Translations under genes and position numbers: made by a program
Part shown: in pieces, positions 1 to 64,000 of the stretch
How the letters are laid out: each line of letters opens with the position of its first letter
How positions within the stretch are numbered: position 1 is the first letter of the stretch
Notes under the pieces: generated by a model
Told to the model about the DNA's origin: nothing
The model's input: the letters and a program-made list of their open reading frames with translations, nothing else
Database searches by the model: none
IMG/VR virus record: IMGVR_UViG_3300005253_002057
Coordinates: 1-64,000 of that record
Strand: one strand, 5' to 3'
Length of the DNA stretch: 64,000 nt
From: a virus

Positions 1-120
1 GTTTGATTCTCTATAGCCTGAGTATTCATCCATTTCTTTTCCGCAGTACATTCTAGCATGTTTACTTAAAGGAGCATTGCCTGGAATTATTATATCTTTA
101 TGAAGATGAATCTTCTCCAT
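1..120 (-). CDS. Hypothetical protein, N-terminal fragment cut by window edge
   Basis: Open frame of 40 codons from an ATG running off the left end with no stop, so only the N-terminus is seen. It begins MEKIHLHKDI and includes a Cys in HARMYCGKEM. The start lies 2 nt past the stop of the next upstream minus-strand gene, consistent with one operon. No family recognised. Confidence 0.6.
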   Translation of the reverse strand, partial: MEKIHLHKDIIIPGNAPLSKHARMYCGKEMDEYSGYRESN

Positions 121-122
121 AC

Positions 123-506
123 TCACCTTTCTGTTTCTACGTCGCCTGAGTCAAAGCCTAGTTCTTTTTTGATTTCATCTATAGGCTGAACTTGGCCTTT
201 GCTTCGGGCTTCTTGTCCTAGTTTTATTTCTTCTTTTGAAAGTCCTGTGTCTGAAGCTGGAGGCTGAAGTGTTTCTTTCCCGTAGACTATAGGGGCTCTA
301 TCTTCTTTTGGAATTCTTAGTTCTAATTGAACTCTTTCATCTGTTCTGCACTCGCAGCAGTGTAGCGTTCCTGTTGCAGGGTTTACTGGTAGTATAGCTA
401 ATGACTGAATTACAGAATCGTGTCCTTTAGCACACTTGTATTTCTCATCTGGATCTGTTACTACTAGTCTTCTAAGAGGAGTCTGGGTTATGTTTTCTAT
501 ACTCAT
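123..506 (-). CDS. Small zinc-binding-type protein of unknown function
   Basis: 127 residues. A CAKGHD motif near residue 25 and a CCECR motif near residue 50 could supply a split zinc site (inference from Cys/His spacing). The C-terminal half is charged and probably disordered. The start overlaps the stop of the upstream gene in a TAATG arrangement, implying translational coupling. I do not recognise a family. Confidence 0.75.
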   Translation of the reverse strand: MSIENITQTPLRRLVVTDPDEKYKCAKGHDSVIQSLAILPVNPATGTLHCCECRTDERVQLELRIPKEDRAPIVYGKETLQPPASDTGLSKEEIKLGQEARSKGQVQPIDEIKKELGFDSGDVETER

Positions 507-847
507 TAATTCTCCCCTTCTTGAGCTAAAAGAATAGTTCCTTTACCTCCGTCTACTGTTATTAGGTCACCGTTTTTTATTAAAGTAGTTGCCTGTACGG
601 TTCCTACTACACAGGGTATTCCTAGCTCTCTAGCTATTATAGATGTGTGAGATAGAGGTCCTCCCGTATCAGTAACTACTGCAGAGGCTTTTGCCATTAG
701 GGCAGTCCATGTTGGGGTAGTCGAAGGGCAGACCAAGATGCCTTCTTTAAAGAGTTTTGCCCCCTCTTCAAGAGTGAGTATGAGGGTAGCATTTCCCTTA
801 GTCACTCCTTTGCTAGCTGCCATTCCTCGTAGGATTATATTTCCCAT
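506..847 (-). CDS. Stand-alone PEP-utilising enzyme mobile (phosphohistidine swivel) domain
   Basis: 113 residues covering essentially only the swivelling phosphohistidine domain of PEP synthase, pyruvate phosphate dikinase and PTS enzyme I. The signature TDTGGPLSHTSIIARELG contains the phosphorylatable His of the family's GG-x-SH-x-x-I-x-ARE motif, and the hydrophobic VVGT strand follows. In the known enzymes this domain carries phosphate between an ATP-binding and a PEP/pyruvate domain; neither partner is encoded nearby. It may be a phosphocarrier using host partners or a domain recruited to another task. Fold assignment is strong; function is open. Confidence 0.85.
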   Translation of the reverse strand: MGNIILRGMAASKGVTKGNATLILTLEEGAKLFKEGILVCPSTTPTWTALMAKASAVVTDTGGPLSHTSIIARELGIPCVVGTVQATTLIKNGDLITVDGGKGTILLAQEGEN

Positions 848-857
848 TTGCTTTCCT

Positions 858-1043
858 TTAAGACTTTACTATACTTATTGTATGAGTTCCATCGTCTCTG
901 TTATGTACTATAAAGTACTTAAGCATGTTAGTCTCCATAGGGCCTAGTACCCTATCTGCTACATGTACTTCAATCTTTACTTTGCAGTGTACTGACTCGC
1001 ATCTACTATCTGCGATAGAAGGGTCAGGCTTTACTTTAGCCAT
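858..1043 (-). CDS. Hypothetical small protein
   Basis: 61 residues, soluble, with a beta-rich central part (KVKIEVHV) and two Cys. Its start overlaps the end of the upstream membrane-protein gene by 8 nt, placing it in the same minus-strand operon. No family recognised. Confidence 0.65.
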   Translation of the reverse strand: MAKVKPDPSIADSRCESVHCKVKIEVHVADRVLGPMETNMLKYFIVHNRDDGTHTISIVKS

Positions 1044-1407
1044 CTTCTGCCTTTCTTTCTACTGGCCTATATCTATAGTCTGGTTCTATTACTTTTATCT
1101 TACTCTTCTTCCAAGGTATCTTATGAAATAGTCTCTTGCCCCTTTTAGCTGCTGTCCATATACTAGGAATTGCTCTAGATACTAATCCTATTACTCCTGT
1201 TAGTGCTATGGCTACAAAGAAGTAACCTACTGTCTTAGGGAAGGGTCCCATAGAGATTTCTACTGGAATGCCTCTTAAGGAGGATAATCCGAACCCTAGA
1301 AGAACTACTATACCAGCTAAGAATACTGTCTCAGTTGGTAGTACTAACATTCTGGCTATTAGTAATGATATCTTTGCTATTCTATTGAAGACTAACCTTC
1401 TGTTCAT
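1036..1407 (-). CDS. Two-helix membrane protein with basic tail
   Basis: 123 residues. Predicted membrane helices at about 23-42 and 58-78 are followed by a strongly basic cytoplasmic-type tail (KRGKRLFHKIPWKKSK). It starts 2 nt after the preceding gene ends. No conserved family recognised; the charge pattern suggests both tails face the cytoplasm. Confidence 0.7.
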   Translation of the reverse strand: MNRRLVFNRIAKISLLIARMLVLPTETVFLAGIVVLLGFGLSSLRGIPVEISMGPFPKTVGYFFVAIALTGVIGLVSRAIPSIWTAAKRGKRLFHKIPWKKSKIKVIEPDYRYRPVERKAEDG

Positions 1408-1408
1408 A

Positions 1409-1696
1409 TTAAAAGTTTTGAAAGAGTGGTACGAACATAAGCATGAGAGGTACTGTTAGCGTGTATACTATAGTCATTGATATTCTAGATGATCCTGTTC
1501 TAGCCTGTCCTATTGCTGCCATGGAAGAAACTATAAGATAGAATGGGGGTATTGAATATAGCATGACTGTAGTTGTCGTAGAGTGAGCTGTAAAGTCTCT
1601 TGCTCCTATTGACCCAAGCATTAGAGTAGCTACTAGTAAGTTCATTATGATTATGTAGCTGTAGAATGTAAAGCTCTTTATAGTACTAAGCTTCAT
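1409..1696 (-). CDS. Three-helix membrane protein
   Basis: 95 residues with hydrophobic segments at about 10-30, 43-62 and 74-92. A longer frame starting at 1765 exists, but the ATG at 1696 overlaps the upstream stop as ATGA, the arrangement used repeatedly in this operon, so I chose it. No family recognised. Confidence 0.65.
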   Translation of the reverse strand: MKLSTIKSFTFYSYIIIMNLLVATLMLGSIGARDFTAHSTTTTVMLYSIPPFYLIVSSMAAIGQARTGSSRISMTIVYTLTVPLMLMFVPLFQNF

Positions 1697-1902
1697 CTGG
1701 GTCTCCGAGTAGTTAACTTTGTTGGAATTGATAGGGATTGTTCTGAGCATTCTTTCTGACTGCATGGAGACATAGTGTGAAACACGAATTTAGGATATGC
1801 TTGGCTTAGGCTATTCTGTGCATCTGCTATATCTACTGCGTCTATAGTTCCTGCTAGCAGATTGCTAGTACGCTCATTGCCATAGGTGTAGTGAAACTTC
1901 AT
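1693..1902 (-). CDS. Small MKFHY-family protein, copy 2
   Basis: 69 residues beginning MKFHYTYGNERTSNLLAGTI. The N-terminal half resembles the product of the gene immediately upstream (MKFHYIAEHSGKLMARTLEA), so the two look like a tandem duplication with divergent C-termini. Coupled to both neighbours by ATGA overlaps. Function unknown. Confidence 0.65.
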   Translation of the reverse strand: MKFHYTYGNERTSNLLAGTIDAVDIADAQNSLSQAYPKFVFHTMSPCSQKECSEQSLSIPTKLTTRRPR

Positions 1903-2078
1903 GCTTTAAGCCCCAGCTCACTGGCTGGAAGACTACAGTTAATAAGATTACAAGGAGTTACTAGTTTAGCTTTGTGGTAATGCTCATATATTATTTGCTC
2001 AGCTTCTTTTATGTCTTTGGCTTCTAGAGTTCTTGCCATTAGTTTTCCTGAGTGCTCAGCTATGTAGTGGAACTTCAC
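1899..2078 (-). CDS. Small MKFHY-family protein, copy 1 (GTG start)
   Basis: 59 residues read from a GTG codon that overlaps the stop of the upstream gene as GTGA. It begins MKFHYIAEHSGKLMARTLEA and contains a helical segment (DIKEAEQIIYEHY). The N-terminus matches the following gene. The non-ATG start and short length make it easy to miss; the overlaps on both sides support translation. Confidence 0.65.
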   Translation of the reverse strand: MKFHYIAEHSGKLMARTLEAKDIKEAEQIIYEHYHKAKLVTPCNLINCSLPASELGLKA

Positions 2079-2197
2079 CAGCTACCCTCTATTAGATTAG
2101 ATAGTATTCTTCCTACTATGGAAGTAACAAAAACTATTGTTATCCACTCCCAAACTTTTAGTGTAATCTTTACGTATAGAAAGGTTAGGGGCTTCAT
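2075..2197 (-). CDS. 40-residue single-helix membrane peptide
   Basis: Begins MKPLTFLYVKI and has one hydrophobic helix (ITIVFVTSIVGRILSNLI). The ATG overlaps the preceding stop (ATGA) and its stop overlaps the next GTG start (GTGA), so it sits inside a fully coupled chain of genes. No family recognised. Confidence 0.6.
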   Translation of the reverse strand: MKPLTFLYVKITLKVWEWITIVFVTSIVGRILSNLIEGSW

Positions 2198-2397
2198 CTG
2201 CAATTCTCCAGATCTACTTCACCTACTAGGTTTCCATAGTGAAACTCATAGCAGGTTCCATACTTGGAAAGCTCAACAGTCCACTCAGGCTCTGTAAAAG
2301 TCTTTATGAGCATACTGAATCCTATTACTAGGATTATAGATCCTATAACTGCTAGTATGTATACTAGGGTTATTCTTTCTAGTAACCTGTTAATCAT
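2194..2397 (-). CDS. Small membrane protein, PEW/CYE family copy 1
   Basis: 67 residues: one N-terminal helix (about 10-32) then a short extracytoplasmic-type domain with the pattern PEW-x8-9-G-x-CYE-x3-G ending in a second Cys, which could form a disulphide. The same pattern appears in the product encoded at 3973-4173, so the two are paralogues. Coupled by ATGA to the radical SAM gene upstream. Confidence 0.7.
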   Translation of the reverse strand: MINRLLERITLVYILAVIGSIILVIGFSMLIKTFTEPEWTVELSKYGTCYEFHYGNLVGEVDLENCR

Positions 2398-3182
2398 GCT
2401 TTTACTTCTGGAAATCTAGGGTCTATGTCTACGAACTCTACTGCCTTGTAATCTTTAAGTCCTATTACAAAGCTGTCTTCAAATATGTCCTCTCCCAGGC
2501 TATAGGCCATCATTGCTTTGTACTCTTCTAGCTGCTCGTCTGGGTTAGTGAAGGTTATGTAAAAGTTTACTCCTGCTATCTTTAATCTTTCTAGCTGGCC
2601 TAAGATCATTGTCTCGCTGTATTCCATATAGGGTCTGCGAGTGTTGGTTTCGTAGTTTTGTTTTGAGGTTCCCTTGATGCTTACTGCATATAGACAGTTA
2701 GGCCGTGCTATGTCTCTTAGTACTTCTATATCGTAGATATGCTCTGTTAAGAGAAAGTCACTGTGGAAGGGTATATCACTAAATAGGCTTAGTGCATCTA
2801 GTAGCTCAGGCCAGTGATCTAGGTAGAAGGCTGGAGCCCCTCCCATTAGATGAAATACTTCTTGTTCTGATGCTCTAAAGGATGCTACAAGATCATAGGT
2901 ATCGTACTCTACGTACTGTCCCCAGACTCCTGATCTGGTTACGTAGCAGTACTGGCAGTCTAAGTTGCAGCCATATGTCTGGACTACGAATTGCTTGTTA
3001 GGACTTCCTAGTCCAGTTCTCTTCATGAAGATGGCTGGAAACTGATCGTAACCTCCACCTCCTCTGTAGGTATCGCACTTGCGAAAGTGTCCTTCGTTTA
3101 GTATATCTTCTTCCCTTATGTCAAGTAGTTGGAACTTGCTCAGTGGGACTATCTTCCACTTGAAAGGTTGACTAGGGGACAT
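2394..3182 (-). CDS. Radical SAM enzyme
   Basis: 262 residues. The radical SAM 4Fe-4S motif is clear: C72-x3-C76-x2-C79 in YGCNLDCQYCYV. HLMGGAPAFYL at about 112-122 corresponds to the glycine-rich SAM-binding strand (GGEP-type). The length fits a single TIM-barrel domain with no extra Fe-S cluster domain. It is not the QueE found at 28.6 kb. The substrate cannot be told from sequence; neighbours are small membrane and soluble proteins, so a role in peptide or nucleotide modification is speculation. Confidence 0.88.
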   Translation of the reverse strand: MSPSQPFKWKIVPLSKFQLLDIREEDILNEGHFRKCDTYRGGGGYDQFPAIFMKRTGLGSPNKQFVVQTYGCNLDCQYCYVTRSGVWGQYVEYDTYDLVASFRASEQEVFHLMGGAPAFYLDHWPELLDALSLFSDIPFHSDFLLTEHIYDIEVLRDIARPNCLYAVSIKGTSKQNYETNTRRPYMEYSETMILGQLERLKIAGVNFYITFTNPDEQLEEYKAMMAYSLGEDIFEDSFVIGLKDYKAVEFVDIDPRFPEVKA

Positions 3183-3411
3183 TGGCTACTCCAGTTAGTT
3201 CTGGCTTGGAGAAGGGTGATCTAGATCCTATAAATGCAGGTATTAATTCTTCTAGCATAAGTTCCTTTATATCCAATTCTTCTAGCTCTGCAAGCTGCTG
3301 GCTGTTTACTGATCCTGTTTCTTTTATCTCTTGTCTAACCTTCTCCATTAAAGAATGGCCAGCATCTTCTGGGTCGTAGTCTACTTCAAAGGTTACTCGA
3401 TAACGAGACAT
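3172..3411 (-). CDS. Hypothetical protein upstream of radical SAM gene
   Basis: 79 residues, acidic and mostly helical (SLMEKVRQEIKETG, QQLAELEELDIKEL). Overlaps the radical SAM gene by 11 nt, so the two are translationally linked; it could be a partner of that enzyme, but nothing in the sequence proves it. Confidence 0.65.
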   Translation of the reverse strand: MSRYRVTFEVDYDPEDAGHSLMEKVRQEIKETGSVNSQQLAELEELDIKELMLEELIPAFIGSRSPFSKPELTGVANVP

Positions 3412-3420
3412 TGTTACTCC

Positions 3421-3675
3421 TTACTGAAGCCACTGTCCTGGCATTAGCATAAGAGGATAAGATAGTTCATGGTAGGGTTCTATACACACTGCTATCATGT
3501 CAGATAGCCTAGACCCTAGATGATCTCTTAGTGACTTAGAAAAAGCGTCATAGATTAGGCCCTCATCTTTCTTCCAGTTCCCAGTCCATATTACTGCCTC
3601 TGTAGTATAGTACTTCCCTGAGGACTTAAAGAATTCTACTTTAACTGAGCTTGCGTCTTCTGAGTAGTGGCCCAT
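3421..3675 (-). CDS. Hypothetical protein
   Basis: 84 residues with alternating beta-strand character (SVKVEFFKSSGKYYTTEAVI) and a C-terminal Leu/Pro-rich stretch. Its start overlaps the upstream stop by 1 nt (TAATG). No family recognised. Confidence 0.65.
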   Translation of the reverse strand: MGHYSEDASSVKVEFFKSSGKYYTTEAVIWTGNWKKDEGLIYDAFSKSLRDHLGSRLSDMIAVCIEPYHELSYPLMLMPGQWLQ

Positions 3676-3950
3676 TACTTATGGGGCTCCAGTCTTAAAG
3701 TGGCTATATATTCTTTTCTGCCACCTGGAGTGTCTAAGGTATCTATTAGCCACTGATGCAAGTCGTTTCCTAGATTAGCGTCTGATTCTGGAAATCTATT
3801 TGTTAGGGCTAGCCTAGCGTATTCCCTTAGAGCTAGTCTGGCTACTGGATCTTTATCTATTCTTAGAATGAAGTACTGGGCTTCTGGGTCTGTTTCTCCC
3901 TTGGTCTTGGTTACTGTGTAACGCTGTTTGTCGAGTCCTCTTTGATTCAT
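3675..3950 (-). CDS. Hypothetical phage-type protein
   Basis: 91 residues. The central segment YFILRIDKDPVARLALREYA followed by a DLHQWL motif looks like small uncharacterised proteins often seen in phage genomes (general recollection, no search done). Coupled to the next gene by TAATG. Confidence 0.65.
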   Translation of the reverse strand: MNQRGLDKQRYTVTKTKGETDPEAQYFILRIDKDPVARLALREYARLALTNRFPESDANLGNDLHQWLIDTLDTPGGRKEYIATLRLEPHK

Positions 3951-3972
3951 TATTTCTTTACCTTTCTCTTAC

Positions 3973-4173
3973 TTATGGACAGGGGACTTGACTGTCTAGT
4001 ACTCTGCCTCTGTATACTTCATAGCATAGTCCTGAGGCATCGCTTTGTGTTATGCTCCACTCAGGTCTAGTTGGAGGGGCTAAGAAAGTTTCTTTCCCAA
4101 CTACTGTTACTACAATAATTGCTATTATTAGTAAAACTCCTAAACTAAGGCTTAGTACCTGCATCTTATTCAT
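3973..4173 (-). CDS. Small membrane protein, PEW/CYE family copy 2
   Basis: 66 residues. N-terminal membrane helix at about 6-26, then RPEW-x11-CYE-x3-G with a C-terminal Cys, paralogous to the product at 2194-2397. The N-in helix and two Cys in the outside-type domain suggest a secreted disulphide-stabilised tail. ATG overlaps the upstream stop (ATGA). Confidence 0.7.
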   Translation of the reverse strand: MNKMQVLSLSLGVLLIIAIIVVTVVGKETFLAPPTRPEWSITQSDASGLCYEVYRGRVLDSQVPCP

Positions 4174-4274
4174 CTTGGCACAATGCTTATGAGCCAGGCT
4201 AGTCCAATTGCTATGCTTACGGGAATTAGGCCTATTATTATGTAGTAGATTAGTGAGGGACTTGTGTCTCTCAT
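4170..4274 (-). CDS. 34-residue single-helix membrane peptide
   Basis: Begins MRDTSPSLIYYIIIGL; nearly the whole peptide is one hydrophobic helix. Located between thyX and a second membrane gene, with its stop inside the next start codon (ATGA). Too short for family assignment. Confidence 0.55.
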   Translation of the reverse strand: MRDTSPSLIYYIIIGLIPVSIAIGLAWLISIVPR

Positions 4275-4275
4275 C

Positions 4276-5079
4276 TTATACCTTCTTGTTCTCGAACCAG
4301 TATTCTCCTTCAGTATTATACTGTATATCTTGAAATAGATTGGGCCAGAGCTCTGTGCATATTACAGCCACGTCTTGAAAGACCATTCTGATCTCTTCCT
4401 CTGCTGCTTTGTTGGTTCTCATCTCTATGACATGTCTTAGAGCCCTTATGTTTGCAGTACCTATTATGTTTGTGGACATGCCGATAGGAAGTATTCTTCT
4501 TGCAGCTGAAGTATACTTCTTCTTGATGCTCATATCTAGTTCTTCGAAGGTTTCTACTCCTTCTTTAAGAGCAGCTGAGTCTAGCAGCTGCTTGTATTCA
4601 TGCTCTGCATTAGAGGCTATACTTCTAAAGATACTTTCTATAAATTCGTTACCTTTGAATATCTCTGGTACCCAGTATCCTAGCTCATCTGCTCTTACAT
4701 AGCGAAGAGATTCCTGTGACCAAGCCCAGCCTGCTCTATGTCTTACTACTTCGTGAGTGAATACTCTAGAAACATTTCTAAAAGCGAATGTTGCGGATGC
4801 GTGCTCTAGTACTGAGCCATGTCCTGATTCTAGTATGTTCTTTATGTGGGCGTAGTTGCCTTCTCTTACTCTAGAGATGTTTTTGTTAATCATAGTTCCA
4901 TAGGACATGTAACAGGAGCGACTGGCTATCTCAGTTAAGAGGTCTGGATCTGACTGAGTGGAAAACTCTGGGTACCAGTCTTCTTGTTCTACTCCTAGGG
5001 AGGCTAGATATGAATCTAAACCTTTTCTGTCTATAGTAGTGTGTGCTAGTAAAAATACTTCAGGCTCAGTCTCATGCAT
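4276..5079 (-). CDS. thyX: Flavin-dependent thymidylate synthase ThyX
   Basis: 267 residues. Makes dTMP from dUMP using FAD, NADPH and methylene-THF. The ThyX signature is present: RHR at 113-115 with SLRY at 124-127. Also visible are EHASATFAF at 92-100, the RRILPIGMSTN segment at about 194-204 and N-x-R-x2-RH-x3-E-x-R starting at Asn210. Length is slightly above the family's usual 210-250 because of an N-terminal extension of about 30 residues. With the dUTPase and uracil-glycosylase polymerase elsewhere in the window it fits a strategy of keeping uracil out of the genome. Confidence 0.95.
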   Translation of the reverse strand: MHETEPEVFLLAHTTIDRKGLDSYLASLGVEQEDWYPEFSTQSDPDLLTEIASRSCYMSYGTMINKNISRVREGNYAHIKNILESGHGSVLEHASATFAFRNVSRVFTHEVVRHRAGWAWSQESLRYVRADELGYWVPEIFKGNEFIESIFRSIASNAEHEYKQLLDSAALKEGVETFEELDMSIKKKYTSAARRILPIGMSTNIIGTANIRALRHVIEMRTNKAAEEEIRMVFQDVAVICTELWPNLFQDIQYNTEGEYWFENKKV

Positions 5080-5461
5080 CTGTTACCATCTCCAAGTTCT
5101 CTGCTAGACTAACGAATACAGAATCTGGTATCATTCTTGTTGGGGGTGTTACTTCAATTAGTAGATTATCTATGTTTACTGATGTAGGTACTGCTCCTTC
5201 TATATGTAGAGTTAAAGAGCCACTCTTAAGTTCATACTTTAAGACTTCCCCTTGGTATATCCAGCCAGTCTCTCCAGTGCTTCTTATTTTTAGAATATGC
5301 CTATCTTCAAATCTAGCTTGTGCTATATCTAGGGGAATATTTAGTGCAGCTTGTAATCTGCCTCGCATCTTTAGTGTTTCACATTTATCATAGTCGCAGG
5401 CACAGGGGATTCTGTAGTCGCGGAGATAGACTTCCTGCAGAAGCATTCTGTGGATGTTCAC
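5072..5461 (-). CDS. Hypothetical beta-rich protein
   Basis: 129 residues with an early CACDYDKC Cys cluster (about residues 20-27) that could bind metal, then mostly beta-strand sequence. Overlaps thyX by 8 nt, so probably co-translated with it. No family recognised. Confidence 0.7.
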   Translation of the reverse strand: MNIHRMLLQEVYLRDYRIPCACDYDKCETLKMRGRLQAALNIPLDIAQARFEDRHILKIRSTGETGWIYQGEVLKYELKSGSLTLHIEGAVPTSVNIDNLLIEVTPPTRMIPDSVFVSLAENLEMVTDA

Positions 5462-5475
5462 TGGTATACTACTCC

Positions 5476-6273
5476 TTAATTTATAAGTAGCTGGAACATG
5501 GCTACTATATCGTTGAAGTCTATCCGAAAGTTATTGTTGAAGTCGAAGAAGAATGTATTCTCAGCCGAGGTTATCTCTGTTGCCTCTGCAGTGAAATTGT
5601 TGAAGAATATAACTATGTCTGCAAAGTCGTGTCTACCATTTGCATTTAAATCTTCTGCTTTTCCATCTCCGTCTATATCCCTTGCTGGGCCTGATTGTCC
5701 AGATATAGTGGGAAAGTCTCCTACTACTTTTATAAAAGTATCTACTGGTGTAGGTAGAAGAGGAGGACCGGCATTGTTAGGATCTACTGTTCTATAGACG
5801 ACAGATACTGTTGCAGTTCCTATGGCTATACCCTTGAGCTCAAGTAGACCAAGGACTATAGGTTCAGTGGGATCTGTGGGCTCAGTGGGATCTGGGGGCT
5901 TGGATAGTACTCCTGTAAAGTCTACTCCTGAGAGATGTACGAGTTTGAAAGTAGGTTGTAGTTCAATACTTGAGATGCCTAAGTTGCTTAGGTCTGCTCC
6001 TACTATGTGAACAGCGTCGACGGAGACGCCGTCATCTATTAGAACAGAGATATTGAAGCCAGCTACTCCTTCAGGAGAGTTGGTTAGTATAATTGGTACT
6101 AGATTGGTCGCTCCTAGCATGATATTAGTGGCGGCTACTTGAATAGTGAATGGTTCTACTTGAGCCTCTGCTTCCTTAGGAGTTAAAGCCCACCAGATAA
6201 AGCCTATCGTTATTACCATTCCTATTACTATAGCACTAACTATGTGGAAGGGACTCGGTGCTGCTTGCTTCAT
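5476..6273 (-). CDS. Membrane-anchored cohesin-like/dockerin-like surface protein
   Basis: 265 residues. N-terminal signal-anchor helix at about 12-30; a beta-rich cohesin-type domain at about 40-185 interrupted by a DPTEPTDPTEP repeat; then a dockerin-type pair of calcium-loop repeats, the first around DGDGKAEDLNANGRHD and the second around DFNNNFRIDFND. Cohesin and dockerin domains normally sit on different proteins and bind each other; both on one chain would allow self-assembly or attachment to host cellulosome-like surface proteins (inference). A GGAGAGGTAATG ribosome site supports the start. The dockerin repeats are clear; the cohesin call is less certain. Confidence 0.75.
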   Translation of the reverse strand: MKQAAPSPFHIVSAIVIGMVITIGFIWWALTPKEAEAQVEPFTIQVAATNIMLGATNLVPIILTNSPEGVAGFNISVLIDDGVSVDAVHIVGADLSNLGISSIELQPTFKLVHLSGVDFTGVLSKPPDPTEPTDPTEPIVLGLLELKGIAIGTATVSVVYRTVDPNNAGPPLLPTPVDTFIKVVGDFPTISGQSGPARDIDGDGKAEDLNANGRHDFADIVIFFNNFTAEATEITSAENTFFFDFNNNFRIDFNDIVAMFQLLIN

Positions 6274-6282
6274 TACCTCTCC

Positions 6283-6420
6283 TTACCTAAAGTGATCTAC
6301 TATGAAACCTATTCCAAAGCCTATTCCTATCATGATTGCCACTGGAGGTATTAACCTAGCTAACCACCAGCCCATTCCATCTATATAGAACTCCTTCATC
6401 TCTGCCCAGTATTCTTTCAT
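6283..6420 (-). CDS. 45-residue single-helix membrane protein
   Basis: Begins MKEYWAEMKEFYIDG, followed by a hydrophobic helix (PPVAIMIGIGFGIGFIV). Start overlaps the preceding stop (ATGA) and the gene ends just before the ribosome site of the cohesin/dockerin gene. Confidence 0.6.
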   Translation of the reverse strand: MKEYWAEMKEFYIDGMGWWLARLIPPVAIMIGIGFGIGFIVDHFR

Positions 6421-6836
6421 GGTGCTAGTATCTTCTCCTTGAGTTTTTCAGCAGGAGTTTCATAGATGAATTTGTACATTAGATTCTTTATGTTAAGTCT
6501 CTGAAGTTTAGTTACTTCATTGGTTGGAGTGTTTAGTTGTACAGCAGCTGTGGCTGTATAAAGATCTTGGTCAACTACATTTATTAACTCCATAACTCTA
6601 TCAGCACTTTCAGTGGCTCTGTTAGAGTTATATAGAATTAAGGCGAAGAATTGCACAAGCATGGTCTTCACTTCTGGGCCAGCCTTTACTGTGTTGGTAG
6701 TATGTATAAGGGGGGAAACACCAGGTCTACACCCGCACTGCAAGCAGTACAGAACGTCTGTGTAGGAGGCCATGCTCTTATCGACTTGATAGACATCTCC
6801 TCTGCATCTAGGACACGACTTTAAGAAAAGGCTCAT
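6417..6836 (-). CDS. Zinc-ribbon protein
   Basis: 139 residues. N-terminal zinc ribbon CPRC-x(n)-CLQCGC within the first 36 residues, followed by a helical C-terminal domain. Overlaps the upstream gene by 29 nt. Could bind nucleic acid; no specific family recognised. Confidence 0.75.
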   Translation of the reverse strand: MSLFLKSCPRCRGDVYQVDKSMASYTDVLYCLQCGCRPGVSPLIHTTNTVKAGPEVKTMLVQFFALILYNSNRATESADRVMELINVVDQDLYTATAAVQLNTPTNEVTKLQRLNIKNLMYKFIYETPAEKLKEKILAP

Positions 6837-7458
6837 GGGGCTTTCCCTTCTGTACTACATAAGTAAATGGAGTTAATATTGAGCCCTGATAGAATTGCTT
6901 TCCTATCATAAAGGCTTCATTTAAAAGCTTTCTTACTTGTTGACCAGTTGGCTCTGTTTCTACTTGCTCTTCAAGCTTAGTAGCTATGGAGCCAATTACT
7001 ATTTCTGATGGTGACCCTAAGACATAGTAAGGGGCAATAGGATCTATGACTGCGTATTTGGCATCTACTGAAAATATCTCCCCCTTGAGAGCTATTAAGA
7101 GTTCCCCCCTCTCTTCTGACTCCTCTAAAATTTCTTCAATTAGCTCTTTGTAGATCTCTATAATATCAAAGGCTACTAGTTTTATTAGCCTCTTATAGTC
7201 CTTGCTGCAGTATAATTTATCTAGTTCTTCCTCCTTCAGTAGTGGTGTGTTACTGAAGCATATCTTTTCTAGCACGTTCTGTTGTACAGCACTTCCTACT
7301 GAAGCAAATGTGACTATGTGATTTCCCTTCTCATCCTGCAAAGAACACAGCTTAGGAGTATGCGCGGCTAGAGAAAATCCTCCGTCTGATACTGAGCAAT
7401 CAGCCATTATGTGTAGGGTGCCGTTAGTCTTTTCTTTGTAAAAAGCTATTAAGGACAA
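6808..7458 (-). CDS. Ntn-hydrolase (proteasome/HslV-like) family protein
   Basis: 216 residues. Several segments follow the proteasome beta-subunit layout: an opening strand, MADCSVSDGG at 18-27 (family AADSRVSDGG), a following KL, VTFASVGSAVQQ where the family has a Gly-rich turn, and YYVLGSPSEIVIGSIATKL where it has AIGSG-x-A-GAL. The N-terminal Thr nucleophile is not obvious; the chain starts MSLIAF, so either Ser2 acts after Met removal or the protein is inactive. Phage-borne members of this fold exist. The fold call rests on pattern resemblance only. Confidence 0.5.
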   Translation of the reverse strand: MSLIAFYKEKTNGTLHIMADCSVSDGGFSLAAHTPKLCSLQDEKGNHIVTFASVGSAVQQNVLEKICFSNTPLLKEEELDKLYCSKDYKRLIKLVAFDIIEIYKELIEEILEESEERGELLIALKGEIFSVDAKYAVIDPIAPYYVLGSPSEIVIGSIATKLEEQVETEPTGQQVRKLLNEAFMIGKQFYQGSILTPFTYVVQKGKPHEPFLKVVS

Positions 7459-7678
7459 TAAAGTTTCTCCTAGCCGGTTTCTTTTTTAGGCTATATATTA
7501 TCCATGTGAGTCCTATTAAGATTCCAGTTCCTATAAGGGCATACAGTATTATAGCTGGATAGAGAATTCTAGCTGTGTCTATTAAGCTAGCTAGTACTAG
7601 ACCTCCTAAGCTGAAGATTGCAGCTCCTAGTAAGTAGAATCGCTCTGGTCTCCTCAGTATCCACTTTAGTAGCTTCAT
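7424..7678 (-). CDS. Two-helix membrane protein
   Basis: 84 residues with hydrophobic helices at about 15-36 and 41-63 and basic ends. Overlaps the Ntn-hydrolase-like gene by 35 nt. No family recognised. A stem-loop lies just upstream of its start. Confidence 0.65.
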   Translation of the reverse strand: MKLLKWILRRPERFYLLGAAIFSLGGLVLASLIDTARILYPAIILYALIGTGILIGLTWIIYSLKKKPARRNFIVLNSFLQRKD

Positions 7679-7698
7679 GTTTCCCTTCTCAAAGTCCC

Positions 7699-7743
7699 GG
7701 GCTGCAAGCTGCCGGAGGAGAGCACGTCCAATGCTTACAGCCC
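7699..7743 (-). other. Stem-loop in intergenic leader
   Basis: Arms gggctgcaagc and gcttacagccc pair over 11 positions with one mismatch (G-T wobble-like) around a 23-nt loop. It lies in a gene-free gap of about 100 nt upstream of a membrane-protein gene. There is no T-run, so it is a leader structure or operator rather than a standard terminator. Confidence 0.4.
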
Positions 7744-7784
7744 AGGTCTTAATACAGAATTGAGATCTTTACTACTGCCTTACC

Positions 7785-8030
7785 TTATACCGAGGCTAAG
7801 GCTGCCAGATGAGATATCTTTACCTTGAGCTGGTCGACTAGATCCTCGGCGTCCGTGATGTCCATGTCCTCCTCGTCTATACCGTTGAGGGCCTTGTCTG
7901 ACAACTCTGCCTTCCAGGTTCCTTCGTCTTCGTCTGAGTCTGAGTCCTCTTCGAAGGTGAAGATGGCGTCCAGAATGGCTAGCTCATTGCGTGAGATGTT
8001 CAATGTTACATCGGCTGAGTTCTGTTCCAT
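7785..8030 (-). CDS. Small highly acidic protein
   Basis: 81 residues, extremely acidic, with a DSDSDEDE cluster in the middle and an acidic C-terminal half. Acidic small phage proteins often mimic DNA or bind host factors, but there is no specific evidence here. Preceded by an AAGAAAGGT ribosome-site-like stretch. Confidence 0.7.
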   Translation of the reverse strand: MEQNSADVTLNISRNELAILDAIFTFEEDSDSDEDEGTWKAELSDKALNGIDEEDMDITDAEDLVDQLKVKISHLAALASV

Positions 8031-8080
8031 GTTTTGTGTTACCTTTCTTCTTGCTGTTGAGGTGTAAGAGTTGTTACTAG

Positions 8081-9913
8081 TTAAGATACAACTGAGTATT
8101 GACTACTTTCTAATGTTACGTCTCCTTCTCTTTCCTTTATGGCTTCTTCTTTCTCGTGATCTATTATCTTTTGTCTTTCTTCCGCATACTCTTGAAGAAG
8201 CTTCTGCTTTCTACCTTTTCTATTTTCTTCTCTAGTCCTCCTCATTTGTACTAGATAATCATAGGTCATAGAAGCAGCACTTTCATCCTCGTCTCTTCCT
8301 AAGGCTCCGGCGGCAGCTGCTTTCTTGAACAGCACTGTTTGTAGTAGTGCGTAGTCCACTGTGTCCAGCCCTTGGAGCTTGGTTACGAGTACACTGTTCT
8401 CTTGTCCTATGCGGTGAAGTCGATCTTCTGTCTGTTCAATGACTGCGCTGTTCCACCAGATGTCCATGAAGACAATGTGGCTTGATGCAGTCAGGGTTAT
8501 TCCTTCTGCTATGTGAGTTGATAGCATACACAGCTTTATACTGTCTACTTCCTGAAACCAGTCTACGTGGTTTGCTCTGGTGTCTCCTTGCTCTCTTCCT
8601 GTTATTCTCACGTAGTACTTTTGATCTTCAGCATCTGTTGGTCGTCTTTGCCAATAAGGCTTCCAGCCCTTCTCCTTTAGGTCTTCCTCTAGTAGAGTAA
8701 AGTAACTGGTGAAGGTGGATGCTACTACTATCTTCTCGTCCGTGTCATCTAGCATATCTAGTAACATTTCTGTCTTGGCCCCTTTACCTAGCTTGTGAAC
8801 TCCTACTAGTCTGGGATCAAGGGCAATCTGCCTGAGTCTAATAAGAAGTGCAAGTATTCCTCCTGCTGATACTCCTTCATCCTCAAGCTCTGCCATTCCA
8901 AATTCTTCCATAGCTTCATATAGAAGCCACTGTCTTGGGTAGTCTTCTTCTATGTCTACTGCTATGGAGTTATGTATCTTATCTGGAAGCTGGGTTAATA
9001 CATCCTTCTTTCTTCTTGCTATCATTCTAGGTTCTAGAAGATCATGCAGCTCTTGCCTCATGTAAGGTTTGAGGCCTCTGAATCTTGAGGCACCGCTTGA
9101 TGTAGTCTGCATGTAACAGAAGTAGTCAGTGAACTCTTTATAGCTATTATTTATTGCTCCTACTAGTCTTAGTAGAGGCCATAAATCTGGGGGCTTGTTT
9201 ACTACAGGAGATCCTGTTGCAAGTATAAATCTTGTGTCATTCTTTGTGCCTGCTAGCTTTAGAATTCCTAAGGTCTGCTTTGCCTTTGGATTTCTGAATC
9301 TATGGGCTTCGTCTATTATTACAAAGTCCCAAGGGATGGCTCCTACTAGCTTGGCTTGATCTTCGTTACGAACCCATTCAGTGTTTACTATAAAGAATCT
9401 AGGAAATTCTGAGGTTATCCATTGTTCTACTGATCTTAGAACTGACTCACCACAGTCCTTTATCTTGTGATCCTTTTGGCCCTTGGAAAATTTCGGGCAG
9501 CACACTGCGTGTATTTCATTTCTCCAAGTTCTCATGAGTGTCTTGGGACATATTACTAGTACCCTTAGTGTAGGCTTAGGATCTAATTGTTCTGCTCGTA
9601 ACACAGTTTCTATTGCTTGTACTGTCTTACCTAGCCCCATCTCGTCGAATAGTAAAGTGCTATGTCTGTTACTCATGAACTCTACCCCTTCCTCTTGGAA
9701 AGGGAACAGTGTGTAGTTACCTAGTGTTTTATTTTCCTCTTCTATAGGTACACCTAGTAAAGAGGTGTCGTAGCGTATTATGTCAGTGGAGCTCTTAGGT
9801 CTAAAACCAAATCTCTCTAGCATCTGATTTCTGTTATAGATATCTTCCTTAGTGAAGGGCGCAGGTTCGTAAGATCCACCTACTGAGTGGGTACTCCATA
9901 TGTGCATAGGCAT
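8081..9913 (-). CDS. SNF2-family DNA helicase/translocase
   Basis: 610 residues, a complete two-lobe SNF2 motor. Lobe 1: Walker A DEMGLGKT at 90-97, motif Ia around VICPKT, Walker B DEAH at 201-204, motif III LATGSP at about 231-236. Lobe 2: STHIAEGITLTAS, then WWNSAVIEQTEDRLHRIGQ with the Q-x2-R-x2-RIGQ arginine motif. A charged Lys/Glu-rich tail follows. It acts as an ATP-driven dsDNA translocase, probably in replication or repair of this element; it is the only helicase recognised in the window. Confidence 0.95.
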   Translation of the reverse strand: MPMHIWSTHSVGGSYEPAPFTKEDIYNRNQMLERFGFRPKSSTDIIRYDTSLLGVPIEEENKTLGNYTLFPFQEEGVEFMSNRHSTLLFDEMGLGKTVQAIETVLRAEQLDPKPTLRVLVICPKTLMRTWRNEIHAVCCPKFSKGQKDHKIKDCGESVLRSVEQWITSEFPRFFIVNTEWVRNEDQAKLVGAIPWDFVIIDEAHRFRNPKAKQTLGILKLAGTKNDTRFILATGSPVVNKPPDLWPLLRLVGAINNSYKEFTDYFCYMQTTSSGASRFRGLKPYMRQELHDLLEPRMIARRKKDVLTQLPDKIHNSIAVDIEEDYPRQWLLYEAMEEFGMAELEDEGVSAGGILALLIRLRQIALDPRLVGVHKLGKGAKTEMLLDMLDDTDEKIVVASTFTSYFTLLEEDLKEKGWKPYWQRRPTDAEDQKYYVRITGREQGDTRANHVDWFQEVDSIKLCMLSTHIAEGITLTASSHIVFMDIWWNSAVIEQTEDRLHRIGQENSVLVTKLQGLDTVDYALLQTVLFKKAAAAGALGRDEDESAASMTYDYLVQMRRTREENRKGRKQKLLQEYAEERQKIIDHEKEEAIKEREGDVTLESSQYSVVS

Positions 9914-9916
9914 AGG

Positions 9917-10258
9917 CTAGCGGGCTCCTATCTTATCACGTTCTTTCTTTACAACCTCTGCTACTTTCTTGGTAAGAATATAATCCTTCTTTTCATTTCT
10001 ATATACATGATATGTTGCTGGTTTAGTGGAATTGAATTGTCTTATAAGTACTAGATTTTCTGATCCTGTAGAAGTACTAGCCCCTCCTTTTAGTAATAGG
10101 TTTCTATTTACTAGCAGTCCAAAGGACTCTAGTGTTATACAAAACTCTGTTGATTCCTTTAGATGTTTAATTACAGCTCTGGTAGTAGCATCTAAAAGGT
10201 GAATATTTATTAGTGTGCCATCTTTAGTTAGTAACTGTTTGAGTAATGATTTTGGCAT
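9917..10258 (-). CDS. Hypothetical protein with leaderless-type promoter
   Basis: 113 residues, starts MPKSLLKQLL, Lys-rich C-terminus. No family recognised. A consensus sigma-70 promoter ends only 6 nt before its ATG, so the mRNA should begin at or next to the start codon. It is the first gene of a transcript that continues into the SNF2 helicase 3 nt downstream, so it may be the regulator or partner of that operon. Confidence 0.75.
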   Translation of the reverse strand: MPKSLLKQLLTKDGTLINIHLLDATTRAVIKHLKESTEFCITLESFGLLVNRNLLLKGGASTSTGSENLVLIRQFNSTKPATYHVYRNEKKDYILTKKVAEVVKKERDKIGAR

Positions 10259-10264
10259 TGTTTA

Positions 10265-10293
10265 ATTATACACCATTTTTGATGCCCTGTCAA
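10265..10293 (-). promoter_or_regulatory. Sigma-70 promoter, leaderless
   Basis: On the minus strand: TTGACA (10293-10288), 17-nt spacer, TATAAT (10270-10265), then 6 nt to the ATG of the gene encoded at 9917-10258. Perfect -35, -10 and spacing. Confidence 0.88.
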
Positions 10294-10319
10294 GTCGTCT
10301 TTTGATTATGATCTTATTG

Positions 10320-10676
10320 TTATGGCTTCTCTTCATCTTCTTTTAGAAGAGCATTTCCTGGGCTGCCAGCTTTAAGCCATCTGTAGAAGACACCGATCAT
10401 TCTGGTCTTAAAGTCTTTATTGGGTATACTCATTCTATAGGTGCTTGCTATCTCGTAGCTTGGAAAGTCTACATCCCCAGCAACTTCTAGTAATGACTCT
10501 AGGCTAGTGTTTGAATAGTATCCAGGACATTGTCTTGTAGCTTGCCCTTTTATAGGAGAGGATACTGATAACTCTGGGTCATCATCTATATGGAAGTGTA
10601 CAGGAGGGGGCAAGCTACACTTCGTTTGTAGTTTAATAAATCTCGCTTCCAGACTACGCTGCATGTTGTCAGTCAT
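10320..10676 (-). CDS. Hypothetical protein
   Basis: 118 residues, mixed charge, with a central SYEIASTYRMSIP segment and an acidic tail (LLKEDEEKP). Preceded by an AGGAGAAGCAG ribosome-site-like stretch. No family recognised. Being just upstream of a strong promoter, it probably ends the preceding transcript. Confidence 0.65.
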   Translation of the reverse strand: MTDNMQRSLEARFIKLQTKCSLPPPVHFHIDDDPELSVSSPIKGQATRQCPGYYSNTSLESLLEVAGDVDFPSYEIASTYRMSIPNKDFKTRMIGVFYRWLKAGSPGNALLKEDEEKP

Positions 10677-10707
10677 CTGCTTCTCCTAGATCATTACATA
10701 ATTCTGA

Positions 10708-10947
10708 TTACTTTTTTCGGTATGCGTGAAAAGAAGTCTTGTCAGACCTTTTACTATCTTCCAGAGCGTCTCTGTATCCCTGTTCATGTCCTCGCTTGTA
10801 TTTTTCCTCTAGTTCAAGAGTAATGGGTCTTCTAAGTTTTATAGATATTGCTATATAGAACACTCCTGCTACGAGTACTGTGCTTACTGTTACACAGAGA
10901 GCAACTAGAACTAGAAGGGGAATGGAGATGGGCTCAATTATATACAT
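10708..10947 (-). CDS. Single-helix membrane protein with charged tail
   Basis: 79 residues: hydrophobic helix at about 8-34 followed by a charged cytoplasmic-type tail (RRPITLELEEKYKRGHEQGY). It directly abuts the stop of the preceding gene. No family recognised. Confidence 0.6.
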   Translation of the reverse strand: MYIIEPISIPLLVLVALCVTVSTVLVAGVFYIAISIKLRRPITLELEEKYKRGHEQGYRDALEDSKRSDKTSFHAYRKK

Positions 10948-11244
10948 CTACACTCCTGGCTGATCTATTAAGTCTCCTAGACCATTACATCCTTCTGACT
11001 TGCAAGTTATAAGATGTGCATCTACTCCACACTCAAATGTTTCTCCCTCTATGTTCTGTTTAATTTCTCCGCAGGAGGCTGCTGCAGATACTCTACATGG
11101 ACAGTACCCTCTGTCTTCTATTACAATTTCTTTTCTTCTTTGTCTTCTTTCTCTATAATGCCTGAACAGAGACCAGGATGTTATTAGCCAGAACAGTATG
11201 GCGCTTATGTTTACTAGACTATTAACTACTTCTTCATAGATCAT
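10948..11244 (-). CDS. Membrane protein with Cys-rich tail
   Basis: 98 residues: N-terminal helix (VNISAILFWLITSWSLF), a basic RERRQRRKE stop-transfer, then a Cys-rich domain (CPCR, SCGE, ECGVD, CKSEGCNG) that probably binds zinc. The topology puts the Cys domain in the cytoplasm. Confidence 0.65.
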   Translation of the reverse strand: MIYEEVVNSLVNISAILFWLITSWSLFRHYRERRQRRKEIVIEDRGYCPCRVSAAASCGEIKQNIEGETFECGVDAHLITCKSEGCNGLGDLIDQPGV

Positions 11245-11281
11245 AGTGCTAGTCTGTCGTTATTATGTAATTTGAAGACCA

Positions 11282-11386
11282 TTACTTTCTCCTGTGCCAC
11301 AAGCTGTATAGATAGTCTGTTGCTGTAGTTATTATTATGCCAATTCCCACTCCTAGTAATAGAAAGCTTACTTCCCTAGACCACAT
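11282..11386 (-). CDS. 34-residue single-helix membrane peptide
   Basis: Begins MWSREVSFLLLGVGIGIIIT and ends in a basic HRRK. Starts 8 nt after the collagen-like gene's stop. Short, but similar in size and layout to other mini membrane peptides of this arm. Confidence 0.5.
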   Translation of the reverse strand: MWSREVSFLLLGVGIGIIITTATDYLYSLWHRRK

Positions 11387-11393
11387 ATCTATA

Positions 11394-12371
11394 CTAGTCC
11401 GTTGCTAACACACAGATTGCATACGCCCATAAGTCCCACCTCTGTCCTGAGCTGCTTCCGTTGTTTACTGCCCTAACTCTCCAACCTCTACCGTCTAGTG
11501 CTGGAAAGTTCTCCAGTATACTTATGTTGGGTATATTAGCTACTAGGCCGCCTCCGGTTACTACTCTTGGAGCAGTGCACTCTGCTTCTAGTGACTTAGT
11601 AACACTCTTAGTTAAATCACTAGCTAGTACTCTTTCCCAGCCTTCTAAGGGTCCTGAGTTTCCAGTGGAGCCCTTGTCCCCTTCTTTACCTCTTAAGCCT
11701 CTAGGTCCTGTTGGTCCTCTTTCTCCTGTGTCTCCTTTATCTCCAGCAGGTCCTATCTTTCCTGTTTCTCCAGGCTCACCTCTAGGTCCTCCTGGCTCTC
11801 CAGAGTCTCCTTTGAATTGTAATCTTATTTTAGATGGTACTGAGTCTGGTAGGTCTTCCCAGGTTAAATCTTCTGGTGTTATTATCTCTGAAGGCCAAGG
11901 GCTAGGGCCTAATTCTAGGGTTGAATAAAATCCAGCATACAGCTGAGGTATATCTAAAGACTCTACTGGGTCTAGAACCTCGTACTCTACACTTTCTAAT
12001 TCTATTATTCTTGTTTGTAGAGCATATAGTTGATCTTGTAAATCTTTCTCCACGTTTGTGTTGCTGTGAGTGTGGTTCAAGATGGTGTCTTCCATAAGAT
12101 CATCCACTAAGGAATCTAGGTAGGTTAGATCTATTGCTCCTACAGCTCCAGGCACTCCTGGATTCCCTGGCTGTCCTTGAAGTCCTATGGCTCCTCTAGG
12201 ACCAGGTTCTCCTTGAGCTCCTTGAGGCCCACTTGTAGGAGACCTACTAGGTTCAGCTAAGCAAGCTCCTGTAAGCCCTACTATTGAGGTGATTAAGAAT
12301 AGTAGTGTTACTGGCCACTTGAGTTTATGGTAGTTCAATAAAAACCTCGTCCTTATCATTCCTGAGTCCAT
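11394..12371 (-). CDS. Collagen-like surface protein
   Basis: 325 residues. N-terminal hydrophobic segment ending LTGAC (weak lipobox), two blocks of Gly-X-Y collagen triplets (about residues 45-78 and 187-240), a middle region with a coiled-coil-like stretch, and a C-terminal domain with CTAPRVVTGGG and GWRVRAVNN resembling domains that end secreted collagen-like proteins. It probably forms a trimeric fibre on the cell or virion surface. The ATG at 12359 is an alternative start; either overlaps the exonuclease gene by 35-47 nt. Confidence 0.85.
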   Translation of the reverse strand: MDSGMIRTRFLLNYHKLKWPVTLLFLITSIVGLTGACLAEPSRSPTSGPQGAQGEPGPRGAIGLQGQPGNPGVPGAVGAIDLTYLDSLVDDLMEDTILNHTHSNTNVEKDLQDQLYALQTRIIELESVEYEVLDPVESLDIPQLYAGFYSTLELGPSPWPSEIITPEDLTWEDLPDSVPSKIRLQFKGDSGEPGGPRGEPGETGKIGPAGDKGDTGERGPTGPRGLRGKEGDKGSTGNSGPLEGWERVLASDLTKSVTKSLEAECTAPRVVTGGGLVANIPNISILENFPALDGRGWRVRAVNNGSSSGQRWDLWAYAICVLATD

Positions 12372-12837
12372 AGTTACTTAGGTAGGTGAAGGAGTCTCTT
12401 ATCCATAGTGCGTCTTGAAGGGCGTTGTGTTTATCTTTGGACTGTTCTGGGAATCTAATATCTCCTAGTAACATAGAGATCTGTTTCAGGTCATAACAAT
12501 ACTTAGGCCAGGTTGAAGGTAGATTTAACATTCCTCCGTATAGTCTACATAGTACTACCCAGTCGTAGGCTGAGAAGTATCCATAGAATACTGGATTCTT
12601 ATCCTTCTCCATCCAGCGGTGTAAGTGGTATCTTATTTGACTAAGAGTTTCTCTAGCAACTGTAGGAGCAAGTTGAGGGATTACATTCTCCATTAGCCAG
12701 GGGTTGTTGATTGGAGGAGTGAACTCACTGGATATAGCGTAGAAGCATCTACTATCTTCTGATACTACTGCTATAGATATTAGTTCTATTCCTCCCTTAG
12801 CATGCTCGTTGAATTCCGTGTCGAAGAAATATCTCAT
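12325..12837 (-). CDS. DEDDh 3'-5' exonuclease (DnaQ-like)
   Basis: 170 residues. DTE at 6-8 (exo I), Asp92 in FSAYDW (exo II) and HNALQDA at 137-143 (exo III, DEDDh type) give a complete active site. Resembles the small stand-alone exonucleases of the polyA-exoribonuclease-like group often found in phages. A frame extending to 13044 exists, but its first 69 residues are Arg/Ser-rich shadow sequence; the ATG at 12837 overlaps the upstream stop (ATGA) and starts directly at the domain. Confidence 0.88.
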   Translation of the reverse strand: MRYFFDTEFNEHAKGGIELISIAVVSEDSRCFYAISSEFTPPINNPWLMENVIPQLAPTVARETLSQIRYHLHRWMEKDKNPVFYGYFSAYDWVVLCRLYGGMLNLPSTWPKYCYDLKQISMLLGDIRFPEQSKDKHNALQDALWIRDSFTYLSNYGLRNDKDEVFIELP

Positions 12838-13232
12838 CTTACATCTACTCCTAGATCTACTCTTCCCTCTTTCTCTTTCCAGTGCCAGCCGTGTTCTTCG
12901 ACTATTCCTATGGCATAAAGATGTCTGGGCTCTACTATCTTTATAGCCACAGCAACTGATATGGCTTCTTCTAAGCTTACTGAAGTAGTGAATTTTAGAT
13001 AAGGTGAATAAGCTTTGGGATCTATGTCCCCATCTGCTGCCCAAGCGGAGAAGTATATTGTGAAGATAGATTCCTCTGCCGTAGTTAGTACTGGTACTGG
13101 TCTCTCATCGTACTTCTTTATACAAGTACGACAGTTTACCTTTGATATATCTGTGGTTATATAGTGCTTGTGAACAGCTAGTCTTCTGCAGAGGGTACTT
13201 GCTCCCTTAGCATAGTGAGTTCTTGGAGTCAT
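12834..13232 (-). CDS. Hypothetical protein with N-terminal zinc finger
   Basis: 132 residues. The N-terminus has CRRL-x(n)-HYITTDISKVNCRTC, the pattern of small phage zinc-finger proteins with CGR...VTCxxC spacing. The rest is a mixed alpha/beta domain. Coupled to the exonuclease by ATGA, suggesting joint action on nucleic acid (inference). Confidence 0.7.
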   Translation of the reverse strand: MTPRTHYAKGASTLCRRLAVHKHYITTDISKVNCRTCIKKYDERPVPVLTTAEESIFTIYFSAWAADGDIDPKAYSPYLKFTTSVSLEEAISVAVAIKIVEPRHLYAIGIVEEHGWHWKEKEGRVDLGVDVR

Positions 13233-13245
13233 TGTCTTAACCTCC

Positions 13246-13440
13246 TCAGTCTACTTGGAATCCTTTAGAGTTCTTTAGATATAGCTCGAATTCTTCCTTG
13301 ATGTTGCAAGTGGTACAGTCTAGTTCTGCTATGTAGTCATGGTTTACTCCCTTTGCTTGGGACTTAAGTTTCCACTTAGAAGGATGTCCTTTGGAGCATG
13401 GAACTAGTTCGCTTGCCCTCTCTACTACTCTTGTAATCAT
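13246..13440 (-). CDS. Small zinc-ribbon protein
   Basis: 64 residues from MITRVVERAS, with CSKGH and CTTCN forming a likely zinc site. A longer frame from 13491 would overlap the upstream gene by 49 nt; the ATG at 13440 lies 2 nt past the upstream stop and is preferred. Confidence 0.6.
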   Translation of the reverse strand: MITRVVERASELVPCSKGHPSKWKLKSQAKGVNHDYIAELDCTTCNIKEEFELYLKNSKGFQVD

Positions 13441-13442
13441 TT

Positions 13443-13721
13443 CTATTCTTGTCTCATGCGATCTTTTATTTCTGTAAGGCCACAGTTGCATTGGCTGTCC
13501 ATAGGACAGTTGGACAAGTGGCCTCCATACTTTAGTAATGCCAGTCTTAGTTCTAAGTTGGTAGGGGGCTTAGTTTTACTATTTATCCTGTCTTCACGTT
13601 CCTGGCCTTCCCTCATTGAGTCTCTTAATTCTTTTCTGAAGACGTTCATGCTACCTCCTTCAAGACTTGGTAGGTATTGGTGGCCTGAAAATAAGTTTTC
13701 TTTTCCGTTATACCAGACCAT
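13443..13721 (-). CDS. Hypothetical protein with C-terminal Cys/His motif
   Basis: 92 residues. C-terminal GGHLSNCPMDSQCNCGL resembles a small zinc-binding hairpin common in short phage proteins (H-x3-C-x5-C-x-CG). The start overlaps the upstream stop by 1 nt. Confidence 0.65.
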   Translation of the reverse strand: MVWYNGKENLFSGHQYLPSLEGGSMNVFRKELRDSMREGQEREDRINSKTKPPTNLELRLALLKYGGHLSNCPMDSQCNCGLTEIKDRMRQE

Positions 13722-14356
13722 TATCCTAACAGTCTTTCTAGTTCTGCCGCCAGCTCGGGATCATCTTTCAGCTTGGCTGCTAAACCTGCAAGCTTATCTG
13801 GCATCTCTTTTTTTACTCTAGTCTTTTTCTGCTTGGACTCATGCTCTCTTAGTCTCTCAGAAGTAAGCTCATGGTATAAAGGTCTGTAGTGCATTACTAG
13901 TTCATGCTTACCATTGTTCTCTACAAAGTACTTGCACTTGTGAGCTTCGCAACTAGCTCCATCTCCAGTGGTACAGTCTGTAAAGAATAGAAGACAATCT
14001 ACGCATTGATAGATAGAGCCTCTTCCAGGCATAGTAGGGAGTTCTAAGGCTAGCTTAGATGGGTGTGGAATTCCTTTGTCGAAGTGAGGGTGTGGATTAG
14101 AAAGTATGTAAGGGCACTCCCAAGGTATTACTCTAAACATCTCAGTGTTAGAGGCTTCTACTAGCTTTACTACATCCAAGTCACTTACGGCTTGAGTAGG
14201 AAGATTCTCGTAATACTCTACTGATTCTATTCGTATGCCCCTTGCTACAGATTCTCCTTTGGAGAAAGGTTTTACTGATGCTCTAGCAGACTTAAGGCAA
14301 GGGATTGCTTGTTCTCTTCTAGTATGTACTTCAAGACACACTGGACAGCTATTCAC
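13721..14356 (-). CDS. Cys-rich protein, probable zinc binding
   Basis: 211 residues. An N-terminal CPVCLEVHTRREQAIPC finger and a second cluster CVDCLLFFTDC...CEAHKC, then a Lys-rich linker and a helical C-terminus (DKLAGLAAKLKDDPELAAEL). Overlaps the upstream gene by 4 nt. No specific family recognised. Confidence 0.7.
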   Translation of the reverse strand: MNSCPVCLEVHTRREQAIPCLKSARASVKPFSKGESVARGIRIESVEYYENLPTQAVSDLDVVKLVEASNTEMFRVIPWECPYILSNPHPHFDKGIPHPSKLALELPTMPGRGSIYQCVDCLLFFTDCTTGDGASCEAHKCKYFVENNGKHELVMHYRPLYHELTSERLREHESKQKKTRVKKEMPDKLAGLAAKLKDDPELAAELERLLG

Positions 14357-14931
14357 TCAGTCCCTCCCTTGTCTGCTAGGGTCTCAAACAGGCCTGGGTT
14401 CTGCTCAAACAACTCCTCAAACTTTTCCTCAATGTTTGGATTGAGTTCTGCTATCCTTTCTATTCTCTTTGTGTTTTCCCTCATCTGTCTTCTTGCCTGC
14501 TTATCTCTTAAGGTTTGAAGCTGCTCAGGAGTTAACTGTCTTTCCCTTACTGCTTCTGCAGCTTTTAGTATCTCTATGGGTGTCCAGATGTTTGAGCACT
14601 CTAAGCACTCTCTTCTGGCTACTTCAAAGCTTGCTTTACGTTTGGAGTTTCTTCTGGCGCATTTTGGACAGAGAAATTTTGTGGCTCCTTCAGCATATAG
14701 TAGTAGTTTCTTATCTACTAGCTTGTGTACTTTACGTCCTTCTTCATCCTCAAATGGGACTGTCTCAAAGGTGAAGACGTGCTTACATACAGTGCAAATT
14801 GAATAGTGTTCGTTTGATCTATCGTCTGTATAGTTTATAGAGAAGATTTGATCTAAGGCCTCTGGGTCTTCACATACAGGGCAGGTTACCTTACCCAGGT
14901 TATAGCTTAGCGGTAGATTGGCCTCTGCCAT
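14353..14931 (-). CDS. Double zinc-ribbon protein with helical tail
   Basis: 192 residues. Two four-Cys ribbons, CPVC...CTVC and CPKC...CLEC, then a long charged helix (RERQLTPEQLQTLRDKQARR). The ATG at 14931 is preceded by TTGGAGGGAACT, a good ribosome site; an upstream in-frame TTG would consume that site, so I rejected it. Probably nucleic-acid binding. Confidence 0.75.
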   Translation of the reverse strand: MAEANLPLSYNLGKVTCPVCEDPEALDQIFSINYTDDRSNEHYSICTVCKHVFTFETVPFEDEEGRKVHKLVDKKLLLYAEGATKFLCPKCARRNSKRKASFEVARRECLECSNIWTPIEILKAAEAVRERQLTPEQLQTLRDKQARRQMRENTKRIERIAELNPNIEEKFEELFEQNPGLFETLADKGGTE

Positions 14932-14964
14932 AGTTCCCTCCAAGTATAGCTGCTGGCTTGTAAA

Positions 14965-15189
14965 TTAGAAAAGTCTCGTGGGTTGAGTGTAAAGTTTGAT
15001 CTTGCTCTCCTTTATTTTTTCCAGCACTTGATCTCTTAAGTCTCTAAGCCGGGTGGCAGATATGTTTCCTAGCCTCCTCTGTCTTGTAAGTGAATTCTCA
15101 AGAGAAATTATTCTTCTTTGAAGTAGACTGATCTCGTTGTCCTTGGTAGCCACAGCCCTCTTAAGAATGCCTTCTTCTACTAGGTCCAT
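14965..15189 (-). CDS. Small coiled-coil protein
   Basis: 74 residues, mostly one or two amphipathic helices with leucine spacing (EISLLQRRIISLENSLTRQR). Preceded by AAGGAGAATGAT. No family recognised. Confidence 0.65.
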   Translation of the reverse strand: MDLVEEGILKRAVATKDNEISLLQRRIISLENSLTRQRRLGNISATRLRDLRDQVLEKIKESKIKLYTQPTRLF

Positions 15190-15199
15190 ATCATTCTCC

Positions 15200-15811
15200 T
15201 TACTGTAGGGAGCTAAAAGGTACCATTAGGTACTGGTTTGTTATGCTACAATCGGTACAGAGTATACCTCCTGAATCCATTTCTTCCTGGTAATATACTT
15301 CTGTTAGCTCAATGTTTCTTCTAGCATTGCAGTTAAGACATACCATGTCGTAGGACTTTAGTACATCTATTGTTTCAAGGAGTAACTTGACTGTGCTGGC
15401 AAAGATTCCAGGGTTACGACTTTCTCTGTTACCAGCTACATTAAGTATGTGTACAGCGTTTATTCTAAGCCAGGCCCTTAGGTTCTCTGGTGTGGGATTC
15501 TCTGTCCAAGGCTTTCCTTCTTGTATGCAATAGCGTCGTGTTAGTCTAGAGCCAGGGCTGGAAGAATTGCCTGTTAGTAATGTACCATCACTATCTTGTA
15601 CATTAAGTTTAGTTCTAATTGGATAGGTTCTGGGGTCGTAAGGTCCTGCTACTAGTCCATAGGAAACTAATAGAGGTTTCTTGTAGCCATCTTCGGTCAT
15701 CCAGTTATAGGGTGCTGTTCCTCCTGTTTCTAATTCCAGTGCTGCTGCAGCTTCTAGACCAGCCATGTCAGCCCCTGTTTGACCCCCAGATATTATCTTA
15801 CTTGGATACAT
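15200..15811 (-). CDS. YpsA/MoCo-carrier-like SLOG-fold protein with zinc ribbon
   Basis: 203 residues. IISGGQTGADMAGLEAA at about 6-22 is the nucleotide-binding signature of the circularly permuted YpsA/MoCo carrier branch of the SLOG superfamily, which binds nucleotide-like ligands. The body keeps the expected length of about 150. The C-terminus adds CLNC...CTDC, a zinc ribbon not usual for the family. Its role here is unknown; SLOG proteins in mobile elements can be nucleotide-signal sensors. Confidence 0.8.
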   Translation of the reverse strand: MYPSKIISGGQTGADMAGLEAAAALELETGGTAPYNWMTEDGYKKPLLVSYGLVAGPYDPRTYPIRTKLNVQDSDGTLLTGNSSSPGSRLTRRYCIQEGKPWTENPTPENLRAWLRINAVHILNVAGNRESRNPGIFASTVKLLLETIDVLKSYDMVCLNCNARRNIELTEVYYQEEMDSGGILCTDCSITNQYLMVPFSSLQ

Positions 15812-15813
15812 CT

Positions 15814-16158
15814 CTAGTATACCTTAAGCCTGAGGATGGTCTTCTGGGCTACGAACTTAGGTCCCCACCAGCCTCTCCAGGTCTTTGTCTGGCAGTATAT
15901 TTCTAGTGGGTCTTCTAGTTTTAGCACTCTTGCTAGCCAGCATGAGAAGGTGCTTAGGGCGAACTCTGGGTCTTCAAGAGCTGCATACTCTTCGTATGCT
16001 TCTCTTATGGAATCCTTGAGTACTTGAGTGGATGAATCTAGTCTTTCTTGTGCAGCATCTAGCCAGCGGGCAGAGTCATTGTGCAGCTGGTTCCTTAAAA
16101 GTACCCTCTGCCAAGGCTGCTCTATTCTAGTTGCTGTTGTAGTCATTGTACTCGTCAT
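15814..16158 (-). CDS. Hypothetical helical protein
   Basis: 114 residues, helical (WLDAAQERLDSSTQVLKDSI). The chosen ATG has a ribosome site GAAGGAGAGCACG directly upstream; the in-frame ATG 8 codons earlier would lie upstream of that site. Overlaps the previous gene by 32 nt. No family recognised. Confidence 0.65.
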   Translation of the reverse strand: MTSTMTTTATRIEQPWQRVLLRNQLHNDSARWLDAAQERLDSSTQVLKDSIREAYEEYAALEDPEFALSTFSCWLARVLKLEDPLEIYCQTKTWRGWWGPKFVAQKTILRLKVY

Positions 16159-16408
16159 CGTGCTCTCCTTCAAGTAGCGCATCTATTAGATGGTCTCCAC
16201 TGTCTGGAATTCTATCTGGGAATGGTAAGTCATCCCAGTAAGTGAGCTCAGCTATAAAGGTTGCTAAGGGTCGACCGTTCACTAGAATGTCGGGATACTT
16301 TCCTTGTTCCTCCCTTCTTTGACAGTAGGCACATGAGTCATTTGCAAAGATTGCTGCTACAACTTTATCCTCTGTGGACATTTCAGACCCACACTTTGAA
16401 CAGGTCAT
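16127..16408 (-). CDS. Small zinc-finger protein
   Basis: 93 residues with MTCSKCGSEM and SCAYCQRREE forming a four-Cys zinc site in the first 31 residues; acidic C-terminus (LLEGEHDDEYND). Start codon overlaps the upstream stop (TAATG). Confidence 0.65.
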   Translation of the reverse strand: MTCSKCGSEMSTEDKVVAAIFANDSCAYCQRREEQGKYPDILVNGRPLATFIAELTYWDDLPFPDRIPDSGDHLIDALLEGEHDDEYNDYNSN

Positions 16409-16584
16409 TAGATGCGGCCCTGTCTGGCTAGTACTTCTTCGTTAACTTCTACTAACTCAGCTCGGAGCTCATCTACTGGGCATCCGAAGGACTCGGATTC
16501 TTTTACCTGCTCCTTAAGCTCCCGCTGTCTATTTAAGAGTTCTTTAACTGTTCTTTGATTAGGAGCTCTCCCTGAATAGATCAC
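16408..16584 (-). CDS. Small helical protein with GTG start
   Basis: 58 residues from a GTG preceded by AGAGGAGAGCACG. Begins MIYSGRAPNQ and is predicted to be helical (RTVKELLNRQRELKEQVKES). Its TAA overlaps the next ATG. The strong ribosome site and coupling support translation despite the GTG start. Confidence 0.6.
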   Translation of the reverse strand: MIYSGRAPNQRTVKELLNRQRELKEQVKESESFGCPVDELRAELVEVNEEVLARQGRI

Positions 16585-16681
16585 CGTGCTCTCCTCTAAG
16601 TGAGTAAAGGGCTGCTGTAGATACTTAAGTCCACGGTGGCTTACGCAACGTCGTTCTCCTTTTTACCTACTTAATAACTAA

Positions 16682-16718
16682 TCCTACTAAGCCATGAGAT
16701 ACGGCTTAGATTCTAGGA
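16682..16718. other. Bulged stem-loop in intergenic region
   Basis: tccta-ctaagcc pairs with ggcttag-attc-tagga around a 9-nt loop; a 4-nt bulge separates the two helices. It lies in a stretch of about 250 nt (16585-16840) with no convincing gene beyond one 25-codon frame. It is not tRNA-like and lacks a T-run. Confidence 0.4.
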
Positions 16719-16796
16719 CTACGGCCCCAGAATAGGGATGAAGATCGCCGGAGACGAAGTGTGTTTATATAGCCTGGGCTGCGATGATGTACTCAT
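16719..16796 (-). CDS. Possible 25-residue peptide
   Basis: ATG frame of 25 codons, beginning MSTSSQPRLY, with an AAAGGAG ribosome site about 10 nt upstream. The product has no recognisable feature. The ribosome site is the only support. Confidence 0.3.
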   Translation of the reverse strand: MSTSSQPRLYKHTSSPAIFIPILGP

Positions 16797-16840
16797 ATTA
16801 TGTTAACTCCTTTCCTTTCACGTGCTTAAGGGCCCCAGAA

Positions 16841-17104
16841 TTACTTAAGAACAAGCATATTGGTTATAGACTTATTCTTACTGTAAAGCTTTTTCATTAA
16901 GAAATCATGTACTGAGCTGTATTGCTTTCTAGTCCTCTCGTCTCTACTTTCCTGGGCTTGTCTACTAGCCATCTCATCCCAGGAGCCTGCGTGAAAGGCA
17001 CTTACTGCACTTAAAGATGTAGCGTAGATTCGTCTCTTTGCTTCTAGCAGCCATTGGGCTACGTAGTGTCTATCGTTTTCTAATTTTCTTTCTTCGTGAG
17101 TCAT
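16841..17104 (-). CDS. Hypothetical protein downstream of an extended -10 promoter
   Basis: 87 residues, basic and helical (RKLENDRHYVAQWLLEAKRR). A GAGG stretch precedes the ATG, and a TGTTATAAT extended -10 lies about 26 nt upstream, so this gene probably starts a transcript. No family recognised. Confidence 0.65.
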   Translation of the reverse strand: MTHEERKLENDRHYVAQWLLEAKRRIYATSLSAVSAFHAGSWDEMASRQAQESRDERTRKQYSSVHDFLMKKLYSKNKSITNMLVLK

Positions 17105-17130
17105 GGTATATGAACCTCATTCATGCCTTC

Positions 17131-17139
17131 ATTATAACA
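17131..17139 (-). promoter_or_regulatory. Extended -10 promoter
   Basis: Minus strand TGTTATAAT: a consensus -10 with the TGn extension. A TTGACA hexamer sits only 8 nt upstream, too close to act as its -35, so recognition probably relies on the extended -10. Confidence 0.55.
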
Positions 17140-17169
17140 CACGATGTCAAGCTTTGTTCCTGTTTCTAT

Positions 17170-17343
17170 CTAACCTGATTTCTTCTTCTGGTAAATTTCT
17201 TCTGAGTACTTAAGCCACATTCCAATTACTGCCCATAGATGGTTTGTAAGGTGATCTACTATACCTTCCACAGGTATCTCATTCTGGGCAGCGTACTCAA
17301 AGCCTATCTTTACATGCTCCTTGAGCTCCTCTTTAGAAGGCAT
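17170..17343 (-). CDS. Small hypothetical protein
   Basis: 57 residues beginning MPSKEELKEHVKIGFEYAA, with GGAG 7 nt before the ATG. The stop is followed by the promoter of the next unit, so it ends an operon. Predicted helical with a Trp/Tyr-rich centre (NHLWAVIGMWLKYSEE). Confidence 0.65.
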   Translation of the reverse strand: MPSKEELKEHVKIGFEYAAQNEIPVEGIVDHLTNHLWAVIGMWLKYSEEIYQKKKSG

Positions 17344-17346
17344 TAT

Positions 17347-17583
17347 TTACTCCGTTTGAATGGAATCTTGATGCTGGTACTTTGTACACTCTTCTATATC
17401 CCCTGGAACTAGAGAGTTAATGTACCGTAGGGCTTGCTCTATGGCAGTTCTTTGGGCTAATAACTCCCCAGAAACATGTCTAGCAGCAGACTCTAATGTT
17501 GGATGAGCCCCTCTCTTGCATGATGTAAGGGCAGAAGCTAGTGCTGTAGGGTTAATGTTTTCTTTGTTAATATGGTAAGGCAT
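17347..17583 (-). CDS. Hypothetical protein
   Basis: 78 residues, helical with Ala-rich segments (TALASALTSCKRGAHPTL). Three nt separate it from the next gene. No family recognised. Confidence 0.65.
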   Translation of the reverse strand: MPYHINKENINPTALASALTSCKRGAHPTLESAARHVSGELLAQRTAIEQALRYINSLVPGDIEECTKYQHQDSIQTE

Positions 17584-17600
17584 ATCCAGTGCTAGTCCTT

Positions 17601-17828
17601 TCAGTCGTTGAAGACGTGAATCTCTTGCTCACACTTCTCGCACATATAAGTGCGCTCCTCAATTCCTCCTGCATAGTCTTCATTCTTCTTGTCGCGTAAG
17701 AAGTGAGCATTGTGGCTACACTTAGGACACTTAATGTCTGAAGGCCAGAATCCTACTGGAAAGCCAAGGGTAGAAGCCTCCACTTCTATCTCGTCAGGGA
17801 CATCGCTGATTATGAATCTGCAAGTCAT
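17601..17828 (-). CDS. Zinc-ribbon protein
   Basis: 75 residues with CPKCSHNAH and CEKCEQE, a complete four-Cys zinc ribbon, after a short beta-rich N-terminus. Likely binds nucleic acid or protein; no family name. Confidence 0.7.
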   Translation of the reverse strand: MTCRFIISDVPDEIEVEASTLGFPVGFWPSDIKCPKCSHNAHFLRDKKNEDYAGGIEERTYMCEKCEQEIHVFND

Positions 17829-17831
17829 AGT

Positions 17832-18110
17832 TTACTCCAGTCCGTTAAGCTGTCTCCATTCTTTCCACGTTACTAGCTTGATGTTCTCTGACATGTGAGT
17901 TGCTTTGGGGTCGCTAGTTGATCTCCCACTTCCCCAAGCATCTGCATCTAGCTCTGCTAGTAGCTTCTGGTTGTCCTCCTCTGAGTTAGGCTCACCGGTA
18001 ACTTTTATCCAGCCACTGCCGCACTTCTCCCTGAAGTATCCGTCTGTATCATTACCTCCTGTGTACTTAACTAGCTCACGATAACCTACGAAGAATTTTT
18101 CTTCAGTCAT
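17832..18110 (-). CDS. Hypothetical protein
   Basis: 92 residues, acidic, with a C-terminal VTWKEWRQLNGLE. Four nt from the zinc-ribbon gene. No family recognised. Confidence 0.65.
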   Translation of the reverse strand: MTEEKFFVGYRELVKYTGGNDTDGYFREKCGSGWIKVTGEPNSEEDNQKLLAELDADAWGSGRSTSDPKATHMSENIKLVTWKEWRQLNGLE

Positions 18111-18121
18111 CTAGAGCTCTC

Positions 18122-18382
18122 CTAACCTATCTCCAGTTGCTTATCCTGCAATTCTTCCAGCTCAAGATTAGGTTGAGGCAGAGGCTCAGGTCCGTGATGT
18201 CCTGGCTTCAGGTAGTCGTGGATTGAGTCCGCAATGGTCCTCAACTGCGCTAAAGATAGGAACACCGATATGTCTCCTAGAACTAGGAGATGAACTATTC
18301 GCTTCTCCTTTCCAACTTCCATAAGCTGGGTTCTTACTTCATCGTCCTCTTGTAGATGCGTAGTAACGCTAGTGTTGGGCAT
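18122..18382 (-). CDS. Hypothetical protein
   Basis: 86 residues. The central part (LLVLGDISVFLSLAQLRTIA) looks like a strand-loop-helix; the C-terminus is Pro/Glu-rich. An AAAAGGAGTAGTT ribosome site precedes the ATG. No family recognised. Confidence 0.65.
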   Translation of the reverse strand: MPNTSVTTHLQEDDEVRTQLMEVGKEKRIVHLLVLGDISVFLSLAQLRTIADSIHDYLKPGHHGPEPLPQPNLELEELQDKQLEIG

Positions 18383-18393
18383 AACTACTCCTT

Positions 18394-18840
18394 TTAACAG
18401 ATACTCTGGTAAACTTCTGATGTCAAAAACAGTGAGTCCCCCTCTCCTTTCACTTTGACTGTTGGTAGTATGTGAAGAAATACTCTGTAGCCTCCAAGGG
18501 GTCTATCATCTGATAAACCTTCAGGGAGGAAGAAGTATGTGTTAATGAAAGGGCCTGGAAGAAGTTCTGTGTCTTCTATCTGATAGATTTCTTCGTCATC
18601 TCCCAGTATGTGGTAGATCTTGTGGAACTCGTCCTCTGTAAAGTTACTTGGAACGAAGGCTCTCTTATAGTCCTGCCAATCGTCCCAGCCTCCTAACTGG
18701 GCTTCCTCGTCTGTAAGAATCCCCTCTCCGAGACGATAGAGAGTGAGCTGCTTAGCATAATCCTCAGCTATACGCTCGTTATAGTAACGAAGGTTTGCTA
18801 GCTGGTCTTCAGTCAGTCCGTAGCCGGGTTCTTTAGTCAT
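18394..18840 (-). CDS. Hypothetical protein
   Basis: 148 residues starting MTKEPGYGLTEDQL. The frame continues 40 codons upstream as Arg/Ser-rich shadow sequence, but the chosen ATG lies 2 nt past the upstream stop. The C-terminal half is beta-rich. No family recognised. Confidence 0.65.
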   Translation of the reverse strand: MTKEPGYGLTEDQLANLRYYNERIAEDYAKQLTLYRLGEGILTDEEAQLGGWDDWQDYKRAFVPSNFTEDEFHKIYHILGDDEEIYQIEDTELLPGPFINTYFFLPEGLSDDRPLGGYRVFLHILPTVKVKGEGDSLFLTSEVYQSIC

Positions 18841-18842
18841 GG

Positions 18843-19064
18843 CTAGACCTGCACCTTCTTTATTCTTGGAGTTTTCTCCGTGTGTTCTCCATAGACTTCT
18901 CTTGAGTCCCAGCCTATGTCTGCTAGATAAATAACTGCTGGCCCTTGCCTTATTGTCCAATCAATAGTGGCTATCACCTCGCTTTCCTGCAAATTATTTT
19001 CTGCACGATAAGTCTCCATCTCCGACAGGAGCTTGTTCACTTGTCTTATTGTCCAGTTCTTCAT
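18843..19064 (-). CDS. Hypothetical protein
   Basis: 73 residues, helical N-terminus (WTIRQVNKLLSEMETYRAE) and repeated WTIRQ motif (residues 4-8 and about 36-40). No family recognised. Confidence 0.6.
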   Translation of the reverse strand: MKNWTIRQVNKLLSEMETYRAENNLQESEVIATIDWTIRQGPAVIYLADIGWDSREVYGEHTEKTPRIKKVQV

Positions 19065-19095
19065 CTATACCCCCTCGTCTGCTTACTTAAAGTGG

Positions 19096-19350
19096 CTAGT
19101 AGCTTAGGTCAAGAAGTGCTAAGGCTTCCAGCTCGTCGTCTGCTGTAGGAAACTCTGCCGTTCCTTCGTTTATAAGGGCCGCTACTTGATCGATAGTGAC
19201 TGGTCTTACAAAGGCTACGCTTTCCCCCAGTTCGGTGAGTCTCCTCCTAGCTTTCTCTTCATCTTCAGCTCTCACTAACCAGAAAACCTCCTCGTCCGCT
19301 CCCACTTTGTAGAACTGTAGATGAGCCTTTCCAGATTGCTTGTCTATCAT
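19096..19350 (-). CDS. Small WLVxAED-family protein, copy 1
   Basis: 84 residues. VFWLVRAEDEEKARRRL is shared in pattern with the product at 20470-20703 (DWLVQAEDPSQAYSLL); both look like a small beta-alpha module with a charged helix. Probably paralogues. Preceded by GAAGGAGAGCAAGC. Confidence 0.65.
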   Translation of the reverse strand: MIDKQSGKAHLQFYKVGADEEVFWLVRAEDEEKARRRLTELGESVAFVRPVTIDQVAALINEGTAEFPTADDELEALALLDLSY

Positions 19351-19378
19351 TGCTTGCTCTCCTTCTTTAGACTCATTG

Positions 19379-19690
19379 CTATCCGTGGTGTCCGCATCCG
19401 ATGCTGCTTTCCTGCTCTTTTTCGAAGTCGAAGGAATGAAGACAGAGTAGACCTGGAGATTGCTCGGAAAGTGTCTTAAGAGTCTGCATCATTTCTTCTA
19501 GAGGTCTCTTCTTACCGTCAGCAGTTTTCTTGGCTAGATTAACGGTAAGTACTACAGAGTTATCTGTCTCAGATACGTTTACTACTAGCTCGGCGTAGGC
19601 TAGTTCCTGGTTGTTGAGAAAGATGCTTCTACAGAAGGGACACTTGCTGCTTCCCTTTTCTCCACACTTAGTGCAAGCTACCTTTGCCAT
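19379..19690 (-). CDS. Zinc-ribbon protein
   Basis: 103 residues. CTKCGEKGSSKCPFC in the first 20 residues is a zinc knuckle; a beta-rich middle and a C-terminal CGHH follow. Ribosome site AAAGGAGTGCTCTG precedes the start. Confidence 0.7.
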   Translation of the reverse strand: MAKVACTKCGEKGSSKCPFCRSIFLNNQELAYAELVVNVSETDNSVVLTVNLAKKTADGKKRPLEEMMQTLKTLSEQSPGLLCLHSFDFEKEQESSIGCGHHG

Positions 19691-19715
19691 CAGAGCACTC
19701 CTTTATTTCTTCCCT

Positions 19716-20123
19716 TTACTCAATCATGCTAAGTGTTACTGGCTCAAACCAAGCGTAGCCACACTCTCTGTCTGAGCAGTATATGACTTCCTCTCCGACG
19801 TATCCACCTCCTGACAGAAGCAGTCCTTTGCATGTAGGGCACCTAGCCTCAGGTCTTCCATGCACTCGCTGGTAGGCCTTATCGAACTGGGTCGTGGTAA
19901 GTCCTGTTATGTGCTCAAAAAGCTTGTACACGTCTTTTGATGAGTGTTCCTGTGATTCATCTAGCCTAAAAAGCTGTGCTCCTGCTTCTGTAGCTTCTAG
20001 CCACATTGCTAGTCCCTCATGTAGCGTGATCCTTCTAAGATCTACGTACATAATTCTCTCAGTGTAGCTGTAGGGATCGTGCTGAGAGCCCTCACTACCA
20101 TGCTGCATATCTAGGCTTCTCAT
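19716..20123 (-). CDS. Zinc-ribbon protein
   Basis: 135 residues. C-terminal ribbon CPTCKGLLL...CSDRECGYAW; helical N-terminal domain. ATG preceded by AAAGGAGCAAGC. The ribbon resembles those in transcription or DNA-binding factors but is too short to assign. Confidence 0.7.
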   Translation of the reverse strand: MRSLDMQHGSEGSQHDPYSYTERIMYVDLRRITLHEGLAMWLEATEAGAQLFRLDESQEHSSKDVYKLFEHITGLTTTQFDKAYQRVHGRPEARCPTCKGLLLSGGGYVGEEVIYCSDRECGYAWFEPVTLSMIE

Positions 20124-20154
20124 GCTTGCTCCTTTCTACTCCTAGTATCCACCC

Positions 20155-20197
20155 AGTATCTCAAAGGAGAGCTTGTGAAAAGATGCTGTGAGATACT
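20155..20197. other. Stem-loop in gene-free gap
   Basis: agtatctca and tgagatact form a perfect 9-bp inverted repeat around a 25-nt loop. It sits in a gap of about 180 nt between minus-strand genes that also holds a Shine-Dalgarno followed by a three-codon frame. No T-run follows, so a regulatory RNA structure is more likely than a terminator. Confidence 0.45.
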
Positions 20198-20285
20198 AGA
20201 GGGAGTCTTTGAGCTGAAGAGTTCTTACACTCGGCTTCTTCTCCCAAGAGTGCATAAGCTATTCATATTGTAGGTCTCCCTAAAT

Positions 20286-20294
20286 CTACGTCAT
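20286..20294 (-). other. Minimal ORF (Met-Thr-stop) behind a strong Shine-Dalgarno
   Basis: AAAGGAGGTAATA precedes ATG ACG TAG. The ribosome site is among the best in this arm, yet the frame is only two codons long. It could be a start-stop regulatory element or a decayed gene start. Confidence 0.35.
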
Positions 20295-20305
20295 TATTAC
20301 CTCCT

Positions 20306-20461
20306 TTATACCTGCCCGTCTGCTTTAGCCCCTACGTAGGCCCAGGTTCTTTGAGCCTCTCTATAAGACTTTAGCATCTCATTGCACAGATGCATAAACT
20401 CCATCCACTGGTGACAGTATATGCAGTGAACTGTATATCTATTACCCAGACTAGTTTTCAC
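20306..20461 (-). CDS. 51-residue protein with Cys/His motif, GTG start
   Basis: Begins MKTSLGNRYTVHCIYCHQWM; CIYCH with a further Cys downstream suggests a small zinc site. GTG is preceded by AAGGAGTAGC, spanning the upstream gene's stop, so it is coupled. Missed by ATG-only scans. Confidence 0.6.
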   Translation of the reverse strand: MKTSLGNRYTVHCIYCHQWMEFMHLCNEMLKSYREAQRTWAYVGAKADGQV

Positions 20462-20469
20462 GCTACTCC

Positions 20470-20703
20470 TTAGCTGTTTATGCAGATGAAAGCAAATTGC
20501 TCAGGGCTTTTCGTTTCCAGAATGCCTTCCATAGCTCCTTCTGAGAATTGCCCTATGAGCTTGTACTCTGTGGAGGCATTCTCCTCCATGCGCTTGCCAG
20601 CTACTAGGTCCATTAGCAGGCTATAGGCCTGGCTAGGGTCCTCAGCCTGTACAAGCCAGTCTCGCTCCCCTTCTGGGCTAAGCTCAGTTATCTGTACAAA
20701 CAC
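20470..20703 (-). CDS. Small WLVxAED-family protein, copy 2
   Basis: 77 residues. DWLVQAEDPSQAYSLL matches the pattern in the product at 19096-19350. Ribosome site AGGAGCAAGCGAGTG lies upstream. Function unknown. Confidence 0.65.
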   Translation of the reverse strand: MFVQITELSPEGERDWLVQAEDPSQAYSLLMDLVAGKRMEENASTEYKLIGQFSEGAMEGILETKSPEQFAFICINS

Positions 20704-20730
20704 TCGCTTGCTCCTTATGTCACTCGTCTG

Positions 20731-20958
20731 CTAGATGATTCCCCAGATGGATTCTTCTGTAGCCCCCAGCATCTCTTCTATGCCAGAGTGCACTGCTCCT
20801 GAGTCCCCTTCTTCCAGCTCGAGCTTCCAGCTCTGAAGCTGACTACGAAGAGCCTTACGAGCACCTTCGTATAGGCGGGCCCGTTCAGCAGCTTCAAACT
20901 CCCTAGCCTCTTGCTTTTCTGCGTGCTTAAGCATAGCTTCCCTGGATTTGCTACACAC
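20731..20958 (-). CDS. Small charged helical protein
   Basis: 75 residues, probably one long amphipathic helix (KHAEKQEAREFEAAERARLY). AGGAGCAAGCAAGTG precedes the start. No family recognised. Confidence 0.6.
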   Translation of the reverse strand: MCSKSREAMLKHAEKQEAREFEAAERARLYEGARKALRSQLQSWKLELEEGDSGAVHSGIEEMLGATEESIWGII

Positions 20959-20985
20959 TTGCTTGCTCCTTTGCTAGCTGGCTGG

Positions 20986-21063
20986 CTATTCTTCTTCTTC
21001 TAGGTCAATGTGGGTCTCTGGGTCAAGCTCATCGAGCATGTCTGATAACCACTCAGGTGTCAT
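20986..21063 (-). CDS. 25-residue acidic peptide
   Basis: MTPEWLSDMLDELDPETHID plus an EEEE tail. AGGAG lies about 12 nt upstream of the ATG. Very acidic; comparable small acidic peptides in phages may be inhibitors, but nothing specific is visible. Confidence 0.45.
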   Translation of the reverse strand: MTPEWLSDMLDELDPETHIDLEEEE

Positions 21064-21168
21064 TAGCGGTGACTCCTATCCCTAGCGTCTCGGTGTCTTG
21101 GTCTGTTGCTTGCTAGCTCATGCCCCTGCCGGTAGCGGTTTAGGGTTGCTTATGCTCCGATGCCGTGA

Positions 21169-21630
21169 CTACTCGTCGTCTTCGTCTGTCTTGCGGTCCT
21201 TACCCCTGAGCTCGACGACTCCCTGCTCGACCAAGATCCGCGTGTTCGCTACAGCGTTCTCGCCTTCCTCTGCGAACTCGACTACCAGCAATTCTATGGC
21301 TGCTGACAACCTTGCTCTCAAGCCGGTGTACTGCTCGGTCTTGCGGACCTGATTCCAGGTGGTGACCCTCAGCCTACGCTCGTGGTCTCCCCCTGCTTTT
21401 GCGGCTGGTGCTATCAGCACGCGACGCATGGCGCTCTGCTTCTGGATTTGAGCTATGCGTTTCTCATCGGCCTCTTTCGTGCTGATGCTGTACTGGGCCA
21501 TAGCTACAAGCGCGTCTGGCGTCATGTGGATTGCTTCCGCTGCGGCTTGTAAAGCCTCTGGGTCGCTCTCCTGCGCTGCTAGCACTTTTTCCGCCATGTC
21601 TGCCATGTCTTGTGTCTGTACGTCTGCCAT
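21169..21630 (-). CDS. Hypothetical origin-proximal protein
   Basis: 153 residues, Ala-rich and helical in the first half (EKVLAAQESDPEALQAAAEA), with a central basic WNQVRKTEQYTGLRARL and an acidic C-terminus. It is the first gene left of the AT-rich origin candidate and visibly more GC-rich than its neighbours. A replication or segregation role is possible by position only. Ribosome site AAGGAGTTTCACA. Confidence 0.7.
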   Translation of the reverse strand: MADVQTQDMADMAEKVLAAQESDPEALQAAAEAIHMTPDALVAMAQYSISTKEADEKRIAQIQKQSAMRRVLIAPAAKAGGDHERRLRVTTWNQVRKTEQYTGLRARLSAAIELLVVEFAEEGENAVANTRILVEQGVVELRGKDRKTDEDDE

Positions 21631-22090
21631 TGTGAAACTCCTTCAAGCACAGCAGGAGCATGAGCAAGCAAGCAACATATTCAATTGTTAATGTGCGATG
21701 CACATATATGCGTTTCGCATTGTTGTGCGTTTGCGGATTTGCGTTTTCCGCATTTCCATATTATTTCATTCCGAAAAATTATGCAAATTCTTGTTTTCCC
21801 ACACTTTTTTGAGAGAAATGTTATTTTTTCTACAAAAAACACACAAAAAGTTACGAAAATCGTAACAATAAATGGATTTGGTGTGTTTTTTCCACAAAAA
21901 AAATTGCTAGACGATTCTTGTTTATGTTATTTTATGTTGTTATATAACTGCTTTATGTTAAACTAGCATTGTTTGTTTTAATTTCCATATAAATTCCTCA
22001 ACTTGTATTATTTAGTATTGTTTATTATTCTTTAGCATTATTTATGTTACTTTATTTTAATTTATCCTAATTTATCCTTGCCCCTTTTAA

Positions 22091-22309
22091 TTCATGAATT
22101 TCTTTTCATGAAATACTTTTATGTAATCTGCTTTCATGAAAAGTAAAACATGAAATTTAATTCATGAATCATTTACAAATGAATTTTATTTCATGAATTT
22201 TGTTTCATGATTTTTATTTCAATGTTTTTTATTTCATGAAATAAGATACATGAATTTCTTTTCATGAATAAATTTTCAATAAAAGATTTTCATATTTTTA
22301 ATTTCATGA
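22091..22309. repeat. Cluster of TTCATGAA palindromes
   Basis: Perfect TTCATGAA copies begin at 22091, 22105, 22133, 22161, 22190, 22233, 22261 and 22302, with truncated copies at 22204 (TTCATGA) and near 22148 and 22249 (CATGAA). Each is a palindrome, mostly flanked by A/T. Spacing is irregular (14-41 nt), unlike a CRISPR. Probably binding sites for an initiator or partition protein. Confidence 0.85.
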
Positions 22310-22359
22310 AAATATGAATCCTATTATAATACTATATAGTCTATAATAGCTTTGAACCT

Positions 22360-22462
22360 GTTAATAGGGTCTGTTAATAGCCCTGTTAATAGGGGTGTTA
22401 ATAGCAAAATAAAAGACTGTAAATAGCTCTATGAATAGAACTATCAACAGTCTTATAAATAG
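22360..22462. repeat. GTTAATAG iteron ladder
   Basis: Four perfect GTTAATAG copies at 22360, 22373, 22385 and 22397 (12-13 nt apart, about one helical turn), then degenerate copies GTAAATAG (22419), TGAATAG (22432) and ATAAATAG (22455). Same-face spacing suggests cooperative binding of one protein, as in iteron origins. Confidence 0.8.
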
Positions 22463-22479
22463 CCTTACTAATTATTTTC

Positions 22480-22525
22480 TATTAAAAGAGAAAGGGTGCA
22501 AGCTGCCCTAATTGCTCGCACCCTT
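22480..22525 (-). terminator. Rho-independent terminator
   Basis: Read on the minus strand: AAGGGTGCGAGC, 10-nt loop, GCTTGCACCCTT, then TCTCTTTT. The stem is 12 bp counting one G-U pair and is followed by a U-rich tract. It ends the transcript of the gene at 22591-22977 and insulates the origin from it. Confidence 0.8.
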
Positions 22526-22590
22526 CTCTATCACGGCTCCTGCAATCTCCCGCTAAAAGATATGCAGGTCTACTTGGAGGAGGTCTGTAT

Positions 22591-22977
22591 TTAGGCTGCT
22601 ACTGCTGCCTCAGCCTTGTCTGCAGCTGCCTTCCTGGCAACTTTTCTGGCCTCGGACTTCACTTTCCTGGCTGCGGTCTTGACATCCTTGAGGTCGTCTC
22701 CGGCTGCCATTCTAGCCTTGCCTGCCTCGATTGCGTCCTTCCAAGGCTGTGAGAACTTGGAGTCGTTCTGGATGAGGTAAATTCCCCAGCGCTCTGCGTC
22801 TCTGTTCTCTCTGACTGCCTTCTTCTTTGCGAAGTACTTGCCGAAGTCTTCCAGCATGCTTTCGCCGCCGAGCTCTTCCGCTATCTTGGCCCTAAGCTCT
22901 GGGGACATTGAGTCCATTATTGAGGCTCCTGTGCTTGCCTGGTTTTCGTCTGCTACTTTTTCTGCCTTGCTAGTCAT
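22591..22977 (-). CDS. Lys/Ala-rich protein next to the origin
   Basis: 128 residues; helical middle and a C-terminus of repeated Ala/Lys (KVKSEARKVARKAAADKA) like the tails of histone H1-type or nucleoid proteins. It has its own sigma-70 promoter and terminator, so it is a single-gene transcript beside the origin. A DNA-binding role in replication or packaging is plausible, not shown. Confidence 0.75.
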   Translation of the reverse strand: MTSKAEKVADENQASTGASIMDSMSPELRAKIAEELGGESMLEDFGKYFAKKKAVRENRDAERWGIYLIQNDSKFSQPWKDAIEAGKARMAAGDDLKDVKTAARKVKSEARKVARKAAADKAEAAVAA

Positions 22978-23030
22978 CTTCTGCTCCTGCTTTCTGCCCT
23001 TGATAGGGCCCTTGGTTTGAATGTAATTTC

Positions 23031-23059
23031 ATTATACACCCTTTTTTGGATGTTGTCAA
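23031..23059 (-). promoter_or_regulatory. Sigma-70 promoter
   Basis: Minus strand TTGACA (23059-23054), 17-nt spacer, TATAAT (23036-23031); 53 nt to the ATG of the Lys/Ala-rich gene. Consensus in both boxes and spacing. Confidence 0.85.
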
Positions 23060-23112
23060 TGCTTTTTTGGGTCAATTTTCCATCAATTCCCTTGATTCCA
23101 ATTTTGGTGGAA

Positions 23113-23358
23113 TTATGGACGTTTGGATGATATTGAAGGATTGAGTATTTCATTCTCCATAAGTTCTAGAGCCTTTCTAAAGCTCTTTTGCTTACCTGCA
23201 GCCCTTTCATTAGATCTTCTTACAGCCTCTACTCCAGATTCTGTTCCTCTGTAGCGTCTCTGAGATCGAAGCCCATTTCTGAACTTGTCCTCATTGTAAG
23301 AAATCTTTTTTCGTATTCTACTTCTTACTTGCTGTTCTGTAGTTACTAATCTAGGCAT
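23113..23358 (-). CDS. Small basic protein, divergent from dut
   Basis: 81 residues, very basic (Arg/Lys about a quarter of residues), with RSRIRKKISYNEDKFRNGLR and RSNERAAGKQKSFRKALELM. GGGGGAAAGT precedes the ATG. It shares a regulatory palindrome with the rightward operon, so it could be its repressor or a DNA-binding protein (inference from position and charge). Confidence 0.7.
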   Translation of the reverse strand: MPRLVTTEQQVRSRIRKKISYNEDKFRNGLRSQRRYRGTESGVEAVRRSNERAAGKQKSFRKALELMENEILNPSISSKRP

Positions 23359-23417
23359 ACTTTCCCCCAGCCACTAGTTTGGAGTCCCCTCAGCGTGCCT
23401 CGTATGTGTATATGTGT

Positions 23418-23446
23418 ATTATAACGTATATATAAGGTAAGGTCAA
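23418..23446 (-). promoter_or_regulatory. Leftward sigma-70 promoter of divergent pair
   Basis: Minus strand TTGACC (23446-23441), 17-nt spacer, TATAAT (23423-23418), giving a leader of about 50 nt for the gene at 23113-23358. Confidence 0.8.
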
Positions 23447-23461
23447 GTTTTCAAACTTGAC
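23442..23461. promoter_or_regulatory. Palindromic operator shared by divergent -35 boxes
   Basis: GTCAAGTTT-TC-AAACTTGAC is a perfect 9-bp inverted repeat. The rightward -35 lies in one arm and the leftward -35 in the other. A dimeric regulator bound here would block both promoters at once. Confidence 0.65.
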
Positions 23462-23485
23462 AGTGGTGTGTTTCTGGTGTATAAT
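23457..23485 (+). promoter_or_regulatory. Rightward sigma-70 promoter of dut, leaderless
   Basis: TTGACA (23457-23462), 17-nt spacer, TATAAT (23480-23485), then 6 nt to the dut ATG. The expected transcription start coincides with the start codon. Confidence 0.88.
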
Positions 23486-23491
23486 GCTGGC

Positions 23492-23923
23492 ATGAGTAAG
23501 ATATCAGTGAAAATAAAATATCTAAGTCCGCAGGCAATACTACCAGTTTTAGCCACTTCAGGAAGTGCATGCTTTGATGTAAGTACACCTTATCATGTAG
23601 TTATACTAGGAAGGAGTATGGCCAAAGTAGGGACTGGGTTAGCCTTCGAAGTTCCAGTAGGCTATGAGATGGTTATAAGACCAAGGGGAGGATTATCTAG
23701 TAAAGGTATTACTATAGCTAATTCTCCTGGTACTTTAGATAGTGACTATAGAGGTGAGCTTTTTATTATTCTGCATAATACCACAATGGAGCCTTATCAA
23801 TTTACTCCTGGAGCCAGAATAGCGCAGATTGCTGTAAAGAAAGTTTTAGAGATAGAGTTTCTAGACCTGCCTTTTACTGATACAGAGAGAGGTATAGGAG
23901 CCTTTGGTAGTACAGGAGTATAG
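23492..23923 (+). CDS. dut: dUTPase (deoxyuridine triphosphatase)
   Basis: 143 residues. Hydrolyses dUTP to dUMP and pyrophosphate; trimeric all-beta family. All five motifs are present: GSACFDV (1), RPRGGLSSKG (2, with Gly for the usual Ser), GTLDSDYRGE (3), GARIAQI (4) and the C-terminal RGIGAFGSTG (5). A frame starting 8 codons earlier overlaps the -10 box, so the ATG at 23492 is used, giving a leaderless mRNA. First gene of the rightward arm; supplies dUMP to ThyX. Confidence 0.95.
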   Translation: MSKISVKIKYLSPQAILPVLATSGSACFDVSTPYHVVILGRSMAKVGTGLAFEVPVGYEMVIRPRGGLSSKGITIANSPGTLDSDYRGELFIILHNTTMEPYQFTPGARIAQIAVKKVLEIEFLDLPFTDTERGIGAFGSTGV

Positions 23924-23924
23924 T

Positions 23925-24113
23925 ATGGAAATAGGTATTGCTATAGGCTTACTATTTGTTGCTGCAGTATATAGTAAGATAGCCCATAGCATAGGTCTTA
24001 CTACTTGGATAGCAGATGGGCTGCCTACAATCTTTGTATTCTTTGTTGCTATATTTATTATAATTAGAGCTCTAATTCTTATAGGGTCTGTATCTGGTAA
24101 TGGAACTTACTAG
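23925..24113 (+). CDS. Two-helix membrane protein
   Basis: 62 residues from MEIGIAIGLLFVAAVY, with helices at about 3-18 and 34-54. Starts 1 nt after the dut stop. First of four consecutive tiny membrane proteins. No family recognised. Confidence 0.65.
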   Translation: MEIGIAIGLLFVAAVYSKIAHSIGLTTWIADGLPTIFVFFVAIFIIIRALILIGSVSGNGTY

Positions 24114-24198
24114 CAGCTTAATAGAGATACTCCCAGTAATATTTTCCTTTCTAGTTATTGTAGTTGCTGCAGCTGTATATGCAAGCTTCACTAAGTGA
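24100..24198 (+). CDS. 32-residue single-helix membrane peptide
   Basis: Begins MELTSSLIEILPV and is one hydrophobic helix (IFSFLVIVVAAAVYASF). Overlaps the previous gene by 14 nt and the next as TGATG. Confidence 0.5.
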   Translation: MELTSSLIEILPVIFSFLVIVVAAAVYASFTK

Positions 24199-24365
24199 TG
24201 GATGCACTAATTTATCTTATAGACTTACTTCCCTTTAATCCAGCTGTTTTTCTTATCTTTGGATTTATATTCTTAATAGTAGTAAGGATTTTATTAATTA
24301 AGCTAGTAATTGGTATATTCAAATTAGCCATAGGTGTAATAGGGGCTTTCTTTGGTAGAATTTAA
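24198..24365 (+). CDS. 55-residue hydrophobic membrane protein
   Basis: Begins MDALIYLIDLLPFNPAVFLI; about 80 percent hydrophobic, probably two helices. TGATG coupling to the previous gene. Too short to classify. Confidence 0.5.
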   Translation: MDALIYLIDLLPFNPAVFLIFGFIFLIVVRILLIKLVIGIFKLAIGVIGAFFGRI

Positions 24366-24477
24366 TTCTTTAGATACTGCATTTAGGCTACTGGGCACTA
24401 TATTTAGTTTCCCCCCTGTATTCTTAGGTATTATGTTACTTATTATATTCTTTGCTATAAGAGGACGAACTAGTTAA
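24352..24477 (+). CDS. 41-residue membrane peptide, probable TTG start
   Basis: Read from TTG, begins MVEFNSLDTAF and has one helix (GIMLLIIFFAI) with a basic RGRTS end. Overlaps the previous gene by 14 nt, like its neighbours. The start codon is uncertain. Confidence 0.4.
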   Translation: MVEFNSLDTAFRLLGTIFSFPPVFLGIMLLIIFFAIRGRTS

Positions 24478-24487
24478 GGCTGTGAAC

Positions 24488-24516
24488 TTGACATTTATAC
24501 CACATTCATATACAAT
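24488..24516 (+). promoter_or_regulatory. Sigma-70 promoter of the ATPase/SSB operon
   Basis: TTGACA (24488-24493), 17-nt spacer, TACAAT (24511-24516). Transcription should start near 24523, leaving a leader that includes the GGAGAA ribosome site at 24535. Confidence 0.82.
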
Positions 24517-24544
24517 GTATGGACAGTCGAAATTGGAGAAATAG

Positions 24545-25582
24545 ATGACCAGCCCTGCACCAAAGCCTCCCGCTATCAAAAAGGCCCCAGCAAAAGCAAC
24601 TTCCCTGGAAGAACTCATAACCCCCAATGATGAAGTGGAGTTTGCCCCTCGTTTACTTATGGCTAACTTTGGAGGCCCTGGCTCTTTCAAAACTAGAATA
24701 TTTGCTACGGCTTGTGAAGTAGAAGAAACCTCCCCCCTCCTTTATATCCCCTATGAACCTATACCTACTAGCATTCCAGATTTACTTGCAAGAGATGACT
24801 TTGATGTTCTTGAGCCAAGATTAAAGGCTGGTACTAAGAGTCTCTATAAATTTACTATAGAGGATATACTTCCTTTAATTGCGAAGTCTCAAGGAAAGTA
24901 TAGAGCTTACTTCTTTGATGGTGTCTGCTCCTTAATGATGGACAGTGCTTTTGCTGATGCTAGAAGAGAATGTCATATAGCTGATTTATCTGCAGCATCT
25001 AGAAATTCAAAGCCCCCCACTCATTCTGAGGACTATCCTTGTAGACAGTGCTATAACAGACTTGTTCTTAAGGCTCAGATATTTATTTCTGGGATACGAG
25101 ATTTATGGAAGTCAAATCCTGATGGTGCTGCACACATACTTATGTCCTTTAGAGAGAAGAACCATCAGACTGTTGAAGGAAAGGGCGACGCAGCTATTAC
25201 TATAAGTACCTTCAAGGCTGATCTCCCAGCAGCTACTCTGAGAATGATGACTCATGATATTCAGACATACTTTAGATTACAGTCAAGCTGGGGACCTGTT
25301 AAAGATGAGAAAGGGCAGCCTGTAAGGGGGGAAGGTGGAAGAGGCTTTGTGAGTGATTATAGACTTAATATTACTGCTGCTAGAAGTGATGCAGTTGATG
25401 CAAGGGATAACTCAGGAAAACTTAAAGGGGCTGTTAATCTAGGAGGAAGGGATATACACTTCTTCGAGATATATAATAGAATGTATCCAGGACAAGGAAC
25501 TAGAAAAGTAAAGGCAGAAGGGTTTGAGTTTTCAGTATTAGAAGAACCTGACTCAAAGGATAAGGCTGAGGCTACAGTTTAA
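24545..25582 (+). CDS. P-loop ATPase, Sak4/phage nucleotide-binding-like
   Basis: 345 residues. Pro/Ala/Lys-rich N-terminus (1-20), P-loop GGPGSFKT at 43-50, Walker B YRAYFFDG with Asp125, and a Cys cluster (CHIAD, CRQC) at about 143-169. The layout matches RecA-like phage ATPases of the Sak4/AAA_24 type, which promote annealing or recombination with a partner SSB; the next gene looks like that partner. Oddly, the residue before the P-loop Lys is Phe, not Gly. Confidence 0.75.
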   Translation: MTSPAPKPPAIKKAPAKATSLEELITPNDEVEFAPRLLMANFGGPGSFKTRIFATACEVEETSPLLYIPYEPIPTSIPDLLARDDFDVLEPRLKAGTKSLYKFTIEDILPLIAKSQGKYRAYFFDGVCSLMMDSAFADARRECHIADLSAASRNSKPPTHSEDYPCRQCYNRLVLKAQIFISGIRDLWKSNPDGAAHILMSFREKNHQTVEGKGDAAITISTFKADLPAATLRMMTHDIQTYFRLQSSWGPVKDEKGQPVRGEGGRGFVSDYRLNITAARSDAVDARDNSGKLKGAVNLGGRDIHFFEIYNRMYPGQGTRKVKAEGFEFSVLEEPDSKDKAEATV

Positions 25583-25609
25583 CCCCAAGAATTGTTACAA
25601 GGAGGTAAC

Positions 25610-26032
25610 ATGCTTTCACGAGACCAGATGAAAGGACTTCCCCCAATACCTCAGGGGGAACATAGGTTCACAGTTTTGAGGGCTCAGAAAAGGCCCTCTT
25701 CCACAGGAAATCCCTCAGTTGAGGTAATCTTGGCTGTACCAGAGGACACGGAGACTCTAGGTCCAGAGTTCGTAGCAAGGGATACAAAGGTTACACTCTC
25801 ACTTCAGGAGCAGGCGGCTTTCACCTTCGGAAACTTCGTAGCAGCAGTGAGTGGCTATGCCACTGTTGACGAGTACTTCGACGGAGAAGATATCGAGGAC
25901 TTCGATGCTAGCGCCTGGGATCCTGAGCCAGTAGTAGGTATGCAGATCATCGGGGTGGTCTCGCATCAGCTCTTCCAGGGTAGGACGACTCACCAGATCA
26001 GAGTCTTTAAGCCTGTCCCTGTCCCCGCCTAA
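25610..26032 (+). CDS. Probable ssDNA-binding protein (DUF669-like)
   Basis: 140 residues from MLSRDQMKGLPPIP; ribosome site AAGGAGGTAAC lies directly before this ATG, so the upstream in-frame TTG is rejected. Beta-rich core (EHRFTVLRAQKRPSSTGNPS) and an acidic middle (EYFDGEDIEDFD). Size, strand pattern and adjacency to a Sak4-like ATPase resemble phage DUF669/SSB proteins; no catalytic motif. Confidence 0.55.
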   Translation: MLSRDQMKGLPPIPQGEHRFTVLRAQKRPSSTGNPSVEVILAVPEDTETLGPEFVARDTKVTLSLQEQAAFTFGNFVAAVSGYATVDEYFDGEDIEDFDASAWDPEPVVGMQIIGVVSHQLFQGRTTHQIRVFKPVPVPA

Positions 26033-26088
26033 AGTTTAACACCGGTGCTGTAGCCTCAGCCCTATCTTTTGATTTAGGATAAAATTAA

Positions 26089-26805
26089 GTGAAAAGTCTT
26101 GTAATGTTAAGTGGAGGACTAGATTCAAGTACTAGTCTTGCTCGAGCTATTAGTCTTGGAGATAAGTGTGAAGCACTTTTTATTGACTATGGACAGCGCT
26201 CCTTAGTTGAGTATGAGTCTGCTGAGCTTATAGCTGAATACTATAAAGTAAGACTTGTTCCTGTAGAGTGCAGAGGGATGCTGCTTAAGTCATCTCTTAT
26301 AAAGTCTGACAGTAATGAACTAAAGGAATTCTCAGTAGATGATGAGTTTACTGCTGAGGGTGATGCTTATGTACCAGGTAGAAACTTGATGCTAGTAGGT
26401 ATAGGCTTAGCCTATGCAGAGTCAAGAAAGATGGATAGATTACTACTAGGTATAATGGGTGTTGAAGAAGAAGATGAAGACGACCCTATCTTAAAAGATC
26501 AACACCCTAAGTTTCTAAAAGCAGTTGAACAAGCTGCACTCTTTGCTAAAGATCCAGTTAAAGTAGATAGTTTATTACTTGATCTTACTTGGAGAAGGCA
26601 AGTTATAACTTTAGCAGCTGAACTAAAAGTTCCTCTAGGTTATACTTATTCTTGTTACTGGGGAAAGCTAGCACACTGTGGTACTTGTGAGGCATGTGTA
26701 ATTAGAATTTTATCTTTTAAGAGGGCTGGATATAAAGATCCATCCAGATACTCAGAAGAACAGGAATGGGAAGGATGTAAAGAATGGCCAATAGAGCTAC
26801 AGTAA
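26089..26805 (+). CDS. queC: 7-cyano-7-deazaguanine (preQ0) synthase QueC
   Basis: 238 residues from GTG. Converts 7-carboxy-7-deazaguanine to preQ0 with ATP and ammonia. PP-loop SGGLDSS at 8-14, FIDYGQR, PGRN (in YVPGRNLML), and the zinc motif C-x7-C-x2-C-x2-C in YSCYWGKLAHCGTCEACV are complete. The length matches the family. Overlaps queD by 22 nt. Last step of preQ0 synthesis; queD, queE and folE lie within 4 kb. Confidence 0.95.
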   Translation: MKSLVMLSGGLDSSTSLARAISLGDKCEALFIDYGQRSLVEYESAELIAEYYKVRLVPVECRGMLLKSSLIKSDSNELKEFSVDDEFTAEGDAYVPGRNLMLVGIGLAYAESRKMDRLLLGIMGVEEEDEDDPILKDQHPKFLKAVEQAALFAKDPVKVDSLLLDLTWRRQVITLAAELKVPLGYTYSCYWGKLAHCGTCEACVIRILSFKRAGYKDPSRYSEEQEWEGCKEWPIELQ

Positions 26806-27224
26806 GTTATAGCTGGGAATTCTCAGCAGCTCATAGACTGATGAATCACCCTGGTAAGTGTAAGAGACTTCATGGTCATAACTATTATGTCACCATAGAA
26901 GTAGAAGGAGCTATGGATAGAGAAACTGGAATGGTGATTGACTTCTCTATACTTAAAGACGCATCCAGGCATGTAGACGAGATTATGGATCATATGACTC
27001 TTCTACAAAGTACAGATCCTGTAGCAGAAGCCCTTGCTACTATTCAGCTAGAGGGAGATATAGTCTTCTTTTCAGTTCCTCCTACAGTCGAGGCTATATG
27101 TGTACTAGTAGGAGAAGAGATTAAAATTGCCTTATCTAAGTACTCCCCTGCAACTACTTATCCTCGACTTACTAAGGTCATTATAAAGGAAACAGAGACT
27201 GGAGTAGCAAGCATAACATTATGA
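26784..27224 (+). CDS. queD: 6-carboxytetrahydropterin synthase QueD
   Basis: 146 residues. Converts dihydroneopterin triphosphate to 6-carboxytetrahydropterin. Zinc ligands His17 (FSAAHRL), His30 and His32 (LHGHNY), catalytic Cys26, the MDHMTLL motif at 69-75 (family LDHxxLN) and a C-terminal KETETGVASI with the catalytic Glu. Translationally linked to queC and, by overlap, to the lipoprotein gene downstream. Confidence 0.93.
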   Translation: MANRATVSYSWEFSAAHRLMNHPGKCKRLHGHNYYVTIEVEGAMDRETGMVIDFSILKDASRHVDEIMDHMTLLQSTDPVAEALATIQLEGDIVFFSVPPTVEAICVLVGEEIKIALSKYSPATTYPRLTKVIIKETETGVASITL

Positions 27225-28561
27225 GTTTAACAAGAACAAGATTAACATTTCTTATGGTTTTCGGTGTTCTCAGTCTAGTATTACTTACTGCATGTACTAC
27301 TGATGCTAGTAGAATTCGTGAGGCTAATAAAGCCTTTCGAGGGATAACAATTCCTGTTATTTCTACCCCTTCTATTCCTACCCCTTTTATTGTACCTTCT
27401 ACTGGATCCTCATATGTTGAAGCTTATCCTGTATTTGACAATCCTCAGTTTCCGACTATAGCTCCTTCAACCTCTATTCCTATTCCTACATCTTCCCCTA
27501 CTAGTATTCCTACATCTTCTCCTACCAGCATCCCTACACCTTTCCCTACTTCTACTAGTGTTCCTACTTTAACTCCGCCTACAGCTACTTCAGTTCCTTC
27601 TACACCTACACCTCCTCCTATAGAAGCGGATATATCTGCTACTAGTTTGGAGGATGGAGACTGTGCTCGTAGTAACTTTACTGATGATGAAATACTTAGT
27701 GGTAATACTGTTAAGTTTTATGACTTCGTGCTTCTACCGTGTGACGGTCCTTGGCAATTTCGAGTAGTTTCGTCGTTTCTAGTAGAATTAGATGCTGGTT
27801 ATATTGGTTATCCGAGCGACGAGAAGTTTATGAGTCTAGCCCAGGATAACTGCAAGCGTACGTATACGCTTCCCTTTTTCCCATTGTTTGAGAGCTGGAG
27901 GCTTGGTGATAGAACAGTTCATTGTATACAGATGGATATGGGTATAGCTCATTCTGACTTTGCTAGACTAGATAATATTATTGACCCCTACTTAGTTAAA
28001 GTAGAAGAATGCTTTAATGAGCTAGATGAGGGACTGGCTTATGAAATTCTATCGTGTGCTGGAGAATGGCAGTATCGTATAGTAGAAATTATAAGTCTAG
28101 CCTTGCTAGAAGAATTTCCAGGTGATGAGTATATTTGGACCAGAACACTTCAAGACTGTGATCGAAGAAGTTCTATGTATTTTCTTCCTACCCACGAGAC
28201 TTGGATAGATGAGGGTGCTCGTCTTATCTATTGTGCTCAGGGAGGGCAAGGTCTAAGTGGCTATAGCCTGGAGCGAATAGATCGTATTGTTGGCGAGTAT
28301 AAGCTTAATGCTGGAGAGTGCTATAATGAGGATACCAGCTATGCTTCTCCCTTAGTTGAAATAGTAGCGTGTGATGGCCCTTGGGAATATAAAATTCTAG
28401 ATAGGCTTATACTAGATAGAGATGGACTGTATCCGGAAGATTTATACTTTGATACTGAAGTATTTAATCGTTGTAACCGTTTCTATGACTACTCTTTGTC
28501 CCCTACTCAAGAACGCTGGGAAGCAGGAATTAAGTATATTCTATGTATTCAAGAAAGATAA
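27221..28561 (+). CDS. Lipoprotein with three septum-formation-like repeats
   Basis: 446 residues. Signal peptide with lipobox LTAC (Cys25), then a Ser/Thr/Pro-rich linker (about 45-145) of IPTSSPTSIPT type, then three related domains (about 160-250, 255-345, 350-446). Each has a Cys in LPCDGPWQFR, LSCAGEWQYR or VACDGPWEYK, then P-x(n)-C, then W-x-x-G-x(n)-CIQ. The arrangement resembles the actinobacterial 'septum formation' domain. Surface-anchored; a host-envelope role during infection is inferred. It splits queD from queE. Confidence 0.7.
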   Translation: MSLTRTRLTFLMVFGVLSLVLLTACTTDASRIREANKAFRGITIPVISTPSIPTPFIVPSTGSSYVEAYPVFDNPQFPTIAPSTSIPIPTSSPTSIPTSSPTSIPTPFPTSTSVPTLTPPTATSVPSTPTPPPIEADISATSLEDGDCARSNFTDDEILSGNTVKFYDFVLLPCDGPWQFRVVSSFLVELDAGYIGYPSDEKFMSLAQDNCKRTYTLPFFPLFESWRLGDRTVHCIQMDMGIAHSDFARLDNIIDPYLVKVEECFNELDEGLAYEILSCAGEWQYRIVEIISLALLEEFPGDEYIWTRTLQDCDRRSSMYFLPTHETWIDEGARLIYCAQGGQGLSGYSLERIDRIVGEYKLNAGECYNEDTSYASPLVEIVACDGPWEYKILDRLILDRDGLYPEDLYFDTEVFNRCNRFYDYSLSPTQERWEAGIKYILCIQER

Positions 28562-28565
28562 CGCT

Positions 28566-29243
28566 ATGACTCTTATAGACACTGAGATTAAGGTAAGCGA
28601 GTTATTTACTTCTATACAAGGGGAAGGTAACTATGCTGGCTTTCCTACAACTTTTATTCGATTATTTGGGTGTCCTCTTCGCTGTTCTTGGTGTGATAGC
28701 AAATATACTTGGGATAATAAAAGTAGATGGGAGCTATATTCTTTACAGGATATACTAAGGTATACACTCAGACAAAAGTCTAAATATGTATGCTTAACTG
28801 GTGGTGAGCCACTAGCAGACTATAATCTAGAACCTAGTAGATTAATTTGTGAAAGAATTAGTCCGCACCGCAGTATTTCTGTAGAAACTTCTGGCTGCTT
28901 CATGTTACCTGGGTGGAGAAACTTGGTAGAGAGCTGGGTCTGGGATGTTAAACTTCCTGGGTCTGGTATGTTTGAAGAGAATGAATTAGATGAATTATCT
29001 AAGCTAGGTTTTAAGGATCAAGTTAAATTTATAGTAAAGGATTCCACTGACTTTGAGCAGGCTCTAGCTATATACAAAGAGTATAAGCTATCTTCAGTTA
29101 GTGGCTTGACAATACTATGGGCTCCGGTATATAATGAGTTAGATTTAAAGTGGTTTGCAGCTAAAGTGATTGCCCTGGGAGAAAATAATAGATTAAGCAT
29201 ACAAGTTCACAAATTAATTTGGAGAGAGAAAAGGGGAAAGTAA
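28566..29243 (+). CDS. queE: 7-carboxy-7-deazaguanine synthase QueE (radical SAM)
   Basis: 225 residues. Rearranges 6-carboxytetrahydropterin to 7-carboxy-7-deazaguanine. QGEG at 18-21, C36-x3-C40-x2-C43 in GCPLRCSWCD with a following TWD, and TGGEPL at 78-83. The ATG at 28566 gives a start at the family's usual position; an upstream in-frame ATG falls inside the lipoprotein gene and is rejected. Ends with TAATG coupling to a membrane protein. Confidence 0.94.
   Translation: MTLIDTEIKVSELFTSIQGEGNYAGFPTTFIRLFGCPLRCSWCDSKYTWDNKSRWELYSLQDILRYTLRQKSKYVCLTGGEPLADYNLEPSRLICERISPHRSISVETSGCFMLPGWRNLVESWVWDVKLPGSGMFEENELDELSKLGFKDQVKFIVKDSTDFEQALAIYKEYKLSSVSGLTILWAPVYNELDLKWFAAKVIALGENNRLSIQVHKLIWREKRGK
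29106..29135 (+). promoter_or_regulatory. Possible internal promoter inside queE
   Basis: TTGACA, 18-nt spacer, TATAAT within the queE coding sequence, about 110 nt before the next gene. Could boost folE, nuclease, dpdA and polymerase expression; may also be chance in AT-rich coding DNA. Confidence 0.35.
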
Positions 29244-29470
29244 TGTTAAGTTTGCTTCCAGTAGTAAGTTTTATAGGCTGGACAGTTATAGCCATAGCTG
29301 CAGTCTATACCTGGGGGAGAATGGTATCCAGACGTAGAAGGAATCCAGACTACGTAGAGTCTCTTAAAGCAGCTGGACAGTACCAGAGATATAAGCTAGG
29401 TCTATTCTTCGCCTTTATGCTGATGATGGTTGCGCTTGTATTTGCTGCAATCTCTTTATCGTTCGTCTAG
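29243..29470 (+). CDS. Two-helix membrane protein
   Basis: 75 residues: helices at about 5-24 and 53-74 with a basic loop (RRRRNPDYVESLKAAGQYQR) between. ATG overlaps the queE stop (TAATG). No family recognised. Confidence 0.65.
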   Translation: MLSLLPVVSFIGWTVIAIAAVYTWGRMVSRRRRNPDYVESLKAAGQYQRYKLGLFFAFMLMMVALVFAAISLSFV

Positions 29471-29473
29471 CCC

Positions 29474-29710
29474 TTGAGGGAGAAGTTAACTAGTTGGACC
29501 TGGTGGCGTGCATGGCTTAAACGCCAGCTTTCTTTCAAGGCTGGCGTTGAGGCCTTTTTAGCCTCCTTTGTCAAGGTTAGAACTAGACAAGAAAGAGGAA
29601 TGAATAAAATAACCAAGGCATCTAAGATGTACTTAGGGATAGGACGTAGGGCTGAAAGGAGAAGGCTTGCTAGAAGAGGGCAAAGTAATAGAGGCACAGA
29701 TAAAAAATGA
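29474..29710 (+). CDS. Basic hypothetical protein, uncertain start
   Basis: Up to 78 residues from TTG, Trp/Arg-rich (WTWWRAWLKRQ) then very basic at the C-terminus (RRAERRRLARRGQSNRG). A strong stem-loop lies inside the 5' half, so translation may start at the ATG at 29600 instead (36 residues). Overlaps folE by 44 nt. Confidence 0.45.
   Translation: MREKLTSWTWWRAWLKRQLSFKAGVEAFLASFVKVRTRQERGMNKITKASKMYLGIGRRAERRRLARRGQSNRGTDKK
29520..29565 (+). other. Two adjacent hairpins, possible terminator or attenuator
   Basis: AACGCCAGC and GCTGGCGTT form a perfect 9-bp stem with an 11-nt loop (29520-29548); immediately after, GAGGC-CTTTTTA-GCCTC forms a second hairpin (29549-29565). Looks like a terminator or attenuator between queE and folE, although an ORF runs through it. 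Confidence 0.5.
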
Positions 29711-30290
29711 GCAATTTGCTGATAGCTATGAGAAAATAAAAAGCTCTGTTCAAGGACAATTAACTATAATGGGCTATGACTTAGCTAGTGATGGTCTAGT
29801 TGATACTCCTGATAGAGTTGCTAGAATGTTCTTTAGTGAGCTTTTTGTCACCGATATAGATCTGAAAGACGTGTTATCTGTTACCTTTGACGAAGGTGAT
29901 AGAGAAGGGACAGATGACTTAGTTGCTATGTCTAACATAAAGTTTAGTTCCTGGTGTGAACATCATATGCTACCTTTCTGGGGCGAAGCCTTTATAGCTT
30001 ATGTTCCTAGGGAAAGGGTAGTAGGAATATCTAAGTTAGTTAGACTGGTAAGAGCTGCAGCTAGAGGGCTTAATATACAAGAGAGGATAACTCATAACGT
30101 AGCTGACTGCCTGGATGAGTACTTATCGGCTAAAGGAGTCTTGGTGGTTACAAGAGCAGTCCACTCCTGTATGATAGTTAGAGGAGTCAAGGGCTTTTCT
30201 GAGCAGCTTACTGTTTCTGCAGTTAAAGGACTTATGAAAGATTCTGGCACATTAAGAAGTGAGGCCCTTAGTTTATTAGGCTTGGCTTAA
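29667..30290 (+). CDS. folE: GTP cyclohydrolase I FolE
   Basis: 207 residues from TTG, with AAAGGAGAAGGC just upstream. Makes dihydroneopterin triphosphate from GTP, the entry step to preQ0. Zinc ligands Cys97 and His100 (WCEHHMLPF) and Cys168 (HSCMIVRG); VGISKLVRLV and the QERIT segment are conserved family stretches. Completes the folE-queD-queE-queC route in one operon. Confidence 0.95.
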   Translation: MLEEGKVIEAQIKNEQFADSYEKIKSSVQGQLTIMGYDLASDGLVDTPDRVARMFFSELFVTDIDLKDVLSVTFDEGDREGTDDLVAMSNIKFSSWCEHHMLPFWGEAFIAYVPRERVVGISKLVRLVRAAARGLNIQERITHNVADCLDEYLSAKGVLVVTRAVHSCMIVRGVKGFSEQLTVSAVKGLMKDSGTLRSEALSLLGLA

Positions 30291-30292
30291 AC

Positions 30293-31309
30293 ATGGGCAG
30301 TATAGCAATAGCTACTAAAGAAAGGTTAATAGAAAAGCGGAAATCTTATAGATCAAGAAATCCTACTTCTTCCATAATATCTAGATGTGAGCGGTACATA
30401 TGGTATAACATAACTGGCGCAACTCTTTATGGATGGCAGACTTTAGAACAGATGCTTATTCTTAAAGAGGCTAAAGAAGTTCATGAAGACCATATGGTTG
30501 AAGTACTTAATGAGGCTGGATACCGTGTACATTCTAGAGAGGCTATATTAAAAAGAACTGGCTCACGCTGGGATGGGCTTATCTTCTTTCAGAAGCAAGA
30601 TTGGTTATTAGAGCTGAAGGCGTTAGGAGAATGGGCATTTACTCGTCTTAGAGAAATGGGGCTAGAAAAAGGCTTTCCCCATTACTATGACCAGATACAA
30701 GATATGTTGCGCGAAGCCCCTTACTTACCTGGGGGAATACTTTTTGTTAAGCAAGTTTATCCTCCAGATTTTGAAGATGTTATAGTAAGACATGATCTTG
30801 ATAGACAAGAAATTTTAGAAGAGAAAAGACAGAGAATTAAAGAATACTTAGCCCTAGAAGAGTCTCCCCCACGACCTTATAGTTATACTTCTTCTGAATG
30901 TCAAACTTGCCCAGCTATGTACACTTGCTGGGGTTCTATAGCCCAGACTGACGAAGGGGCAAAAATACTCACTCCTGGACTAGAACGTGAGGGTTCTGTT
31001 ATAATGTCCGAGGAGGACAGAGGGGCTTTGAAGCAGCTAAGTGATGATTATATTCTTTACAAGGCACACGTATTCAAAGCTGAGAGTATGGAAAAGTCTA
31101 TAAATGATAGAGTTATGGAGCTGCTGGAGAAATACTCATATAGAAGATTAAAGGGTTATGGCTTCAGAGCCACCTTTAGTGCTAATGCTACTAAGACTAG
31201 GATAGATTATGCAAGACTTAAGCATGTAGTTAGTCCTAGATCACTAAAACTTACCACTAGACTAGAGCCTAGTACTCGTTTAACAAAAGGACATGAGGTC
31301 TTTAAGTGA
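30293..31309 (+). CDS. PD-(D/E)XK nuclease with Fe-S cluster (Cas4/AddB-like)
   Basis: 338 residues. Nuclease core: H65 region, Asp94 in RWDGLI, Glu107-x-Lys109 in LLELKA, and YYDQIQDML (QxxxY-like). Fe-S ligands in the Cas4/AddB pattern: Cys32 (SRCERY), then C203-x2-C206-x5-C212 (ECQTCPAMYTC). Processes DNA ends, probably in recombination or replication of the element. No cas genes or CRISPR nearby. Starts 2 nt after folE and overlaps the next gene by GTGA. Confidence 0.85.
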   Translation: MGSIAIATKERLIEKRKSYRSRNPTSSIISRCERYIWYNITGATLYGWQTLEQMLILKEAKEVHEDHMVEVLNEAGYRVHSREAILKRTGSRWDGLIFFQKQDWLLELKALGEWAFTRLREMGLEKGFPHYYDQIQDMLREAPYLPGGILFVKQVYPPDFEDVIVRHDLDRQEILEEKRQRIKEYLALEESPPRPYSYTSSECQTCPAMYTCWGSIAQTDEGAKILTPGLEREGSVIMSEEDRGALKQLSDDYILYKAHVFKAESMEKSINDRVMELLEKYSYRRLKGYGFRATFSANATKTRIDYARLKHVVSPRSLKLTTRLEPSTRLTKGHEVFK

Positions 31310-32136
31310 AAATTTGCATTATTAGTCCCATAGACTATCTAGAAGAGCTAAGTGTACATACTAATAGTCAGATGATGTTAGCCCATCTAGTGCTCAAGAG
31401 TCTTAAGTATAGAAACTTCTATAGGGCTATGGTCGAGCGTGGTGACTTCATAATGATGGATAATAGCTTTCATGAGCTAAGAGAAGCCTTGCCTACTCTT
31501 GAGTTAGTTAAGGCAGTTGAATCCATAGGTAGAGTTGATGTAATGGTAGCCCCAGATGTGTGGCCTAAGAGAACTGAAACAGAAATTCTCACTAAGATGT
31601 TTCTTGATGAGCCAAGAGTGCAAAGGCTTAGGTCAGAAGGTACAAGAATAATGTATGTAGCTCATGGAGGAACTATTGAAGCATTTAGCCTAGCTGCTCA
31701 TTTTTGTAAGGCTCAAGACCTTGATTACATAGGTCTTAGTAGCGAGAATGCTAGTAGTGGGGGCTTATCCAGAGCAGAAGCTACTAGAGCTATATTAAAA
31801 GAAGGCTTTGAGGGAGATATACACTGGTTAGGTATAGGACAACCAGTTATGGCAGTTATACAGGCTGCTTGTTCTGTAGGAGTGGCTAGTATAGATGGCT
31901 CTTCTCCTATAAAGATAGCAACCAGGGGATATCCTTTTGACTTCAGAGGCTCAGTAAAACCTACAATGGATTTAGAACAAGGTGAGTATACTGAGAGTAT
32001 GATTATTAGATCAAAGGTTATTATCTCTCAGATGAAACAGATAGTTCTAGCTAAAGGTATTAGTAGTAAGGCTCAAACTGAGCATGAAAAAGTACTTAAT
32101 AATCCTAGCCAGTGTGGAAGAGGAGATCCTCATTAA
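31306..32136 (+). CDS. dpdA: TGT-like DNA base-exchange enzyme (DpdA family)
   Basis: 276 residues from GTG. TIM-barrel of the tRNA-guanine transglycosylase superfamily: DFIMMDN with Asp52, MVAPDVW with Asp84, DYIGLSS, and HWLGIGQP...VGVASIDGSSPIKIATRGYPF, which follows the TGT pattern L-x-GVG-x-P...GVD-x-FD...PTR-x-AR-x-G; Asp197 is the nucleophile candidate. Phage DpdA proteins put 7-deazaguanines into DNA; adjacency to folE/queCDE and the polymerase supports DNA rather than tRNA as substrate. Much shorter than bacterial TGT (about 370) and without its zinc domain. Confidence 0.8.
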   Translation: MKICIISPIDYLEELSVHTNSQMMLAHLVLKSLKYRNFYRAMVERGDFIMMDNSFHELREALPTLELVKAVESIGRVDVMVAPDVWPKRTETEILTKMFLDEPRVQRLRSEGTRIMYVAHGGTIEAFSLAAHFCKAQDLDYIGLSSENASSGGLSRAEATRAILKEGFEGDIHWLGIGQPVMAVIQAACSVGVASIDGSSPIKIATRGYPFDFRGSVKPTMDLEQGEYTESMIIRSKVIISQMKQIVLAKGISSKAQTEHEKVLNNPSQCGRGDPH

Positions 32137-32139
32137 GTA

Positions 32140-34869
32140 ATGGCAAAAGCACAATGGGCTAGGCTAGATAAATCTTGGGCTTCTAGACTTGAGTTTTATG
32201 ATCTTGATAAGCGAGATCAGAAAAAGCTTGCTGGAAAGCGTAAGCATCCTTTAGCTAAGTGTGAAGAATGTCCTCTTGAAAGAAAGGTATGTGTTCCTGG
32301 CTTTGGCACAAGAAAAGCACAGATAGTTTGGTGTGGTGAGTCTCCAGGGGCGCAAGAGTTATGGGCTAGGGAGCCTTATATAGGGCCTGCTGGAAAGCTA
32401 CTAAAAGAAATACTCAAAGAGGAATCAATACCTATAGAGGACTGCTGGTTTACTAACTCCACTCTTTGCTTAATGAGCGAAGATGAAGAATGGGCTGAGA
32501 AAGAAATACAAGCATGCTCAGATAGATTATTTGATGAGATAGCAGAAGTCAATCCTAAGTTGGTAGTTGCTTTAGGAGCAGATGCTTTCTACTCCCTTAC
32601 TGGATTTGATGAAAAGATAACTTTAGTATCAGGTACTATGTTCAAAACAAAGGATGGAAAGTACGATGTACTACCTATAATCCATCCTGCTTATGTTCTT
32701 CATAATGAGGGAGAAGTGTCTAATTTTAGGCACTATGTACGTCAGGTATTTAGATTAGTTTATGCTCCCAGTCTTACCTCTAGACTTAAAGATCCAAATA
32801 CTACATTAGTATTAGATGAAGATTGGGAAGATGCTTGTAACTTAGTTCATAAGAAGGCTAGTAAGACTGGGAAATTACTTATAGATATAGAGTCCACTGC
32901 CTATGATCCTTTAAGAGAGAATTTACTTATTGTAGGTGTTTCTCCTGATGGAATTAACTCCTATCTTTTTCCTACTGCAGAATTTGATGAAGACGGAGAA
33001 TGGTTAAGACCTATAGAGGAAAATGTTCCTGAAGAAAGTATTAAATTTAAGCAACTTAATAAGTTAATTTCTGAAAGAGAAGCCTTTGAGAGAGAAGGGC
33101 ATAATGTAGACTTTGACCAGAAATGGTTGAAGAGTAGAGGCTTTGATGTATACTTTACTAGAGATACTTTTCTTGCTGACTATACAATGCATGAACAAGC
33201 TGGAGGTCATGGACTTAAGTCATTAATAAATTATCACTTTGGAAATGATGACTGGGAGAAAACTCTAAAGAAGGGACTAGGAAAGATAAAGAACTACGCT
33301 GATATTCCAGTTATTTCAATGAACGAGTATGCTGGTAAAGATGTTGCTTGGAACTGGTCTCTAGGCGAGAGTCAGCGTAATGAGTTAATGACTGATGATG
33401 ATAAGTTTGTACACGATGAGATACTCATAAAGTGTATGCACACATTCTCAGCTACTACTTTAAGAGGCTATAAAGTAGATCTAAAGAAGTCTCTTGAGTT
33501 AGTAGAAGAGCTTACTGATAAACTGGATTATCATGCCTCCACTCTTAGGGATCTAGTTGAGGATACTAGCTTTAATCCCGGCTCCAGTATTAAGGTTTCT
33601 GCCTATCTATATGATGAGCTAGGGCTACCTACTATCCTTGGAAGAAACTCTCAGGCAAAAACTCTTAGGGCTGTACAATCTTATTGTATTGATAGAGTTA
33701 CTAATGGGAATGATACAGACGGAACTCTTGCTCACGCTTTAGAGTTTATAGATTCTAAGTTGGAGTATGCTTCCCTTGCGAAAGAAGTAGGAACTTATGT
33801 AGTAGGAATAGTTAGAAAGCTAGGACCAGACTTAAGACTACATCCTAGAGTACGTTTAAGTGGGGCTGTTACTGGCCGTATTGCTATGGATGAGCCCTCT
33901 TTACTTAACTTCTTAAAGGGCTCAAGAGTTAGAGAGCAAATAGTTCCAGATAATGATGAGTGGCTAATAGCTGAGGCTGATGCTAAACAGTTTGAGCTCC
34001 GCTACTATGCCGATTACATAAAAGATGAAACCTTAACTAAAGGATTGGCCAATCCAGACTATGATCCTCATGATGAAGCTACTACTTTAATATTCAAGCA
34101 AGTAATAGAATTATGCAGAATTATAGCACGGGCTGAAGTTAAGGAGGTAGCTGAGAGAGCGTACGAGGACCTTAAGTTATTAGGTACTAAAACTGGTAGT
34201 TATCTTACTGAAGAAGCCAGAAGAGCAGTATTTTATTCAAAGCTCCCAGATAATATATCAGCAATTCCTTTTGAACAAATAACGAAAGCCTTTTCTGACT
34301 GCTGTGATATATACAGAAGAATTGCAAAGACAGTAGTATTTGGACTTCTTTATAATAGAGGGGCTCAAGCTATAGCCAGGGCATTTAGAATTACATATGC
34401 TGATGCTTTATTATGGATAGAAGCTATAAAAGGTCCTTGGGAGGGAGTTCCTAGATATGAGGACTATGTAAGAAAGTGTCTGGATGAAGATGGAAGAATA
34501 ACTTCTCAGTTTAGACGTTGGCGTAGAGCCCCTTCAGTTAATGATACTAACTGGCATGAATGGTTTAATGCTTTCATTAACTTTCCAATACAGTCTGCTT
34601 GCAATGATATAAATATGTTGAATATGAACTTGCTGTATAATAGGGAAGAGGAACTGGGAATCAAGGTAATGTGGCCTATTCATGACTCACAGATATTTCA
34701 AGTTAGAAAAGATGGATATAAAGAAAGATTAGCCTTTATTCAGACTTTACTAGAGGAAAATATACAAAAACTGGTAGGGGCAAAAGAAGTTAAGTTTGCA
34801 GTAGAGACAAAAGTGGGCCCTGACTGGTACAATGTTAAAGACGTATCAAAGTTTGAGCTGGTAGCCTAA
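32140..34869 (+). CDS. Family-A DNA polymerase with N-terminal uracil-DNA glycosylase domain
   Basis: 909 residues, three modules. (1) Family-4 UDG, about 30-205: Fe-S Cys41, Cys44, Cys110, Cys126; GESPGAQE at 66-73; HPA at 182-184. (2) 3'-5' exonuclease, about 240-410: DIE at 249-251, HNVDFD at 321-326, NEYAGKD at 395-401. (3) Polymerase, about 430-909: TGR at 578-580, motif A EADAKQFELR with Asp614, O-helix R726-x3-K730-x3-F734-G, and motif C HDS at 848-850 where most family members have HDE. About 60 extra residues lie between motifs A and B. UDG-PolA fusions are known in some phages. Replicative polymerase of the element. Confidence 0.93.
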   Translation: MAKAQWARLDKSWASRLEFYDLDKRDQKKLAGKRKHPLAKCEECPLERKVCVPGFGTRKAQIVWCGESPGAQELWAREPYIGPAGKLLKEILKEESIPIEDCWFTNSTLCLMSEDEEWAEKEIQACSDRLFDEIAEVNPKLVVALGADAFYSLTGFDEKITLVSGTMFKTKDGKYDVLPIIHPAYVLHNEGEVSNFRHYVRQVFRLVYAPSLTSRLKDPNTTLVLDEDWEDACNLVHKKASKTGKLLIDIESTAYDPLRENLLIVGVSPDGINSYLFPTAEFDEDGEWLRPIEENVPEESIKFKQLNKLISEREAFEREGHNVDFDQKWLKSRGFDVYFTRDTFLADYTMHEQAGGHGLKSLINYHFGNDDWEKTLKKGLGKIKNYADIPVISMNEYAGKDVAWNWSLGESQRNELMTDDDKFVHDEILIKCMHTFSATTLRGYKVDLKKSLELVEELTDKLDYHASTLRDLVEDTSFNPGSSIKVSAYLYDELGLPTILGRNSQAKTLRAVQSYCIDRVTNGNDTDGTLAHALEFIDSKLEYASLAKEVGTYVVGIVRKLGPDLRLHPRVRLSGAVTGRIAMDEPSLLNFLKGSRVREQIVPDNDEWLIAEADAKQFELRYYADYIKDETLTKGLANPDYDPHDEATTLIFKQVIELCRIIARAEVKEVAERAYEDLKLLGTKTGSYLTEEARRAVFYSKLPDNISAIPFEQITKAFSDCCDIYRRIAKTVVFGLLYNRGAQAIARAFRITYADALLWIEAIKGPWEGVPRYEDYVRKCLDEDGRITSQFRRWRRAPSVNDTNWHEWFNAFINFPIQSACNDINMLNMNLLYNREEELGIKVMWPIHDSQIFQVRKDGYKERLAFIQTLLEENIQKLVGAKEVKFAVETKVGPDWYNVKDVSKFELVA

Positions 34870-34890
34870 AGATCATAATTCATTAATTTT

Positions 34891-34906
34891 TAATGACCAA
34901 GGTTTA
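34891..34906 (+). repeat. Recurring intergenic motif TAATGACCAAGGTTTA, copy 1
   Basis: Same 16-mer recurs at 44889-44904, and a variant (TAATGAACAAGGTATC) starts at 54496. Each copy lies at the end of a long gene and, in the first two, just before a promoter. Confidence 0.6.
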
Positions 34907-34931
34907 CCATTGTCGCAGTTTCTCATATAAT
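34903..34931 (+). promoter_or_regulatory. Probable promoter of the coat-like gene
   Basis: TTTACC (34903-34908), 17-nt spacer, TATAAT (34926-34931); 4 nt before a GTG start. The -10 and spacing are perfect, the -35 matches 4 of 6. Would drive the virion block as a leaderless transcript. Confidence 0.6.
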
Positions 34932-34935
34932 CAGG

Positions 34936-35196
34936 GTGAGTTTAAGTGTGCAAGACACTAATCTGGCTCAGAAAGTGAGGAACAGAACTATGGAGATGGT
35001 AGGAGCGCTGATTGGCGTAGTTATAGCGATGGTAGTGGGAGTAGCCTTGCTTCCAGTCATTGTGAACACTATAGCCACCCTTAATACCGAGACCACAGAT
35101 GCCTCGGTAATTTCCTTGGCGGGACTTCTTCCTATAATCCTGATTGCGATCGTGATTATGGGAGCTGTGGCTTTCGTCGCCGGCGGTCTGGGCTAG
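34936..35196 (+). CDS. Two-helix membrane protein, candidate major coat protein copy 1
   Basis: 86 residues. Polar N-terminus, helix 1 at about 22-44 (GVVIAMVVGVALLPVIV), short Thr/Asp-rich loop, helix 2 at about 58-84 (LLPIILIAIVIMGAVAFV). The LLPVI...SLAGLLPIILI pattern recurs in the product at 38499-38720. Small two-helix proteins are the coat subunits of spindle-shaped and filamentous viruses; this is the first gene of the putative virion block and has its own promoter. More GC-rich than neighbours, a sign of high expression or separate origin. Coat role is inferred. Confidence 0.65.
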   Translation: MSLSVQDTNLAQKVRNRTMEMVGALIGVVIAMVVGVALLPVIVNTIATLNTETTDASVISLAGLLPIILIAIVIMGAVAFVAGGLG

Positions 35197-35287
35197 TAGC
35201 TGTTACGAGAATTTTCTAGCCCAGACGATAATTAGTGAGTACGGTGCTACTAGCTACGCCTAGCGTATCGGGGTACTTAATGGTGGT

Positions 35288-35304
35288 GATGCTTTACAAG
35301 CATC
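35288..35304 (+). other. Short hairpin downstream of coat-like gene
   Basis: GATGCTT-TAC-AAGCATC, a perfect 7-bp stem with a 3-nt loop, in a 160-nt gap between the coat-like gene and the next gene. No T-run. It could limit read-through or stabilise the coat mRNA end. A 16-codon frame overlaps it; I see no other gene in the gap. Confidence 0.4.
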
Positions 35305-35358
35305 TAATGGATAGCGAGCCCACCAGCTAGTTATGAATATGTCTTACAGGTTTTCCCT

Positions 35359-35583
35359 ATGTCAATAAGAATGTCTGCTAGAGGAAGTGCTTGGATAGAA
35401 AAGCAGCTTCTTCGAGAAGGACCAGGAACAGTTCCAGAACTGGTCGCTGCATTTATAGTCACCTCCAAGAATCCTATAGATTCTGTTGAAGATATACAGG
35501 TTGAGCTAACTGCGCTTGACCCTGACTTGGTTGAACGTTCCTTTATAGCCCTGTCACAGCAGGGAATGGTACAGGTGACTTAG
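35359..35583 (+). CDS. Small winged-helix-like protein
   Basis: 74 residues. Helix-turn-helix-like order with a final LVERSFIALSQQGMVQVT resembling the recognition helix plus wing of winged-helix proteins. Similar C-terminal endings occur in several small genes at 57-61 kb. Function unknown. Confidence 0.55.
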   Translation: MSIRMSARGSAWIEKQLLREGPGTVPELVAAFIVTSKNPIDSVEDIQVELTALDPDLVERSFIALSQQGMVQVT

Positions 35584-35584
35584 C

Positions 35585-38497
35585 ATGTTTAATATTGAAG
35601 AAGAACAAGAAGAAGAAAAAATCTGGGTTCTTAGTAAGAGATCTGATCAGAGAAAGAAAGACAAAAAGGCAAGTAAAGCTGCAGTAAGGGCTAGAAGAGG
35701 CGAAAGAAGAGAAAAGAGACTAAGTCTTAAGAAGGAGAAGAAGAAGAAAAAGTCTACTGCTATTCAAAGGCTTAGGGGTAAAGGGCCAAAGATAAGTTCC
35801 ACTCAGATAGTAGCTGAGAAAGCCTCTACTAGGGCTACTGCTCCTCCTTCTCCTGCTACAGCTAGTGCTAGGCCTAAGCGAGGTGTAGTAGCAAGGGAGA
35901 CACAGGCTCAGTTTAAGGCTTTTCAGGCACGAGAACAATTAAAAGCGGCCCCAGCTCTTTTAGCTGCTTTTAATAAAAAGGTTGCGGACCAGAGGGCAGC
36001 TTCAGCTAAGAAGCGAGAACAAGCAGCTAAGAAGCAAGCACAAGCAGCCCTAGTAGTTAAACTTCGAGATCAAAAGAGAATAGATGATAAGAAGGCTAGA
36101 AGTACTAGGTTTACGGCTCCAGCCATTACTGGCTCTACAACCTTTGAAGACGACGCACCTGATACTGGACCCGCTTTTGCTAGAGCAGCTACCGCTAAAA
36201 GAGGAAAAGTCGCAGGATTGGCTTCACTAAGTCTTGCTGCTGCTACTAGTACACTAGCTACAACTAGGCCAACCACTGTAGCACCTAGAGATTTTAGGGA
36301 TGTAAAACCTAGAGTTACTAGACCACCAGAGACTGAACGTTTTAGAGATGAAAAGGGACAAACAGTAATAGACTTTGCTATATCCAGATCACTAGGTAGA
36401 TTTACTAAACCTAGGCCACGATCTATTACAAGAGTTGCTAGTAAAGGAGTTGTTAGTAAAGGAGTTGTTAGTACAGGAGAAAAAATAAGGAGAAGAGCTG
36501 TAGCTATATTCAGACCTAGTGACGAAGGTAGAGGTAGACAAGATCTAGGTACTGGTAGAGGGACTAGGTTCTTTACCAAGAGAGCTATTGATCTACGGCC
36601 TGATTTTGAAGAAAGCGGACTTAGCCCAAGGCAAGGAAGATTTGTGGCCCGAGGACTAGGAGAAGCAACTAAAAGGGCAAAAGAAGTAGCCCTTACAACT
36701 CGCAGAGTTGGAACCACTTCAGAGGATATTAGACAAATTAGACTACGTGTAGGAAGGACTCTTGGAAAAGCAACAGAAATAACTGATGCTAACCGAGCAG
36801 CAATAGAACGAGGGGAAATAGAATTTTTAACTCCTGTACCTAGCACTTTTAAGAGAGCACTAATAGCTGCTGAGGTTGGTAGCCTAATACTTCCTGGAGG
36901 TGTAGTTGCTAGGCCTGCAGGCTTTGTACTTAAAACAGTAGCAAGACCAGTAATAAGTTTTGCTGCTCCTAAAGTGGCTAGACTTGCTACACCTGTAGTT
37001 ACTAGAACCACTGGTTTACTAGCTAGAGGATTGGCTAGGGAAAGAGTTATAACTGGGGGAGTAAGAAGTACTAGAGGACTGTTTCAGTCAGCAGCTCAGA
37101 GGGCAAGAGAGCTAGGTTCTTCTACCATAAGAGTAACATCCCCAGTAGCTACAAGAACAGCAGCCGTAGCTTCAAGAACTACAGCTGCTGCAGGTAGAGC
37201 AGCCACTTTAGCAGCCAAGCCTGTTAGAGCAACTGGAGAAGGACTATTTAGTGTTGTTAGAGCTACACCTAGAGTAGCTAGAACAGCAGGACAAACTGTA
37301 AAAACTCTAGCAAGAGGGGCAGATGAGGGAGTAAGAATTAGTGCTAAAGCCTCTCGTCAGTTAGCCCAAACTGCCCAGCTTCAGGCTCTAGCAGCTAAAC
37401 AAGGTGGTAGTGTAGTAAGAGTAGCTACTAGAAATCCATTTGCTGCATTTGGTAGAGGAGTAGCAGGCGCTACTAAGCTAGCTGCTAAGTCTACAGCAAG
37501 AAAAGCAGCCTCTCCAGGTAGACGTTTAGCTGCTCCAGCAGCTAAGGTAATTAAAGGAGCTAAAACAGGAGCAAGAGTTGGTACAAAGGTAGTTAAACCT
37601 GTAGCAAAGCCTGTATTACGAGGATCTGGTAGACTACTTAGAAGTCCAGTAGGCTTAGTAGCTGGGGGGCTAGGTGCAGTAGTAGGAGGAGGTTTAATAC
37701 TACAAGGACTTAAAGGTGCTCCCCTTGCTCCAGCTCAGCAAGCCCCAGCCCCAGCTGCGCCAGCTGCTCCTCAAGATACTAGAAGACCCCAGAGACAGCA
37801 GCAACAGCAGGCTGCACAAGCTGTACAAGCTGCTCCAGCCCCAGCTAGAGGACCTGCTAGGGTTACTACAGTTACTCCTGTTACTGCGCCTAGTACAGTA
37901 GTAATAGATGAAGGGGCTACATCAGCCCCAAGTAGAACCCCTGTACCTATAACTACTACTCCTGGTAAGATAGCTCAGACTATAGCGGTGCCTACTATAG
38001 GTCCTGATGGTCAACCTATTATAGACCCTATTACTGGGGAAGTAGTTACTACTGTAGTGGATATAGTAGATGTTCCTCTTGTTGAAGGTGAGCCTGATGT
38101 AAGTCCTTTACCTGCTATAGTCCCACTAGTAGCAGCTGCTGCAGGTATAGCAACTGGTCTTCTTTCAAGAGGCAGAGGTGGAGGAAGCTCTAGTCAATCA
38201 TTCTTTGGTGGAAGTAGTTCTTTTATAGGGCCAACTATATTTAGAACAGCTGAGGGACAGACTGGAATAAGAATAGTGAAGGATGGTAAAGGCACTATAA
38301 CACTAGAAGTAGAGAGAGTTCCAGTTAAGAGATTTACCATTTTAGGTAGACCTTTAGTAAAGAGACCTACCAGAATCTTAGGAGCAGCAGTACAAAGTAA
38401 AGCAATAGCTTCTGCTGGTCAATCACTGCTCAATCCTCCAGTTGTAGGAAGTACAACTGTACTGGCTAAAAGAGCTTTACAAGGAAGGCTTAGATAG
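35585..38497 (+). CDS. Large Arg/Ala-rich protein with membrane segments
   Basis: 970 residues. N-terminal 180 residues are Lys/Arg/Glu-rich (KKEKKKKKSTAIQRLRGKG); a long Ala/Arg/Thr region with imperfect RVA-type repeats follows; then a hydrophobic glycine-rich segment (GLVAGGLGAVVGGGLILQGL, near 700), a Pro/Ala/Gln-rich stretch with Gln runs, a second hydrophobic segment (AIVPLVAAAAGIATGLL, near 855) and a beta-rich C-terminal domain. Suggests a virion protein that binds DNA and inserts in membrane. Strong Arg codons (aga/agg) throughout match the neighbours. Confidence 0.75.
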   Translation: MFNIEEEQEEEKIWVLSKRSDQRKKDKKASKAAVRARRGERREKRLSLKKEKKKKKSTAIQRLRGKGPKISSTQIVAEKASTRATAPPSPATASARPKRGVVARETQAQFKAFQAREQLKAAPALLAAFNKKVADQRAASAKKREQAAKKQAQAALVVKLRDQKRIDDKKARSTRFTAPAITGSTTFEDDAPDTGPAFARAATAKRGKVAGLASLSLAAATSTLATTRPTTVAPRDFRDVKPRVTRPPETERFRDEKGQTVIDFAISRSLGRFTKPRPRSITRVASKGVVSKGVVSTGEKIRRRAVAIFRPSDEGRGRQDLGTGRGTRFFTKRAIDLRPDFEESGLSPRQGRFVARGLGEATKRAKEVALTTRRVGTTSEDIRQIRLRVGRTLGKATEITDANRAAIERGEIEFLTPVPSTFKRALIAAEVGSLILPGGVVARPAGFVLKTVARPVISFAAPKVARLATPVVTRTTGLLARGLARERVITGGVRSTRGLFQSAAQRARELGSSTIRVTSPVATRTAAVASRTTAAAGRAATLAAKPVRATGEGLFSVVRATPRVARTAGQTVKTLARGADEGVRISAKASRQLAQTAQLQALAAKQGGSVVRVATRNPFAAFGRGVAGATKLAAKSTARKAASPGRRLAAPAAKVIKGAKTGARVGTKVVKPVAKPVLRGSGRLLRSPVGLVAGGLGAVVGGGLILQGLKGAPLAPAQQAPAPAAPAAPQDTRRPQRQQQQQAAQAVQAAPAPARGPARVTTVTPVTAPSTVVIDEGATSAPSRTPVPITTTPGKIAQTIAVPTIGPDGQPIIDPITGEVVTTVVDIVDVPLVEGEPDVSPLPAIVPLVAAAAGIATGLLSRGRGGGSSSQSFFGGSSSFIGPTIFRTAEGQTGIRIVKDGKGTITLEVERVPVKRFTILGRPLVKRPTRILGAAVQSKAIASAGQSLLNPPVVGSTTVLAKRALQGRLR

Positions 38498-38498
38498 A

Positions 38499-38720
38499 TT
38501 GGGAATTGTAAAAACCTTCGGAGCCTTTATAGGCACAGCCATAACACTAGTTTTGCTCTGGGAGTTTCTTCCAGTTATTCAGACTTTGTTTGATGGAGTT
38601 TCTGATAACTCAGTTCTGAGTGATAGGGAACTAGGGACTATAAGTCTACTACCTTTAATAATAGTAATAATAATACTGCTGGGCTCTGCAGCTATAATAA
38701 GATCCAAACTAAAGAGATGA
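38499..38720 (+). CDS. Two-helix membrane protein, candidate coat protein copy 2
   Basis: 73 residues from TTG, with AAGGAAGG upstream. Helix 1 about 7-28 (GTAITLVLLWEFLPVI), loop with DNSVLSDRELG, helix 2 about 49-68 (LLPLIIVIIILLGSAAII), basic end KLKR. Same order and LP-V-I / SLLPLI motifs as the product at 34936-35196, so the two are paralogues. Confidence 0.65.
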   Translation: MGIVKTFGAFIGTAITLVLLWEFLPVIQTLFDGVSDNSVLSDRELGTISLLPLIIVIIILLGSAAIIRSKLKR

Positions 38721-38833
38721 AAGTCCTTGCCTTGTTAAAAACTCATTATATAGGTCTAAGTAGCTCCTTCTCCATAGTTGGAGCTTTTATGATCTGGTGG
38801 GCCTCAAATGGTTGGGACTGTCCCTTAGGTTAA
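38717..38833 (+). CDS. 38-residue single-helix membrane peptide
   Basis: Begins MKVLALLKTHYIGLSS; one helix containing AFMIWW. ATGA overlap with the coat-like gene, and ends just before the ribosome site AAGGAGGAA of the next gene. Confidence 0.55.
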   Translation: MKVLALLKTHYIGLSSSFSIVGAFMIWWASNGWDCPLG

Positions 38834-38844
38834 GGAGGAAATAT

Positions 38845-39927
38845 ATGCCTTACTCTCATTCTTGGATAAAGCAGTTAGGACTTTCTATTGGGCTTGCTAT
38901 AGTATTTATAGCAGGCTTTGTATATCTTACAGCCCCTCCCTGTGCCTTTGGAGCAGCTGAGTGTCCTGTAGGTTCAACTTCTGTATTCTCTGAGAATATA
39001 GGAATACAAGGTGGAACTACTTTTACTACAACTATAGATAGTACTCCTACAGGAGATAGAACATATACTATACCTGCTACAGGAGCAAATGATACTTTTG
39101 CCCTACTTGGTACAAGTAATGTGTTTTCTGGTAGTGGGGCTCTACTAGATAAGTTTGTCAACTCTGGAGATGGTATAACTATTACAGTTGAGAATACTAA
39201 TGGAACTCCAACTGGATTTAGTGTAGTAGATATAATTGGCCCTTCAAGCACCGCAAACTATGAACTTCTTACTATATCTAATGATGGGGTAGATGAATCA
39301 GGAGATGTGCTTAAGATCACAGGTAATGGAGTCGTAGATGTTACCAGTGCTCAATTTAGCGTAAGTACCGCAGTAGGGGGATCTAGTGCTGGTGCAACTA
39401 TAGCTATTCCAGCTAGTGGAACCGGAGATGCTGTAACCCTATTTAGTCAGGGCGCAGCAGATGGATCTGCTAATAATATGGGATATATAATGGGTTATGA
39501 TGGTGGTGCAGGATATTTGAAGTTAGCAAGTACAGATACTGATGGAGCCTCTACTGACGCAGATATCTGGAGAGTTCTAGATAGTCAGCTATCTATAGAT
39601 GCTAACACTACTTGGGACGAGAATGTCTTTGACAGCTATAGAGATGCAGAACTATTAGCCGCTTCTATTAGTCCTTCAGCCCCTTCTTATCAGTTTGAAA
39701 ATGGAAAAGTTTTAAGAGGAAGAGATGTTCTTATAGAAGTAGGTATTCTTAAGTCTTATGATGATGAATTCGTAGGTTATAATGACCAGCGGATGGCAGC
39801 TTTGCTGGCAGGAGGCATATATCAATCAGCTGAACTTATAGAACGAAACATGGTGCTAATAGAAGAGTTAATAAATAAAGTAAATCTTTTAGAGAATGAG
39901 ATCTGTGAACTTAAAGAAGCTTGTTAA
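38845..39927 (+). CDS. Membrane-anchored fibre-like protein with C-terminal coiled coil
   Basis: 360 residues from MPYSHSWIKQLGL; AAGGAGGAA sits upstream, so an earlier in-frame start is rejected. N-terminal signal-anchor helix (about 12-31), beta-rich Gly/Thr/Ser region like tail-fibre shafts, then a C-terminal helix-rich end (YNDQRMAALLAGGIYQSAEL, then heptads ending ELKEAC) resembling the trimerising chaperone ends of phage fibres. Probably a surface spike. Confidence 0.7.
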   Translation: MPYSHSWIKQLGLSIGLAIVFIAGFVYLTAPPCAFGAAECPVGSTSVFSENIGIQGGTTFTTTIDSTPTGDRTYTIPATGANDTFALLGTSNVFSGSGALLDKFVNSGDGITITVENTNGTPTGFSVVDIIGPSSTANYELLTISNDGVDESGDVLKITGNGVVDVTSAQFSVSTAVGGSSAGATIAIPASGTGDAVTLFSQGAADGSANNMGYIMGYDGGAGYLKLASTDTDGASTDADIWRVLDSQLSIDANTTWDENVFDSYRDAELLAASISPSAPSYQFENGKVLRGRDVLIEVGILKSYDDEFVGYNDQRMAALLAGGIYQSAELIERNMVLIEELINKVNLLENEICELKEAC

Positions 39928-42418
39928 CAAGCGATATCCTATTGCCTGGGCTATAGTATTAGTTTTTGCTTTATTATTTATAAATGTCTTTGATTCTATA
40001 AGTAATAAAGCTTGTAAGACTTATGCTAATCACGTAGTAACTGACTTCTGTAGACAAACTGACATATTTGTTACTAAGGTAAGTCCTGGAAATCTTAGTA
40101 ACTATCCAGTAGCAGTTCCTATAGATCTTAGAGCCTATGTAGATGGAAATACTCTCTCTGAATTTGGCTGGGACATTCTTCCTGTACAAGGGGCTGAAGT
40201 TCCAGCTATGATACAAGATATAGACCCTGGAGATGTAGAGAGTATCTTTTGGATTCAGGGAGACTTATTAGGCAGTGAAGCCACTGTTACCTTTAATGTC
40301 TATACAGGTAATGCAGATTTTAAGCGAGATCAGGGAATTCTCTTACATCAAGCTTCTGGCGCCGACTCTTTATCAGTACTTGCCGATGCAGTCTTTAATA
40401 TAACAGACAATATTGAAGTTATAGTACATGCAGATACTGATACACCAGATCAGAATGGAATTCTACTAGATAAGTTAAATGGAAATAATGGTTACCAGTT
40501 AGAAGTAACTACTACAGGAGCTGGTAGTATACTTGCCACAGTAGGGAGTGGTGCAGCTACTGATACTTTAGAAGTAGCTTGGACTGGTGATGAAACTATA
40601 AGAATGACCTTTGATGCAGGGGCTGTTAACGATTTAGATATATCATTTCTTAATGCTGCTGGAGTATGGGTATCTCAAGGAGATACAAATACAACCTTTG
40701 CTAGCTTAGGAACACATGGTAATGATCTTCTCATAGGCACTGGCTTTGATGGAGTTATACAAGAAGTTGAAATAAGAGATGATGTAGGTTTAGGCTCCTA
40801 TGCTAAAGTAGCCCAGTGGTCTTTTGATGCTAGAGATATAACTGAGACTCAAACTGGAACTGATGCAAATAGTTGGACTTATATAGGAACTGTAGAAGAA
40901 CTTATATCAACGCACGACGCTACTTATACCTTAATAAATGACCAGTCAGGACTTAGCGTAGCTATAGGAACTGCTCCTTTAGTAAGTGGAGCCAGTTCGA
41001 GTATACAAGGAGTTGCTTTCGCACTCTCAGCCTTAGATTCTATAGCTGGACTAGCTGGGGCTACTAATGCAGTAGAAGCTTGGCAAAGAAATACTAATAC
41101 ATGGTATATAGGAGTAGTATACGATGTTGCTCCTTTTTTCTCAATACTAGAGTGGAATGGAGATGCTCTATCAGTAAAGTCTACTGCTGGAGTAGGACTC
41201 ATAACTGGACAAGGAAATGCTATATCTTCCTGGCCGTCTAGAACTGTAGTAAGTGATAGAATTATAGCAATAGGGCATAACACAGCGCCCTTTCTAACAT
41301 TATTAAGATGGGATGACAGTGCTCAAGCTATAATAGGGGAAGATACTCCAGCTTTAGCCCCTCAGGGTAATACTTTAGATCTTGTCCACTGGACTAATCC
41401 TAGAGTGAGCACTGTAACAATAGCTGTAGCCAACGTAGTTGATGTAGAATTTTACTCCTATTCAGAACGAGAATCCAATCTTAGCTTTAAAGGAAGTCCT
41501 ACAATACCTATCCCAGAGCTAACTGCAATTACTTCTATATCCATACCTCAGGAATTTAGAAAGAGAACAGTAAATACTAATTTAGATGTAGAGGACACAA
41601 GCGTATTTATAACTCAAGCCCAGGCTTTTGGTGCTGATGTTCTTAGTTGGTTATGGATAGATAGCTCTAACGCTGACGAAGATGTAGCAGATGACGACTT
41701 TAGCCTTACTGATGACACTACTGATATAATAGTCTGGAATGATCGAGAGGGTGATGCTTCTGAGCACTTAATACTTATTGCTTATTCTTCAGGCAGTGAG
41801 TTAAGAGTACTAAGAACTAGTCATGAAAAAGGTAGTATATTATCTCAAGCCACTATAAACTCTGCTGGAACTAGTACAGCGGTAGATAGCTGGAGTACAG
41901 AAGTTGTGGCTAGCAGACTAATTGCCTCTACTTATATTACTACAGCTAGAGTAGACTTACTAACATGGAATGAGCAAGCTTTAGGAACAGTAGCTACCTT
42001 AGGTTTAGCCACCTCTCCAACTCATCTTACTTCTTGGAAAGAACCTGCAGACACTGTAGTAGCTGCAGTAGAAAGTCAAATATTAGCCATAAGCTGTGGC
42101 TCATGTAATGGAGTGTCTATAGTAAGAGCTTCAGTATCACTGGAGGAAATAATAGTAAGAGAAGAAGGGCTAGACTTTATAGAAACCTTTGCAGCTCAAG
42201 TAGGTTTAGACTCAGTGGCTGCAGCTGGTATAGTAATACTCCTTTCTTTTGTAGGTATATATATAATAGAAGGAAATCTAATAGGTTCAGGGCTAGTTAC
42301 GTCTGGCCTGCTAATATACTTTTTAGTAACAGGACTTATAGGTTTCTGGGTTGCTATACCTATAGTATTTCTAGGACTATTTGCACTGTATAGTAGATAT
42401 AGAGGAGCCTGGGAATAG
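39896..42418 (+). CDS. Large spike-like protein with C-terminal membrane bundle
   Basis: 840 residues. N-terminal helix (AIVLVFALLFINVF, about 18-31), then a region starting FVTKVSPGNLSNYPVAVPID that resembles the DUF2341 domain, followed by a LamG/concanavalin-like region; a long beta-rich middle; and three hydrophobic segments at the C-terminus (about 776-836). A big external domain held by C-terminal helices is the layout of filamentous-phage adsorption proteins and of pleomorphic-virus spikes. Overlaps the previous gene by 32 nt. Confidence 0.75.
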   Translation: MRSVNLKKLVNKRYPIAWAIVLVFALLFINVFDSISNKACKTYANHVVTDFCRQTDIFVTKVSPGNLSNYPVAVPIDLRAYVDGNTLSEFGWDILPVQGAEVPAMIQDIDPGDVESIFWIQGDLLGSEATVTFNVYTGNADFKRDQGILLHQASGADSLSVLADAVFNITDNIEVIVHADTDTPDQNGILLDKLNGNNGYQLEVTTTGAGSILATVGSGAATDTLEVAWTGDETIRMTFDAGAVNDLDISFLNAAGVWVSQGDTNTTFASLGTHGNDLLIGTGFDGVIQEVEIRDDVGLGSYAKVAQWSFDARDITETQTGTDANSWTYIGTVEELISTHDATYTLINDQSGLSVAIGTAPLVSGASSSIQGVAFALSALDSIAGLAGATNAVEAWQRNTNTWYIGVVYDVAPFFSILEWNGDALSVKSTAGVGLITGQGNAISSWPSRTVVSDRIIAIGHNTAPFLTLLRWDDSAQAIIGEDTPALAPQGNTLDLVHWTNPRVSTVTIAVANVVDVEFYSYSERESNLSFKGSPTIPIPELTAITSISIPQEFRKRTVNTNLDVEDTSVFITQAQAFGADVLSWLWIDSSNADEDVADDDFSLTDDTTDIIVWNDREGDASEHLILIAYSSGSELRVLRTSHEKGSILSQATINSAGTSTAVDSWSTEVVASRLIASTYITTARVDLLTWNEQALGTVATLGLATSPTHLTSWKEPADTVVAAVESQILAISCGSCNGVSIVRASVSLEEIIVREEGLDFIETFAAQVGLDSVAAAGIVILLSFVGIYIIEGNLIGSGLVTSGLLIYFLVTGLIGFWVAIPIVFLGLFALYSRYRGAWE

Positions 42419-42422
42419 TAAT

Positions 42423-42752
42423 ATGAGAGCTGTAATAATATTTACATTACTTTTTTACTCCTTGGTTGGCTTTATAATAACTAAGCTTCCTACTCCTGAC
42501 CAAGCAGAGGGCTTCAATATAATAACTGAAGCTGACATAGAAGAAACTGTAGTAGTAAAAGCTTCTGAGCAGCCTAGCCCAGCTACTGCCATAGTAGTGG
42601 CAGGACTAAATCTCTTTGCAGTAATAAAGACTATATATCTATTACTTAGCTTTCAATTAAGTGGAGTTCCATTTCTTATAAATCTATTGTTCTTAGTCCC
42701 AGCAAATATAACAGTCTATATGGTAGCAGTCCAGTTGGTTAGAGGGGGCTAG
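42423..42752 (+). CDS. Three-helix membrane protein
   Basis: 109 residues from MRAVIIFTLLFYSLVGFI. Hydrophobic segments at about 3-20, 58-80 and 85-105. Stop abuts the ATG of the next gene. Size and position between two spike-like proteins recall pVI-type minor coat proteins, by analogy only. Confidence 0.6.
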   Translation: MRAVIIFTLLFYSLVGFIITKLPTPDQAEGFNIITEADIEETVVVKASEQPSPATAIVVAGLNLFAVIKTIYLLLSFQLSGVPFLINLLFLVPANITVYMVAVQLVRGG

Positions 42753-44891
42753 ATGACTAAGAAACTAGCAGGGCTAGTTCTAGTCTTTATATTCTTTCTA
42801 AGTAGCTTTACTTCAGTACCAGTATCTGAAGCTTCGCATTTAGGAATAGAGTTTCTGTTTGATAATGGAGACCATTTTATAGCTGGAGAACCTGTAAGAA
42901 TTAGATTGAGAATAGACTTTACAGTAGGAGCTCTTTTCACAATACAGTTAGTAAGACTTGATACCTCGGAAGTAAAAAACATACAAACCTTTGTAGTTCC
43001 AGCAGCTATAAATGGCTTTAGTACTATAAATTATGAGTATAAGTCTGAGGCTACTGATTTCTTTCCCTTCTCTTTAGTAGCTACTGATTTAGATGCTATA
43101 TCTAGAATAGCCTTTATAGCTATTCTTCCTAATAGCATAGCTAGTTCTCAAGGTGCTTTCGATAACTTAGCTCTTGATACAGTCTATATAGTTGATGCAA
43201 GCCCAGATTTTGAGCTTAGATTAAATGACTATACTTTTAAGCAGGGGGAGTACATAGTAGTCTGGCATAGATTAGAAACAGTTGCAGAATCAGTAGCCCC
43301 TGATATAGTAGAGCATGTATCTAATCAAGATGTTAGATCGGAACTTCAGCTTTATGACGTAGCCTTTAACTCAAATGGAGTAGTACTACCAATAAATAAG
43401 CCTCCAGAGGCTACTGATAATCCACGTTATACCTTACTTGTTCCTGTGTTCGAAGGAGAAACTAGTACCCCTTTCACTGATAATACTCACGCTATCCCTA
43501 ACAGTGGACTATTTGTAATTGGATTAGATAAGTCAGATCAATCTATAGATAGATTTACTGGAGGATCTGGCACTATGGCTGCTAGGACTCCAGATAAATC
43601 TAGTGTCTTAGGAGCAACATGGACTAACCAAGTAGGAACTTGGTCAGTAGATGGTAGCGGAAAAGCTTCTCCTACTGCATCTGCTGCTTCTGGACCTTAT
43701 ACCTTTAGCGCAGTAACTACATTACAAGATGGAGCTACTGCATTTAGTAATAAGACCTTTTCTGCAGCCATAGACATAGATACAGTAGCAGCTGCTGGTA
43801 GTGTTGGGATAGTTACTAACTGGACAGATTCAAATAATCATTGGCGCTTTATAATTACTTGGGATGCTACTCCAGCTGACGCTACATTTTCTATAGGTAA
43901 TTATAATGCTGGGGTGTTGTCTGAAGTAGCTTCTGGAGCTATTACTCTTGCAGTAGATGACGTAGTTAATCTTTTTGTTAGTGTGGATAAAGAAGGAACA
44001 CAAGGAAACTGGACTATACTGGCTTTAAAAGGAGACCAGTCCCCTACGTTAGGAGATAATGTAACTGTAGTCGAGCCTTTATTAGAGTTCTCCTTTGCAG
44101 ATAATACTTTATTAGATGCTGATGGCCCAGATACTTGGGGTCTAATAGCTACAAGTGCAGTGGATGCAGCTAATGTACTTAACAGATCTGTAGAGTATAT
44201 AGCCTGGACTGCATTACTACCCTCTGTGCTAGCAGTAAATGAGCCTGACCATGCTCAAAACTTTGTAGATCAATATGGGCTAGAAAATCCAGTAGTAGGT
44301 ATAGCTATATCAGGAAAGTCTTTCGAGGTTATAGAACAGTTTAATGTAGTATCACTTAACTCAGAGCAACTAGTAAAACTAGCCCATCCAGATGCTAAAG
44401 TATTTACCAGCTTTAATAGTAAGGTACTGCAAGATACTGGAACTGCTACTAGACAAGAATTAGCCTATTCTTATAGGGATTCCAGAACTTTGAATCTAGG
44501 TACAGTTGTATGCTGCTCAGATGATACTCATCATATATCACTGGAGCTAGCATCTACTAGAGTAAATTCTAGAACTGGTAGTACTTATGTCTGGATATTA
44601 GCAACTGAGTATACTGTAGGGCAAGTAAGAAGTGTAGTGGGGGGATTAAACAGACTATCTGGAAGCTTTGGGATGGGCGATACTAAAGGACATATTGCTT
44701 TTGCTTTTATACTTTCTCTTTTAGTTACCATACTTATGCTACACTTTTCCCTAACAGGATCTATTATAGCTGGGACTACACTATGGATAGGACTTGTAGT
44801 AATAGGTTATGTACCACCTTGGACGCTGATGTTTCTAGTACTAATAGGAGGATTACTAAATGTAACAGGGCTCCTAAGTAGGGAAGTATAA
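42753..44891 (+). CDS. Second large spike-like protein with C-terminal membrane bundle
   Basis: 712 residues. Cleavable-type signal peptide (about 4-27), beta-sandwich domains with a LamG-like section around 270-420 (WTNQVGTWSVDGSGKASPT, FSAAIDID), and a C-terminal hydrophobic bundle of two or three helices (about 648-705). Same plan as the 840-residue protein upstream, so the pair may form a spike complex. Stop codon lies inside the recurring TAATGACC motif. Confidence 0.75.
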   Translation: MTKKLAGLVLVFIFFLSSFTSVPVSEASHLGIEFLFDNGDHFIAGEPVRIRLRIDFTVGALFTIQLVRLDTSEVKNIQTFVVPAAINGFSTINYEYKSEATDFFPFSLVATDLDAISRIAFIAILPNSIASSQGAFDNLALDTVYIVDASPDFELRLNDYTFKQGEYIVVWHRLETVAESVAPDIVEHVSNQDVRSELQLYDVAFNSNGVVLPINKPPEATDNPRYTLLVPVFEGETSTPFTDNTHAIPNSGLFVIGLDKSDQSIDRFTGGSGTMAARTPDKSSVLGATWTNQVGTWSVDGSGKASPTASAASGPYTFSAVTTLQDGATAFSNKTFSAAIDIDTVAAAGSVGIVTNWTDSNNHWRFIITWDATPADATFSIGNYNAGVLSEVASGAITLAVDDVVNLFVSVDKEGTQGNWTILALKGDQSPTLGDNVTVVEPLLEFSFADNTLLDADGPDTWGLIATSAVDAANVLNRSVEYIAWTALLPSVLAVNEPDHAQNFVDQYGLENPVVGIAISGKSFEVIEQFNVVSLNSEQLVKLAHPDAKVFTSFNSKVLQDTGTATRQELAYSYRDSRTLNLGTVVCCSDDTHHISLELASTRVNSRTGSTYVWILATEYTVGQVRSVVGGLNRLSGSFGMGDTKGHIAFAFILSLLVTILMLHFSLTGSIIAGTTLWIGLVVIGYVPPWTLMFLVLIGGLLNVTGLLSREV

Positions 44892-44904
44892 TGACCAAGG
44901 TTTA
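44889..44904 (+). repeat. Recurring intergenic motif TAATGACCAAGGTTTA, copy 2
   Basis: Identical 16-mer to the one at 34891-34906. Its first three bases are the stop codon of the spike-like gene. It lies 20 nt before a consensus promoter. Confidence 0.6.
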
Positions 44905-44923
44905 TCCCTGCCACAGCCAAGAC

Positions 44924-44952
44924 TTGACACTTGGCGCAATCTGATGTATAAT
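44924..44952 (+). promoter_or_regulatory. Sigma-70 promoter of the ATPase module, near-leaderless
   Basis: TTGACA (44924-44929), 17-nt spacer, TATAAT (44947-44952), 9 nt before the ATG of the next gene. Perfect consensus. Confidence 0.88.
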
Positions 44953-44961
44953 TAATATATA

Positions 44962-45504
44962 ATGATTTTAACTAATAATCCAGCTGCTATACAACTACTC
45001 CTTGTGATAAGTGTACTCTTTACTGCAGGATTAATTCTAGCCTTATACTTTGGCTTTAGAAGATGGATAGCAGCTAGAATGTTAGTATGGGTAATACACC
45101 CAGATAGAAGACTAAGCAAACATATGGTTAGACCAGAATCTGACGGTAATATAAGAATACCTAAGATAGGGTCTAGATTTCTTTTCACTCCTGCTGATGT
45201 ATTCTACTCCAGTCTTCCTTTAGTAGGGGAACCAATTCCAGCAATAATGTGTCACATAGATAAACCTGAGGCGCTGGATATAATAGGGCTAGTTCCCAAA
45301 GAAGGTATAACTTCTACTGAGTTATCAAGTGCTTTCGATAATAGAATGTTAGAGCAGTGGGTAAGAGCTACTAAAGAGCCAGGATTGGCTAGATTAAGGT
45401 CTACTTTGGTAATAGGATTAGCAGCCGTGCTGCTTGCAGTACTAGGTTCTACATACTTTATTGCTACCTCAGTATTAGGTCCTATAAGCCTACTGGAAAG
45501 ATAA
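44962..45504 (+). CDS. Membrane protein with helices at both ends
   Basis: 180 residues: N-terminal helix (about 10-32), a cytoplasmic-type domain of about 110 residues with AIMCHIDKPEALDIIGLVPK, and a C-terminal helix (about 148-172). First gene of a three-gene unit ending in the Zot-like ATPase; may anchor that ATPase in the membrane (inference). Confidence 0.7.
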   Translation: MILTNNPAAIQLLLVISVLFTAGLILALYFGFRRWIAARMLVWVIHPDRRLSKHMVRPESDGNIRIPKIGSRFLFTPADVFYSSLPLVGEPIPAIMCHIDKPEALDIIGLVPKEGITSTELSSAFDNRMLEQWVRATKEPGLARLRSTLVIGLAAVLLAVLGSTYFIATSVLGPISLLER

Positions 45505-45507
45505 AAA

Positions 45508-45987
45508 ATGGAATTCTTTTCTAAGCAAAAGACTAAGTCATCTAATAATGGAGCCACTCCTAGTGAGAACTCTTCTAGCAATAATAAAGTAGAAGCTGGG
45601 GATAATAACTTTAGAAGCGCCTTTTGGCAGAGTCTAGCTGGACAGGCACCTACTACAGAAGGGGGCCAAGGTTTAGCCTCTCTATTAGGTATAGGAGGTC
45701 TTGGCGGAGACGATAATCAAAATGCTTTAGAGTTATTTGACATTCCTACAGACTTTGGTGATCTTCATGAGCTTAGAAGACTAATAGCAAAGTCTGATAT
45801 TCCAGCTGAGTTGGTACAACCACTAATGACTTTACTAGGATTGGCTGAAAGATTTGCATCCAAGCTAGTTCCAAGCCTAGTAGGTTGGTACTTGGTAGGT
45901 AGAATAGGAAAGAATAGACTTGGACGGGAAGAGTTTATCAGAGCAACTCAACGGCAAGCCTTAGTACAGAAGGACGATGATGACTAA
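45508..45987 (+). CDS. Hydrophilic protein preceding the Zot-like ATPase
   Basis: 159 residues. Ser/Asn-rich N-terminus, Gly-rich stretch (LASLLGIGGLGGDD), then a helical domain ending in acidic DDDD. Directly abuts the ATPase gene with no gap. No family recognised. Confidence 0.65.
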   Translation: MEFFSKQKTKSSNNGATPSENSSSNNKVEAGDNNFRSAFWQSLAGQAPTTEGGQGLASLLGIGGLGGDDNQNALELFDIPTDFGDLHELRRLIAKSDIPAELVQPLMTLLGLAERFASKLVPSLVGWYLVGRIGKNRLGREEFIRATQRQALVQKDDDD

Positions 45988-46524
45988 GTGGCTATAACAG
46001 TGATAACTGGCCCTATGGGAAGTGGAAAGACTACTCTTATGACTGCAGTAGGAGTACTGGCCCATGAACTAGATGGAGTTAGGATATTCTGTAACTATCG
46101 CTTGACTGGTATAGAACATACCTTTTTTAGACCTACTGAGTTTGCCGACTTGATGGAGGCTGAGGAATTAAATAATTGCATAGTTCTATTAGACGAGGCA
46201 TATCTTCTTATGGATTCCCGTACTTCTGGTGCTAGGATAAATAGATTATTTTCCGCTTTTACTTACCAAGCAAGAAAAAGAGGAGTAGACTTACTAGTAG
46301 TTACTCATCATACAGATCATATAGATAAGCGAATAAGAAGAGCCATGTCTTATAGATGGAGGCCTAGATTTAATCCAACTACTCATGTAATAACTGTATA
46401 CTCAAAGGCTGAAGAAGTAGGGCATAGGTCTAGATTCAAGATACAAGCAGATAAGTTCTGGCCTTACTTTGACACTAATGAGATTCCTATTATAAGCAAG
46501 CAGTTAAAGAGGGTAGTATTTTAA
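45988..46524 (+). CDS. Zot/pI-like P-loop ATPase (virion assembly or packaging)
   Basis: 178 residues from GTG. Walker A GPMGSGKTT at 8-16, Walker B IVLLDEAYLLMD at 65-76, then ARKRGVDLLVVTHH at 95-108 and DKRIRRAM at 113-120. The order of a DEA box, an R-x-RG-x-D strand ending in T-H/Q, and D-x-x-IR matches the Zot/pI group that extrudes filamentous phages. Unlike Zot there is no C-terminal membrane helix. An A32-like packaging ATPase is the main alternative. Confidence 0.7.
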   Translation: MAITVITGPMGSGKTTLMTAVGVLAHELDGVRIFCNYRLTGIEHTFFRPTEFADLMEAEELNNCIVLLDEAYLLMDSRTSGARINRLFSAFTYQARKRGVDLLVVTHHTDHIDKRIRRAMSYRWRPRFNPTTHVITVYSKAEEVGHRSRFKIQADKFWPYFDTNEIPIISKQLKRVVF

Positions 46525-46540
46525 TCAAGAAGCTGTTCCA

Positions 46541-46591
46541 GTACAGCTTAGTAGGGGATTGTGCTTCTGTACTGTGTAGCTAACTGCTAAG
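46541..46591 (+). other. Possible pseudoknot leader before a strong ribosome site
   Basis: GTACAG (46541) pairs with CTGTAC (46567) and the interleaved CTTAGTAG (46547) pairs with CTGCTAAG (46584, one G-U). The interleaving would form an H-type pseudoknot ending at AAGGAGGT. Part of a 174-nt gap without a clear gene. Confidence 0.4.
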
Positions 46592-46603
46592 AAGGAGGTT
46601 GTC

Positions 46604-46633
46604 ATGAGCTTTGGCCCTGGCGTAAAGATTTAG
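46604..46633 (+). other. Nine-codon ORF behind an excellent Shine-Dalgarno
   Basis: AAGGAGGTTGTC precedes ATG; the frame encodes MSFGPGVKI and stops at TAG. It may be a leader peptide for the gene at 46699, or a remnant. No convincing coding sequence follows in the same frame. Confidence 0.35.
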
Positions 46634-46698
46634 GCTATAGGCTAACTGAAAAAGATCCGGTTGAGGAAGCGTGAGATATAGGCGATCAAGTTACTACT

Positions 46699-47397
46699 GT
46701 GGTGGACTCCCCTACTAAGGAAAAGTCCCTAGATGAAATTAGGACTAACCTAGCAAAGTCCTATGTTGAGAACAGTGGTGGCTTGGTCGCTGTATATAAT
46801 AGGGAAGAAATAACATTTCTATTAAGTATTCTAACTAGAGCTCTAGAAGGTAGTACTTTTCCAGGTCAGCAAAGAATAGTTAATGAAACTAGACAACTTC
46901 TAAGTAAATGGGACTGGAGCAAGCTTCCAGCTGAACTAGAGGGTAACTTAAAGCTTTACGTCTTTAATAGACTTAAGTTAGAAAAATCAAAGACCTACAC
47001 TTTTAGAAGAGTAGAGGCTTTAATATTTGCTGACCAGAATAAGGAGAAGGGTTTGAATCAAGAAAATCAAGGAAGTAGTAGCCTAGAACAGTACGCAGAG
47101 TCTCAAGATGAAGACTCAGAAGTAATAGATTTGCAGAAAGCGGATGACGAAGAGTTCACCTACTATGTAGTTAGGGCTGAGGAATTCTCCCGCTTTGAGC
47201 TAGCTACTATTTTAATTTCGATGGGAAATCAGTCGGAAGAAGATCTACAAGTAAGACTTCACGAAGAATTACTTATAGTATCTGATGACCCTGACTTAGA
47301 AGATCATCAAGAAGAAAGTCTTGCTGTCTATATACTTGACCTAGAAAAGGATGGAGGTATTTTAGATAAGAAGGCTCTAGATGAACAAAAAGACTAG
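46699..47397 (+). CDS. Hypothetical acidic protein
   Basis: 232 residues from one of two consecutive GTG codons; no clear ribosome site. N-terminal helical half (NREEITFLLSILTRALEG) and a strongly acidic second half (SQDEDSEVIDLQKADDEE). No family recognised. Follows the structured leader region, so translation may be controlled by it. Confidence 0.65.
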   Translation: MVDSPTKEKSLDEIRTNLAKSYVENSGGLVAVYNREEITFLLSILTRALEGSTFPGQQRIVNETRQLLSKWDWSKLPAELEGNLKLYVFNRLKLEKSKTYTFRRVEALIFADQNKEKGLNQENQGSSSLEQYAESQDEDSEVIDLQKADDEEFTYYVVRAEEFSRFELATILISMGNQSEEDLQVRLHEELLIVSDDPDLEDHQEESLAVYILDLEKDGGILDKKALDEQKD

Positions 47398-47403
47398 TCT
47401 GTA

Positions 47404-47718
47404 ATGAATAAGGTTCAATATATCTTATCTCTATGGTATTATATACTAGGAGATATAACTAAAGAAATAGTAGAGTTGCTAAATTCAATAGCTATACACT
47501 ATGCTCCTGAGCCCCCTCTAGATATATCTGACAAAGGTAATCTTAATCTATTCGACTTATTACTACTAGGCACTTACGAAGGAGGCAAGATAATGGCTGG
47601 GCTTCTTAGAAAAGGCCTAGTAGCATATAGAAAAGGTATGATAATAGGGGGAAAAGCCTTAATAGCATACTCTAAAAAGAAACGCAGGGAGAAAAAGCAA
47701 AGACAGGGAGTGGGATGA
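47404..47718 (+). CDS. Small amphipathic protein with basic tail
   Basis: 104 residues; Trp/Tyr-rich helical N-terminus (YILSLWYYILGDIT), Gly/Ala amphipathic middle and a very basic end (KKKRREKKQRQG). Possibly membrane-surface or DNA binding. Overlaps the next gene by 4 nt. Confidence 0.65.
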   Translation: MNKVQYILSLWYYILGDITKEIVELLNSIAIHYAPEPPLDISDKGNLNLFDLLLLGTYEGGKIMAGLLRKGLVAYRKGMIIGGKALIAYSKKKRREKKQRQGVG

Positions 47719-47909
47719 CTAAGAAAGCAGCTACTCTAGGGGACATAAAAAAGGCGGCTAACTCCTATCATAAAGGGGTAAAGGAGGCTAGCAAAAGCTT
47801 TCATGGTACCTATGGAGGGGGCATAAAAGACTTAACTAAGCATCTAGGTAGAAAAAAGACTTCTATAAAGGGAAGAAAGGTAAGGGCTAGAAACAGTCTA
47901 AAATTCTAG
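47715..47909 (+). CDS. Small protamine-like basic protein
   Basis: 64 residues, about one third Lys/Arg/His, with KHLGRKKTSIKGRKVRAR at the C-terminus. One of several such proteins in the right arm; probably condenses or coats DNA (inference). ATGA overlap with the previous gene. Confidence 0.65.
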   Translation: MTKKAATLGDIKKAANSYHKGVKEASKSFHGTYGGGIKDLTKHLGRKKTSIKGRKVRARNSLKF

Positions 47910-47926
47910 CGCTTAATTAATGCTTA

Positions 47927-48169
47927 ATGAGTGAAGAATCTGAGACTGAGGATGAAAACTCTGTAGAATCTGTAGTATTGAGGTTTGCAGGTTTTATAGC
48001 TGGTTTATTCATATTCCTTCATTTCTTACAGAGAATGGAGACTAACCAGCTTTTTCTTTTTCTAGCCTTTATAGGGCTGGGCCTAGGACTGCATGTAGGA
48101 TTTACTGCTTGGCAAGGATTTGGGGCAGTAAGAAAAAAGAGGGATGAGGCTAAGGAGCGTTATAAATGA
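47927..48169 (+). CDS. Two-helix membrane protein
   Basis: 80 residues: acidic N-terminus (SEESETEDEN), helices at about 21-35 and 42-60, basic C-terminus (KKRDEAKERYK). Overlaps the giant fibre gene by ATGA. No family recognised. Confidence 0.65.
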   Translation: MSEESETEDENSVESVVLRFAGFIAGLFIFLHFLQRMETNQLFLFLAFIGLGLGLHVGFTAWQGFGAVRKKRDEAKERYK

Positions 48170-51100
48170 AGAATCAAATGGCTTTAGTACTTATAATAAT
48201 AGCAGTAGCTGTAGGACTGGTATCTTTAGGTGGGGGAATTACATCACTGGGTGTAGTTGCCCCAATCTCTTCTACAGGAGGTACAGCTCCTACACTTAGT
48301 ATAGCCGCTTGTCCTGATGGAGAAACTTATACCTTTGATTCAGGTACTAGCACCTGGACTTGTGGAAATGCTGGACATACTATACAAGATGAGGCTGTAA
48401 GTCTAGCTACAGAACCAACTCTAAACTTCACTGGAGCTGGTGTAGTCTGTGCGGATAATCCAGGTAATACTAGAACAGACTGTACTATAACAGGAGTAGC
48501 AGGTTCAGGAGTACAGCTAGACTTAGGTAATGATGATGTAATAGAATCCACAGGCATTACAGAAATAAATGTAGATAATGACACTAATTCTATATTTACA
48601 GAAACTCCAGCAGATCAACTATTAATAGATGCTAGTCTTAATTGGCCTATATCAGATGACGTAAGCTGTACAGACTGTCTAAATGCCACAGAGATAGAAG
48701 ATATCTATGTTCTTATTGTTGGAGACACAGTAACAGGGAATATAGACTTCGATGATGGAGTAGGGGAAAGTCCTCGTGTTCTCTTTTCCCCTCAAACAGG
48801 GACAGTCTGGGATATCTACGCAGAAGACGCAACAGATGACTTACAGATAGAAGTTACTACTGCTGTTGCTGAAGGTCTTGATATTGTAAACACTGGTGCA
48901 GGTATTGTAGTTTTAAGTCTTGATTCTTTAGCCACAGGTGGGGCTTCTGAATGTGTAGAGGCAGACACTAATGGAGTATTAGCTCTAGCTGGTTCTGCTT
49001 GTGCATCAGGAGGTGGAGATTCAATAGAAGTAGAGGACGGAGATAATACTGGTACCTTTTCTACTATTGATACTACAGCTAGATTTGAAGACTCAGCAGA
49101 TATTAACTTTTCTTTAGCAGATGGTGGGCCTGGAGGTCCTGACGATATCACTGGAACTGTTAGGGCAAATGCAGTAGCCCTAGCTACAGATACTACTGGT
49201 GCCTTTGTTGCTACAGTAGCAGATTCTGGAAACACTAATATAACAGTAGCAGGCTCAGGAGCTGAGAATGCTGCTGTTACTTTAGATGTTATAGACGTTA
49301 ACTGTACTAACTGTCTTGATGCCACTGAGATTGCAGATATCTATGTTCTAGTTGCCGGAGATGTTATGACAGGCAACCTAGATATGGATGATGGAACCAC
49401 AGATTCTCCTAGAATTCTCTTCACTGTTCAAACAGGTACAGTTTGGGATATCTATGCTGAAGACACAAGTGATGATCTTCAAATAGAAGTAACTACTGGA
49501 GTAGCTGAGAATCTAGATATAGTAAATACTGGTGCTGGAACTGTAGTTCTTACATTGGACTCACTTGCTACTGGTGGGGCTTCAGAGTGTGTTCAAACTG
49601 ATACAAATGGAGTCTTCTCTAATACAGGAGGAGCCTGTGGTGGGGGCAGTGTTGATCTTCAAGGAGCTTACGATAACGAAGTTAATCCAGCTCTTATTAC
49701 CCTTGATAATACTATAGGAGGTATTATCTTTGATGGCGATGCTGAGCTTTCTGACCCCACCTTTACAATTAGAGATGATGGAGGATCTGTAGGAATACTT
49801 ATAGATAATGATGATGAAGCAGGAAATGAGGCAAGTCCTCCTTTAAGAATAGCAAACTCAACAGCAGCTGCTGGAGACACACAGTTTTCTTTTATAGTTA
49901 CAGCAACAAGTGAGTTGGAGATAAGAGGAGATGATGACGCTGCAGACTTAACGATAGAAGCTGATGGGGATCTAGATCTGGCGGCCAATTTGACTTGCTC
50001 TAGTTGTATAGATCTAGGTGGAGAGTCAGCTGGGGCTTACGTGGCTACTGTAGCTGATTCTGGTAATACTAATATTACTGTAGCAGGCTCTGGAGGAGAA
50101 ACAGCAGCAGTTACTTTGGATGTAATAGGTGTTAACTGTACCGACTGTCTTGGAGCTACAGAGATAACTGATATATACGTCTTAGTTGCTGGCGATGTAA
50201 TGGCTGGTAACTTAGACTTTGATGATGGCACTACAGATTCTCCTAGGGTTCTATTTAGACCACAAACTGGAACTCTTTGGAATCTTTATGCAGCTGATTC
50301 TGATGATGATTTTCAAATTGAAGTAAATACTGCAGTAACAGAAGTAGTTGAGTTAACTAATTTAGGCATAGGAGACGTAGACCTAACTCTAGATGGGGAT
50401 ATAAACTGTACAAACTGCATAACTTTAGCCACTGAAACTGTAGGTGCATTCGTAAATGATATCACAGGTGGAGATGGAATATCCTCAACTGGTGGAGGTG
50501 CAGAAGACTCCACACCTACTATAGCAATAGACCTGACAGATGATGCAGATGGAACTAGTGCTACAACTGCAGCTGAAAGTGGGCTGGAGTTTCTTACCAG
50601 TGAGTTATCTTTACTTAGAGGTTGTTCCAACGGGGAGATACTAAAGTGGACTCTCGGAACTGAAGACTGGGGTTGTTCAGCAGATAGTACAGGAGGCTCC
50701 CCTACCTTTGATACTATAGCTTCAGGTACAAATACCACAGCTACAATGACCATAGACGAAGGGGCTGAGATTATTCTAGCAACGGGGGGAATAAATGAAG
50801 CTTCTGAAGTTCTTAATACTGTACATAATGACTCAGGTGCTACACTCTTCCAGTGTACAGCCGTTTACCTAAACGGGTTTGATATTCCAGCTGACCTTCC
50901 AGATGTTTTAATTGCTGATTCTGATGTCTCAGGAGCTGCTATAGGTCTAATATTTTCTGATGCAGTTACAGGGTCTGACGTTTTAATCGTAGTTTCAGGT
51001 CAGATGGATGACCTAGACACAGTAACGGGGGAAGGTTGGACTGTAGGAGATACATTATATCTCAATGACTCTGGTACTTCAGCCGATAATGATTGTGGTA

Positions 51101-53091
51101 ACACTTTAACCAATGTGCGCCCTGCCAACACTGATGACATAGTACAGGCTATAGCTAAAGTAGAAAGAGTTCATGCTACTAAAGGAAGATTAGAAGTCGT
51201 AGGTGCGGGTAGAGGAAATGATGTTCCTAATCTCCCTGACGATCAAGTTTGGGTAGGTAGTGCAACTAATGTAGCTACAGGAGTAACTGTTACTGACTCA
51301 GATGCAGCAACGGAGAAGCTTCAGTACGATCAAGCTACTAATACATTTATTACTGGAACTGATGATACTGTACCGAAAGCTGGGGACTTTGCTAATGCAA
51401 CCGATCTAGATCTTAATGGAGCTATCAATTGCACTGATTGCCTTAATGCTACAGAGATTGAAGACATCTACGTTCTTATAGCTGGAGATGTTATTGAAGG
51501 CGATCTGGATTTTGATGATGGAGTCACAGACTCTCCCAAGGTACTATTCAGAGTACAAACTGGTGTAGTTTGGAGCGTCTATGCTGAAGATGGGGCTGAT
51601 GATCTACAGTTTGAAGTTAACTCAGGTACTGCGGAGACTATAGACTTTATAAATCTTGGGGCTGGTGTCATAGACATTACTGTAGATGGAACTATTACTG
51701 GAACTACTGCAGTAGCTGGACCTAATGTTACTTCGGGAGCAGACCCAGGTCACACTCACACTGGAGGTTCTCTAGGTGGCATAGACATATCTGATGATAC
51801 GAATCTGACTTGTGGAACTAACTGTACCTTAACTGACGACGAGATTTCAGTAGATGATGTCTTCGTCTTAACAGCTGGTGATACGATAGCTGGTGATCTA
51901 TCGTTTGACGATGGGGTAGGTGATACACCAAAGCTTAACTTCACTCCAGCTACAGGCGATGTTTGGAATATCTATGTTGATGATGCTTCTGGTGATCTGC
52001 AGTTCGAAACTAATACAGGTGGGCAAACTAGTTTCGATTTTGTAAATCTTGGACTCGGTACTATGGCTCTGTTTCTTGATGGGGATATTGATGCTGGGAA
52101 TCCCAGTGGTGGCAATTCGACTATAAGGTCATCGTCGTTTCTTATTACATCGACATGGACTAACTTCGATGACCAGGGGGAGATTCGTCTTAGTGAGCCT
52201 GATGGAGCTGGCACAGAATACATATCAATACAGGCTCCAGCAACCTTAGCATCCAATAGACTGTGTGTTCTTGAGGATGATGCAACTCCTTTTGACCCTT
52301 GCGTCTCAGGTGCTGGCGGCGGAGATATAACAGCAGTAGGACCAGGATATTCTTCAGGAGCAGCCTTTACTGATACAGTAGTTTCTGTAGGTACAGAGAT
52401 GCTGGTTTGGGAAGGAACAGCTTCTGATGCTAATGAGCTAACAATTAGTGCACCTGCTAACCCTGCTGTAGATCAAAACTTTGCATTTCCTGACGATCAG
52501 CTGGCTGATGACGACTTAATTATTGCTAACGGGGCTGGTACCTTTGAGTACAAGGCTACTCCAGACTGCGATGCAACTAATATAAGTAGACTTCAGTATG
52601 ATACTACTACTAATCTCTTTATCTGTGACACAGATCCAGTAGCCGCAGGAGAGTACGCAGCCGCATCTATAGATGGAGATGATGTAAATAGTAATATAGC
52701 AGGAGCACATCTAACCTTAACAGCAGCAGCTCCTGATACTTTAGATCTAGATGTTGAAATATTCACTAATACTACGGGAATCTGGTTTGAAGATCCTACA
52801 GCTGCTGATGACTTTGAATCTATATGGGTAGTAAATGGATTCGCAGTAACTATAACAAAGATCTGGTGCGAGTCTGATCAGACTGTAAATATGGATCTAC
52901 AGATAGATGATGGTACACCAGCAGATGTCAATGGAACAGATCTTGTATGCGATGGAACACCTGCATTTGACGAAGCAATGGGCGGAGATGCCACTATGGC
53001 TGACGGAGATAGACTAGATCTTGTTATTACATCAGTGTCAGGAACTCCTACTTGGGTAAGTATTATGTGGACTTATACAAAGGATGACTAG
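48166..53091 (+). CDS. Giant membrane-anchored repetitive fibre protein
   Basis: 1641 residues. N-terminal signal-anchor helix (about 5-22), then a long beta-rich Asp/Thr/Gly region. A unit of about 85-100 residues recurs five times, starting near 48667, 49304, 50137, 51430 and 51811; its core reads C-T-x-C-L-x-A-T-E-I, DIYVLxAGD, DFDDGxxxSPR, QTGTVWxIYAED and DDLQIEV. Extra Cys pairs occur at 49990 and 50402. A different globular domain ends the protein. Looks like a host-binding fibre; shaft repeats suggest trimerisation. Gene length varies easily by recombination between repeats. Confidence 0.75.
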   Translation: MKNQMALVLIIIAVAVGLVSLGGGITSLGVVAPISSTGGTAPTLSIAACPDGETYTFDSGTSTWTCGNAGHTIQDEAVSLATEPTLNFTGAGVVCADNPGNTRTDCTITGVAGSGVQLDLGNDDVIESTGITEINVDNDTNSIFTETPADQLLIDASLNWPISDDVSCTDCLNATEIEDIYVLIVGDTVTGNIDFDDGVGESPRVLFSPQTGTVWDIYAEDATDDLQIEVTTAVAEGLDIVNTGAGIVVLSLDSLATGGASECVEADTNGVLALAGSACASGGGDSIEVEDGDNTGTFSTIDTTARFEDSADINFSLADGGPGGPDDITGTVRANAVALATDTTGAFVATVADSGNTNITVAGSGAENAAVTLDVIDVNCTNCLDATEIADIYVLVAGDVMTGNLDMDDGTTDSPRILFTVQTGTVWDIYAEDTSDDLQIEVTTGVAENLDIVNTGAGTVVLTLDSLATGGASECVQTDTNGVFSNTGGACGGGSVDLQGAYDNEVNPALITLDNTIGGIIFDGDAELSDPTFTIRDDGGSVGILIDNDDEAGNEASPPLRIANSTAAAGDTQFSFIVTATSELEIRGDDDAADLTIEADGDLDLAANLTCSSCIDLGGESAGAYVATVADSGNTNITVAGSGGETAAVTLDVIGVNCTDCLGATEITDIYVLVAGDVMAGNLDFDDGTTDSPRVLFRPQTGTLWNLYAADSDDDFQIEVNTAVTEVVELTNLGIGDVDLTLDGDINCTNCITLATETVGAFVNDITGGDGISSTGGGAEDSTPTIAIDLTDDADGTSATTAAESGLEFLTSELSLLRGCSNGEILKWTLGTEDWGCSADSTGGSPTFDTIASGTNTTATMTIDEGAEIILATGGINEASEVLNTVHNDSGATLFQCTAVYLNGFDIPADLPDVLIADSDVSGAAIGLIFSDAVTGSDVLIVVSGQMDDLDTVTGEGWTVGDTLYLNDSGTSADNDCGNTLTNVRPANTDDIVQAIAKVERVHATKGRLEVVGAGRGNDVPNLPDDQVWVGSATNVATGVTVTDSDAATEKLQYDQATNTFITGTDDTVPKAGDFANATDLDLNGAINCTDCLNATEIEDIYVLIAGDVIEGDLDFDDGVTDSPKVLFRVQTGVVWSVYAEDGADDLQFEVNSGTAETIDFINLGAGVIDITVDGTITGTTAVAGPNVTSGADPGHTHTGGSLGGIDISDDTNLTCGTNCTLTDDEISVDDVFVLTAGDTIAGDLSFDDGVGDTPKLNFTPATGDVWNIYVDDASGDLQFETNTGGQTSFDFVNLGLGTMALFLDGDIDAGNPSGGNSTIRSSSFLITSTWTNFDDQGEIRLSEPDGAGTEYISIQAPATLASNRLCVLEDDATPFDPCVSGAGGGDITAVGPGYSSGAAFTDTVVSVGTEMLVWEGTASDANELTISAPANPAVDQNFAFPDDQLADDDLIIANGAGTFEYKATPDCDATNISRLQYDTTTNLFICDTDPVAAGEYAAASIDGDDVNSNIAGAHLTLTAAAPDTLDLDVEIFTNTTGIWFEDPTAADDFESIWVVNGFAVTITKIWCESDQTVNMDLQIDDGTPADVNGTDLVCDGTPAFDEAMGGDATMADGDRLDLVITSVSGTPTWVSIMWTYTKDD

Positions 53092-54498
53092 ATGACTAGA
53101 TTGATTTTACTCGCAATTGCTCTCATTACTCTTGCCTTAACTGCAAATAGTGCTTCTGCATATGAGTCGATTCAAGCTCAAGCTAAGGTACCAGCTAATA
53201 TATGTCTCATTAATTGGGAGTGGGCAACAGAGGGAGACCTTTCATTCTGGCGCATTCCTAATGCTAGCAACGCTTTAGGTACGATTGACCTTCGTTCTAG
53301 GCCTCAGTACGAGCAGAAAGGAGGTCCTCCAGAAGGCTACGCTTTGGTATCTTACGATACTAGTGGACTATGCGTTGGGCCTACTATGCTCGTATCTCTC
53401 GGAAGTAGTCTTGATAGAGGTCTTCGCCCCGATGAGAAGATAGCCCTTGAGATAGGGATGGGTTATGAGTTAGGAGCAATCACTTCATTAACAACTAGAG
53501 ATGCTCTCTGGGAGATGTTTACTACCTTAAGTGATCCAACTGGACTAACTGGACCTAAGCCCGTTCGGAAGGAGAGCACAGGAGTTGTTCGGCTGATTCT
53601 GGGAGGCTATGGCGATATTCACTCTGAATCCTATAAAGATGATCCCATACACGTCGATAATATTATTGCAGTATTTCAAGCAGATTATCGACGCCATAAG
53701 ATTGATGGTATTACATCCTTAACGTCTCTCCAGAAATGGACTGGACATACTATGAAGTCCATTGAGGAAACCAGTGCATCGAAAGTCCTTCCTCCAGAGT
53801 ATGTTACTGATGGATCGAAGGATCCTAGTACGACAGCTGGAGATACCTTCGTAGAGGCAGGAGATACAGATCTTAGTGCTCATACTGCAACAGGACCTAA
53901 TGGAGGCTTCAGTTGGGATGATACCATAACTGGGGCTGGCGGAATGACTGTCATTGGCGCCAGCGATGATATTGATTCTGATAGTAATAGTACACAGGCT
54001 GCCAGAGCAGAGTCAGATTTATCTACAGATGATATGACGGTGATCTTCGATTGGGTTGCTGATGGTGGGGGTACAGGTAACTATCAAGGTGCTCTAGCCC
54101 GTCATAATAGCGCAAATCGTGAAGCCTATCTCGGGATCTATAAGCTATTCGATGGTTGGGAAGTCTATAGAATAAGTACAATTGGAGGATACACCCAACT
54201 CGGTGCAGATTTAAGTGCTGCTGATGTGCCAGACTCTACCTTACAGCTAAAGGTTGATGGCAGTAGTATTGAGCTCTTTAGAGATGGTGTAAGCCAAGGT
54301 ACGCGTACAGATACGAACATAACAGGCAATCTGAGATCTGGTATTGAAATGTCTGAGACCGGATTTACTATGGACAATTTCGAAGCAGTGGATCTTGGGG
54401 TCGCTGCGCCTAGAAGAGTAATAAGATTAACTAAACTTTATAACGATTACTTAGAGAGACACATACAAAGAATCAGGGAACTTATAAAGCCCTCTTAA
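53092..54498 (+). CDS. Secreted or virion protein with LamG-like C-terminus
   Basis: 468 residues. Signal peptide (about 4-23, ending SASA), an N-terminal domain of about 200 residues without recognised family, then a concanavalin/LamG-like beta sandwich (about 250-435; NREAYLGIYKLFDGWEVYRI) and a basic helical tail. The ATG follows the fibre stop by 0 nt, so the two are co-expressed and may form one appendage. Confidence 0.7.
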   Translation: MTRLILLAIALITLALTANSASAYESIQAQAKVPANICLINWEWATEGDLSFWRIPNASNALGTIDLRSRPQYEQKGGPPEGYALVSYDTSGLCVGPTMLVSLGSSLDRGLRPDEKIALEIGMGYELGAITSLTTRDALWEMFTTLSDPTGLTGPKPVRKESTGVVRLILGGYGDIHSESYKDDPIHVDNIIAVFQADYRRHKIDGITSLTSLQKWTGHTMKSIEETSASKVLPPEYVTDGSKDPSTTAGDTFVEAGDTDLSAHTATGPNGGFSWDDTITGAGGMTVIGASDDIDSDSNSTQAARAESDLSTDDMTVIFDWVADGGGTGNYQGALARHNSANREAYLGIYKLFDGWEVYRISTIGGYTQLGADLSAADVPDSTLQLKVDGSSIELFRDGVSQGTRTDTNITGNLRSGIEMSETGFTMDNFEAVDLGVAAPRRVIRLTKLYNDYLERHIQRIRELIKPS

Positions 54499-54512
54499 TG
54501 AACAAGGTATCA
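54496..54512 (+). repeat. Recurring intergenic motif, variant copy 3
   Basis: TAATGAACAAGGTATCA; differs from the copies at 34891 and 44889 at two positions within the first 16. As in copy 2, TAA is the stop codon of the preceding long gene. Confidence 0.45.
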
Positions 54513-54556
54513 TAACAGGCTAGAATGCTGATAAACTGACCAAGGAGAGATGTAAC

Positions 54557-54817
54557 ATGGTCGAAGCAATCAGTACTACTGGAAAAGTAAAAGCAGAAGC
54601 TAAGGTGGCTAGACACACAGTAGGAGACGTAGTTAGGGCCAGAAATCTTAGAGTAGGTGATGTAGTAAGTGTAATAGATACTAACTACAAGTTCCAAGTA
54701 GTTACCAAGACCTTCTTTGAGATAATAGCAGTACCTATTATCGAAAAGCAAACTGACCACAGACATCGAATTCAGTTACTAAGCTTTACACAAGTTGTGT
54801 TACTAGAGAGACTCTAA
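54557..54817 (+). CDS. Small beta-rich protein
   Basis: 86 residues with KFQVVTKTFFEIIAVPIIEK and a C-terminal QLLSFTQVVLLERL. AAGGAGAGATGTAAC precedes the ATG. Abuts the next gene. No family recognised. Confidence 0.65.
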   Translation: MVEAISTTGKVKAEAKVARHTVGDVVRARNLRVGDVVSVIDTNYKFQVVTKTFFEIIAVPIIEKQTDHRHRIQLLSFTQVVLLERL

Positions 54818-56305
54818 ATGGCTATACAGATAGTCCTTCCAAGACAAGTAGTATTTACTATTGAGTCTAATAAAGGGCTAATACAACAGTTCGAGAAAGC
54901 TGGGCGCCCTGAGTTCGCAGAGCCTTTTCTTGATGCTATAGAAGAAAATCCTAATGCTCAATCATTCATCGTAGAACTTGAGCCAACTATGGTTCTAAGA
55001 CTAAGAGACTTTCTATCCTCTAGAAGGTCTGAATCTTTTACAGTTCTCAAGACTGCACTCAAAAGTCTAGAAGCAGGGGCAAAGCCCATAAGGCAACAAG
55101 ATGTTCTTAGAGTGGCACTTGCTCAATTAGGATTTAATAGACTCGAGCAGATACAGTCAGAAGCTGATAGGGAACAATTAGCCATAGCCTTATCTAATCA
55201 AGGGGCTAAGCCACAACAAGTTACTAGAGCGCTGCAAAGGGCAGTGCAGAGAACTAGGCTCAAAGGAGACACAGATTCTAGGCAAAATATAATAGCTATA
55301 GCTAGATCCTTAAGAACCTTTGAGATAATTGGTCGAGAAGCTAAAGGACAAACTAGCCTTTTTCCTTCGTCAGAAAGAGCTGCTTCCAGACCCTTGATAG
55401 CGCCTGAAGTAGCTTCAGCCTTTACTAGTAAGAAGGATCGTCTACAGTCTATATTCGATCAAAAGCGTGCCGAATTTGCTGGAAGAACAGCTGGAATAAT
55501 AGAAGGAGCCATATCACAGTCTGAGAGAGAAGTTAGAAGAGCGGGAAAAGCCACTGCTAGAGGAGCTGGAAAAGGAGCTCTAATAGCAGGTAAAGGTGTG
55601 CTTATAGGTAGTAAAGCAGCTGTTAGAGTAGGATTACCTGCAGCAAAAAGAGGGGCTAGAAAAGGGCATGCTCTAGCCAGACAAGCTGCTGCTGCTACAA
55701 GACCTCAATTAGCCCTAGCTGCAAAATTTACGAGGGAAGAAGCTATACCAGCCGCTAAACAAGTAGCTAGTGATATAGCCACTACTATAGCAACTTCTAC
55801 ATCCATAGCTGCTGATAGGGCCATAACAAAGGCAAGAGAGATCGGAAGAGGAATACAGTCAAGGGACAGAATAGCCATAGGTAGATTCCAAGCAGTAGAA
55901 GCAGGAAGAGAAGATAAAGCTACTAAAATTGCTAATCTTCTGTTTGAAGTAGGTATAGGGCCTAAAGAATGGAATCCCCTTAAGCCAGAAGAAAGAAGTA
56001 AATTACTTAAAGAAGCTGTTACAGATGAGGAGTTTATACAGTTAACAAGACTTATAGACTTCCGCTTCAGTATTCCTTTTTCCCCCTTAACTAGAATAGA
56101 AGAACTTAATATACCAGAGCCAATACAAGTAGAGCCTAGTAAGACTCCTTCTAGATTAGCAGTAGGAGAGAGGCCTAGTCCTAGCTTAATAAAAGAGGCT
56201 AAGGAAAGAGCTCTGGAACTTGGAGCTTCTGAAGAGGTATCTGATAGTCTTGTAGCCTTTAATCAAGGCGTAAAAGAAAGACTAGAAAAGTTGGCAGAAA
56301 AGTAA
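54818..56305 (+). CDS. Arg/Ala-rich protein, second of the basic virion-type proteins
   Basis: 495 residues. Helical N-terminal half, then a highly basic Ala/Gly/Arg block at about 225-300 (RAGKATARGAGKGALIAGKG) like the core of the 970-residue protein at 35585, then a charged C-terminus. No membrane segment is certain. Probably binds nucleic acid in the particle (inference). Confidence 0.7.
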   Translation: MAIQIVLPRQVVFTIESNKGLIQQFEKAGRPEFAEPFLDAIEENPNAQSFIVELEPTMVLRLRDFLSSRRSESFTVLKTALKSLEAGAKPIRQQDVLRVALAQLGFNRLEQIQSEADREQLAIALSNQGAKPQQVTRALQRAVQRTRLKGDTDSRQNIIAIARSLRTFEIIGREAKGQTSLFPSSERAASRPLIAPEVASAFTSKKDRLQSIFDQKRAEFAGRTAGIIEGAISQSEREVRRAGKATARGAGKGALIAGKGVLIGSKAAVRVGLPAAKRGARKGHALARQAAAATRPQLALAAKFTREEAIPAAKQVASDIATTIATSTSIAADRAITKAREIGRGIQSRDRIAIGRFQAVEAGREDKATKIANLLFEVGIGPKEWNPLKPEERSKLLKEAVTDEEFIQLTRLIDFRFSIPFSPLTRIEELNIPEPIQVEPSKTPSRLAVGERPSPSLIKEAKERALELGASEEVSDSLVAFNQGVKERLEKLAEK

Positions 56306-56868
56306 TGGCCAGACGATTTAGAAACTTTGAGCGAAGTGGAAGAGTATTTTCCTTTGAACCTGGAGTAAAGGAAAGAAAAGGCAAGGGTGCCTTAGCCAGT
56401 ATTCGTATTACTCAATCTCAGCTTACTAATAGATACAGGCTAGAAAAAGAAGAATTTGGAAGAGCTGGTTCTGGTTTAACTGAGTTAATAAAGTTAGCCC
56501 TTTTTGACAAAGCTGGGGGGCTAGCACCAATTGATGAAGTATTTGTAGAAGAACCTGCAGATATAATTCTACGATTGCAAGAGGCCAATGACTTCGCCCA
56601 GGCTCAACCAGATCTAATTCAGGAAGAGAAACGAATAAGAAGTTTACCAGTAAGAAAGACTGGTAGAGTTATTGAGACCCTAGGAAGTAACCCCAGCCAA
56701 GCGACTTTGGAGCAATTCAAGAAACAAAAGCTTTCTAGTAGACCAGATCTCCGAGCAAGACAGCTTCAAATCAGAGCCAGAGTAGCAAAGCTTGCAGAAC
56801 GAGAGAGACGAGAAGCCTTAACCAATCCCAGGCTCAAAAGAATACTAGAGGCTCAGCAAGATGGCTAG
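56305..56868 (+). CDS. Basic hypothetical protein
   Basis: 187 residues, rich in Arg/Lys/Gln, helical C-terminus (RARQLQIRARVAKLAERERR). Coupled to the previous gene by TAATG. No family recognised. Confidence 0.65.
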   Translation: MARRFRNFERSGRVFSFEPGVKERKGKGALASIRITQSQLTNRYRLEKEEFGRAGSGLTELIKLALFDKAGGLAPIDEVFVEEPADIILRLQEANDFAQAQPDLIQEEKRIRSLPVRKTGRVIETLGSNPSQATLEQFKKQKLSSRPDLRARQLQIRARVAKLAERERREALTNPRLKRILEAQQDG

Positions 56869-57097
56869 ATTTCTTAAGGTCCCAGGTAGAAATAGGGGAG
56901 TAGTAATCAATACCAGCATACCTATAGGACTGGATGAAGATACTGCTGAGCAACTACGTAATCTCATAACAAAGAATGATGGAACTATATTAGGTGTTGT
57001 AGAAAGTGGTGGAGGATTAGTTATTCAAAGCAGCTTTCCTGATAGTTCTAGTGCCAACGCCTTCGTATTAGAAGCAGAAGAGTTTGGATTAGGGTAA
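56861..57097 (+). CDS. Small alpha/beta protein
   Basis: 78 residues; RNRGVVINTSIPIGLDEDTA and GGGLVIQSSFPDSSSANAF suggest a compact alpha/beta fold. Overlaps neighbours at both ends. No family recognised. Confidence 0.6.
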   Translation: MARFLKVPGRNRGVVINTSIPIGLDEDTAEQLRNLITKNDGTILGVVESGGGLVIQSSFPDSSSANAFVLEAEEFGLG

Positions 57098-57306
57098 TGT
57101 TTAAGTTTAATGATGCAGAAACAGTTTCAGCCACAGGCTTCGCAGACGCAGTTATGATAAGAGATTTAAGAGGTGAGCTTAACCTAGAAATTGGGGAGAC
57201 CTTTTCTATGAGTCAAGCCATGACTGCTCTCCAGTCAATAATAGGGTTTCGTGCAAAGAATACATTCAACAGCCTACTCCGCTCCAATCTCATAATAGAA
57301 GTTTAA
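57097..57306 (+). CDS. Small winged-helix-like protein
   Basis: 69 residues. IGETFSMSQAMTALQSIIG then AKNTFNSLLRSNLIIEV gives helix-turn-helix plus wing order; the ending resembles those of several other small right-arm proteins. TAATG coupling. Confidence 0.6.
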   Translation: MFKFNDAETVSATGFADAVMIRDLRGELNLEIGETFSMSQAMTALQSIIGFRAKNTFNSLLRSNLIIEV

Positions 57307-57342
57307 CAGACCATCAACTTTATGAAAGGAGGTCCCGCTTAA

Positions 57343-57453
57343 ATGATTCTATCAAGAGTCTGGTCACTTCACACCAAGATGAAGGGTAAGAGAATTAAGT
57401 CTCACAAACACCCTCATGGCGGCTCGAAGCGCAAAAAGCGTAGGAAGAAGTAA
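57343..57453 (+). CDS. 36-residue protamine-like peptide
   Basis: Begins MILSRVWSLHTKMKGKRIKS and ends GSKRKKRRKK; more than 40 percent Lys/Arg/His. A textbook AGGAGGT lies 9 nt before the ATG, one of the strongest ribosome sites in the window, so high expression is likely. Probably a DNA-condensing virion component (inference). Confidence 0.65.
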   Translation: MILSRVWSLHTKMKGKRIKSHKHPHGGSKRKKRRKK

Positions 57454-57482
57454 GCAGGGTTTACGAGCGTTTTGAAAGCGCC

Positions 57483-57546
57483 GTAGGCACCGCCTACATT
57501 GAAGGGAGAGGTACCTTTATAAGGTTGCTTGAAACGTCTTATAAAG
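57483..57546 (+). other. Two perfect hairpins in the gap before a basic mini-gene
   Basis: GTAGGC-ACC-GCCTAC (57483-57497) and CTTTATAAG-N14-CTTATAAAG (57515-57546). Both stems are perfect. The gap (57454-57576) otherwise shows no gene; a GGGAGGG ribosome-like site at its end precedes a five-codon frame. May be a structured leader or processing site. Confidence 0.5.
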
Positions 57547-57576
57547 GCTACTAGGGAGGGACTGAAATGGACTCAT

Positions 57577-57663
57577 ATGGTTAAAAAGGCCCCTGCTAAG
57601 GGAAAGAAATAGCGAGCAAAGCGTAAGAAGATGAAGAACAGAAAGAAGAAGTATCAAAAGTAA
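57577..57663 (+). pseudogene. Basic mini-gene interrupted by an in-frame TAG
   Basis: ATG opens MVKKAPAKGKK, then TAG, then RAKRKKMKNRKKKYQK and TAA, all in one frame of 28 codons before the final stop, whose TAATG overlaps the next gene. Composition on both sides of TAG is the same protamine-like Lys/Arg type. Either an 11-residue peptide, a broken gene, or stop-codon read-through. Confidence 0.45.
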
Positions 57664-57944
57664 TGGCTGGACGATTCAATAATGTCAGAGACTTTTTTAT
57701 GGTTACCGATAAAGGAGTTGACTGGATACTTGAAACTGCAGATGAGCAATCTGCGCCATCCATCTCAGCATTTAGACTCTTCGACTTTTTAGCCTTTGGA
57801 GTAGGGAGGGAAGTCTTTGAAAATAGAAGGCCCTTTAACTTAACCCTAGTTAAGCACAATTTAGTTAATGGGCCTAATGATGATGCCAGTCTAGAAAAGA
57901 TGATAAGTGAAGCCTTAAACAGAGGTTTCGTGGCAAGACTTTAA
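57663..57944 (+). CDS. Small helical protein, possible winged helix
   Basis: 93 residues. Ends with DDASLEKMISEALNRGFVARL, like the helix-wing endings of neighbours. Start overlaps the upstream TAA. No family recognised. Confidence 0.6.
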   Translation: MAGRFNNVRDFFMVTDKGVDWILETADEQSAPSISAFRLFDFLAFGVGREVFENRRPFNLTLVKHNLVNGPNDDASLEKMISEALNRGFVARL

Positions 57945-57945
57945 G

Positions 57946-58332
57946 ATGGCTCATCAACCCTTAAATTTACTTGATAGAGAAGTAGCTGAAACCTTTTTTG
58001 ACATAGCCCAAGGACAGGAAGTTGAAATAGATTCAGTATCAAGAGAGATAGCTGACATACTTGGCATAACTAAAGGAGAAGCGACTAGATCTATTTCAAG
58101 ACTAGTAAATGCAAAGATACTCACAGTCTTTGGAGTAGTAGGAATGGTAATGGTATCAGCAGCTGGTACAGCAAATGTACTAAGTATTCCTACCAAGGAG
58201 TTTGACCAAATAGAAATAAGTAAGATGAGAATTCTAGGCAGCATGAAAGAGGGAAGGGCGCCTAGAATTGCTAAGGGAAACAAAGGAAACTTTACTGAGT
58301 TAACTGACCCTAGTACAGGATATAGGCAGTAA
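57946..58332 (+). CDS. Winged-helix/HTH protein
   Basis: 128 residues. SREIADILGITKGEATRSIS followed by RLVNAKILTVFG is a good winged helix-turn-helix (MarR/ArsR-like order) at about 28-62; a beta/loop C-terminus follows. Could be a transcription regulator or a DNA-binding structural protein. Confidence 0.7.
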   Translation: MAHQPLNLLDREVAETFFDIAQGQEVEIDSVSREIADILGITKGEATRSISRLVNAKILTVFGVVGMVMVSAAGTANVLSIPTKEFDQIEISKMRILGSMKEGRAPRIAKGNKGNFTELTDPSTGYRQ

Positions 58333-58333
58333 T

Positions 58334-58636
58334 ATGACATCACAAAGAATAGTATCTAGAGAAGAAGCCATTATAATAGTAGCAGAAGAACTAGAGTTAG
58401 ATCCTGATAGACTATTCTTTTTCGGAGCCCTACAAAGCCCTGGACAATATGCTAGAATAGTAACAGATGGAGTAGCAGCTAGTAGAAGTAAAGGCTTTGA
58501 TGCAGATAGTAGGGCAACTGCTTTCATAAATCGGGCCTTATTTTCATTAACCAATAACAACCCAGTAGACTTAAGTAAGCAAGAAGTAGGAGAAGCAAGA
58601 AGAAGGGCCAAGGCTAGAATAACTTTTCCAGAATAA
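58334..58636 (+). CDS. Hypothetical helical protein
   Basis: 100 residues; SREEAIIIVAEELELDPDRL and KQEVGEARRRAKARITFP. No family recognised. Starts 1 nt after the previous stop. Confidence 0.65.
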   Translation: MTSQRIVSREEAIIIVAEELELDPDRLFFFGALQSPGQYARIVTDGVAASRSKGFDADSRATAFINRALFSLTNNNPVDLSKQEVGEARRRAKARITFPE

Positions 58637-58662
58637 GAAGTACAAAAGAAAAGAGCGGTAAC

Positions 58663-58695
58663 ATGGTAATAGCCAGAAAAGAAAAAGTGAGCTAG
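58663..58695 (+). other. Ten-codon basic ORF
   Basis: ATG frame encoding MVIARKEKVS, then TAG, in the short gap before the next gene; a GAGCGGT stretch precedes it. Resembles the other very short basic frames of this arm. Translation is uncertain. Confidence 0.25.
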
Positions 58696-58705
58696 GTCTC
58701 CAGTA

Positions 58706-59137
58706 ATGGCAGAACCTAAATTAAAACTTACCCCTGAAGCTAGTCACTTTAATAGAGTGATGCGTAACAAATTTGGGTGGGTGCCAGGAAGTCCCCCAGA
58801 TACTATCCCTAAGGCTGTACTAGAGCAAATGATGACTGTAAATGCTATGAGAGGAGCTAGCTTTGGCTCCTCAGGAGTAACTGAAGCAGAGATAAGAAAA
58901 TCTATTAGATCTATAGCTGAAGAAATGAGGGAAGCAAGACCTCTAGACACAAACATCTTTGAAGGTCTATTAAAAGAAGGCCAACTTAGAAGAGTATTAA
59001 GGCTACTCTTTGAGCAAGGAATTATTGAAGGTGCTGATTCTGAGGACGATGATGAATTAGAGGCTAGAAATGAAAGAGCCTCTAGTAGAATGCCTCAATC
59101 AATGAGGGCTGAGCTAAAGGACATTAGAGGCTTCTAG
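58706..59137 (+). CDS. Hypothetical protein with helical C-terminus
   Basis: 143 residues. LKEGQLRRVLRLLFEQGIIE resembles the recognition-helix-to-wing segment of neighbours; an acidic stretch (GADSEDDDELEARNE) follows. Abuts a GTG-start gene. Confidence 0.65.
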   Translation: MAEPKLKLTPEASHFNRVMRNKFGWVPGSPPDTIPKAVLEQMMTVNAMRGASFGSSGVTEAEIRKSIRSIAEEMREARPLDTNIFEGLLKEGQLRRVLRLLFEQGIIEGADSEDDDELEARNERASSRMPQSMRAELKDIRGF

Positions 59138-59469
59138 TGGCTCAAGCATTTAGATTAAATCAGGTGCAAGGGAAAAAGCTATTTAATAGTCTATCCAGTA
59201 GGCAGAAAGTACTAGTAAATATAATAGCTAATCTTGAAGTAAATAGAGGGTCACCTTCTTCCCTAGAAGATATAGCAGATACAATAGATGCTTCTAATAT
59301 AATTCTCAATACTGAAAGTCCTATGCTAGGAGTTACAAGAAGAAAAGATCCATCAGCCCCTAGATTCTCTATAGAAGTAGAGGAACTAACAGATGTATCA
59401 GTACTAAGAAGAGAACTAAAAGGGCTATTCGAAGCTAGAGTACTAGATCAAGTAGAAAACGATGGCTAA
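59137..59469 (+). CDS. Hypothetical protein, possible winged helix
   Basis: 110 residues from GTG. DIADTIDASN and VLRRELKGLFEARVLDQVEN give the same helix-wing style ending as several neighbours. Overlaps the next gene by 8 nt. Confidence 0.6.
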   Translation: MAQAFRLNQVQGKKLFNSLSSRQKVLVNIIANLEVNRGSPSSLEDIADTIDASNIILNTESPMLGVTRRKDPSAPRFSIEVEELTDVSVLRRELKGLFEARVLDQVENDG

Positions 59470-59713
59470 AAGAAAAAGAAAACGTCCTCCCTTAAACATA
59501 ACTGCCGAAAGAGCCCTCGATGAAGGTATCAAGTTTACTAAGAATGTTGTAGACTATAGACAAGCAGGAAGATCAAGAAGACGTTGCTACAACTGCATAT
59601 ATTTTGAAGAAGGACCTAACAGAAGCGCTGTTGGTACTTGCGAAGTAGTAGAAGGACCGATAAAGGGCTACATGGTAAGCGATATCTTTGAAGCAAGACA
59701 GGAGTTGATGTAA
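59462..59713 (+). CDS. Basic protein with Cys motif resembling HiPIP-like proteins
   Basis: 83 residues. Basic N-terminus (KRKRKRPPLN), then RRRCYNCIYFEEG and VGTCEVVEGPI, a C-x2-C...C arrangement like small Fe-S or zinc proteins (CxxCxxF...GxCxxVxGxI). A fourth Cys is missing, so metal type is uncertain. TAATG coupling to the next gene. Confidence 0.65.
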   Translation: MAKRKRKRPPLNITAERALDEGIKFTKNVVDYRQAGRSRRRCYNCIYFEEGPNRSAVGTCEVVEGPIKGYMVSDIFEARQELM

Positions 59714-59871
59714 TGGCTTCCCTTGAACTAGAACCTGTTCAAGTAGGTATTATACTAGAAGTACTAGAGCAGAGCCTACAGTCTAATAAAGTTAAAAGAC
59801 AGCTTGGTACCCACTTCTTTGCAATGATTCCAGAGTTAATAGCTAATATAAAGACTCAGTCTAGGCAGTAA
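59713..59871 (+). CDS. 52-residue helical protein
   Basis: Begins MASLELEPVQVGIILEVLEQ and is helical throughout. ATG overlaps the previous stop; ends 3 nt before the next ATG. No family recognised. Confidence 0.6.
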   Translation: MASLELEPVQVGIILEVLEQSLQSNKVKRQLGTHFFAMIPELIANIKTQSRQ

Positions 59872-59874
59872 CTA

Positions 59875-60087
59875 ATGGCCAAAAAATCATTTCTTACCAT
59901 TGCTAAAGAACAAGGAAAGGCTACGTTCTCCATCAGAGGAAGTAAAGCAGCTAAGAGTATAGCAAAGAAAAGACCCTCTGTAAATCTTAGGGATAATCGC
60001 TTTCTTAGAAGTATGGGGGAAGGATTCATAGACGTCTTCAGTGGAAAGAGCAGGGACAGAACCAAGAAAAGGCTTGTAAGAAAGTAG
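59875..60087 (+). CDS. Protamine-like basic protein
   Basis: 70 residues, about a third Lys/Arg, with SKAAKSIAKKRPSVN and a C-terminal KSRDRTKKRLVRK. Likely nucleic-acid binding. Ends in TAGTG coupling to the next GTG start. Confidence 0.65.
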   Translation: MAKKSFLTIAKEQGKATFSIRGSKAAKSIAKKRPSVNLRDNRFLRSMGEGFIDVFSGKSRDRTKKRLVRK

Positions 60088-60470
60088 TGTCTAAGAAATT
60101 TAGATTAACAGAGAGTGGCTTAGATGCAGCTAGCGATTTAGCCATAAGATTTGATAACTTTCTAAAGGCTGGAAAACACGCAAATATTCTAAATGCTACT
60201 CAAGAAGATCAAGACATGGTAGGACTAGCCGCTCTACTAGCTACAATAGAAGTAAAAGACCCCGAAACTTCGTCTGATAGAGGATTAACTTTTAGAACTA
60301 TAATTAGATCTATGGGAGCAGATTCAAAGATCTCGTTATGGAAAGAAAATGATATACGAAGATTCATGAGGCTAGCCGCAGAGGCTGGCTGGCTAGTGGA
60401 ATCAGATGATGATGAAGATTTAGCCCCTAGACCAAGAAGAAGATCAGGCAGAAGGTTGTTTACAAGATGA
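60087..60470 (+). CDS. Hypothetical protein, possible winged helix
   Basis: 127 residues from GTG. Helical N-terminus, ISLWKENDIRRFMRLAAEAG then WLVESDDDED, i.e. recognition helix, wing and acidic linker, and a basic end (RPRRRSGRRLFTR). Confidence 0.65.
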   Translation: MSKKFRLTESGLDAASDLAIRFDNFLKAGKHANILNATQEDQDMVGLAALLATIEVKDPETSSDRGLTFRTIIRSMGADSKISLWKENDIRRFMRLAAEAGWLVESDDDEDLAPRPRRRSGRRLFTR

Positions 60471-60673
60471 TGGGAAGAAGTCCTAAAAGACGTACAAAAA
60501 GAAAGTCCATGAGACCCAAGAAGCTTAGCATGAAAAATGCCTTCAAGGGAATCAGAACTGTAGGAGCACCTTCTGGTAGGGCAATGAAGAGAGTAGGAGA
60601 TGCTATGGCGGCTGGTACTAGAATAAGAAAAAAGAAGGGCTCCAAGATGATGAAGACTCCTAGGTTCATATAG
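60467..60673 (+). CDS. Highly basic protamine-like protein
   Basis: 68 residues, over one third Lys/Arg (RSPKRRTKRKSMRPKKLSMK). Almost no acidic residues. Reminiscent of the DNA-condensing core peptides of some viruses; analogy only. Overlaps the previous gene by 4 nt. Confidence 0.68.
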   Translation: MMGRSPKRRTKRKSMRPKKLSMKNAFKGIRTVGAPSGRAMKRVGDAMAAGTRIRKKKGSKMMKTPRFI

Positions 60674-60688
60674 AAAGGATTATCTAAG

Positions 60689-60922
60689 ATGAAATTCTAT
60701 CGACTAACTGGAAAAACAGAGACTAAGAGCCCTACAGATCCTGGAGTAGCTGCAGTAGTAGGGGCAGTAATAGCTGATGGACTGGCTCACGGAGAAGACA
60801 GTGTAAGCTTCAGTGATGTCTCTAAACAGCTGCGACACCATGATCTTAGCGACACTGAAATAAGAAGGCTACTAAATCTAGCTGACAAGCAAGGTTTTAT
60901 CTATGAAGACGACAATGATTAG
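60689..60922 (+). CDS. Small winged-helix protein
   Basis: 77 residues. VSFSDVSKQLRHHDLSDTEI then RRLLNLADKQGFIYED is a clear helix-turn-helix plus wing. AAAGGATTATCTAAG precedes the ATG. Confidence 0.65.
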   Translation: MKFYRLTGKTETKSPTDPGVAAVVGAVIADGLAHGEDSVSFSDVSKQLRHHDLSDTEIRRLLNLADKQGFIYEDDND

Positions 60923-60931
60923 GTTAATCTA

Positions 60932-61189
60932 ATGCCAGAAGTTACGGCAGAAGTTTTCTACAGAGGAACAATAAATCAGGAAAAAGATAACCAGCTTCTA
61001 GCCATAGCCAAACGCTTCAGTGGGGAATGGATAGGGTCTGGAGTTGACACCCCTATGAAAGGAAAGCAACAAGACAGGAACAATCAGTTTGAGTTCCCTT
61101 CTAGAGGTAGGGCCTTAGGATTCTTTAAGGCTGTAAGAAAGAAAATAAAAGGCATAGGAAAAATGTTCGTAAGGAAAGATAATGGCTGA
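60932..61189 (+). CDS. Basic hypothetical protein
   Basis: 85 residues, beta-rich N-terminus (TAEVFYRGTINQEKDNQLLA) and basic C-terminus (KAVRKKIKGIGKMFVRK). Overlaps the next gene by 8 nt. No family recognised. Confidence 0.62.
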   Translation: MPEVTAEVFYRGTINQEKDNQLLAIAKRFSGEWIGSGVDTPMKGKQQDRNNQFEFPSRGRALGFFKAVRKKIKGIGKMFVRKDNG

Positions 61190-61394
61190 GCCAGTATTTA
61201 GACTAGCCACAGAAGTGGACGTAGGAAACGTTCAAGGTAACATAAAGTCTGTTGACTTTGAGTCAATAAATAGGCTAGAGAATGCCTTCGGACGAGAAGC
61301 TTTCACGTTAACCGAAGCCTTAGATATGACTGGGGATAGACAGTCTATAAGAAGGCTTAGAAACGTAAGGCTTATAATTTCTGCTGAGAAGTGA
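61182..61394 (+). CDS. Small winged-helix-like protein
   Basis: 70 residues. REAFTLTEALDMTGDRQSIR then RLRNVRLIISAEK matches the helix-wing ending of the product at 57097. Starts inside the previous gene. Confidence 0.6.
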   Translation: MAEPVFRLATEVDVGNVQGNIKSVDFESINRLENAFGREAFTLTEALDMTGDRQSIRRLRNVRLIISAEK

Positions 61395-61395
61395 A

Positions 61396-62043
61396 ATGGG
61401 AAGAAAAAGAAAGCCCCCATCACCTGTAGAAGAAGAAGTACTAAGAAGAGAAAGATTTAGAGAAATAAAGGCTCTAAAAGCAAAGCTTTCTCGTCTAGTA
61501 ACTAAGGAAGATAGAGTAGACTTTCTAGATGATACTCTTAGAGAGGTACTTAAGGGAGCTACACCTGACGATGACGTACAGGTACTTCAAATAGTGGCAA
61601 AAGAATTTAGATTACTTCCTGAGCTAAGTGAGTTAGTATCTAGATTTGACAGAGAGGCACAAAGATTAGTAAGGACTGGAAACCTCACTATACTAGAAGG
61701 AGTAAGGGAAGGAGAACTTAGACCTGAACCTTTAACTTCTTCTCAGACAAAGACTAGAGCCCAAGCTTTAGAAGACAGAAAAGCGTTCTTGCGTAGGTTA
61801 CAGGAAAATCCTAGACTCAAGAGAGAGTTAGCCGAAGCTGCAGGGGCACCTAAAGTAGATATAGACAATCCTGTATCTGATATAGCAAGAATAATGACTG
61901 AGAGAAGAATAATAGAAGAACTAAGAAAGAAAGAAAAAAGACCTGTAGGTCCACTAACTGGAGTAGATGTGGAAGGAATAAAAGAAAGGGTAAGAAAACT
62001 AAGAGGTCTAAGAACATTTAGAAAGGGACCTTTCGATAAGTAA
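61396..62043 (+). CDS. Charged helical protein
   Basis: 215 residues, Arg/Lys/Glu-rich, mostly helical (ERFREIKALKAKLSRLVTKE). No family recognised. Its stop is followed directly by a strong promoter, so it ends this transcription unit. Confidence 0.7.
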   Translation: MGRKRKPPSPVEEEVLRRERFREIKALKAKLSRLVTKEDRVDFLDDTLREVLKGATPDDDVQVLQIVAKEFRLLPELSELVSRFDREAQRLVRTGNLTILEGVREGELRPEPLTSSQTKTRAQALEDRKAFLRRLQENPRLKRELAEAAGAPKVDIDNPVSDIARIMTERRIIEELRKKEKRPVGPLTGVDVEGIKERVRKLRGLRTFRKGPFDK

Positions 62044-62044
62044 C

Positions 62045-62073
62045 TTGACATTATCATCAAGATGATGTATAAT
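62045..62073 (+). promoter_or_regulatory. Sigma-70 promoter, leaderless
   Basis: TTGACA (62045-62050), 17-nt spacer, TATAAT (62068-62073), then 6 nt to the ATG at 62080. Perfect consensus. The spacer contains CATCAAGATG, a short palindrome-like sequence that could be an operator. Confidence 0.88.
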
Positions 62074-62079
62074 GTAATT

Positions 62080-62352
62080 ATGAACATTTTCACATCCGTA
62101 AGCAAAATAGAATCAGCCACAGGGCTATGGAATGAGGTAAGAAATTCTAGTAAGTGGTACAGCTTTATAGTACTAGGGGAAGAAACCACAGCATTTTCTC
62201 AAACCATAAAATATTCCCCTCTAGTAAGATTGGAGTTTAGTTGTGAGGCTGCAGATCTAACCAGCATCATAGTAAGCAAACAGCTAGGAAGTCAAATAGA
62301 CTGTGAGCTGTATGCAAAACGTCTATTGTATCATTACACCAGAAAAGACTAG
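62080..62352 (+). CDS. Hypothetical protein from a leaderless promoter
   Basis: 90 residues from MNIFTSVSKIESATGLWN; an earlier in-frame ATG lies inside the -10 box and cannot be used. Mixed alpha/beta, no family recognised. First gene of the last transcript in the window. Confidence 0.7.
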   Translation: MNIFTSVSKIESATGLWNEVRNSSKWYSFIVLGEETTAFSQTIKYSPLVRLEFSCEAADLTSIIVSKQLGSQIDCELYAKRLLYHYTRKD

Positions 62353-62363
62353 GAGGAGAAGAT

Positions 62364-62591
62364 ATGGCCAAGCTCAAGAGAAATACACTAGCACGACCAG
62401 CCCCTAACTCTGTAGTGGGAAGCTCCTTCAGAGCAGCAGGCAATGCTCTTCAGCCCAAGAAAATGAAGACTGGGACCGGCTCCAATAGGGGCTCCTTAAC
62501 CAAAGCAAACAAATTAATAGTGAACTCCTTCGGAAACGCTGGAAAGCATGCTTTCAAGCCTGTTAAAAAGGTTAAGATGGGAAGAAAGTAG
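62364..62591 (+). CDS. Small basic protein
   Basis: 75 residues, Lys/Asn/Gly-rich, few acidic residues (AGNALQPKKMKTGTGSNRGS). AGGAGGAGAAGAT precedes the ATG. Probably nucleic-acid binding, like other basic proteins of this arm. Confidence 0.65.
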   Translation: MAKLKRNTLARPAPNSVVGSSFRAAGNALQPKKMKTGTGSNRGSLTKANKLIVNSFGNAGKHAFKPVKKVKMGRK

Positions 62592-62595
62592 TGCT

Positions 62596-63120
62596 ATGGC
62601 CCAGCTACTAAGAGGAAGTCCCAGTAATAAAGGCTTTGCCTCAGTACAACCCTTCTTCCCCACAGAAGGATCTGGAGATCGCTTTGCTCAATGGGCTGTA
62701 GAAGTATCTGACTTTCTAATAGCATCAGGGGCACAAGAATTAGGGCAAGTAAGATCTGGTAAGACTATAGAGTCTTCCTTTGACTTTCAAGGGGGACTAA
62801 TTAAAATAAAGGCTAGTCTTCCAGAAGCTGAGGCAGAGTTTGCTGAAGTTCTAATAGCTACTAAGCATCCAAACAAGAGAGCAGTGGCTGAAAGATTAGC
62901 CTCTCTTGCCAACCCTGCTAGCGCACTCACTACTACTAGTACAGAAGCCATACCTCTTCCAGCTACTAATCTAGAGCCTACCTTAGATGAACTAGAGACT
63001 GATATAGATTCTCAAGAGTTAGAACTAGAACCCGCACAAGCAGGTCCTACTAGAAGAGGGTTCTTCAGTCTTTCAGGCTTTAGTAGCGGAAGGGGATTTA
63101 GCGTTGCTCCGAGACAGTAG
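62596..63120 (+). CDS. Hypothetical protein
   Basis: 174 residues from MAQLLRGSPSNKG; an in-frame start 16 codons earlier would overlap the previous gene. Alpha/beta N-terminal domain, then a Thr/Pro linker and an acidic helix (TLDELETDIDSQELELEPAQ), with a Gly/Ser/Phe-rich basic end. Confidence 0.65.
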   Translation: MAQLLRGSPSNKGFASVQPFFPTEGSGDRFAQWAVEVSDFLIASGAQELGQVRSGKTIESSFDFQGGLIKIKASLPEAEAEFAEVLIATKHPNKRAVAERLASLANPASALTTTSTEAIPLPATNLEPTLDELETDIDSQELELEPAQAGPTRRGFFSLSGFSSGRGFSVAPRQ

Positions 63121-63130
63121 GGTCTTCTAA

Positions 63131-63328
63131 GTGCGTCACTGCAACAACAAAGACTGTAGACACATATTCGCAAAACCCAATATAGTACTAGACAAGCTAT
63201 CCGTAGCCATACGTGGTCCTGTCCCCTTAGAAGATTCTACTGCCGAACTAGAACTCTTACCTAAAGATAAACAGCAATTTTGCTCCTCTAGATGCCTAAT
63301 AACTGAGCTAGAAAGGGCTATATGTTAG
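63131..63328 (+). CDS. Small zinc-finger-like protein
   Basis: 65 residues from GTG. MRHCNNKDCRHIF and FCSSRCLITELERA supply two Cys pairs at the ends, a treble-clef-like zinc site. Overlaps the TSCPD gene by 7 nt. Confidence 0.65.
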   Translation: MRHCNNKDCRHIFAKPNIVLDKLSVAIRGPVPLEDSTAELELLPKDKQQFCSSRCLITELERAIC

Positions 63329-63657
63329 AACTGCCTAGGCTAATGAGGGGGGAAACTACAGTAGAAAGAACCGGACACGGTAATGCTTATATAGTAGTAT
63401 CCTTTATAGATAAAAGTAACTACCCTATAAAAATACATTGCTATATGGGAAAGACTAGTTCCTGCGATAGAGCTAATTCTGAGGCTATATCAATAATAGT
63501 AAGTATTCTACTACAGAATAAAGCTGACCCTAGTGAAATACTAGCCCACTTAGTAGGTATAGAGTGCTGTCCAGTAGCTGGAGGGGCTAAGTCAGTTCCA
63601 GATGCTATGGGTAGAGTACTAAGGAAATACTTACAGCCTTTTATAGACAAGCAGTAA
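63322..63657 (+). CDS. Stand-alone TSCPD domain protein
   Basis: 111 residues. YMGKTSSCDRANSEAISIIV, LVGIECCPVAGG and SVPDAMGRVLRKYL follow the TSCPD domain that ends class II (NrdJ-type) ribonucleotide reductases. Stand-alone copies are known in phages and bacteria and may pair with a reductase encoded elsewhere; none is visible in this window. Confidence 0.7.
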   Translation: MLELPRLMRGETTVERTGHGNAYIVVSFIDKSNYPIKIHCYMGKTSSCDRANSEAISIIVSILLQNKADPSEILAHLVGIECCPVAGGAKSVPDAMGRVLRKYLQPFIDKQ

Positions 63658-63661
63658 GATA

Positions 63662-64000
63662 ATGAATATTCTTCTGGAAGACAACGAAGTAAGTAACAGT
63701 GTAGTTTCTTTTCTACGACAACAAGGCTACACTGTATTCAATAAGCTTCCTAAAGCTACTAGACTAGACTATGCTATATCTACTAATGGAATAAGTACTC
63801 TATACAAATGGAGTCCTAGAAGAAACTTATTCAAGAAGACACCTATAGCTAACAAGATAATACTTTGGCAAACTAAAGAACTAATAAAGAATATAAGCAA
63901 GTTGGATAAGTTAGATGATGTATGGTACATAACTCATCCAGCTCAACTAGAAGGAGTTTTACCCCTATCTCCTAAAGTATTACCCTTACTTCTAAAGGAT
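63662..64000 (+). CDS. Hypothetical protein, C-terminus cut by window edge
   Basis: 113 codons without a stop from ATG to the right edge. Starts MNILLEDNEVSNSVVSFLRQ. The segment ANKIILWQTKELIKNISKL and DVWYITHPAQL suggest an alpha/beta domain, perhaps nuclease-like, but no motif is decisive. Follows the TSCPD gene by 4 nt. Confidence 0.6.
   Translation, partial: MNILLEDNEVSNSVVSFLRQQGYTVFNKLPKATRLDYAISTNGISTLYKWSPRRNLFKKTPIANKIILWQTKELIKNISKLDKLDDVWYITHPAQLEGVLPLSPKVLPLLLKD

Follow-up and report, generated by a model that had tools for sequence, protein, structure and literature searches.

The window analysed here comprises bases 1-64000 of an 88,157-base IMG/VR virus record, the remainder of which was read as two further pieces, L005 and L006. 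At 21631-22590 the window has a gene-free gap, with an AT-rich core of about 800 bp, that is flanked by two leftward genes (Table 1). Of all ORF-free stretches in the 88 kb it ranks among the two longest, and it contains the GC minimum of the record (18.3% at 22007-22306, in 300-bp stretches; the runner-up has 29%). An earlier note on this DNA had described an AT-rich, gene-free segment, and in this it was right. It had also put the segment at a switch of coding direction, but both neighbouring genes run leftward and the gap is therefore not the switch, which is found at 23359-23467, between divergent sigma-70 promoters and about 0.9 kb to the right. Single-sequence AlphaFold2 models of the two flanking orphan proteins were of low confidence and unreliable, and were set aside.

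Table 1. Coordinates of genes, repeats, hairpins and promoters in and around the gap
Position	Strand	Feature	Basis or remark
21169-21630	-	Leftward ORF, 153 aa, left flank	No database relatives; AF2 pLDDT 48
21824-21901		25-nt inverted repeat (84%) around a second inverted repeat, GTTACGAAAATCGTAAC (21850-21866)	
21910-22085		AT-rich repeats of 10-nt period, TTTATGTTA / ATTTATCCTA type; candidate unwinding element	Autocorrelation, TRF
22091-22310		TTCATGAA palindromes, 8 exact plus degenerate copies, 14-nt lattice; candidate sites for a dimeric protein	
about 22321-22488		CTGTTAATAG array, 12-13-nt lattice	Minus strand reads CTATTAACA
22413-22454	-	18-bp interrupted hairpin inside the 12-nt array, then TTTATTTT on the minus strand	Minus-strand folds, z about -7 for the stretch
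22487-22529	-	Strong hairpin resembling an intrinsic terminator; interrupted 16-bp stem followed by TTTT	RNA fold and sequence
22591-22977	-	Leftward ORF, 128 aa, right flank, basic C-terminal helix	No database relatives; AF2 pLDDT 66, all helical
23031-23059	-	Perfect TTGACA-17-TATAAT promoter, driving the gene that starts at 22977	
23418-23485	both	Back-to-back sigma-70 promoters (minus 23446-23418, plus 23457-23485)	True coding-direction switch

A consensus scan found no sigma-70 promoter above chance in the gap. Perfect TTGACA-N16/18-TATAAT sites number six in the window vs 0.05 expected, which points to a bacterium as the most likely host. Alongside these bacterial promoters the record carries a gene for a Zot-like/AAA ATPase (45988-46524, plus strand). 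In a collection of 50,697 phage records this ATPase matches only one, that of the Lokiarchaeal spindle-shaped virus WyrdV1 (32% over 65%). The region of large proteins around it (35585-56305) gave no other Pfam or PHROG match where it was scanned, and recognisable tailed-phage structural genes are lacking in the virus. The record does encode PolA (32140-34869), a Cas4-like exonuclease, and SNF2 and RNase H-like proteins. Genes for QueC, QueD, a radical SAM protein (QueE-like) and GTP cyclohydrolase I stand in a row at 26089-30290 (plus strand); these are genes of the preQ0 pathway and possibly serve DNA base modification. A protein with a circularly permuted YpsA (SLOG) domain is encoded at 15200-15811 (minus strand). 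No Rfam family was matched and no tRNAs were found.

Outside the window, a second polymerase-like gene (L005:12784-14742, plus strand; about 75783-77741 of the record) matches phrog_11768 over part of its length and has no match to PF03175, the protein-primed PolB family, or to the PDB. Further on in L005 a weak macro-domain match (L005:14723-15166) is followed by an OmpR-type winged-helix protein (L005:15168-15707), a candidate for a protein that binds the arrays described below.

Repeat arrays and hairpins in the gap

Three abutting arrays occupy the gap, with periods of 10, 14 and 12 nt, and these periods are the strongest autocorrelation lags. The lag of each array exceeds 1000 of 1000 dinucleotide shuffles; for lag 10 in the leftmost array none of the 1000 reached the same height, and TRF reports period 10 at 22005-22044 and 22040-22075. 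In the middle array, exact copies of TTCATGAA start at 22091, 22105, 22133, 22161, 22190, 22233, 22261 and 22303. The start-to-start spacings (14, 28, 28, 29, 43, 28 and 42) are multiples of 14 to within one base, and several of the gaps in this lattice are filled by degenerate copies. Beyond the array there are just two more exact copies in 64 kb.

In the rightmost array CTGTTAATAG is exact at 22358, 22371 and 22383 and has one mismatch at 22395 (GTGTTAATAG) and at 22417, with degenerate or inverted copies at 22321, 22429, 22441, 22453 and 22479, mostly on a 12-nt lattice. The shorter GTTAATAG is exact four times (22360, 22373, 22385 and 22397). Over 400 bp the lattices offer about 16 palindrome and 10 12-mer positions. 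Dinucleotide shuffles of 21690-22480 yielded at most two copies of TTCATGAA and one of GTTAATAG, vs eight and four observed; the repeats are thus genuine and far above chance expectation, and an element of this sort is out of the ordinary within this genome. Nowhere else in the record is there a second copy of the TTCATGAA or the 12-mer array.

The two repeat families had been seen in the earlier note and hold up, the arrays being longer and more ordered than it described. Its statement that the 12-13-nt spacing is one helical turn is mistaken: 12-13 bp is about 1.2 turns, and only the 10-nt array comes near one turn. Nor does the near-consensus DnaA box that it listed have any weight. Matches to TTATNCACA with at most one mismatch occur 51 times in the window vs 59 expected, and the two in this region therefore carry no meaning; DnaA boxes were rejected as an origin mark, their occurrence being that of chance, with no enrichment in the window.

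The right edge of the gap is marked by two hairpins. That at 22487-22529 sits where the leftward gene 22591-22977 ends and was missed by a consensus terminator scan because its loop exceeds 8 nt. The hairpin at 22413-22454 is built partly from inverted 12-mers and, as modelled, is a candidate for a second terminator-like element or a cruciform.

Likeness to phage initiator-gene origins

Are comparable arrangements found elsewhere? Origins of the lambda type have inverted-repeat iterons to which O dimers are bound, with an AT-rich unwinding element adjoining, and in RK2 the unwinding element contains repeated 13-mers (PMC5043065). The origin of Vibrio cholerae chromosome II resembles the window element in having multiple short repeats of two kinds, both of which are used by one initiator (PMC3688505).

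A pattern scan of IMG/VR for three copies of TTAATAG on a 12-nt lattice returned 18 contigs, and in three of them (L017, L038 and L045) the array lies within a phage initiator gene or next to one. In L038 it lies inside a gene with HTH_36 and DnaD_N, and in L045 inside an HTH_36 gene flanked by RecT and a DnaC-like ATPase (loader). Proteins related to those of L045 and L038 carry the annotations replication initiation O-like, DNA replication protein O, DUF4373 and replication initiation protein. In L017 (IMGVR_UViG_3300035506_000139) the array, at 761-843, consists, like that of the window, of the full CTGTTAATAG unit on a 12-nt lattice and is situated 8 bp downstream of a Lin1244_N gene, just outside the gene. 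L017 differs in that the TTCATGAA array is absent, the initiator is adjacent and the contig looks like a tailed phage (from a terminase-like ORF, read by eye).

An array-blind test set was assembled from 27 lambda-O/DnaD-type initiator loci fetched by protein similarity only. TRF found tandem arrays in 23 of the 27 initiator genes vs seven arrays in 61.9 kb of flanks, and 12-nt arrays in nine of the 27 vs one in the same flanks; these counts are to be read with the provisos that codon phase may favour a 12-nt period within genes (the window array is noncoding), that several of the loci are mutually related, and that for six unannotated fecal loci the limits of the gene were drawn by hand around the match. 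In L038, L045, L050, L061 and L063 palindromic or long iterons are followed immediately by 12-nt repeats. The same order is seen in L066 and L067, again inside phage initiator genes. The 12-mer cores of initiator genes (CCTATTAAAG, CTATTAAAC and CCTAACA) are similar to CCTATTAACAGG of the window minus strand, and the window core CTATTAACA resembles CCTATTAAAG and CCTAACA.

The window element thus shares with lambda-O/DnaD-type origins (HTH_36, Lin1244_N, which is DUF4373, and O-like) palindromic iterons that abut 12-nt direct repeats, a core of the form CTATTAA(A/C)A or CCTAACA, and an AT-rich side. The eight copies of TTCATGAA correspond to the palindromic or inverted-repeat iteron array of such origins, and the 12-nt CTGTTAATAG array and the 18% GC core correspond to the adjacent direct repeats and AT-rich unwinding region. 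There are differences, however. The phage origins lie inside initiator genes, whereas the window element is free-standing in a gap of a record without such a gene; their palindromes are mostly 10 or 21-24 nt, as against 14 nt in the window; and in L038, L045, L050 and L061 the 12-mers are mirrored relative to the palindromes when set against the window. A literature search on Lin1244 or replisome-organizer iterons turned up nothing specific.

The earlier note had seen no known Rep protein nearby, and profile searches extend this to the whole record: Lin1244_N (PF14297), HTH_36 (PF13730), Rep_3 and DnaB_C all gave no match at E<=1. As far as the HTH_36 and Lin1244_N profiles can tell, the arrays are not located at an initiator gene of the HTH_36, Lin1244_N or O type, and the flanking ORFs are orphans; the scan for a nearby helicase or loader, made with DnaB_C only, gave no match. 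Iteron (Rep_3) plasmid origins also have multiple short repeats, but here there is neither the Rep_3 initiator gene in the record nor enriched DnaA boxes beside the iterons. A search for the initiator gene that defines the lambda-O/DnaD class came up empty, and for this reason the element is not placed in that class. It is assigned to no known origin family, and may still work like a lambda-O/DnaD origin.

Lattice searches of IMG/VR found no relative of the whole cis element: exact 14-nt TTCATGAA lattices are absent there, and a CTRTTAATAG triple on a 12-nt lattice is absent from GTDB genomes. Of 15 contigs with two copies of TGTTAATAG 12 nt apart, most proved to be chance matches in coding sequence, and the sole BLASTN match of the array to phages was likewise a chance match, of 21 bases. 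When used as queries for related loci, the Sak4-like, PolA and Zot-like proteins returned nothing close, and the SNF2 protein merely helicases of 26-28%.

Strand composition and the possible role of the gap

The GC skew inflection proposed as a test at 22 kb does not materialize. The raw cumulative minimum is at 23401, exactly between the divergent promoters and about 1 kb from the gap, and raw skew was rejected as origin evidence because it follows coding direction. Skew was re-measured at fourfold-degenerate sites, which removes most of the coding effect. GC skew at these sites tracks the sense strand, and no change of sign occurs at 22-23 kb. AT skew at the same sites (plus strand) is -0.30 in each of the three left bins; immediately to the right of the switch it stands at -0.23, from where it rises to +0.35 at 80-88 kb, an end-to-end gradient that is independent of the 23.4-kb switch. 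A model of linear gradient plus sense has an SSE of 142 vs 343 for a 22-kb origin with antipodal terminus plus sense; the gradient fit is stable at three ORF-size cut-offs and is matched by 0 of 1000 permutations of rightward genes. The skew data argue against a bidirectional origin at 22 kb as the main start.

What, then, might the gap do? It has about an even chance of being a stand-alone, initiator-binding replication origin of the phage kind that combines palindromic iterons with 12-mer repeats. This reading is favoured by analogy, because the layout and the 12-mer core match phage initiator-gene origins, and it is supported by three ordered arrays, the lowest GC and a long ORF-free gap. 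It is weakened by the undetected initiator and DnaB, unenriched DnaA boxes, lack of a skew flip and mirrored 12-mers. Of the origin proposed in the earlier note, comparative anatomy thus upholds an origin-like cis element, and strand skew gives no sign of a start at 22 kb. The narrower proposal, that a stand-alone origin of 14-nt palindromes and 12-mers is served by an initiator of an undescribed family in a bacterial virus without recognisable tailed-phage structural genes, can be advanced only tentatively.

Other functions could account for parts of the evidence. A small viral DNA-binding protein might coat the repeats as many dimers, making them an operator or silencer, and control 21169-21630, and perhaps 22591-22977, which would make the gap a regulatory region. 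The array is directly upstream of the leftward gene 21169-21630 and downstream of the terminator-like hairpins; as the gap has no above-chance sigma-70 promoter, this gene may depend on a special promoter or an activated one, and the OmpR-type winged helix is encoded in the record. But some 16 palindrome positions and 10 12-mers exceed an ordinary operator, the layout fits origin anatomy, and a regulon predicts further copies of the array, which the record does not have; an operator is possible, though on the unlikely side. That replication starts elsewhere, most simply at both ends if the genome is linear or in a missing part if it is larger, and that the array is a late origin, recombination or packaging site, seems rather improbable too, even with an AT skew that is linear over the whole record and unbroken at 22 kb. 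The gradient could come from replication entering at the ends, or alternatively from codon bias of gene classes. Protein-primed viruses carry family-B polymerases, and the polymerase-like gene at about 76 kb has its partial match in a phage DNA-polymerase family, but it does not match PF03175 and a PolA gene is present too. The two ends of the record share no terminal inverted repeat, and the right end (L006, about 88128-88157) reads CTGTCTCTTATACACATCTCCGAGCCCACG, presumably an untrimmed Nextera adapter; the ends of the record are therefore not proven genome ends. Plasmid centromeres typically show dense short repeats in AT-rich gaps, as are seen here, and a centromere-like partition site bound by a ParB, ParR or omega-type protein would have this appearance. 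A search for the ParA-type ATPase (PF13614), with ParM and TubZ outside its scope, gave no match at E<=1 in the possibly incomplete record, but matched in all control genomes, and a partition site is very improbable.

If the gap is an initiator-binding origin, a virus-encoded protein of an unrecognised family would bind the 14-nt TTCATGAA array as dimers, which would build a nucleoprotein complex. Next to it the AT-rich repeats, the CTATTAACA 12-mers on one flank and the 10-nt TTTATGTTA repeats on the other, might then melt or stay single-stranded, and the viral polymerase and a helicase, from the host or the virus, would load there and start replication. The pair of hairpins on the right would halt leftward transcription before it reaches the element.

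As an origin, the element would imply that the virus encodes or recruits an initiator that is invisible to the profiles tried, and it would provide an exact DNA bait for that protein. The comparison also suggests that palindromic iterons beside 12-nt CTATTAAMA-like repeats are possibly a general layout across diverse phage initiators. Such a combination of iterons and 12-mers could help locate origins in orphan virus genomes.
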